Source: Prochlorococcus sp. AG-363-A03 (GTDB lineage Bacteria; Cyanobacteriota; Cyanobacteriia; PCC-6307; Cyanobiaceae). Taken from it: a stretch of 34,086 nt of DNA. The stretch is taken from the NCBI GenBank assembly GCA_003280445.1, contig QCEW01000014.1:1-34086 (forward strand). Direction: 5' to 3'. The stretch's first letter is position 1, and each line of letters opens with the position of its first letter. Below the pieces are notes generated by a model, which worked only from the letters and a program-made list of their open reading frames with translations, searched no databases and was not told where the DNA came from. Shown piece by piece: positions 1 to 34,086 of the stretch. A program made the position numbers and the translations under genes.

Positions 1-37
1 TTCTCATAACAAATAAATACCAAATTGTTCATTTTTC

Positions 38-319
38 ATGAGTTCTGAACCTGATAATTTGCAAACACTTATCAGTAAGTACAAAACTATGGATATACAT
101 GAATTAGAAGCAAATATTGAAAATTGGGATAAAGAGAATGATTGCCCAACTCAAACTCAAAACCTTGTTATCGCAAAAAACGAACTGGAAATTAAATACA
201 AAGAGAGACTAGAACAAATAGAACTTTTAACTAAATCCCTCACCTCTTCTTCAAGAGCTGGGAGATGGATTTCTAGTATTAAAGCAGTTATTAAACAGCT
301 TCTACAATTCAAGAAGTAA
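38..319 (+). CDS. Small hypothetical protein, charged and helical (93 aa)
   Basis: I do not recognise this protein. It is hydrophilic and rich in Lys, Glu, Asn and Leu. It should be mostly alpha-helical, with a possible coiled coil over residues 20-65 and a basic C-terminal tail ending in KQLLQFKK. There is no signal peptide or membrane segment, so it is probably cytoplasmic. The ATG at 38 gives a protein beginning MSSEP; no good Shine-Dalgarno sequence precedes it, which is common in this genome type. It converges on the NTF2-like gene at 353-775 with a 33-bp gap. Coding character is good but the function is unknown. Confidence 0.6.
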   Translation: MSSEPDNLQTLISKYKTMDIHELEANIENWDKENDCPTQTQNLVIAKNELEIKYKERLEQIELLTKSLTSSSRAGRWISSIKAVIKQLLQFKK

Positions 320-352
320 AAGCTACATCACTTTCTGGAGTTCTTGTATTAG

Positions 353-775
353 TTAGTCCCACGTTGAAAGATCCGTAGTGCCTTGTGATCTTTGCATCCA
401 AGCAATTCTCCATATGCCATCAATTTTCTTGAAAATCAATGAATAAGTAGATAAATCATTATTCAGGTCACCTTTGTAGCTAAATACCTCTTTCAAGGTA
501 AATGCAGTAAAGCCCCAATCAGAATTAGCCTCTAGCCGATGAATATTGACTAATTCAGAGAGTTCGATAACCAAATCATCACTGTCATACATTCTTGCAA
601 GACCCTGTGCGGTTATGGGGTTACCACTTGGTCTGATAGCCAAGAAATCATTTGTAGTGTTGGCTGGCAAAAATGTTTTATTTTGAGCCCTGTCTGCAAA
701 ACCTTGTATGAGAGCTTCTAGCTGCTGGGAATCAGAAGACAATTTTCTAAAATGTAAATGCTCAGAGCATCTCAC
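353..775 (-). CDS. NTF2-like (SnoaL/DUF3804-like) protein
   Basis: A 140-aa soluble protein with the look of a cone-shaped NTF2-like fold. Helical N-terminal segments lead into beta strands ending in a run of the type FKKIDGIWRIAWMQRS and a short acidic tail, LSTWD. The pattern 'LAIRPSGNP' followed by a short acidic stretch and then VIELSELVNIHRLE resembles small cyanobacterial proteins I remember as DUF3804. That family assignment is from memory, not a search. Members are thought to bind small molecules or act as stress proteins, but no catalytic residues can be assigned. The first ten or so residues (CSEHLHFRK) look atypical, so the start at 775 is uncertain; an in-frame stop lies 12 bases upstream. 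Confidence 0.6.
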   Translation of the reverse strand: MRCSEHLHFRKLSSDSQQLEALIQGFADRAQNKTFLPANTTNDFLAIRPSGNPITAQGLARMYDSDDLVIELSELVNIHRLEANSDWGFTAFTLKEVFSYKGDLNNDLSTYSLIFKKIDGIWRIAWMQRSQGTTDLSTWD

Positions 776-881
776 AATTCAGTTAATCAGGATGTGTCAT
801 ATGATGTATTTGAACAAATAGGAAGTGAATTTACGAGTGAATAAAACGCACTAAAAAATGGACGAAAGACGACTAATTTAA

Positions 882-1122
882 CTAATTTAAAATGGCATTA
901 AGAAAGGGACCCTGCTGCTTCAGCGACCTTGAGTCCATCTCTTCATTTACAGAACTAATTTTGGTAAGGAGTTGTTCTGCTTTTCCTTTTCTAATCAATT
1001 CTAAAAGGGTCTGTATCCAAAAAAATTCCTAAATACCAGAAGAAGGCACATTCTACTAATGCCTTTATTGTTGAAAGGGCAAAGTATTCTCAAAAACTAT
1101 TCTCTTTTGAGAGAAAAAACAT
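882..1122 (-). pseudogene. Broken small gene: one nonsense codon and one frameshift
   Basis: Reading the minus strand from the ATG at 1122-1120 gives MFFLSKENSF, then TGA at 1092-1090. The same frame continues with EYFALSTIKALVECAFFWYL up to a run of seven T (A7 on the plus strand at 1019-1025). Removing one T restores an open frame, WIQTLLELIRKGKAEQLL..., ending ...GPFLNAILN and TAG at 884-882. The composite is about 79 codons and looks like real protein throughout: a hydrophobic helix followed by an amphipathic charged C-terminus. Two lesions in such a protein-like frame suggest a recently inactivated gene. Sequencing error at the homopolymer could explain the frameshift but not the TGA. 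Family unknown. Confidence 0.5.
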
Positions 1123-1264
1123 GAAGAACCAGAAGGAGCAGTTTAACGTGACTCAGGGCATGACACTTTTGCTGCTTAAAAAAATCTCATTACCTTCAAA
1201 TCTAGTCTTTCATCTGATTTTATTTATTACTAATCCAGAGAATAATATTGGATACGAAGATTAA
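1121..1264 (+). CDS. Possible 47-aa small protein ahead of a terminator
   Basis: An ATG at 1121 opens a 47-residue frame (MKNQKEQFNV... ending NNIGYED) with a hydrophobic centre. Its TAA at 1262-1264 lies exactly at the left edge of the strong hairpin terminator at 1262-1315. A weak purine stretch (GAGAG) precedes the start, and a small hairpin (CTCAAAA/TTTTGAG, 1090-1112) lies upstream. The position against the terminator suggests a short transcript on this strand. The frame is short, unrecognised, and starts inside the ATG of the minus-strand pseudogene. It may equally be chance. Confidence 0.22.
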   Translation: MKNQKEQFNVTQGMTLLLLKKISLPSNLVFHLILFITNPENNIGYED

Positions 1265-1315
1265 TCTCACAAAAAAACCGCCTGTTATGAACAAGGCGGT
1301 TTTTTTTGAGATTAG
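1262..1315. terminator. Long bidirectional hairpin terminator
   Basis: An inverted repeat with arms of about 21 bp. The outer part is TAATCTC/GAGATTA and the inner part is an A run plus CCGCCT pairing with AGGCGG plus a T run, with one bulged C. The A7/T8 tracts give a rho-independent terminator on either strand. On the plus strand it would end any transcript carrying the 47-aa frame. On the minus strand nothing obvious feeds it. Confidence 0.75.
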
Positions 1316-1544
1316 GCGCAAGTGTGTCCTTGTTTCCACTGCGGAGAATCTCTACTCCTCACAATTAAAATTTAGGGCAATCAAGACAAAGGGGAGAAAG
1401 AAGCAGTAAAGTTTGTTAACTGTCACAGAGCAAAACTTTTAAATATTTATGCTTCAAAAAAGACAATAAGTTATATGTAACATGCTGAACACCAAAAATA
1501 GGTAATTATGTTTATAGTATTTTTGTAGCAAAAGCTACCAAAAA

Positions 1545-1604
1545 CGTTCAACTCATCAAACGATGAGCCGCAGTTTGACTCAAGCCAAGGAACGGGGACT
1601 TGAG
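1545..1604 (+). promoter_or_regulatory. Glutamine-II (downstream-peptide) riboswitch
   Basis: The leader of the 33-aa peptide gene has the architecture of the downstream-peptide motif, a glutamine-binding aptamer of cyanobacteria. P1 pairs CGTTC (1545-1549) with GAACG (1590-1594). Inside it is a perfect P2 hairpin, CTCATC (1552-1557)/GATGAG (1562-1567), with loop AAAC. The stretch CTCAAG (1579-1584), inside P1, can pair as a pseudoknot with CTTGAG (1599-1604) downstream of P1. CCAAGGAACG on the 3' side of P1 resembles the conserved segment of the glnA/downstream-peptide family. The ribosome-binding site GGAG (1613-1616) follows 9 nt after the pseudoknot, so ligand-dependent folding could control translation. 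A small GTAGC/GCTAC hairpin (1525-1538) lies before the aptamer. I see no gene in 1316-1524. Family identity is from remembered consensus. Confidence 0.82.
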
Positions 1605-1623
1605 CATATTTCGGAGAAAAAAA

Positions 1624-1725
1624 ATGTCTTTAACCTACAGAGGTCTTAAGTACAACCAGCAAAAAGCAGTTGCAGAAAAGCAGCATGTTCAACTTACTTA
1701 CCGAGGAAAGTCCTACCAAAGCTAG
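1624..1725 (+). CDS. Riboswitch-controlled DUF4278-type micropeptide (33 aa)
   Basis: An ATG at 1624 follows GGAG at a spacing of 7 and opens a 33-residue frame, MSLTYRGLKYNQQ... ending LTYRGKSYQS. The two copies of the LTYRG-x-x-Y motif, about 23 residues apart, are the signature of the small cyanobacterial DUF4278 family. Several downstream peptides of glutamine riboswitches carry this motif. Residues between the repeats are Lys/Gln/Ala-rich. The frame sits alone between the aptamer and a terminator, so it is a monocistronic unit. By analogy with glutamine-regulated inhibitory proteins of cyanobacterial nitrogen metabolism, it could be a small regulator made when cellular glutamine changes. 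That role is inference. Confidence 0.8.
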   Translation: MSLTYRGLKYNQQKAVAEKQHVQLTYRGKSYQS

Positions 1726-1747
1726 AAACAATAAACACATTCACCAA

Positions 1748-1768
1748 AGTCCTTTCAAGGGCTTTTTT
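1748..1768 (+). terminator. Terminator of the micropeptide gene
   Basis: AGTCCTT pairs with AAGGGCT across a two-base loop (one G-T pair) and is followed by T6. It lies 22 nt after the micropeptide stop and just before the 3' end of the opposing membrane-protein gene at 1785. Confidence 0.7.
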
Positions 1769-1784
1769 ATTGCAAACTAATAAA

Positions 1785-2558
1785 TTACTTGATAATATTA
1801 GATCTTTTATTAATATATATATTTATCATTCCTAATATAAAAATAATAAAAAAAGATATTATGAATAGAAAAAGATAATTTCCAGAAATCATATTTAATT
1901 CTCCATTTAATATTTTTTCTAAGAAATTTTTTAATCCAATATCTTTAATTCTTCTTCCAGCGAAACCACTAGCTACAAAAGGGGAATCAGATATTATTAT
2001 GCTAAAAATCAAAGCAGGCATAAATCTCTTCCATGTTATTTTTGTTAGCCCTATTGCATAGCAAACAAAATCAAAGAAGCCTGACATTAATAAAGATGTC
2101 ATAAGGAAATAATTATTTTCTAGATAATCTTTACTAATACTTTCAACTCTTCGCATTTGTCTTGAGCCAAGTAATCTACTAACATAATTTCTCCCTAATT
2201 TTCTGGCAAGCATAAATGATATAGAACAAGAGATAAAATCTGCAAAAAATATAATAAATAAACCCTGAGTAAAACCAAACTGGAACCCTGCAGCTACTGA
2301 AAATATTGTTCCAGGCAAAACTGGTATTATTATACTAATTGATCTTAATATAAATAACAAGGATATCAAGATCAAACTAAAAAAACTATTCGAATTTAAA
2401 CGCCTAACAACATCATAAAAGAAATCGCTGATGATATTAACATCCAATAAAAAAATAGTAATAGTAAGAATAATAACAAGGAGAGTTATTATTAAGTATT
2501 TAAAATATTTACTACTGATAAATTTACTATTCATAAAATATTTTTTTATTAAAATCAA
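1785..2558 (-). CDS. TVP38/TMEM64-family (VTT domain) membrane protein
   Basis: A 257-aa integral membrane protein. Hydrophobic segments lie at about residues 22-45 and 60-78, in a central VTT region (about 70-190) and at the C-terminus (about 227-250). The central region has the family hallmark: a proline/glycine-rich stretch (IPVLPGTIFSVAAGFQFG) followed by a small-residue helix and LARKLGR. VTT (SNARE-associated Golgi/DedA-related) proteins sit in the inner membrane and have been linked to lipid scrambling or polyprenyl-phosphate movement; substrate here is unknown. An ATG at codon 9 (2534) is an alternative start. It is monocistronic, with 54 bp to the next minus-strand gene upstream. Confidence 0.8.
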   Translation of the reverse strand: MILIKKYFMNSKFISSKYFKYLIITLLVIILTITIFLLDVNIISDFFYDVVRRLNSNSFFSLILISLLFILRSISIIIPVLPGTIFSVAAGFQFGFTQGLFIIFFADFISCSISFMLARKLGRNYVSRLLGSRQMRRVESISKDYLENNYFLMTSLLMSGFFDFVCYAIGLTKITWKRFMPALIFSIIISDSPFVASGFAGRRIKDIGLKNFLEKILNGELNMISGNYLFLFIISFFIIFILGMINIYINKRSNIIK

Positions 2559-2612
2559 ATTCTATCTTAAAATTATGGTAATGAAAATATTACAAAGTTG
2601 CTAGATGTATTA

Positions 2613-2936
2613 CTAATTCTGCTCAAACTTCAAACTGCACATTGTATTAGCCTCCGTTAAAGGCATTTCTCCAGAGTTCCATTTCTCATACACACATGTA
2701 TAAAAAGGCTCATTTAAACTACTTAAATCATTTTTTTGATCTATTAATTCTCTTAGATATTTAGCTTTTGCCCTAAGATATTCTTTTTTGTATAACCAGT
2801 ACATAACCTCGGCAACGCCTATAAAAGCCAAGGAGAATACAAACACAACAAACAAATGATTAATCAATCTTTCACTTCTAGGGATTAATATGGTAGGCCC
2901 AATATCCAAAAAAAGTAACTCGTTAATAATACTCAA
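2613..2936 (-). CDS. Hypothetical single-span membrane protein (107 aa)
   Basis: A 107-aa protein with one clear membrane helix at about residues 27-50 (LFVVFVFSLAFIGVAEVMYW), then a basic helix (KKEYLRAKAKYLRELI) and a polar C-terminal domain with two cysteines. The only in-frame start near the 5' end is TTG at 2936-2934, preceded by AAAAAGGC, so the start is uncertain. It is transcribed in the same direction as the VTT protein downstream and may share its transcript (54-bp gap). I do not recognise a family. Confidence 0.6.
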   Translation of the reverse strand: MSIINELLFLDIGPTILIPRSERLINHLFVVFVFSLAFIGVAEVMYWLYKKEYLRAKAKYLRELIDQKNDLSSLNEPFYTCVYEKWNSGEMPLTEANTMCSLKFEQN

Positions 2937-3152
2937 AGCCTTTTTCCCTATTGTTTACTGAAAACAGCAATTATTACCTTTGATAGTTTTCATTACTAGT
3001 CTTATTATTCATTAGAACAACAGCACTTTTGTAGGGCAATAAAACAGGAGCCAAGAACTGAGTTAAAATACTTACAGGGGGCTATCACCTTAACCCTCAA
3101 GCTCAATTCATGATTTATTTTGTTAGAAGGAATCAAAAAAACAAAAACAGCA

Positions 3153-4532
3153 ATGTCATTAGAAAATTTTGTACTTAATCAATTACGAGATCTGGTTTTA
3201 TCTGGCGCAACAAGACATGAGAAATGGAGAAAGAAACAGCTTTACGCTTTATCAAGTTTATTGGAAAATCATCAGGAAGAAATATTAAATGCTTTAAAGC
3301 AAGATCTAGGGAAGCCACCTACAGAAGCGTTCTTTGAGATTATTGCTGTAAAACAAGAAATAAAACTGGCACAGAAAAATTTATCCCATTGGATGAAGGC
3401 TCAACGCATTAACGTGCCTATTTCTCTAAGACCTGCACAAGCATTGATCCAGCCAGATCCTTTAGGCTGCATTCTCATAATTGGTCCTTGGAATTATCCT
3501 TTTTCGCTTACTCTTCAACCACTAGTAGGTGCTTTAGCCGCTGGAAACACTGCTGTTTTAAAACCATCAGAACATGCACCTAATGTATCAACTCTCATAA
3601 AAAAACTTATAGAAAATTATTTCCCCCCAGAGATAGTGCAAGTTTTTGAAGGAGATGGAAATATTGCTGCTGATTTAATGACTCAACAATTTGATCACGT
3701 CTTTTTTACGGGTGGAGAGAATATCGGAAAAAAGGTAATGGAAGCTGCCTCAAAAAACCTTACACCAGTAACTTTAGAACTTGGGGGCAAAAGCCCAGCG
3801 GTTGTAATCGAGGGTGCAAATCTAGAAGTAACAGCAAAGAGAATTATATGGGGTAAAAGTCTAAATGCTGGCCAAACATGTATTGCGCCGGATCATTTAT
3901 TAGTTGAGCATAAACTTTTTGATTCTTTAATCTCTAATTTAAAAAATTCGATTAATAATTTTTACGGAATTACACCTTTAAATTCAAAACATCTAGGTAG
4001 CATCATCAATCAAAACCAATTTAATAGACTTAATAATTTACTAAAACAAGCTAAAAAGAATAACCAAGTTATCTATGGAGGAGATAGCAATGAAAAAGAA
4101 AAAAGAATTAGCCCTACTTTGATAAAAATCGAGAATCGAAATGATCCACTAATGAAGGAAGAGCTTTTTGGTCCATTGCTACCTATTTTGTCTATTAAAA
4201 ATCTGGAGCAAACCATTTCAGACTTCCAATTATTGCCTAAACCCCTTGCTCTTTATCTTTTTGGAGGGGGTGAGAAAGAGCAACGTCAATTGCTGTCAAT
4301 GACCTCTTCGGGAGGTGTTTGTTTTAATGATGTTGTTCTACAGGCAGGGATTCCAGAACTTCCATTTGGAGGTGTCGGGACAAGTGGTATGGGGAAGTAC
4401 CATGGCAAAGCAGGGTTTGATAACTTTACTCATTACAAATCAGTTCTAAAAAGACCTTTTTGGCTAGATCTAAACTTCAGGTACCCTCCGTATAAGTTAG
4501 ATTTATCTTTACTTAACAAATTAATAGGTTAA
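3153..4532 (+). CDS. Aldehyde dehydrogenase, class-3 / fatty aldehyde type
   Basis: Oxidises aldehydes to carboxylic acids with NAD(P)+. At about 459 residues it has the short class-3 / fatty-aldehyde length, lacking the N-terminal extension of tetrameric enzymes. Visible motifs are the cofactor-binding GPWNYPF, AAGNTAVLKPSE, a Rossmann-type FFTGGENIGKKVMEAA, the general-base Glu in LELGGKSP, and the catalytic Cys in GQTCIAPD. In cyanobacteria this family clears fatty aldehydes near alkane synthesis and other membrane-derived aldehydes. I chose ATG 3153 (MSLENFVLNQ); a TTG at 3120 would add 11 residues of poor character. The LysM gene follows 45 bp downstream on the same strand. Confidence 0.9.
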   Translation: MSLENFVLNQLRDLVLSGATRHEKWRKKQLYALSSLLENHQEEILNALKQDLGKPPTEAFFEIIAVKQEIKLAQKNLSHWMKAQRINVPISLRPAQALIQPDPLGCILIIGPWNYPFSLTLQPLVGALAAGNTAVLKPSEHAPNVSTLIKKLIENYFPPEIVQVFEGDGNIAADLMTQQFDHVFFTGGENIGKKVMEAASKNLTPVTLELGGKSPAVVIEGANLEVTAKRIIWGKSLNAGQTCIAPDHLLVEHKLFDSLISNLKNSINNFYGITPLNSKHLGSIINQNQFNRLNNLLKQAKKNNQVIYGGDSNEKEKRISPTLIKIENRNDPLMKEELFGPLLPILSIKNLEQTISDFQLLPKPLALYLFGGGEKEQRQLLSMTSSGGVCFNDVVLQAGIPELPFGGVGTSGMGKYHGKAGFDNFTHYKSVLKRPFWLDLNFRYPPYKLDLSLLNKLIG

Positions 4533-4577
4533 AATTAATTCAAGATCTACAAGATAGATTATTAATTTAGAATAGAG

Positions 4578-5438
4578 ATGATCACAAAAATAAAAATACC
4601 TTGCGGGTTATTTTATATAAATAGCATTATCTTTATCCTATCAATATTTAGTTTAGAAGTTAATGCAGAAAAAAAGATTACTGCAAAAAGTGGTGATACA
4701 CTTTTTAAGATATCCGAGCAATATGGAATTCCTTTAAAAGAACTAATGTATAAAAATAATTTCAACGATGCAACCAAGATAATAGAAGGGAACGTTATAT
4801 TAATACCCCTTAATAGCAATCATAAAAAAGTAAAGAGTGATTATCTGACTTATAAAGTAATTAAAGGAGATACTCTTTACAAGATTGCAAGAGATTACAA
4901 TATAGATCTTAGAGATATTATTTCGTTAAACAATCTAAGCAGTAGTTCTCACCTTAATATTAATCAGATTATCTTATTACCAAAAGGAGCAATTTATGAG
5001 AAATCAATTAAGAGAGAGAACATTAAACTAGCGCATAAAAAAGTTTTTTATCATCAAACTTCTAAGGCAGAAGATCTGGCGACCATTGCAGAGATTCACC
5101 AAATCTCAAAAGAAGAAATTAACACTTTAAACAAATTAAATGATCCTATAAAAATCAAGCCTAATATTAAATTAATACTAAGAGAAAATAAAGCTTCAAA
5201 ATGGATAAAATATGGACCTTTAAAAGTCAATTGGTCAGATTGGACATATTTTGATGGTAATTATATCGCTGAAGCAAAAACAAAGAAAAATACATTATTT
5301 AATTTAGCTCTTAACTGCAAAAAGAGAGCATTAAATAATACATTACTTCATTCTGATTGGGCAAGCTGGTATTTTCCAAAAACTGATTTTGAATTTAAAT
5401 TAATTAATGATTTTTGTGATAAGGATTTTAAATTTTAA
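4578..5438 (+). CDS. Secreted LysM-domain protein
   Basis: A 286-aa exported protein. Residues 1-30 are a signal peptide, with a basic start, a hydrophobic core (LFYINSIIFILSIFSLEV) and NAEK at the likely cleavage region. Two good LysM modules follow at about 34-78 (KSGDTLFKISEQYGIPLKEL) and 92-136 (IKGDTLYKIARDYNIDLRDI). A degenerate third lies at about 157-203, with DLATIAEIHQISKEEI. LysM modules bind peptidoglycan. The C-terminal 75 residues contain Trp-rich WSDWT and DWASWYFP and two cysteines, with no known catalytic motif. It probably acts in the periplasm or cell wall, as a structural or binding factor rather than a recognisable hydrolase. It ends one base before the opposing gene. Confidence 0.8.
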   Translation: MITKIKIPCGLFYINSIIFILSIFSLEVNAEKKITAKSGDTLFKISEQYGIPLKELMYKNNFNDATKIIEGNVILIPLNSNHKKVKSDYLTYKVIKGDTLYKIARDYNIDLRDIISLNNLSSSSHLNINQIILLPKGAIYEKSIKRENIKLAHKKVFYHQTSKAEDLATIAEIHQISKEEINTLNKLNDPIKIKPNIKLILRENKASKWIKYGPLKVNWSDWTYFDGNYIAEAKTKKNTLFNLALNCKKRALNNTLLHSDWASWYFPKTDFEFKLINDFCDKDFKF

Positions 5439-5439
5439 A

Positions 5440-6489
5440 TTACTTATTCATTTCAATAGATGGTGGTTCCAATCTATCAGAGTCTTCCTCAACAAGTTGC
5501 AATCTCAATCTTTTTCCCCCTGAAAGTTCCCCTAAAGAAACTCTTATTGTTGAACCAGTTAAAGTTTGAAGGGTGTCTAAAAGCTCTCTTAAATAAGGCG
5601 TACTACTGCCAGACTCTACCCATAATCTCTCTTGCAATCCTTCTAATCTTTTCCAAGCAGAATGAAACTTTAAAATAGAACTCTCTATAGTTTTAGCTTG
5701 TCCAAAAGCATCTGAAAGTAATCCTAAAGAATCCAACCTCATAGCTTCTTGAGTAGCTTTATCTAAATTTAAATTCTTATTTTGAAAAGCTCTTAAAGCT
5801 AGAGAAGCATCTAAAGACTTGCCCATCCATTTAGCCGTATTTGTCAAATCTTTTACTGAATCAATTTCAGGATTTTCTCTTAAAGTTTCGCAGATTTCTT
5901 CTTGCTGAATGGTCGACAACTTAGATAATTCTCTTACCAATGGTGCAACAAACTTGGCTGGCAATAAATTTGATTGTGTTTTTTCTCTAATTTCATCAGG
6001 CAAAAGAGAACTGGTTGCAGCCATAAATTGATCAGTTAAACTTTTTACTTGTCTTCTAGTTATGTCCTGCCCATCATTAGCAGCCTCAGAAATCATATAT
6101 TGAATCTCAGGTTCTGCGTGTGCCGTTTCAATAAAAGCTCTTTTTGAAAACTTATTTACACTTGATTCTTCAAGTATCCCATCAACGACAAGATTATCAG
6201 AAGAATCAGCCAATTGAATAAGAGAATATGCTTTGCTTTTACTAATTTCCATCTCCCTTAACCACTGCAAAAAGCCTGTACCTCGACCATCTCCTCCTCT
6301 CTTTTCTCTATCTCTTACAACACGTAAAATCCTTCCTCGCCAAATTTCGGTTTGCAAATCAAACTGCTCGCAAATTGACCATGCATTCTCTAATTTCTGA
6401 ATGAAGTCAATATTGCTTAAATCATCTTGATTAGGGTCAGGCAAATCAAAACTAAGAGAGGAAGGGTCTAGAGATGTCTGTGCTATCAC
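5440..6489 (-). CDS. Cyanobacterial conserved protein of unknown function (349 aa)
   Basis: I do not know the function. The protein is soluble and largely helical. The N-terminus is acidic (DLPDPNQDD). A basic section with GGDGRGTGFLQWLREMEISKSKAYSLI (about 65-95) looks like a DNA-binding helix-turn-helix of the kind seen in plasmid partition or replication proteins. The middle is helical, and the C-terminus carries beta-like segments (STIRVSLGELSGGKRLRLQLVEE). The gene lies divergent from psaE, 202 bp between the two starts, and its 3' end abuts the LysM gene. The regulator-like region and position beside psaE make a DNA-binding role possible, but this is inference from weak resemblance. Confidence 0.75.
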   Translation of the reverse strand: MIAQTSLDPSSLSFDLPDPNQDDLSNIDFIQKLENAWSICEQFDLQTEIWRGRILRVVRDREKRGGDGRGTGFLQWLREMEISKSKAYSLIQLADSSDNLVVDGILEESSVNKFSKRAFIETAHAEPEIQYMISEAANDGQDITRRQVKSLTDQFMAATSSLLPDEIREKTQSNLLPAKFVAPLVRELSKLSTIQQEEICETLRENPEIDSVKDLTNTAKWMGKSLDASLALRAFQNKNLNLDKATQEAMRLDSLGLLSDAFGQAKTIESSILKFHSAWKRLEGLQERLWVESGSSTPYLRELLDTLQTLTGSTIRVSLGELSGGKRLRLQLVEEDSDRLEPPSIEMNK

Positions 6490-6691
6490 AAAAAATAAAG
6501 TCTATTTAAGGTTCAACCCTTCAAAGCTAATTGAAAATTCGCCCTAAAATCAATCTGAATTGTTTTGTCTGAAAATAAAAAATCCTTGAAAAGTATTCTT
6601 TTCTTAAATACCAGCGACAGTCTGTGACACAAATACAAATATTTCCCATTCTGATAGATAATAAATATATAAAATCATTTAGGGAAGTCAG

Positions 6692-6910
6692 ATGAGCTTT
6701 GCTAGAAAAGATAAGGTTCGCATTTTGCGTCAAGAATCATACTGGTTCAATCAAATTGGAGAAATAGTCTCAATCGATAAATCTCCAGCGATGAGGTATC
6801 CAGTGACTGTCAAATTTGAAAAATGTGACTTCAAAGCTTTTAGCGGTGTCGATGGTGGTGCCAATACCAGTCAATTTTCAGTAAAAGAATTAGAAGCTGC
6901 CGCAAGTTAG
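6692..6910 (+). CDS. psaE: Photosystem I subunit IV (PsaE)
   Basis: A 72-aa stromal-side subunit of photosystem I. It stabilises ferredoxin docking together with PsaC and PsaD and supports cyclic electron flow. The typical SH3-like beta barrel is evident from RKDKVRILRQESYWFNQIG, PVTVKFEKC and the C-terminal NTSQFSVKELE. Length is normal for Prochlorococcus. The ATG at 6692 follows AGGGA at 6681-6685. An AT-rich stretch with TATATAAAAT (about 6666-6675) could hold the -10 element. mutM begins 13 bp after the stop and is probably cotranscribed. Confidence 0.96.
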   Translation: MSFARKDKVRILRQESYWFNQIGEIVSIDKSPAMRYPVTVKFEKCDFKAFSGVDGGANTSQFSVKELEAAAS

Positions 6911-6923
6911 CAGAATTATTAGT

Positions 6924-7772
6924 TTGCCAGAATTACCTGAAGTTGAGACAGTTAGAAAGGGACTTGAAAAGCGTTTAAATAATTTTTATATTGAAAGTAT
7001 TGAAGTATTAAAGGAAAGATCTATTGCAAGTATTGGTGGATCTGAAAATTTCATAAATAATATTAAGAATAGTTATTTAGGTGCTTGGGAAAGAAGAGGA
7101 AAATATTTAATAGGTTCCCTATTTACGAAAGAAAGAAATAGTAAAGGGTTTTTAGTTGTTCATCTTAGAATGACAGGCCAATTTAAATTATTAGAGAAAA
7201 AATTAGTACCATGCAAGCATACAAGAGTTAGGTTTTTGGAGGCAGGAGGAAAAGAACTTCGTTTTATAGATATTAGAAATTTCGGACAAATGTGGTACGT
7301 CCCATCGTCGAAATCCGTATCTGAAATTGTATCTGGGATTAAAAGATTAGGCCCTGAGCCATTTAGTGCTGATTTCAATAGTAATTATTTAAAAGAATAT
7401 TTGAAGAGAAAAACTAGATCAATAAAATCTGCTTTATTAGATCAAGAGACTGTAGCTGGTGTTGGAAATATATATGCAGATGAAACATTATTTGACGCAG
7501 GTATTAATCCAAAAACGGAAAGTAGAAATTTAAAAAGCTCTGAATTAAAAAAGCTTTGTAATAGTTTGGTCAAAATCTTAAACATCAGCATCGGAGAAGG
7601 AGGTACTACTTTCAGTGACTTTAGAGATTTAGAGGGAATTAATGGAAATTATGGTGGACAAGCATGGGTTTATAGAAGAAGTGGTAAAAATTGTAGGAAA
7701 TGTGGGGAAAAGATATTGAGAGAAAAAATCTGTGGTAGGAGCACCCACTGGTGTCCCAAATGCCAGAAATAA
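6924..7772 (+). CDS. mutM: Formamidopyrimidine-DNA glycosylase
   Basis: A bifunctional glycosylase/AP lyase that removes 8-oxoguanine and formamidopyrimidines in base excision repair. The protein begins MPELPEVETVRKGL; Pro2 is the catalytic nucleophile and Glu3 follows. That N-terminus fixes the start at an unusual TTG (6924). The helix-two-turn-helix region contains LLDQETVAGVGNIYADE. The C-terminal zinc finger has two CxxC pairs, CRKCGEK and CPKCQK. At 282 aa it is a normal length. Its place after psaE suggests joint expression of repair with a source of oxidative stress, which is inference. A hairpin shared with the rRNA operon lies 10 bp downstream. Confidence 0.95.
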   Translation: MPELPEVETVRKGLEKRLNNFYIESIEVLKERSIASIGGSENFINNIKNSYLGAWERRGKYLIGSLFTKERNSKGFLVVHLRMTGQFKLLEKKLVPCKHTRVRFLEAGGKELRFIDIRNFGQMWYVPSSKSVSEIVSGIKRLGPEPFSADFNSNYLKEYLKRKTRSIKSALLDQETVAGVGNIYADETLFDAGINPKTESRNLKSSELKKLCNSLVKILNISIGEGGTTFSDFRDLEGINGNYGGQAWVYRRSGKNCRKCGEKILREKICGRSTHWCPKCQK

Positions 7773-7781
7773 TTGCTCATT

Positions 7782-7811
7782 AAAAAAGAGCCCCTAAGGA
7801 CCCCTTTTTAA
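7782..7811. terminator. Terminator between mutM and the rRNA operon
   Basis: On the minus strand AAAAAGGGGTCC pairs with GGGGCTCTTTTT across TTA: 12 positions, one mismatch, two G-T pairs, with a T tract. It lies 8 nt beyond the 5S rRNA 3' end and, on the plus strand, 10 nt beyond mutM, so it can serve both converging units. Confidence 0.75.
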
Positions 7812-7818
7812 TATTTTA

Positions 7819-7935
7819 CCTGGCATTGAGCTATTTTCTCAGGGGGCTACCCCCCAAATATCTTCGCCGCTGATGCGTTTCACAACCGAGTTCGAGATGG
7901 ATCGGAGTGGTTCCACATCGCCATGAACACCAGGA
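7819..7935 (-). rRNA. rrf: 5S ribosomal RNA
   Basis: The minus strand reads TCCTGGTGTTCATGGCG at its 5' end (7935) and closes with AATGCCAGG at 7819, forming the terminal helix CCTGG/CCAGG. Internal CCACTCCGATCCATCTCGAA and GAACTCGGTTGTGAAACG are classic 5S segments. Length is about 117 nt. It is the last gene of the operon. Confidence 0.95.
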
Positions 7936-7948
7936 TAGTGTTTAAAAT

Positions 7949-8000
7949 GAACCCTGAAGACTGCATAGAAATTATTAAAAAATAATCAGAAAGAATAAAA
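7949..8000 (-). other. 3' arm of the 23S processing stalk
   Basis: Between 23S and 5S, the plus-strand segment GAACCCTGAAGACTGCATAG (7949-7968) and AAGAATAAA (7991-7999) mirror the ITS segment at 11026-11060. In the transcript CTATGCAGTCTTCAGGGTTC pairs with GAACCTTGAAAACTGCATAG upstream of 23S, enclosing the 23S rRNA in a long RNase III-type stalk. Confidence 0.7.
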
Positions 8001-8024
8001 CAATAATTTGAGTAATAGCATAAG

Positions 8025-10902
<2,878 letters not shown>

Positions 10903-11025
10903 AAATACAATCACAAAATCAATTGTGCTCGGCTATTACTCAAGAATTAAACATGAATTCGTGTTTATATCTAATTTAGTTTTAAAGCTAAACTATCAAA
11001 ACAGAATTATGCATCCATGAGATGC

Positions 11026-11060
11026 TTTATTCTTTCTAATCTATGCAGTTTTCAAGGTTC
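11026..11060 (-). other. 5' arm of the 23S stalk with boxA-like site
   Basis: The minus strand reads GAACCTTGAAAACTGCATAG (11060-11041), the conserved cyanobacterial ITS antiterminator/boxA block, then ATTAGAAAGAATAAA. It is complementary to 7949-8000 downstream of 23S. The remaining ITS between 10903 and 11208 contains no gene and only AT-rich spacer. Confidence 0.7.
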
Positions 11061-11208
11061 TACTGAATTCTCATGGAGTAAATCCATGTGAGCCCAGCAT
11101 GTTATCAACTATAGAAAGATGATAAGAAGCTAGGTTCTTTTCAATAGACAAATTCTAAGTCACATCACAAAATTTTCTCCGGAATTTAGTTATCAGGATA
11201 GTTTTCAG

Positions 11209-11281
11209 TGGAGGTAAGCGGACTCGAACCGCTGACATCCTGCTTGCAAAGCAGGCGCTCTACCAACTGAGCTATACCCCC
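11209..11281 (-). tRNA. tRNA-Ala (UGC)
   Basis: The minus strand gives GGGGGTATAGCTCAGTTGG... with anticodon loop TTTGCAA (anticodon TGC) and a 7-bp acceptor stem GGGGGTA/TACCTCC plus discriminator A. It is 73 nt with no encoded CCA, in the rRNA spacer, 9 bp downstream of tRNA-Ile in transcription order. Confidence 0.97.
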
Positions 11282-11290
11282 AACAACGAA

Positions 11291-11364
<74 letters not shown>

Positions 11365-11387
11365 AGGAGAAACCTTTGTTGGGTGTG

Positions 11388-11409
11388 ACCTAGACAAGTT
11401 TAGGAACTG
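11388..11409 (-). other. 3' arm of the 16S processing stalk
   Basis: The plus-strand segment ACCTAGACAAGTTTAGGAACTG is an inverted copy of 13337-13365 upstream of 16S. In the primary transcript CAGTTCCTAAAC and TTGTCTAGGT pair with GTTTAGGAACTG and ACCTAGACAA (22 bp, with a 7-nt asymmetric bulge in the 5' arm), closing a loop that contains the 16S rRNA. Confidence 0.72.
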
Positions 11410-11530
11410 AAATTAAAGAATTAATTATAAAATAATTCAAAAATCTGAGGTACCGATCGACCTTAAGGTGACAGGACTGTGGCCTAAGAATAAATAACTT
11501 AGACATCACAATCGATTTATTGTCTCCCTG

Positions 11531-13014
<1,484 letters not shown>

Positions 13015-13336
13015 TAGTCAGGCCCTTTTGTAAAAATAAATTCTACTCAGTCTGATTTGCTTCTCCCACAATTGACAGCACTGGCGTACTGATTGTGATT
13101 GTTGCCACCTTGTTTTAATAAGGGTTCTAAAGAGTGCACTTAGTTTTATCTTCGTGACTTTCCCGGATCTCAGATCCGTCGTTGCTCTAAATCTGTGACA
13201 CCAAATATCAAAATAGAGCCGTGAAACTCCATTTAGAAATAGTGACAGAATCATGCAACTAATTTCTTTTGACGGGACCTCACACCTTTATCGCAATTCA
13301 TCTGATTCAAAAATGAACCAGACGCGATAAAAGCGT

Positions 13337-13365
13337 CAGTTCCTAAACTTTTAAGTTGTCTAGGT
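13337..13365 (-). other. 5' arm of the 16S processing stalk and rRNA leader
   Basis: The segment CAGTTCCTAAACTTTTAAGTTGTCTAGGT (plus strand; split as CAGTTCCTAAAC and TTGTCTAGGT around a 7-nt insert) is complementary to the spacer at 11388-11409. The leader between it and 16S (13015-13336) holds no gene. It contains a hairpin TTTATCGC (13287-13294)/GCGATAAA (13324-13331) and a boxA-like minus-strand stretch, GCACTCTTTAGAAC, at about 13122-13135. Confidence 0.68.
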
Positions 13366-13537
13366 GCAATGTTTTTGACTTAAAAAGCCAAGAACATTTT
13401 CGATCTTTCGACCGTTTTTCAGCTTACAGCACAGAAGGGTTTAGTCCTCGAATGTTGTAAAACTCCCACTTAACTAAAAAACTTTCGTAATTTTCGCTAA
13501 CTGAGTACGCTCCAGATTGACTTTTGCGCAGAAGAAT

Positions 13538-13567
13538 ATTGTAGACCCTCGGAGTACTTACTTGCAA
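13538..13567 (-). promoter_or_regulatory. Probable rRNA operon promoter
   Basis: On the minus strand TTGCAA (13567-13562) lies 18 nt before TACAAT (13543-13538), matching a sigma-70-type -35/-10 pair. Transcription would start near 13530 and run about 515 nt to 16S. The -35 lies in the perfect inverted repeat TTGCAAC-AAA-GTTGCAA (13562-13578), a possible operator. No other pair in 13366-13640 looked as good. The divergent invertase gene starts at 13659, so the region may also hold its promoter. Confidence 0.5.
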
Positions 13568-13658
13568 CAAAGTTGCAAATGAAATGTTTTACCTCTTACT
13601 ATAAATTTCAAAGGAGTAAGCCATAACTAGCTTTTAGCGATGGCGACAGATTATCTTA

Positions 13659-15110
13659 ATGCCCGCACGTTTTAGCCAACAGCACCAAAGGGTTCGCCCC
13701 AACTCGAATGAAGACAAAGTTGTTGCGAGAGCTAAAGAACATTTTGAAAAAACTCTGATTGAAATATCTGGAGATATTGCAGGCAGTGTCGCGGCCTTAG
13801 AGCACCCAACCAAAAATGATGCTCTCAATTATGAAGAGATCTTTTTAAGGGACAACGTCCCAGTCATGATTTATCTATTAACTCAAAAAAGATTTGACAT
13901 AGTCAAGAAATTCTTGACAGTTAGTTTGAATTTGCAAAGTACTACTTATCAAACTCGAGGAGTCTTCCCAACAAGCTTTGTTGAAGAGAAGGGGAAATTA
14001 ATCGCAGATTATGGTCAAAGATCTATTGGCAGAATAACCTCTGCTGATGCAAGCCTTTGGTGGCCAGTTCTTTGTTGGCTTTATGTAAGGAAAAGTGGCG
14101 ATCAAAGTTTTGGAACAAGTCAGCAGGTTCAAAGAGGTGTTCAACTTCTTCTTGATTTAGTTTTGCATCCAACTTTTGAGGGGAATCCAGTTTTATTCGT
14201 ACCAGATTGTTCATTTATGATCGATCGACCCATGGATGTTTGGGGGGCTCCTCTTGAGGTAGAGGTTTTGTTGCATGCATGTCTAAAAAGCTGCATTCAA
14301 CTAATGGAATTAAGCAGAAAACATCAAAAAAGTCGATTACTTGATCAGAGACTTGTCTTAACTCGTCAGTGGGTGCATGATCTCAGACAATTTCTTTTGA
14401 AGCACTATTGGGTAACAAGCAAAACGATGCAAGTACTTAGGAGAAGGCCTACTGAGCAATACGGTGAAGATCAGCATCAAAATGAATTCAATGTCCAGCC
14501 CCAAGTAGTCCCTTCTTGGCTTCAAGATTGGCTAGAGAATAGAGGTGGATACCTTATTGGAAATATAAGAACTGGAAGACCAGATTTTCGTTTTTACAGC
14601 TTGGGAAATTCCTTAGCATGCATGTTTGGGGTATTAACCGCCCCCCAGCAAAGAGCATTATTCCGCCTAGTTCTACATAACCGTGAACACCTCATGGCAC
14701 AAATGCCCATGAGAATCTGTCATCCACCAATGGATATTGAAGAATGGCAGAACAAAACCGGTTCAGACCCAAAAAATTGGCCTTGGAGTTATCACAATGG
14801 TGGCCATTGGCCTAGTCTTTTGTGGTTTTTTGGTGCTTCAATATTGCTTCATGAAAAGCGTTATCCAAAAGCTGATGTATTACTCATGGGACAAATGAGG
14901 GCTCTTATTGAAGAATGTTATTGGAGTCAATTGAATCAACTACCAAGACAAAAATGGGCAGAATATTTTGATGGTCCAACTGGTACATGGGTAGGTCAAC
15001 AATCTAGGACTTATCAAACTTGGACGATTGTTGGCTTTTTATTATTACATCATTTATTGAGAGCTGAGCCTGATGATGTATTGATGTTGGATTTAGAGGA
15101 AAACTTCTAG
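13659..15110 (+). CDS. Alkaline/neutral invertase (GH100)
   Basis: Hydrolyses sucrose to glucose and fructose in the cytoplasm. The 483-aa protein matches the GH100 family across its length: [80 protein letters not shown] and [17 protein letters not shown]. Picocyanobacteria make sucrose as a solute and reserve, so this enzyme would mobilise it. ATG 13659 is the only reasonable start, since an in-frame stop lies at 13635. The 3' end overlaps the opposing petD stop by 4 bp. It is divergent from the rRNA promoter. Confidence 0.92.
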
Positions 15111-15589
15111 AACAAACCTAAAGTTAGCGATTTATCGATAGGTAAGCATGCGCCTATTCCTAGATACAGTGTTAAAACTGTTCCAAACAAAAATAATGAC
15201 ATCGCGACAGGTCTTCTGAAAGGATTAGCAAATTTATTGATATTTTCGATAAAAGGTAGAATCATCAAGCCAAGAGGTATAAGTGTTTGAAGAGCGATGC
15301 CAAGCAACTTATTAGGTACAACTCTCAAAATTTGAAAAACAGGATATAAATACCATTCAGGCAGAATCTCCAATGGAGTGGCAAACGGATTTGCTTTATC
15401 TCCAAGGAATGCAGGATCTAAAACTGCTAAACCAACAACACAAGCGATTGTTCCAAGTATAACTACAGGGAAAATATACAATAGGTCATTTGGCCAAGCT
15501 GGTTCCCCGTAATAATTATGACCCATTCCTTTAGCAAGTTTTGCTCTTAATTTTGTATCGGTTAAGTCGGGTTTCTTAAGAGTAGACAT
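15107..15589 (-). CDS. petD: Cytochrome b6-f complex subunit IV
   Basis: A 160-aa thylakoid membrane subunit of cytochrome b6f, forming with cytochrome b6 the quinol oxidation site. The sequence is diagnostic: [39 protein letters not shown], the [13 protein letters not shown] stretch that contains the PEWY loop, and three membrane helices. It lies 56 bp downstream of petB in the usual petB-petD order. Its stop overlaps the 3' end of the invertase gene. Confidence 0.97.
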
Positions 15590-15645
15590 GATTTAAGAAA
15601 ATTTTGGTAAATAATTAAGGTTTATCGGATTAATTATTTATTTAA

Positions 15646-16302
15646 CTATAAGGGACCAGAGATTCCCTGTTTTCTAATCATTAGAAAATGCATCAACATA
15701 AATACTGCTAATAGCCAAGGCATAACAAAGGTATGGAGACTATAAAACCTTGTCAAAGTTGTCTGCCCAACGCTCTCACCTCCTCTAAGGAGTTCAACCA
15801 TAAAGTCACCAATAACTGGAATAGCAGCTGGTACCCCAGAAACAATTTTAACTGCCCAATAACCGACTTGATCCCAAGGCAATGAATAGCCTGTCACTCC
15901 AAAAGCAACTGTTATAACTGCCATAACCACTCCAGTTATCCATGTCAATTCTCTAGGCCTTTTGAATCCACCAGTTAAATAAACTCGAAAAACATGCAAA
16001 ATAAGCATGAGAACCATCATTGAGGCACTCCATCTATGCACTGATCTAATCAACCAACCAAAACTCACGTCTGTCATCAAATAACTAACTGAGCTGTAAG
16101 CTTCAGTTACTGTAGGTTTGTAGTAAAACGTCATCGCGAATCCAGTCGCAAATTGAATCAAAAAACAAACGAGTGTTATCCCACCAAGACAATAAAAAAT
16201 GTTGACATGTGGAGGAACGTATTTTGAAGTGACATCATCAGCTATGTCCTGTATCTCAAGACGTTCCTGGAACCAGTCATAAACCGGTGAAGAGTTCGCC
16301 AT
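15646..16302 (-). CDS. petB: Cytochrome b6
   Basis: The 218-aa di-haem cytochrome of the b6f complex, with four membrane helices. Haem-ligand regions are visible in [22 protein letters not shown] and [21 protein letters not shown], and the Q-site region in [18 protein letters not shown]. The conserved N-terminus [16 protein letters not shown] fixes the start at 16302; an upstream in-frame ATG at 16359 would add 19 non-conserved residues. It is divergent from ctpA with a 69-bp gap that must hold both 5' regions. Confidence 0.97.
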
Positions 16303-16371
16303 CCACTTATGCACTGTACTTTCAAATATCTTACTCGATGTGCCCCTTGGTCGCCGCAAAAGATCAATCCA

Positions 16372-17682
16372 ATGCTTTCATCTGTTAAATCTTTAACTAA
16401 GCTGCTGCAAAGATTCTTTGCAGTTTTAATTAGCTTTGGGATTTTATTTCAAGTCTTAACTCAGCCCGTTCTTGCCCTCAATGATGGACAATTGCTGGTC
16501 GTTGAAGCTTGGAATCTGGTTAATGAAGGTTATCTTTCTCCTAAGAAATTTGACGAAGTCCAATGGAAAAAACTTCGTCAAAAAGCTCTTGAAAAGCCGA
16601 TAAACAATTCTCAACAAGCTTATGCGGCAATAGAAGCGATGCTTCTTCCTCTTGGAGATCCTTATACGCGCTTATTAAGACCAGATGATTATGAAGCCAT
16701 GAAAAAAAGCAACATTGGTAGTGAAATAAATGGAGTTGGACTTCAGTTAGGTGCAAGAAAAGAAGATGGTGAAATAGTTGTAATATCTCCTCTCGAAGGC
16801 TCTCCCTCCTCGGATGCAGGAATAACAAGCGGAACAATATTAAAGAAAGTCAACGGGGAATCTCCTAGACAATTAGGGCTTGAAGCTACAGCAGCAAAAT
16901 TGAGAGGGCAAACAGGAACTCAAGTTATTGTTGAGTTGCAAAAACCTGGCAATGAACTAGAAGAAATTTCTTTAGAAAGAAGAAGCGTTGATTTAAGACC
17001 AGTAAGGACTAAGAGAATAAGAAATGAATCTCATACTTTTGGTTACTTAAGAATCACACAATTTAGTGAGGGAGTCCCTGAACAAGTTAAGGAAGCATTG
17101 GAAGAACTTTCTGGGAAGGATATAGATGGGTTAATTTTGGATTTAAGAAATAATTCTGGTGGTTTAGTAAGTTCTGGACTCGCCGTTGCAGACGATTTCC
17201 TCAGCAATATGCCTATTGTTGAAACAAAAAAAAGAGATTCCATAAACGATCCGATCAGCTCTGGCATAGAAACTCTTTATGACGGCCCGATGGTAACTCT
17301 TGTTAATGAAGGTACAGCTAGTGCTAGTGAAATTCTTGCGGGTGCTCTACAAGACAATAAAAGGTCTGAACTTATTGGGAATAAAACTTTTGGAAAAGGG
17401 CTTATACAATCCTTGACTAATCTCAGTGACGGCAGTGGTTTAGCTGTAACAGTTGCTAGCTACTTAACTCCAAGTGGAAGAGATATACAAAACCTAGGAA
17501 TAGATCCTGATCGCCTCTTAGAAATGCCTGAGCCGCTTAATCCAGGTTCAGATGAAGATAGATGGCTTTTAGATGCTGAGCTGATCATGCAAGCAACTTT
17601 GGACAAAGAAGAGGTTTCAGAGAAGCTATCAAAAGAAAGTCCAGAAAAAGAAGAACAAGAAATTAGGAAAGAAATTGAGTAA
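16372..17682 (+). CDS. ctpA: Carboxyl-terminal processing protease (CtpA type)
   Basis: A serine protease of family S41, exported to the lumen/periplasm. In cyanobacteria CtpA trims the D1 C-terminus so that the manganese cluster can assemble. The 436-aa protein starts with a signal peptide ([21 protein letters not shown]...ALA-type end). A PDZ domain follows at about residues 110-190 ([20 protein letters not shown]). The protease core has [15 protein letters not shown], with the nucleophile Ser, and [12 protein letters not shown], with the catalytic Lys. The C-terminus is Glu/Lys-rich. ATG 16372 precedes the signal peptide; an upstream start would extend into petB. The HD gene begins 3 bp after the stop. 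Confidence 0.93.
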
Positions 17683-17685
17683 GTC

Positions 17686-18945
17686 ATGTCAACAAGAACT
17701 TATTATGACCCTCTGCATCATTCCATTACACTAAACAGCTCAATCCCAGAAGAAAAAATGGTAATGGAATTAATAGATTCCTCTCCATTTCAAAGATTAC
17801 GAAGAATTAAACAATTAGGACCTGCATATTTAACATTTCATGGTGCAGAATCAAGCAGATTTACTCATTCTCTTGGTGTATTTCATCTAGCAAGAAGAGC
17901 AATAAATCATTTATCTGAGTTAGATTCTAGATTAGAAGAGCACAAATTCATCCTCTATGCAGCATCTCTTTTGCATGATCTCGGTCACGGACCTCTAAGT
18001 CATACAAGTGAGGAAATATTCAAAACCAATCATGAAATGTGGACGGGAAAATTAATAAATTCAAGCCAGGAAATTACTGGAATCATTAATAGATATGGTA
18101 AGGGAAAAGCAAAAGAAATTTCAGACTTAATTCAATCAAGAAAAGCTCAAGAAAAATTAATAGTTTCTTTGATAAGTAGTCAGCTTGATTGTGATCGACT
18201 GGATTACCTAATGAGAGATAGTTATAGTACGGGAGCAAGATATGGGCAGTTAGATATTGATCGAATAATATCGGCAATGACAATTGCTCCAGATGGAGAC
18301 TTAGCAATACATCCCAAGGGATTAATGGCAGTTGAGCATTATTTAGTCATAAGAAATCTAATGTACAGAAGTGTATATAACCATCGATTAAATGAAGTAA
18401 GTAATTGGTTGTTAGAACAAATTATAAGCACAGCAAGAAAGATTGGTCCCAAGAAAATATGGGCAGACAAAAATATGTCTGAATGGCTATGGAATCACGA
18501 AAAAATGAGCATAGAAAGTTTTCTATCTAATGATGACATTGTGACTGGATATCATATTCAACAATGGCAAAAATGTGGTTCCAAAAATCTATCTAATCTC
18601 TGTATACGCTTTATTAACAGAAACTTATTAAAGGCATTAAATATATCTTCATTCTCTTTAGAAGCAAGGCTAGAAGCTTTAGCAAAAGCTAGAAAACTTT
18701 CAGAAAAATTTTGCATTGAACCAGACATATCATGTGGTTTAAGAGAACAAATAATCAAAAGTTATCATCCTTATAAATACGGGCTTCGTTTGTGGGATGG
18801 AGATAAATTACAAGCTCTAGAGAAAGTTTCACCATTAGTTGAAAGATTAATCCAGCCAAATCAATCTTCATGGTTAATTTATCCAAAAGAAATAGAAAGT
18901 GAATTAAAAATAGAAATTAAAAATCTAAAGATAAAACACAATTAG
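17686..18945 (+). CDS. HD-domain phosphohydrolase
   Basis: A 419-aa cytoplasmic metal-dependent hydrolase of the HD superfamily, related to dGTPase-like and YwfO-type proteins. Motifs are RFTHSLGVFHLARRA (the first His), LLHDLGHGPLSHTSEE (the His-Asp pair and another His) and SSQLDCDRLDYLMRDSYSTG (the distal Asp region). Substrate is not predictable from sequence; dNTPs or other nucleotides are typical of relatives. It starts 3 bp after ctpA and ends 2 bp before minC, so it is probably part of one transcript running from ctpA into the min genes. Confidence 0.87.
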   Translation: MSTRTYYDPLHHSITLNSSIPEEKMVMELIDSSPFQRLRRIKQLGPAYLTFHGAESSRFTHSLGVFHLARRAINHLSELDSRLEEHKFILYAASLLHDLGHGPLSHTSEEIFKTNHEMWTGKLINSSQEITGIINRYGKGKAKEISDLIQSRKAQEKLIVSLISSQLDCDRLDYLMRDSYSTGARYGQLDIDRIISAMTIAPDGDLAIHPKGLMAVEHYLVIRNLMYRSVYNHRLNEVSNWLLEQIISTARKIGPKKIWADKNMSEWLWNHEKMSIESFLSNDDIVTGYHIQQWQKCGSKNLSNLCIRFINRNLLKALNISSFSLEARLEALAKARKLSEKFCIEPDISCGLREQIIKSYHPYKYGLRLWDGDKLQALEKVSPLVERLIQPNQSSWLIYPKEIESELKIEIKNLKIKHN

Positions 18946-18947
18946 GA

Positions 18948-19607
18948 ATGAACCAAAACAATCAAAAAACAATAATCATTATTGAGGATAGTAAATATCT
19001 AAATTGGAAAGTTGCTTTAAAAAGTAAATTTAAAAAGCTGAGGTCACACAATTTAGAAATAGATTCTAAAAACCTCGATCTTTCATGTACGGATATACTA
19101 GAAATAAAAAAAATTGCAGATCAAAATAATTGTAAGATTATTGGTTTTTGCTCAACATCTTCAAAGACAATAGTAAGCTCACAATCTTTAGGTTACAATT
19201 GTCAATTTATTATTGAGAATAATTCAAGCAGCACCACAAAAATAGATAAGAAAGATTTAGTTTTTTCAAAAACTCACTTTCATCAAGGAACCATCAGATC
19301 AGGGGAGTATCTTGATAGTCCTGGTGATTTGATAATACTCGGAGATGTTAATCCAGGGGCAAAAGTAAGTGCAGAGGGAAATATTATTATTTGGGGAAGA
19401 CTTCTTGGGATTGCACATGCAGGAAGCAAAGGGAACTATCAAGCAACAATATCCGCACTTCAACTTAGACCTGTTCAACTAAGAATAGCTAAAAAAGTTG
19501 CTAGAGGGCCGAAAGAGAAACCTCAATTCGGTATTGCAGAGCAGGCAAGAATAGATTCCGAAGCAATCATAATTTTGCCACTGGAGGCCACAAAATTAGA
19601 AAACTAA
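18948..19607 (+). CDS. minC: Septum site-determining protein MinC
   Basis: The FtsZ-polymerisation inhibitor of the Min system, 219 aa. The N-terminal domain (about 1-95) is poorly conserved, as is usual. The C-terminal beta-helix (about 105-215) is clear: HQGTIRSGEYLDSPGDLIIL, GDVNPGAKVSAEGNIIIWGR, LLGIAHAGSKGN and the MinD-binding end with ARIDSEAIIILP. It starts 2 bp after the HD gene. A hairpin and 151 bp separate it from minD. Confidence 0.93.
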   Translation: MNQNNQKTIIIIEDSKYLNWKVALKSKFKKLRSHNLEIDSKNLDLSCTDILEIKKIADQNNCKIIGFCSTSSKTIVSSQSLGYNCQFIIENNSSSTTKIDKKDLVFSKTHFHQGTIRSGEYLDSPGDLIILGDVNPGAKVSAEGNIIIWGRLLGIAHAGSKGNYQATISALQLRPVQLRIAKKVARGPKEKPQFGIAEQARIDSEAIIILPLEATKLEN

Positions 19608-19613
19608 AATAAA

Positions 19614-19659
19614 GAGGTTTTCAGATGAAAAGCAAGAAAAAATGACTTCATAAAACCTC
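19614..19659 (+). other. Hairpin between minC and minD
   Basis: GAGGTTTT (19614-19621) pairs with AAAACCTC (19652-19659), and inside it ATGAA (19625-19629) pairs with TTCAT (19647-19651), with a 3-nt bulge. No T run follows, so a classic terminator is unlikely; an RNA-processing or stability element is possible. Confidence 0.5.
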
Positions 19660-19758
19660 AGAGATGTCTTCAAAAGCAAACCCAATGCAACTGATCTAAC
19701 AATAAAGCTTTTTTCTTCATCAAAATCGAACTAAAGTTTGACGAATCCAAGGAGGTCC

Positions 19759-20574
19759 GTGGCGACAGATACACGCGTCATTCTTATCTGCTCAGGGAAA
19801 GGTGGAGTCGGTAAGACAACTCTTACTGCAAATCTTGGCATTTCACTAGCAAGGCAAGGGCTAAGCACTGCTGTCCTAGATGCAGACTTTGGTCTGAGAA
19901 ATTTAGATTTACTTTTAGGTCTTGAAAATCGAATTGTCTACACAGCACAAGAAGTTCTTGAGGAAGAGTGCAGACTTGATCAAGCCTTAGTCAAGCACAA
20001 GCAAGAATCCAATCTGTCTTTGCTTCCTGCTGGTAATCCAAGAATGCTTGATTGGCTAAAGCCTGAAGACATGAAACGCATAGTCGATATGTTGAAAGAA
20101 CAATTCAAATACGTTCTTATTGACTGCCCTGCAGGAGTTGAAGATGGATTTAAAAATGCCATGGCGGCCGCCCGAGAAGCAATAGTGGTTACTAACCCAG
20201 AGGTTTCTGCAGTTAGAGATGCTGACAGAGTTATTGGTTTACTAAATACAAATTCGATCAAACCTGTTCAGCTAGTTCTTAATAGAGTTAGGCCCAAGAT
20301 GATGGCAAACCAAGAAATGTTATCTATCGATGATGTGACTGATATTTTAGCCTTACCTTTACTTGGCCTTGTTCTAGAAGATGAACAAGTTATTGTTAGC
20401 ACTAATAGAGGGGAGCCTCTTACTTTAAATAGCGTTAATTCTCCAGCAGCCAAGTGTTACCTAAATATTGCTAAGAGGTTACAAGGTGAAGATATTCCAC
20501 TTATTAATCCCTTAGAGGAGAGTTCAGGATTTGGTGCAAAATTTAGAAGACTCATGCAAACAAAAATTTTCTAA
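19759..20574 (+). CDS. minD: Septum site-determining ATPase MinD
   Basis: A membrane-associated P-loop ATPase that recruits MinC and is cycled by MinE. The 271-aa protein has the deviant Walker [35 protein letters not shown], Walker B-like [11 protein letters not shown], and a C-terminal amphipathic helix ([12 protein letters not shown]) for membrane binding. I chose GTG 19759, which follows a strong AAGGAGG at 19749-19755 and gives [10 protein letters not shown], rather than the TTG at 19738 upstream. minE starts 4 bp after the stop. Confidence 0.95.
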
Positions 20575-20578
20575 CCCA

Positions 20579-20920
20579 ATGACACTTAGAGACATTATCA
20601 ACAAATTACTTCGAAGGCAGCCTGCAAGCGCTAGCACTGCAAGAGAAAGGCTTCAACTTGTTTTAGCGCATGATCGTTCAGATCTAAGCACAGAACTTTT
20701 AGATCAAATGAGAAGAGAAATATTAGAGGTGGTAGCAAGATATGTTGAAATTGATATGGATGAAGGCGCAGTAAGTCTTGAGACAGAAGATCGCATGACC
20801 GCTTTAGTTGCAAACCTACCAATAAAAAGAACTTTAAATGGTCAGATTAAGCTCATAGAAACCCCTGACAAATCAGAAGAAAGTTCTCAAGGAACTGAAG
20901 TCACAAATCAAGATGCTTAA
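20579..20920 (+). CDS. minE: Cell division topological specificity factor MinE
   Basis: A 113-aa activator of MinD ATPase that sets the position of division. It begins [13 protein letters not shown], a membrane-targeting helix. The anti-MinCD segment follows ([17 protein letters not shown]) and then the topological-specificity domain with [19 protein letters not shown]. The C-terminal 25 residues are polar and not conserved. ATG 20579 is the family start; an overlapping upstream ATG inside minD adds non-family residues. Last gene of the ctpA-min cluster. Confidence 0.95.
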
Positions 20921-21041
20921 TCAATTAAAGGATGGCATTCGTTTTTGGATTAGATCAACAATATATAAAAAAAGTATTTTCAACAAATTTTTTATATGGA
21001 TTAACCTTTTAGATTACTTTCTTAGGTAGGATGCATAAATT

Positions 21042-21113
21042 GCCGGCTTAGCTCAGCGGTAGAGCAGCGCTTTTGTAAAGCGAAGGTCATCAGTTCAAAT
21101 CTGTTAGCCGGCA
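21042..21113 (+). tRNA. tRNA-Thr (UGU)
   Basis: GCCGGCT ... AGCCGGC form the acceptor stem with discriminator A. The D arm is GCTCAGCGGTAGAGC, and the anticodon loop TTTGTAA gives anticodon TGT. It is 72 nt with no encoded CCA. The anticodon stem closes with a G-A mismatch and the T stem (ATCAG/CTGTT) has a T-T mismatch, but the overall cloverleaf is sound. Confidence 0.93.
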
Positions 21114-21143
21114 TTTTAGAAGCCGAAAGAGAGAAGAATAGAT

Positions 21144-21302
21144 CTATTTAGATTTGCCCGAGATAATCCAAATAAAGAAAACAGCAAGAAATACGTTAAA
21201 AAATTTTAATTGAAAAATCCAATCAAAACTCATGATGGGAAATCTAAGAAGCCACCAAAAGAAAGACTGCAATAATAAAACTATTACCAACAGATAACTC
21301 AT
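21144..21302 (-). CDS. Small membrane protein coupled to tsaC (52 aa)
   Basis: The minus strand opens with ATG at 21302-21300 and reads MSYLLVIVLLLQSFFWWLLR, then a second hydrophobic stretch (FFNVFLAVFFIWIISGKSK), ending in TAG at 21146-21144. Two membrane helices with a basic end fit a small inner-membrane or thylakoid protein. The A of its ATG is the last base of the tsaC stop (TAATG), a classical translational-coupling arrangement. I believe similar short proteins exist in marine cyanobacteria, but I cannot name a family. Function unknown. Confidence 0.7.
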   Translation of the reverse strand: MSYLLVIVLLLQSFFWWLLRFPIMSFDWIFQLKFFNVFLAVFFIWIISGKSK

Positions 21303-21886
21303 TAGTTAATTTTGTTCAAAACAACTGAACCAGGCCTTAACAAATCCCATTCGCCCTGGTTCCACTCAATAACTGTGCTTGCGATACCAGATGAATTGGG
21401 CCAAGGGACAGGCGCAAGTATTGGAATCTCTGGGAATTGAATCGAAGCTTCTAATGCATTTTCAACAGGTTGTTCTCCAGAAATATTTGCGCTTGTGGTT
21501 GCTAGTGGACCAGTTTTCATAAGCAAATCTCTGGCAAGTTTCAGAGCGGGGACCCTGAAACCAAGAGAATTTGCATTGGAGTTCAAATTCTTCGAGAAAT
21601 TTCCTGTCGTTGGTAAAACAATTGTTAATGCTCCAGGCCAATATTTTTTTGCCATTTTAAAGCCATCTTCAAAAGCACAAGGTTGAACAAACTCAAACAA
21701 ATCATCCAAGCAACCTCCCATTAATATAAGTGGCTTATTTGAGGGCCTTTTCTTGACAGTCCATATTTTTTTGGAATATTCAGGACACGCGCAAAGTGCT
21801 GGCAAAGTATCAGTAGGAAATAAAGCTAAAGATCCCTTTTTTAACTTAGAAGCTAGCTGAGAAATTTCAAATTGATTGGTGATCAT
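21302..21886 (-). CDS. tsaC: Threonylcarbamoyl-AMP synthase (Sua5/YrdC family)
   Basis: Makes threonylcarbamoyl-AMP from threonine, bicarbonate and ATP, the first step to the t6A modification at position 37 of ANN-decoding tRNAs. The 194-aa protein has the YrdC fold signatures: LFPTDTLPALCACPEY, the basic motif VKKRPSNKPL, WPGALTIVLP, LGFRVPALKLARDLL and PLATTSANISGEQPVENA. It lacks the extra C-terminal Sua5 domain. It overlaps the prmC stop by 4 bp (ATGA) and is itself overlapped by the small membrane gene downstream, so translation of the three is probably coupled. Confidence 0.92.
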   Translation of the reverse strand: MITNQFEISQLASKLKKGSLALFPTDTLPALCACPEYSKKIWTVKKRPSNKPLILMGGCLDDLFEFVQPCAFEDGFKMAKKYWPGALTIVLPTTGNFSKNLNSNANSLGFRVPALKLARDLLMKTGPLATTSANISGEQPVENALEASIQFPEIPILAPVPWPNSSGIASTVIEWNQGEWDLLRPGSVVLNKIN

Positions 21887-22710
21887 TTCATTTTTTTACG
21901 ACAAATTGCATAACGCTTTATTCCACTTAAATCTTTCTCAAAAGAAACTTCATCCATTCCAAAATTTTTCATAACACTAGATATATCTTCACTTTGATCA
22001 TAATGATGTTCAAGAATCAACCAACCTCCATTAGCCAGACCATTTAATCCCCCATGGATGATTTTTTTTGTTGCATCCATTCCATCTTTACCACCATCCA
22101 AAGCTATTCGAGGTTCATGGTTTTTCACGACTGGTTCTAATTCTTCAATTAAATCAGAAGGGATATATGGAGGATTACTCAAAACCAAATCAAAACTTCC
22201 CCACCATCTTTTTAAAGGTTCCCACCAATCTCCTAAAGAAAATCTCACATTCGCATTAGGTACGATAGATCTTAAGTTTCTTTTTGCCAGATGTAATGCA
22301 TCATCACTAATATCAACAGCATGTCCACTCCAGTTAGGAAGAGATTTAGCCAATGAAACCGCAAGAGGACCAGCTCCTGTCCCAAGATCAGCCCACCTTC
22401 CAAAATTAATATCATGCACTTTTTTCAAAGCAAAATCAATCAAAAACTCTGTTTCCTGTCTAGGGATCAACGCCTGTGCTGAAACCTCTAACTCAAATTC
22501 CCTCCAGGGGCACTTAGAAATTAAATATTGAAGAGGGGTTTGATCCTTCAAATGAGATCCCCATATAACTTCTAATTCTTCGATTGAGATTTCTAAGGAA
22601 ATTAAATGCTCAGGATTCAAAATTATCTTTTGCAACTTACCCCAAGAAACTCCAGCGGCCATATCTAAAAGCCAATCAAAATCAACTTTCCTTCCCCCTT
22701 TCAATATCAT
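21883..22710 (-). CDS. prmC: Release factor glutamine methyltransferase
   Basis: Methylates the GGQ glutamine of peptide release factors with S-adenosylmethionine. The 275-aa protein has an N-terminal helical domain (to about 90), PLQYLISKCPW and LIPRQETEFLI, the SAM-binding DLGTGAGPLAVSLAK, and the catalytic NPPY in LVLSNPPYIPSDL. I chose the start at 22710 because GGAG lies 7 nt before it. An ATG 17 codons upstream has no such signal. It leads the prmC-tsaC-small membrane protein group. Confidence 0.93.
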   Translation of the reverse strand: MILKGGRKVDFDWLLDMAAGVSWGKLQKIILNPEHLISLEISIEELEVIWGSHLKDQTPLQYLISKCPWREFELEVSAQALIPRQETEFLIDFALKKVHDINFGRWADLGTGAGPLAVSLAKSLPNWSGHAVDISDDALHLAKRNLRSIVPNANVRFSLGDWWEPLKRWWGSFDLVLSNPPYIPSDLIEELEPVVKNHEPRIALDGGKDGMDATKKIIHGGLNGLANGGWLILEHHYDQSEDISSVMKNFGMDEVSFEKDLSGIKRYAICRKKMK

Positions 22711-22775
22711 TTTTTTTCTCCATTTAAGAAAAGTATTACCAGTAATTGAGTAGAAAATCAAAATAATTAAATCAT

Positions 22776-23216
22776 TTAAAATTCAGGGCCTTTTTCTAAA
22801 AGTAATAGTGTCTTTTTGATTTTTGCTGGTAAGTCTCTAATTAACTTTACTGAATCATTTGTTTTTCTTGCAACAACAAGTCCAATTATTGCTTCTGCGC
22901 CAACATCACCATTTGACTTGAAAAATAAAGTTTTACAAGTAAGTCTTATTTTATTTTCTAGCTTAAATTGACTATTTAATAAAACATTTTCACCATGTAT
23001 AAAAGATATTTTATATTTTATTTGCATAGAAATTACTGGGATTTCAAAGCCCTTTTTAGATAATTCGGAATATTCGCATCCAACTTTATTTAATGCATCA
23101 ATTCTCCCTTCTTCTAAGAAATCCAAATACGAGCCATGCCACATGACACCTGCATGATCAGTGTGCTGGGGAAGAACTGTTTTTGTTAATCTCCATTTAT
23201 TATTTGTTGAACTCAT
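22776..23216 (-). CDS. Hotdog-fold acyl-CoA thioesterase
   Basis: A 146-aa single hotdog-domain protein of the 4-hydroxybenzoyl-CoA/YbgC-like class. The active-site region QHTDHAGVMWHGSYLDFLEEGRIDALN has the conserved Asp, the HGSY motif and the helix that follows it. In cyanobacteria relatives hydrolyse 1,4-dihydroxy-2-naphthoyl-CoA in phylloquinone synthesis. That is a plausible role here because photosystem I needs phylloquinone, but the sequence alone does not prove the substrate. It lies 66 bp upstream of prmC on the same strand and 136 bp downstream of psbM. Confidence 0.8.
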   Translation of the reverse strand: MSSTNNKWRLTKTVLPQHTDHAGVMWHGSYLDFLEEGRIDALNKVGCEYSELSKKGFEIPVISMQIKYKISFIHGENVLLNSQFKLENKIRLTCKTLFFKSNGDVGAEAIIGLVVARKTNDSVKLIRDLPAKIKKTLLLLEKGPEF

Positions 23217-23352
23217 ACGAGATAAGAGCCAATTATCTTATTCCTTTATTTTAATATGTAAGCTTTTGAAGCAATACCTTTAGGGTAAAACTTCAATATT
23301 GACGGTGACCTCAAGCAAATACTTGAAATCTTTGATTTGATTAAGTCCTAAA

Positions 23353-23511
23353 TTATTTTTTAGGCTCAGGTCTCAATCTACCCTTGCTGGTATCGGAATA
23401 AAAGCTTGATTTCTCACCATCACTGGTTGAAACAAAGAGACCAATAAGAAAGATCGTTGGTACTCCAACAAATAAAAGACTTGCGGCAAATCCAAAACTA
23501 GTGGTTTCCAT
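23353..23511 (-). CDS. psbM: Photosystem II reaction centre protein M
   Basis: A 52-aa single-span subunit at the photosystem II dimer interface. It reads METTSFGFAASLLFVGVPTI and continues with the rest of the helix (FLIGLFVSTSDGEKSS), then a polar tail typical of the marine form (YSDTSKGRLRPEPKK). The ATG at 23511 is followed by a complete frame to TAA at 23355-23353. A TATAGT-like -10 lies in the AT-rich region upstream on this strand (about 23546-23560). It is divergent from psbB across 489 bp. Confidence 0.94.
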   Translation of the reverse strand: METTSFGFAASLLFVGVPTIFLIGLFVSTSDGEKSSFYSDTSKGRLRPEPKK

Positions 23512-24000
23512 AACCTAGGTTTTTACTCAGAACAATTTTTACTAAAATAAACTATATATCGCTTAAGCAGAAAAACTCGGGTTTGAATCAAAGAGACTGA
23601 GATTTTGTAATTTGCCGAAAAATTTTGATTTTTAAAGGCTATTCAACTAAATGGATTTAAATAGCCATGAAAAAGCCATGAAAAATAATTTTCCAACTAC
23701 TGATTCCACGCAAATTAGGACCGGATTTTCAGTTTTTTAAATCAAATTTGATACGAAAACGTCTTAAAATTACAAAATCAATCTAAATTCGAAAAATTCT
23801 TTTTTTTCTTTTTTTTTTAATTTTTTCTTGTCTACCACTAACTATTAGCCATTTTTAGCCCCTCAAAACCAGTTGGATTTCACTCAATAGTGTCAAAAGT
23901 CATTTCAGGTCTCTACATCCTGTGCCTTAACTCAAGCAATACCATTTACGATCATGCGAGTCTTGCTGCATTAAGCAGCTTCGTTATACGAACCTGACCC
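23512..24000 (+). promoter_or_regulatory. Long psbM-psbB intergenic region with leader hairpins
   Basis: 489 bp with no convincing gene. The left part holds AT-rich promoter-like sequence for psbM; the middle has long T/A tracts (about 23809-23836). Just before psbB are two adjacent perfect hairpins: GCTGC (23965-23969)/GCAGC (23975-23979) with a 5-nt loop, and TTCG (23980-23983)/CGAA (23989-23992). They end 8 nt before the psbB ATG and there is no clear Shine-Dalgarno sequence between them, so they may control psbB translation or mRNA stability. Confidence 0.5.
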
Positions 24001-25524
24001 ATGGGATTGCCCTGGTATCGGGTGCACACAGTCGTTATCAACGACCCTGGCCGCCTCTTGGCCGTGCACCTCATGCATACTGCTTTGTTAGCCGGCTGGG
24101 CCGGCTCAATGGCCTTATATGAATTGGCCATTTTTGATCCTTCTGATCCAGTACTTAATCCAATGTGGCGCCAAGGCATGTATGTCATGCCCTTTATGGC
24201 CCGCCTAGGAATTACAGGCAGCTGGAACGGATGGGATATAACCGGAGCAACCGGAGTTGACCCGGGATTCTGGAGCTTCGAAGGTGTTGCTGCAGCTCAT
24301 ATAGTTTTCAGTGGTCTGTTGATGCTCGCTGCCGTATGGCACTGGACATATTGGGACCTTGAATTATGGGAAGATTCCCGCACTGGAGAACCAGCTTTAG
24401 ATCTTCCAAGAATATTTGGAATCCATCTTTTCTTAGCTGGCTTGACATGCTTTGGTTTTGGAGCATTTCATTGCTCATCTGTAGGCATATGGGTTTCTGA
24501 CCCATATGGATTAACTGGGCATGTAGAAAAAGTTGCTCCAGTTTGGGGTGCAGAAGGATTTAATCCATTCAATGCTGGAGGAATTGTCGCCAATCACGTT
24601 GGGGCAGGACTTTTAGGAATAATTGGTGGAATATTCCATATCACCAACAGACCTGGAGAAAGGCTATATAGGGCTTTAAAACTAGGTAGCCTTGAAGGGG
24701 TCCTAGCTAGTGCTCTAGCAGCTGTACTTTTTGTATCTTTTGTTGTCGCTGGAACCATGTGGTATGGGTCAGCAACAACTCCAGTTGAATTATTTGGTCC
24801 TACCAGGTATCAATGGGATTCTGGGTATTTCAAAACTGAAATCAACCGCAGAGTTCAAGAGTCCATGAATGATGGTGCTTCTAAAGCTGAAGCTTATGCA
24901 GCTATTCCTGAGCAACTTGCTTTCTATGACTATGTCGGAAATAGTCCAGCCAAAGGAGGACTATTCAGAGTTGGAGCAATGGTTAATGGAGATGGAGTCC
25001 CAAGTGGATGGCAAGGTCACATCTCATTTACTGATAGTGACGGCAATGACTTAGAAGTAAGAAGAATTCCAAATTTCTTTGAAAACTTCCCTGTCATTCT
25101 TGAAGACAAGGATGGGAACGTTAAAGCTGACATTCCTTTCCGTCGAGCCGAAGCTAAGTACTCCATTGAACAAACTGGAGTCACAGCTACTGTTTATGGT
25201 GGTGAATTAAATGGACAAACATTTACTGATCCAGTAATAGTCAAACGTCTAGCTAGAAAATCCCAGCTTGGAGAAGCCTTCAAGTTTGACAGAGATCGCT
25301 ACAAGTCAGATGGTGTATTCAGAAGCTCTCCACGAGCCTGGTTCACTTATGCGCACTTGTGTTTTGGCTTGTTATTCCTATTCGGGCACTGGTGGCACGC
25401 CGCTAGGACTCTCTTTGGCGACAGATTCTCAGGTATCGATCCAGAGCTTGGGGATCAGGTTGAGTTTGGTCTCTTCAAAAAACTTGGAGACGAATCTACC
25501 CGCCGAGTTCCTGGTCGAGCCTAA
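24001..25524 (+). CDS. psbB: Photosystem II CP47 chlorophyll apoprotein
   Basis: The 507-aa core antenna that passes excitation to the D1/D2 reaction centre, in the thylakoid membrane. It begins [20 protein letters not shown], and has the His-rich helices ([39 protein letters not shown]). A large lumenal loop lies at about residues 255-430, and the last helix contains [21 protein letters not shown]. Length is normal. The G+C-rich 5' coding end differs from the AT-rich leader. psbT follows 37 bp downstream and the pair ends at a strong terminator. Confidence 0.98.
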
Positions 25525-25561
25525 ATCAGGATTCTTTACCCCCCTTATACCGAGAACTTAG

Positions 25562-25657
25562 ATGGAAGCTTTCTCCTACGTGCTAATACTTACTTTGGCA
25601 CTTGTAACGCTCTTCTTTGCTGTCGCTTTTCGTGATCCTCCGAAATACGACAAGTAA
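25562..25657 (+). CDS. psbT: Photosystem II reaction centre protein T
   Basis: A 31-aa single-span subunit at the photosystem II dimer interface. It reads [20 protein letters not shown] then [11 protein letters not shown], ending in TAA at 25655-25657. This N-terminus and the RDPPKYDK tail are characteristic of PsbT. It lies 37 bp after psbB in the conserved psbB-psbT order and is followed almost at once by the terminator. Confidence 0.96.
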
Positions 25658-25662
25658 AATAA

Positions 25663-25702
25663 CAATAAAAAAAGCCCTGAAAATTCAGGGCTTTTTTTAT
25701 TG
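25663..25702. terminator. Terminator of psbB-psbT (40-nt perfect palindrome)
   Basis: CAATAAAAAAAGCCCTGAA (25663-25681) and its exact reverse complement (25684-25702) flank two bases. The GC core GCCCTGAA/TTCAGGGC with A7/T7 tracts terminates on either strand, 5 nt after the psbT stop. Confidence 0.85.
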
Positions 25703-25844
25703 TTTGAACTTAAAATAAAATACTATTAATTTAATCTTTAATACAATTAAAATATTTTAAGTAAAAAAGTAGTTTTATTTAATCTACCCCTTCTCAGAAG
25801 CCAAAAAAATGTTTAAAGTTAGTTAAATTATTGAAAAGGGCTGC

Positions 25845-26324
25845 ATGCAGTGCCCATCTTGTCAAAATACAGACAGTCGAGTTCTTGAATCTCGTTCGGC
25901 TGATTCTGGAAGAAGCGTAAGAAGAAGAAGGGAGTGCTTAAATTGCGACTTCCGATTTACTACTTATGAAAGAGTAGAAACAACACCAATTACTGTTTTA
26001 AAAAGAAACGGAACAAAAGAATTATTTAATAGAAGTAAAATAATAAGTGGCTTAAACAGGGCATGTGAAAAAACACTTATACATGGATCTAAAATTGAAT
26101 TTATTGTTGACGAAATAGAACTTGAACTACACCAAGGAGTTTCCAAAGAAGTAAAAACGAATGAGATAGGAGAAATGGTGCTTACACATTTAAAAGATAT
26201 TAATGAAGTTGCATACATAAGATTTGCATCTGTGTACAGACAATTTAATGGAATAAATGATTTCATGAAAACCCTTGAATCTCTTAAACCAATAAAAAAA
26301 GAACAATTGGCTTCAGTTCTTTAA
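25845..26324 (+). CDS. nrdR: Transcriptional repressor NrdR
   Basis: A 159-aa (d)ATP-sensing repressor of ribonucleotide reductase genes. The N-terminal zinc ribbon has CPSC near residue 3 and CLNC near residue 31 (the four Cys ligands), with the basic RSVRRRREC before the second pair. An ATP-cone domain follows (about 46-136), with [20 protein letters not shown] and [19 protein letters not shown]. Length and start (ATG 25845, [17 protein letters not shown]) are standard for the family. It stands alone, 142 bp past the psbT terminator. Confidence 0.95.
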
Positions 26325-26426
26325 CTAGAAAGACCTATCAATAAAGTAGAATTTAATTTCAATATGGTCGGCGGGCCATTTTGTATTTCTATCGCACTGT
26401 CCTAAAAGGCATACCGCCATTCAAGC

Positions 26427-27536
26427 ATGTCTGAAAATCAAGCAAGCAAAGTTCAAGAAAAAAATCCTGAAATAGAAACATCAATATCTGAAGAAGCTAC
26501 GTCAATTTCAGCAAGTGCAGAATTAGAAGAGACTTCCATTAGCGAATTAAAAGAGGACGATATTCCCAAAAACATTCCTACTGCTGATGACTCTTCAAGC
26601 AGAATTAACAAGAATGATCTTGAGAGTGCAGGTTTCACTCTTGATGAATTTGCATCTTTACTAGGAAAATATGACTACAACTTTAAACCTGGGGATATAG
26701 TCAATGGAACTGTTTTTGCTCTTGAATCAAAAGGAGCAATGATTGACATTGGTGCCAAAACAGCTGCTTTTATGCCAATGCAAGAAGTATCAATAAATAG
26801 AGTCGAGGGCCTTAGTGATGTTTTACAGCCTTCAGAAATTAGAGAATTTTTTATAATGACCGAAGAGAATGAGGATGGTCAATTATCTTTATCAATAAGA
26901 AGAATAGAATATCAACGCGCTTGGGAAAGAGTTAGACAATTACAAAAAGAAGATGCCACAATTTACTCAGAAGTTTTTGCTACTAATAGAGGTGGTGCAC
27001 TTGTTAGAGTTGAAGGGCTAAGAGGCTTTATCCCTGGATCCCACATAAGTACTAGAAAGGCAAAAGAAGAGCTAGTTGCTGATTTCCTACCTTTGAAATT
27101 CTTGGAAGTTGATGAAGAGAGAAATAGGTTGGTTCTAAGTCATCGCAGGGCTTTGGTTGAAAGAAAAATGAATCGTCTTGAAGTTGGTGAAGTTGTTGTA
27201 GGAGCTGTAAGAGGAATTAAACCTTATGGTGCATTTATAGATATTGGAGGTGTAAGTGGACTACTTCACATTTCCGAGATCAGTCATGAGCACATTGAAA
27301 CTCCTCATTCTGTTTTAAACGTCAATGACCAAATGAAGGTCATGATAATAGACCTAGATGCTGAAAGAGGACGAATTTCTCTTTCGACAAAAGCACTTGA
27401 ACCAGAACCTGGAGATATGCTGACGGACCCTCAAAAAGTGTTTGATAAAGCTGAAGAGATGGCCGCAAGGTATAAGCAAATGCTTCTTGAACAGGCTGAG
27501 GAAGGAGAAGATCCTATTGCCGTAATGACTATTTGA
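26427..27536 (+). CDS. rpsA: 30S ribosomal protein S1
   Basis: A 369-aa S1 protein with three S1 RNA-binding domains at about residues 88-165, 178-245 and 252-328. The last is the most typical (VVVGAVRGIKPYGAFIDIGG). The first 80 residues are acidic and Ser/Glu-rich, as in other marine cyanobacteria. Cyanobacterial S1 has three rather than the six domains of E. coli and takes part in mRNA loading on the ribosome. The start ATG 26427 is followed directly by the acidic tail. The HAD gene lies 18 bp downstream. Confidence 0.93.
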   Translation: MSENQASKVQEKNPEIETSISEEATSISASAELEETSISELKEDDIPKNIPTADDSSSRINKNDLESAGFTLDEFASLLGKYDYNFKPGDIVNGTVFALESKGAMIDIGAKTAAFMPMQEVSINRVEGLSDVLQPSEIREFFIMTEENEDGQLSLSIRRIEYQRAWERVRQLQKEDATIYSEVFATNRGGALVRVEGLRGFIPGSHISTRKAKEELVADFLPLKFLEVDEERNRLVLSHRRALVERKMNRLEVGEVVVGAVRGIKPYGAFIDIGGVSGLLHISEISHEHIETPHSVLNVNDQMKVMIIDLDAERGRISLSTKALEPEPGDMLTDPQKVFDKAEEMAARYKQMLLEQAEEGEDPIAVMTI

Positions 27537-27554
27537 TTATTTCCTTTTACAGAA

Positions 27555-28343
27555 ATGGTAGAGCTGTTAATAAAAAATAGTTCTCTAGGCCTTATTAAGG
27601 GAATAATATTTGATAAGGATGGGACATTATCCAATAGCGAAGAATATTTATTAGAACTGGCAAAAACAAGAGTAGAGTTTGCAGTTGATAAGTTTAAAAA
27701 ACTAAAAATAAACAATTTTAAAATTTTTTTATTAAGAAAATTACTTAATTCTATTTATGGTTTAAAAGACCAAGCTCTCTCTGCTAATTCAACTCTTGCC
27801 ATAGCTTCGAAAGAGCAAAATATTATATCTACAGCAACAATATTTAATTTATTTGGTTTTGATTGGTTTAAATCACTTTCAATAAGCCAAGAAATCTTTG
27901 ATGAAGTAGATATTTTCCTTTCTAATAATCAAGATAATATACAGAAAAAAAGGACTTTAATTTCTGGGGCATTTGATCTATTAGTTGCACTAAAAAGAAA
28001 TGGAGTGAGTATTGCCTTAATGACAAATGATACACAAGCAGGAATAGAAGAATTTATTCGCAGCAATAAATTAGAAGATATATTTGATTATCTTTGGAGT
28101 GCTGAGAACAAACCGTCAAAACCTAACCCAAAAGCAGTTATAGAACTTTGCAAAAGAATGAAGATAAATCCTTCAGAATGTGCACTGATTTCAGATGCCG
28201 ATACTGATTTAAAAATGGCAAAAGAAGCTGATCTACCAATAATAGTAGGCTTTACTGGTGGATGGAAAAATCCTCCCACTCTTACTGAAAAACAATTTAT
28301 TGTAGAAAAATTAAATGAATTAAATATTCTGATAAACACCTAA
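27555..28343 (+). CDS. HAD-family phosphatase
   Basis: A 262-aa haloacid-dehalogenase-like hydrolase. Motif I is IIFDKDGTLSNSEE (nucleophile Asp), motif II LMTND, motif III the Lys in SAENKPSKPNPK and motif IV ISDADTDLKMAKEA. The inserted helical cap (about 25-130) places it in the phosphoglycolate-phosphatase-like subgroup I, but the substrate is uncertain. It lies between rpsA (18 bp) and metK (24 bp) on the same strand, so they may be cotranscribed. Confidence 0.85.
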   Translation: MVELLIKNSSLGLIKGIIFDKDGTLSNSEEYLLELAKTRVEFAVDKFKKLKINNFKIFLLRKLLNSIYGLKDQALSANSTLAIASKEQNIISTATIFNLFGFDWFKSLSISQEIFDEVDIFLSNNQDNIQKKRTLISGAFDLLVALKRNGVSIALMTNDTQAGIEEFIRSNKLEDIFDYLWSAENKPSKPNPKAVIELCKRMKINPSECALISDADTDLKMAKEADLPIIVGFTGGWKNPPTLTEKQFIVEKLNELNILINT

Positions 28344-28367
28344 AGTATTATTCAATTCAGATTTCCA

Positions 28368-29597
28368 ATGAGCAGATACGTTTTCACCTCTGAATCGGTA
28401 ACAGAAGGACATCCTGATAAAATTTGCGATCAAATAAGTGATGCTGTTTTAGATGCCCTCTTAACTGAAGATCCAACAAGTAGGGTCGCATGCGAGGCAG
28501 TAGTAAATACTGGCTTATGTCTAATAACTGGAGAAATAACTTCTAAAGCAGAGGTTGATTTCAACAAGCTTGTTAGAGAAGTCATCAAAAGCATTGGCTA
28601 TGAAAGTGCAAGTGCTGGTGGATTTGATGCAAATAGTTGCGCAGTACTAGTTGCACTTGACCAACAATCTTCAGATATTGCCCAAGGAGTTGACGAAGCT
28701 GAAGACCATTCAACAGATCCATTAGATCAAGTTGGTGCTGGTGATCAGGGAATTATGTTTGGTTTTGCTTGTGACGAGACTCCTGAACTGATGCCATTGC
28801 CAATTAGTCTTGCCCATCGTTTAGCAAGACGGTTGGCATCAGTTAGGCATAAAAAATTAATTGATTATCTTTTACCTGATGGAAAAACCCAAGTAAGTGT
28901 CTCATACGAAAACGGAATCCCCTGCTCTATAGACACAATACTGATTTCAACTCAGCACAAATCAGAGGTCTACGGAATAACTCTTGAAGAGGAAATCCAA
29001 AAAAGAATTGCAAAAGACCTATGGGAATTAGTTATTGAGCCAGCAACAGAGGATCTAGCTTTAAAACCTTCAATAGAAACCACACGTTTTCTAGTGAATC
29101 CAACAGGTAAATTTGTCATTGGAGGGCCTCAAGGAGATGCAGGCCTAACTGGTCGAAAAATAATTGTAGACACCTACGGTGGATATGCTCGCCATGGAGG
29201 TGGGGCTTTTTCTGGAAAGGATCCTACAAAAGTTGATAGATCCGCAGCTTATGCAGCAAGATTTGTCGCGAAGGCATTAGTTGCAGCAAATCTTGCAAAA
29301 AAAGTAGAAGTCCAACTAAGTTATGCAATTGGTGTAGCGAAACCAGTGTCAATACTTGTTGAGTCTTATGGCACAGGTAAAGTTTCAGATGATGAATTAA
29401 CTCAAATTGTTCAAGAACACTTTGATTTAAGGCCAGGCGCGATTATGAAATCTTTTAACCTGCAAGAACTTCCTAGGCTAAGAGGAGGACGTTTTTATAG
29501 AGATATTGCAGCTTATGGTCATTTTGGCAGAACTGATATTACCCTTCCATGGGAAGAGGTATCTCAAAAAGCAAAAGAACTAAGCTTACTTGGATAA
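28368..29597 (+). CDS. metK: S-adenosylmethionine synthetase
   Basis: Forms S-adenosylmethionine from methionine and ATP. The 409-aa protein has the family hexapeptide GAGDQG followed by [17 protein letters not shown], the N-terminal [20 protein letters not shown], and the second motif [22 protein letters not shown]. Length is slightly above the usual 380-400 aa. The start at ATG 28368 ([10 protein letters not shown]) is standard. The end overlaps a possible upstream TTG start of the sugar kinase, which I place at 29617. Confidence 0.97.
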
Positions 29598-29616
29598 AAA
29601 GATTTTAATCAAAAGA

Positions 29617-30852
29617 ATGTTAAAGAATTCTCTTGTACTTGGTATTGATCTTGGTACATCGGGTGTAAGAATTGCAATCATTAATACTAAAAAAAAAATA
29701 TTATTCACATCATCAAAAACATACTCTAAAGATCTTGAGATATCGGAAGACTGGATCAATAGCCTTAAAGCTCTAATAGAAGAAATTCCTAACAGTTTAA
29801 AAGCAAAATTGATTTCTTGTTCAGTAGCAGGGACATCTGGCACACTTTTAGCATGCAAAAAAAATGGAGCGCCTATTGGAAAAGCTCTACCTTATTTCTT
29901 ATCCTGTTCGGAACATTCATGCGAGATTAAAAAGCTCTTTACAAAAGAATGTGCGGGCTCAAGCAAAAGTGGAAGTGTTGGGAGAGCGCTAAGACTTTTA
30001 GCCTTATACGGTAATGAAATAATCTTAAGGCACCAAGCAGATTGGGTGAGTGGATGGCTTATCAACAACTGGGAGTACGGGGAAGAAGGTAACAATATAA
30101 GGATGGGTTGGGAAATATCAAATAGTTCATGGCCAGAAAACTTTCAAAATTTAAAATGGTTAAAATGCCTACCTAAAATAATTCCTTCAGGTCAAGTAAT
30201 GGGGAGTATTTGTTGTAAAAAAGCCAACGAATTAAACTTACCCAAAAATCTTAAAGTAATAGCAGGAACTACAGATTCAAATGCGGGAGTTTTAGCCGCT
30301 TGCCCTAATAAAGATGATGGAATAACAATCCTTGGCAGCACAATAGTGATAAAGAAGTTTGTTAATAAGACCCTTTCAGGGAATGGTATCTCAAATCATA
30401 AATTATTAGGAAATTGGCTATCTGGTGGAGCATCCAATGCAGGAGCTGCGGTACTACTCGATTTCTTTAATCTTGAATATATTGAAGAACTGAGTAAACA
30501 AATAAATCCTAATAAATCAACAGGATTAAATCTTCTTCCGCTATCGAATAAAGGAGAAAGATTCCCAATAGATGATCCCAATTTAGAACCTATACTCGAG
30601 CCAAGACCCGTCAGTGATTCGCTTTATCTTCACGCATTGTTTGAAGGGTTAGCGAAAATAGAAGCAAGAGGCTGGAAAAAACTCCATGAATTAGGAGCTG
30701 GTTTCCCAAGACAAATAATTACTATTGGAGGTGGTGCAAAAAATATTACTTGGAAAAAAATAAGAGAAAGAGAGATTGGCATACCAATTAAAATTTGCAG
30801 CAGACCCCCCGCGGCAGGAGTAGCATCAATCGCTTTAAAAGGATTATCGTGA
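29617..30852 (+). CDS. FGGY-family sugar kinase (probable ribulose kinase)
   Basis: A 411-aa FGGY carbohydrate kinase with the N-terminal phosphate motif LGIDLGTSGVRIAI, the middle GTTDSNAGVLAAC and the C-terminal adenosine-binding GFPRQIITIGGGAKN. Cyanobacterial members of this size, close to the plant plastid protein XK-1, phosphorylate D-ribulose. I infer that activity from remembered family knowledge, not from specific residues. ATG 29617 is preferred to a TTG at 29590 that would overlap the metK end. Last gene of the rpsA-metK group. Confidence 0.83.
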   Translation: MLKNSLVLGIDLGTSGVRIAIINTKKKILFTSSKTYSKDLEISEDWINSLKALIEEIPNSLKAKLISCSVAGTSGTLLACKKNGAPIGKALPYFLSCSEHSCEIKKLFTKECAGSSKSGSVGRALRLLALYGNEIILRHQADWVSGWLINNWEYGEEGNNIRMGWEISNSSWPENFQNLKWLKCLPKIIPSGQVMGSICCKKANELNLPKNLKVIAGTTDSNAGVLAACPNKDDGITILGSTIVIKKFVNKTLSGNGISNHKLLGNWLSGGASNAGAAVLLDFFNLEYIEELSKQINPNKSTGLNLLPLSNKGERFPIDDPNLEPILEPRPVSDSLYLHALFEGLAKIEARGWKKLHELGAGFPRQIITIGGGAKNITWKKIREREIGIPIKICSRPPAAGVASIALKGLS

Positions 30853-30951
30853 ATAAAGCATAGTATTCTTTATAAATTTTTTAATCACAATTTCTTTAGG
30901 TCGAACTAACTTATTAATTAATTTCTAAATCCACTTAATAAACCATTTTTC

Positions 30952-31221
30952 ATGAATTCTGAGCCAATCACAAAAGAGTCAAGTAGAAGAATATGTAATC
31001 ACATGAATAAAGAGCATGGGGATGCGGTCATTGCCTATGCAAAATATTATGGAAAATTTCAAACTTTTAAATCAGCTAAAATGATCAGTCTTTCTCCAGT
31101 ATCTATTCAACTTAAAATTGATGAACAGACATTAGAAATAAAATTTGATCATATGCTTAAAGACTGTTCAGATGCACATAAAACATTGGTGAAGATGATT
31201 AAAGCTATTCCAGCGTTATGA
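30952..31221 (+). CDS. DUF2470 domain protein (89 aa)
   Basis: A small protein covering the DUF2470 domain: RRICNHMNKEHGDAVIAYAKYYG, then a central strand region (AKMISLSPVSIQLKI) and FDHMLKDCSDAHKTLVKMIKA. The domain is best known as the C-terminal part of HugZ-like haem-handling proteins, and stand-alone copies occur in cyanobacteria and plastids. It may bind haem or chlorophyll-related tetrapyrroles, which is inference. The start ATG 30952 lies in CATTTTTCATGA. An AT-rich terminator follows at 31238. Confidence 0.88.
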   Translation: MNSEPITKESSRRICNHMNKEHGDAVIAYAKYYGKFQTFKSAKMISLSPVSIQLKIDEQTLEIKFDHMLKDCSDAHKTLVKMIKAIPAL

Positions 31222-31237
31222 AAGATATCTCCAAGAG

Positions 31238-31270
31238 AATAAAGAGATCACTAGCTGTCTCTTTATTTTC
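31238..31270 (+). terminator. Terminator of the DUF2470 gene
   Basis: AATAAAGAGA (31238-31247) pairs perfectly with TCTCTTTATT (31258-31267) and is followed by T3. The stem is AT-rich but uninterrupted and lies 16 nt after the stop codon. Confidence 0.55.
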
Positions 31271-31365
31271 AAGTTGCCTTTGAAATCGAACAAAAGAAAA
31301 TTAAGGCGATTTCAATTTATTTTTCAATAAGGTACTTATGAATTGGTAGATTATTAGAGGGTCAA

Positions 31366-31441
31366 GCCGGGATAGCTCAGTTGGTAGAGCAGGCGACTGA
31401 AAATCGCCGTGTCCCCAGTTCAAATCTGGGTCCTGGCACCA
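31366..31441 (+). tRNA. tRNA-Phe (GAA) with encoded CCA
   Basis: The acceptor stem GCCGGGA/TCCTGGC carries discriminator A, followed in the genome by CCA (31439-31441). The D arm is GCTCAGTTGGTAGAGC and the anticodon loop CTGAAAA gives GAA. It is 76 nt including CCA. The other three tRNAs in the window lack an encoded CCA. A terminator lies 26 nt downstream. Confidence 0.97.
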
Positions 31442-31467
31442 TTCGAATTAGGAACAATTTGAATATT

Positions 31468-31494
31468 AAAAGCACCTTCAACTAGGTGCTTTTT
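31468..31494 (+). terminator. Terminator of tRNA-Phe
   Basis: AAAAGCACCT (31468-31477) pairs perfectly with AGGTGCTTTT (31484-31493) over a 6-nt loop, and T5 follows the core. A textbook rho-independent terminator. Confidence 0.85.
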
Positions 31495-31575
31495 CAATAA
31501 CTAGTCATTCATGTAGTTAGTTTTAAGATTGCAATGTTTATATAATTTGACAGCATTAGAAGAGATTCTGAAGGG

Positions 31576-31614
31576 GACAAGACAAGACAAGACAAGACAA
31601 GACAAGACAAGACA
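31576..31614. repeat. Pentanucleotide microsatellite (GACAA) x 7.8
   Basis: Seven perfect copies of GACAA (31576-31610) followed by GACA, 39 nt in all, unbroken. Such a repeat is rare in streamlined picocyanobacterial DNA and can change length by slippage. It is followed directly by an inverted repeat and T8. No convincing gene covers it; a 61-aa minus-strand frame that reads it as repeated Val-Leu-Ser-Cys is probably fortuitous. Confidence 0.97.
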
Positions 31615-31651
31615 GTATGGAAGTCACTGAATCCATACAGATCTTTTTTTT
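31615..31651 (+). terminator. Terminator-like hairpin after the GACAA repeat
   Basis: GTATGGA (31615-31621) pairs with TCCATAC (31632-31638); T8 (31644-31651) begins 5 nt after the stem. The repeat units may also pair with TTGTC at 31651-31655. A TATAAT-like hexamer near 31537-31542 could start a short RNA of about 100 nt through the repeat, but that promoter is weak. Confidence 0.4.
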
Positions 31652-31696
31652 GTCTTTTTAATTCCATTCCAGCGCTAATAATCGAAGTCAGCAAAA

Positions 31697-31861
31697 GTGG
31701 TTATTAGTTATGCCCAAAACTACATTTCTTATCTAGTTTCGAGCAAATCGCAAAACTTAAATGCTTTTGCGTATTCAGATGAAAATTTTAGAAACCCAGA
31801 ACTGATACATTTCTGTGAAGATATTGGGATGTTGCTCTTCAAATCTTGTCCGATTTCGTAA
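31697..31861 (+). CDS. Possible small protein (54 aa, GTG start)
   Basis: From GTG 31697 the frame reads VVISYAQNYISYLVSSKSQN, then LNAFAYSDENFRNPELIHFC and EDIGMLLFKSCPIS, ending with TAA at 31859-31861. Composition is strongly protein-like, with an aromatic, acidic motif (YSDENFRNPEL), but no Shine-Dalgarno sequence or ATG is present and a stop lies 18 bases upstream of the GTG. It could be a small gene or the C-terminal remnant of a longer one. Family unknown. Apart from this frame, the repeat and the hairpins, I see nothing in 31496-31926. Confidence 0.35.
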   Translation: MVISYAQNYISYLVSSKSQNLNAFAYSDENFRNPELIHFCEDIGMLLFKSCPIS

Positions 31862-31926
31862 GTTCATTTGAGTTTTATCTCCTAGGAAATATTTAGTATC
31901 TTCAAAAGATTTAGAACTGATGCTTA

Positions 31927-33309
31927 TCAAAAGCCAAAGAAATTAGCACTTATAACTACTCTATCTTTTCTGCCAAGATATGAAACTGAATGGTTTCTAT
32001 CTGCGCCAATAATTATCAACATATTATTATCCGGCAATATTTCTTCATCAGGTTCATATAGTTTAAGTTTTCCTGGATCCTCGCCACTTTGATCTCCTAC
32101 TTGTAGATAATAAATTAGGCTGTATTTATAGAATGTCAATCCAAATGGAAGATCTTTTTTGCCAATATGATTGTGAATTTTTGCACCAGCACTAGATCCT
32201 GACTTGAAAATATTAAAGAATGATTCATAAATCATTATTTCCTTTAATCCAAGTTCCGCCCCACAAATCCTCTTTAAATCATCTGAAAGGTTCGATATAA
32301 TTGGAGATTGATCATCAAAGAAATGAAGGTCTTGGGAGCAAAAACCTTTTCCATATCTAGCATCAAGTGTGTTATTTAGAGCTCGATTCTTGACACCATA
32401 CAAATAAGATAATAACTCATCTTCACTTTGCCGATGTAAAATTAATCTATTTTTATTTATATTAATTAATGATCTTGCCCCTTTTGCAATTTCTAATCTT
32501 TCTGAATTTATTAAATTATTTTTTGCTAATTTGGTTGCTTTTAGTGCGCTATTTATATATTCCTTTTGATACTTCTTTATAGCTATTGACTTTGCTTCCA
32601 ATAGTTTATTCTTCACAATTTCAAATTCTTTCCTCTCAAAAATACAAGCAGCATAGAAAAAATATGTTTGCCAATCAGGTTTAAGTTCAATGGCTTTTTG
32701 GTATGAAACTTCTGCTTTTTGGAATTTACCAATATCTTTAAATAGGTTTCCCAGATTGTAATGCGCCTCAGCTAAATCAGGATTCACTTTAATGGCTTTG
32801 CGATATGAAAATTCTGCGTCTTTTAATTCACCAATATCTTTCAATAAAATTCCCAGATTGGAATGAGCTTGTGCGTAATCAGGATTCAGTTCAATGGCTT
32901 TGCGAGTAGATATTTCTGCTTCTTTTAAATTGCCAAGATCTCTCAATATGTTTCCCAGATTGTTATGCGCTTCTGCAAAATTAGGATTCAGTTCAATGGC
33001 TTTGCGAGTAGATATTTCTGCTTCTTGTAATTTACCAAGACCTTGTAAAATTATTCCATAATTAGAAAAAACTTGGTGATCATTAAAACCTTGATTTATA
33101 CAATACTTATAATATTTTTTTGCTTCTGGAATATTTCCTTTTAAATGAAACTGAATTGCTTGATTTATTATTTGTTCTTTAGAAGGTTTAGAAGGAGTAT
33201 TAGTATTAACAGTAATATTTGCTTTAATTTCACCTAAAGCAGATGGAACAGTAAATGTTTGGACTTGAGGTATATTCTTTTTACCTTGCTTTTTATCACT
33301 AGATTCCAT
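31927..33309 (-). CDS. TPR protein with C-terminal 2OG-Fe(II) oxygenase domain
   Basis: A 460-aa two-part protein. Residues 1-45 are polar and Lys/Gln-rich. About 45-225 hold tetratricopeptide repeats, the best four in register over 78-213 (NNLGNILRDLGNLKEAEIS..., KAIELNP), so near-identical that the DNA at 32671-33078 forms a tandem repeat of about 102 bp. The C-terminal part (about 370-460) matches a putative 2-oxoglutarate/Fe(II) oxygenase. Possible iron ligands are His379/His381 in IHNHIGK and His440 in NHSVSY; Arg450 in RKDRVVIS may bind 2-oxoglutarate. The TPR part probably recruits a protein or glycan acceptor. Substrate unknown. Confidence 0.82.
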   Translation of the reverse strand: MESSDKKQGKKNIPQVQTFTVPSALGEIKANITVNTNTPSKPSKEQIINQAIQFHLKGNIPEAKKYYKYCINQGFNDHQVFSNYGIILQGLGKLQEAEISTRKAIELNPNFAEAHNNLGNILRDLGNLKEAEISTRKAIELNPDYAQAHSNLGILLKDIGELKDAEFSYRKAIKVNPDLAEAHYNLGNLFKDIGKFQKAEVSYQKAIELKPDWQTYFFYAACIFERKEFEIVKNKLLEAKSIAIKKYQKEYINSALKATKLAKNNLINSERLEIAKGARSLININKNRLILHRQSEDELLSYLYGVKNRALNNTLDARYGKGFCSQDLHFFDDQSPIISNLSDDLKRICGAELGLKEIMIYESFFNIFKSGSSAGAKIHNHIGKKDLPFGLTFYKYSLIYYLQVGDQSGEDPGKLKLYEPDEEILPDNNMLIIIGADRNHSVSYLGRKDRVVISANFFGF

Positions 33310-33477
33310 TATCTTCTAAGAACTTCTGTGTGAAGTAATTCTACTACTAACTATAAGTACCATTTGAACCTCTTTCTTAGATTATTGATACTTAACTAAT
33401 AACGCTAGATGCTTGATAAAAAGAACTGTTTTCCTAATCAAATACTTGATTGAAGTCATTTAAGTCACATATGTCTT

Positions 33478-33579
33478 TCATTCCATAATGAAATGTTTGG
33501 TCAATTCTTCTATTGGAACTTTATTAAGGACTAAAGAGTTCCTATTAGCCCCAGCCCATTTAGCTTGGCGAATACACAT
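33478..33579 (-). CDS. Possible 33-aa frame or gene remnant
   Basis: From ATG 33579 the frame reads MCIRQAKWAGANRNSLVLNK, then VPIEELTKHFIME and TGA at 33480-33478. The open frame also extends about 18 codons upstream of the ATG (...IGIELLKTLLLK) to a TGA. It looks like coding sequence but lacks a ribosome-binding site. It could be a broken small gene. The rest of 33310-33626 shows nothing I can assign. Confidence 0.22.
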   Translation of the reverse strand: MCIRQAKWAGANRNSLVLNKVPIEELTKHFIME

Positions 33580-33626
33580 TTTTAATAGAAGAGTTTTCAA
33601 TAACTCAATTCCTATCTCTTTAAAAT

Positions 33627-33833
33627 TTATTGACGGTCAATATCACATGTGAACTCTGAAAGAGCATCAGAAGGGGGTTTCATCGCTTCTACTGGCATTT
33701 CTCCCACATCATAAAGATCTGAGTGGAAAGCCACCTTCTTACAGTTCCCCTCAGAGACCTCATAATCGCTATGGAGTCTAATAAACCAGAACAGTGAAAT
33801 ATCGCAAAAGAAATTTCCAATCAATTTGCTCAT
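33627..33833 (-). CDS. Small conserved-looking protein (68 aa)
   Basis: A 68-aa protein with a hydrophobic N-terminal third (LIGNFFCDISLFWFIRLH) and a polar C-terminal part (EVSEGNCKKVAFHSDLYDVG, then EMPVEAMKPPSDALSEF and TCDIDRQ). The C-terminal motif resembles small hypothetical proteins I recall from marine picocyanobacteria, without a known function. Three cysteines are present, one in the hydrophobic part. The start at ATG 33833 has no clear Shine-Dalgarno sequence. Confidence 0.5.
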   Translation of the reverse strand: MSKLIGNFFCDISLFWFIRLHSDYEVSEGNCKKVAFHSDLYDVGEMPVEAMKPPSDALSEFTCDIDRQ

Positions 33834-33917
33834 ATAGGTATGAGTTTTTATGACCGCAGACCTATCCCACCTCTTTCTGTATTCAGCTGGATTAAGGATT
33901 GAACCCTTAAATGATTT

Positions 33918-34086
33918 TCAGTAGTAAAGGACAGCATAGTAAGTCGGAATTAACTCAGAAGCTTGATCAGTCATAAACTTCTTTATTCGTCCTACTTGCC
34001 CACTCTCTTCTACTCTTTCAGCATACTTAACATAATCTCATTTACTTAATTGCTCTTTATTGAAAACTGATATAATCTTATTGTTT
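33918..34086 (-). pseudogene. Interrupted reading frame running off the window edge
   Basis: On the minus strand, from the window edge, the frame reads NNKIISVFNKEQLSK, then TGA (34040-34038). It continues in the same frame DYVKYAERVEESGQVGRIKK, then FMTDQASELIPTYYAVLYY and TGA at 33920-33918. Both sides of the internal stop look like protein, suggesting a gene with one nonsense codon. An internal ATG (FMTDQ...) could only give 20 residues. The 5' part lies outside the window, so the call is tentative. Family not recognised. Confidence 0.35.

Follow-up and report, generated by a model that had tools for sequence, protein, structure and literature searches.

The window analysed here, a stretch of 34,086 nucleotides from Prochlorococcus sp. 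AG-363-A03, carries a locus that is Prochlorococcus Yfr6, later called Downstream-peptide and later still the type 2 glutamine riboswitch, and that has already been published. It is quite probable, in our judgement, that the riboswitch of this Yfr6 gene turns on a 33-aa DUF4278 peptide when glutamine is plentiful, and that NtcA blocks the promoter at nitrogen shortage. A wider proposal, for which we see the balance tipping only slightly in favor, is that many glutamine-II riboswitches of marine picocyanobacteria, among them that of the window, are firmly coupled to an NtcA operator lying on +1 to +14. The micropeptide genes would then be AND gates for low 2-oxoglutarate (at transcription) and high glutamine (at translation), the two ends of GS-GOGAT, and one and the same linking strand would both form the glutamine site and hide the Shine-Dalgarno sequence.

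An earlier note on this DNA had described a Glutamine-II riboswitch controlling a solitary micropeptide. Since the literature already covers this locus as well as its type of riboswitch and its family of peptide, the finding as given there is ordinary. It had missed the Yfr6/type 2 identity, four sister copies, the DUF4278 family, the published ON switch and the NtcA-type box at the predicted +1. The present work adds chiefly the match to Yfr6, the placement of the peptide in DUF4278, an NtcA-type box at the predicted start and a candidate expression platform. In addition, the one copy for which the start could be placed (locus L068, which appears to be strain SS120) has a box resembling a tested NtcA site on the published start of its transcript. 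The features to which the text refers are as follows.

1304-1368, minus strand: Cyano-1 (Yfr2) sRNA match, 63.3 bits
1513-1518, plus strand: predicted promoter, -10 element TATAGT, read from the sequence
1525, plus strand: predicted transcription start (G), by homology to the published SS120 Yfr6 5' end at 924018 (PMC1242208)
1525-1538, no strand assigned: GTAGCAAAAGCTAC, NtcA-type palindrome (GTAN8TAC) on the predicted +1 to +14, a putative NtcA operator in a repressing position
1542-1604, plus strand: Glutamine-II riboswitch aptamer (RF01704), 70.0 bits against a cut-off of 33, E 3.9e-15
1545-1549 (5' strand, CGTTC) and 1590-1594 (3' strand, GAACG), plus strand: PK helix, paired in 34/34 aligned copies
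1552-1567, plus strand: hairpin CTCATC-AAAC-GATGAG with arms 1552-1557 and 1562-1567, P1 of the crystal paper, from fold and covariation
1568-1571, plus strand: linking strand CCGC, of which 1569-1571 correspond to C17-G18-C19 of PMC6698751
1579-1604, plus strand: helix CTCAAG (1579-1584) with CTTGAG (1599-1604), P2 of the crystal paper
1612-1616, plus strand: Shine-Dalgarno-like CGGAG; CGGAG or CGGA precedes the ATG in 35/36 listed copies
1624-1725, plus strand: ORF of the 33-aa DUF4278 micropeptide (Yfr6 peptide), from PF14105 and dN/dS
1746-1770, plus strand: intrinsic terminator and T-rich tail, the stem (1746-1765) from a terminator scan

The Glutamine-II identity is borne out by the Rfam covariance models, run over the whole window: the aptamer exceeded the curated RF01704 cut-off more than twofold with the same pairings that had been read by eye, whereas RF01739 (Glutamine-I riboswitch) gave no match at or above its own cut-off in the same scan. 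All three pairings that the earlier note had named are in place. Its base pairs were right and its labels differ from those in use: what it called P1, P2 and pseudoknot are PK (CGTTC/GAACG), P1 (the hairpin) and P2 (CTCAAG/CTTGAG) in the crystal structure of PMC6698751. The check that it had proposed, conservation of the pairings among relatives, also came out in its favor, with compensatory changes in both 73 distinct copies and an alignment of 34.

The PK helix is paired at each of its five positions in 73/73 distinct copies, five of which have C-G for U-A. In the covariation alignment (n=34, the window and 33 relatives hand-chosen from 89 loci) standard pairs account for 95.3% of pair cells and two-sided changes are seen at 13/18 pairs. 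Neither value was reached in any of 500 column shuffles, the count of further pair types was reached in 11/500, and slid-register controls paired at only 22-51%. Two-sided changes occur at 6/6 counted pairs of the hairpin (88.7% of cells paired), where the counted pairs start one pair outside the arms, at 1551:1568, and omit the innermost, 1557:1562; pair 1551:1568 is open in the window and in 11 other aligned copies. The helix 1579-1584/1599-1604 likewise has two-sided changes at 6/6 pairs, with 97.0% of cells paired, and the long-range pair 1571:1595 is C-G in 34/34 copies. The leader (1525-1623) folds with z = -4.24, a stability equalled by 0/200 shuffles. The aptamer structure is well beyond chance.

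Mapped onto the numbering of PMC6698751, the residues of the ligand site are present, namely C1545:G1594 (C1:G40), G1570 on G1546:C1593 (G18 on G2:C39) and C1571:G1595 (C19:G41), and G1570 and C1571 are invariant columns. Selective binding of L-glutamine has been reported for relatives of this aptamer (PMC6316151, PMC6698751), and membership of the family suggests that the window aptamer would bind it too. A short ORF has the aptamer in its 5' UTR, with the ATG starting 20 nt downstream of the final aptamer base.

At the level of the genome the micropeptide unit is not solitary. Five RF01704 copies, i.e. four sisters of the one described, were found in the organism's own genome (1.37 Mb, 77% complete), and four of the five go with products that resemble DUF4278; one of the four products scores below the Pfam cut-off. 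Within the genus, at least two RF01704 matches were found in 41/41 genomes searched, and a draw from the family under stricter filters gave a match in 92/151 genomes, the own genome being included in both counts. Five near-complete genomes held 34 matches, one below cut-off.

Other arrangements of the motif were observed in the family. A member with a 2.11-Mb genome (G167) has four Glutamine-II copies, of its nine matches, within about 34 kb (C1 753969-787746, loci L118-L120); each of the four has GTAGCAACCGCTAC just upstream and is followed by an ORF that by eye looks DUF4278-like, and three of these ORFs are near-identical. Elsewhere Glutamine-II precedes short ORFs that seem unrelated to DUF4278 (L005 and L057-L059; L045 and L050; L044, L046-L048 and L051). 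The ORF class of L005 is a 54-aa protein without a Pfam match, that of L045 is a 104-aa protein without a credible one, and the remaining group resembles MVN.YFNG.

The surroundings of the window locus contain further RNA elements. The "bidirectional terminator" of the earlier note, at about 1271-1307, adjoins the 3' end of the opposite-strand Cyano-1 (Yfr2) sRNA match. This Cyano-1 region (1271-1368, minus strand) points away from the riboswitch promoter, and Cyano-1 was found upstream of the riboswitch, on the opposite strand, in 18/26 scanned same-genus loci of the 33-aa class. The Rfam scan of the window also returned a cyano-S1 ribosomal protein leader (RF03151) at 26337-26420, with 62.0 bits.

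Axmann et al. (2005, PMC1242208) described Yfr6 as an RNA of 244 nt in MED4 and of 239 nt in SS120, and noted that the MED4 RNA might encode 33 aa in a frame opening at nt 97. The SS120 RNA was published as complement(923780..924018) (PMC1242208), and in L068, the presumed SS120 locus, base 924018 is the G of GTAGCAACAGCTAC and 923780 falls inside the T tract after the ORF. For the window an RNA of about 245 nt is predicted, with the ORF at nt 100 and both ends placed by homology and prediction, and the aptamer-peptide-terminator unit recognized in the earlier note agrees in length with Yfr6. The organism of the window belongs, we assume, to the same low-light clade as NATL1A. NATL1A is among the Yfr6 sequences that were aligned in 2008 (PMC2518516). 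Weinberg et al. (2010, PMC2864571) tied yfr6 to the Downstream-peptide motif, and the type 2 switch has been reported as an ON switch (PMC6316151, for a Prochlorococcus example; PMC6698751).

The ORF at 1624-1725 encodes MSLTYRGLKYNQQKAVAEKQHVQLTYRGKSYQS. This peptide, a product of unknown action in the earlier note, is not without a family and belongs to DUF4278 (PF14105; E 4.5e-9, 37.0 bits against a gathering cut-off of 25.3, profile positions 1-34 of 57). NCBIfam gave no match for it, and the PDB yielded no sequence relative at E up to 1. Over 350 pairs from 27 same-genus loci with 27 distinct ORFs, mean dN was 0.06 and mean dS 0.56, with differences mostly at third positions, and these comparisons indicate that the peptide is under strong purifying selection. 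It contains TYRG twice, and nine of its positions are invariant among 18 aligned sequences, some of which come from other copy classes. An AlphaFold2 model of the single peptide (mean pLDDT 66.5, pTM 0.29, one low-confidence helix) was set aside. A stem and T run follow the ORF in all of the 12 loci, out of 27, that were inspected by eye.

DUF4278 covers the N-terminal part of IF17, which is reported to be dispensable for function yet to promote stability (PMC6316151). In Pfam the 33-aa peptide matches only DUF4278, and the IF7-like inhibitory region that forms the C-terminal part of IF17 was not found. On the basis of the Pfam match, the peptide is not classed here as a glutamine synthetase inactivating factor.

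We transferred the transcription start to G1525 because the SS120 Yfr6 start lies on the palindrome G in L068, where the published 5' end is the G that opens GTAGC. In copies that have the box, TANNNT most often stands so that 6 nt remain before this G (32 matches); a sigma-70 consensus scan of the window did not list the predicted promoter. GTAN8TAC, the NtcA consensus, was found in 68/89 parsed copies from several picocyanobacterial genera, starting 18 to 23 bases before CGTTC, against a mean of 1.1 and a maximum of 5 of 89 in 200 rounds of shuffled upstreams. The figure of 68 should not be read as a count of independent events, since best-scoring copies make up most of the 89 loci and close relatives are numerous among them. 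In the 33-aa class the box is present in 37/38 loci. The exception, L021, keeps GTAG/CTAC with GTA and TAC 6 bases apart (GTAGAAATCTAC) and is the sole one of the 38 without the 8-base spacing. Such a change would disrupt an NtcA site while leaving an RNA hairpin intact; it counts against an operator and makes L021 a natural test between the two readings. Box-less copy classes exist as well, with the box in only 14/30 copies fetched from the five near-complete genomes (34 found), which also counts against the proposal.

An oligonucleotide from MIT9313 glnA with GTAGCAACAGGTAC binds NtcA in ITC and EMSA (PMC5767323), and 13/14 bases of this site are identical to the box of the presumed SS120 locus, L068. 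GTAN8TAC occurs in the 400 bases that precede the matched region at 8/8 amt loci, GTATCAACACCTAC and GTAGCAACGACTAC among them, whereas only 3/8 upstreams in the glnA control have it, which counts against the assignment; both figures are given without a chance control. In Synechocystis, gifA and gifB are reported to be repressed through NtcA sites over the core promoter, centered at -30.5 and -7.5 (PMC6316151), and by this precedent a box at +1 to +14 should repress. From its sequence and these analogies we infer that NtcA binds the box and represses this promoter.

Two patterns were tried as diagnostics and rejected. Bare GTAGN6CTAC occurs at 8 places in the own genome, below the 17 of its reversed-pattern control, and one further GTAGC-N4-GCTAC (G000 C8) sits inside coding sequence. 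The long pattern of box plus CGTTC, allowing up to 3 mismatches in 11 genomes, was outnumbered by its reversed control in every one of them. Exact matches were present in 9/11 genomes; the match in G117 carried 1 mismatch, and G001 had at best a match with 2. An NtcA motif is mentioned for one gene, PMM1846, in PMC6316151. No description of a general +1 NtcA box was found in the portions consulted of the literature on Yfr6, DUF4278, glutamine-II riboswitches and NtcA in Prochlorococcus, and we do not claim that it is unpublished.

With respect to the expression platform, the predicted free fold pairs CCG at 1568-1570, in the linking strand, with CGG at 1612-1614, in the Shine-Dalgarno sequence. 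In the glutamine-bound structure the PK helix takes up the linking strand. When the PK and linking strands were withheld from pairing, predicted Shine-Dalgarno accessibility rose by 0.43 in the window copy (shuffled leaders as high, 0/40), and the mean gain over 16 chosen copies was 0.20 against 0.01 in shuffled leaders. Under the same constraint L024, L062, L077, L080 and L086 gained almost nothing and L087 lost 0.34. Withholding the PK strands alone gave no gain in 50 copies (0.23 to 0.19), and in 36 copies the occlusion of the Shine-Dalgarno sequence in the free state was not above that of shuffled leaders (0.343 vs 0.344). An alternative structure hiding the ribosome-binding site has been proposed (PMC6698751), and CCG 1568-1570 with CGG 1612-1614 is a concrete candidate for it, in which 1568-1570 is predicted to sequester the Shine-Dalgarno sequence. 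This pairing suggests, in a directly testable form, how glutamine might make the ribosome-binding site available.

Other explanations deserve consideration. The 5' palindrome could act in the RNA, as a hairpin protecting the transcript or tuning it, with no NtcA operator and with glutamine as the sole control. We consider this unlikely, even though the palindrome forms the stem-loop GUAGC-AAAA-GCUAC where the transcript is predicted to begin and L021 keeps the stem despite its lost 8-base spacing. Against a hairpin, the fourth base is G and the eleventh is C in all 68 boxes (GTA and TAC themselves being set by the search pattern), and the next pair is a non-pairing C-A in 15/68. Moreover, the near-boxes of L047, L048 and L054 each differ one-sidedly, which breaks the stem, no two-sided change was seen among the boxes and near-boxes, and the palindrome resembles both the tested NtcA site and the amt boxes of relatives. 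The box data disfavor a 5' hairpin as the only reason for the palindrome; we retain it as a rival, and the two roles could coexist.

The two remaining alternatives concern the product and the direction of the switch, and we would be surprised if either were correct. Yfr6 could chiefly be a regulatory RNA, or a toxin-antitoxin-like partner of the antisense Yfr14 as put forward for MED4 in 2008, the peptide being incidental. Levels of Yfr14, an RNA antisense to Yfr6, increase in the course of phage infection, a possible toxin-antitoxin pair was suggested, and the complete Yfr6 gene is conserved, outside the peptide too (PMC2518516). The purifying selection on the peptide speaks against such a role, as does the recurrence of an aptamer with a DUF4278-type ORF at other loci. 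Alternatively, glutamine could stabilize structure beside the Shine-Dalgarno sequence and lower translation, the structured region ending at 1604 and the Shine-Dalgarno sequence starting at 1612. Many translational riboswitches are indeed OFF switches. However, published GFP work has been reported as showing an ON switch (PMC6316151, PMC6698751), and folding predicts release of the Shine-Dalgarno sequence when the PK and linking strands are taken up, though not with PK alone.

We return to the reading in which NtcA and glutamine both control the Yfr6 gene. Transcription would begin at G1525, within the NtcA-type box, if the homology to the SS120 start holds. During nitrogen starvation NtcA loaded with 2-oxoglutarate would occupy the box and block the promoter. 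Under nitrogen sufficiency the RNA would be made, and glutamine would dock C1569-G1570-C1571 into the PK helix; these residues are present, and the binding is expected from the family. Docking would in turn release CGG 1612-1614 from CCG 1568-1570 and allow translation, as the folding predicts and with the ON polarity taken from the literature. In the weakest step, the basic micropeptide may slow nitrogen assimilation as a small partner protein, like its relative IF17; the counterpoint is that it is without the IF7-like half of IF17. Expression of Yfr6 in MED4 is reported to be lower on nitrogen depletion, which favors this explanation; a figure legend of the same paper terms the signal inconstant, nitrogen depletion included (PMC1242208), which counts against it. 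If NtcA does bind the box, nitrogen would be measured twice for each such micropeptide, and a sharp response is predicted in organisms thought to be little regulated.

In conclusion, the locus is best placed by its likeness to known systems. Every helix of the type 2 glutamine riboswitch, or Downstream-peptide RF01704, as reported in PMC2864571, PMC6698751 and PMC6316151, recurs here together with its linking strand and its long-range C-G pair, and the aptamer is without any difference from the published descriptions drawn on here. With the Yfr6 of MED4 and SS120, originally described as a non-coding RNA, it would have in common a 33-aa ORF from about nt 97-100 and a transcript of about 240-245 nt, as predicted for the window, and with that of SS120, if L068 is rightly taken as SS120, the same predicted start base. 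The genomic place differs, since MED4 Yfr6 lies between PMM0659 and PMM0660 and SS120 Yfr6 beside yfr7, whereas the window locus lies beside a Yfr2 sRNA match. The closest logic is that of gifB/IF17 of Synechocystis (PMC6316151), where NtcA repression near the core promoter, a glutamine ON switch and a DUF4278 part in the product are combined in the way proposed here; gifB, however, has a type 1 aptamer and its product an extra IF7-like half, whereas the window has a type 2 aptamer and a 33-aa peptide without that half.
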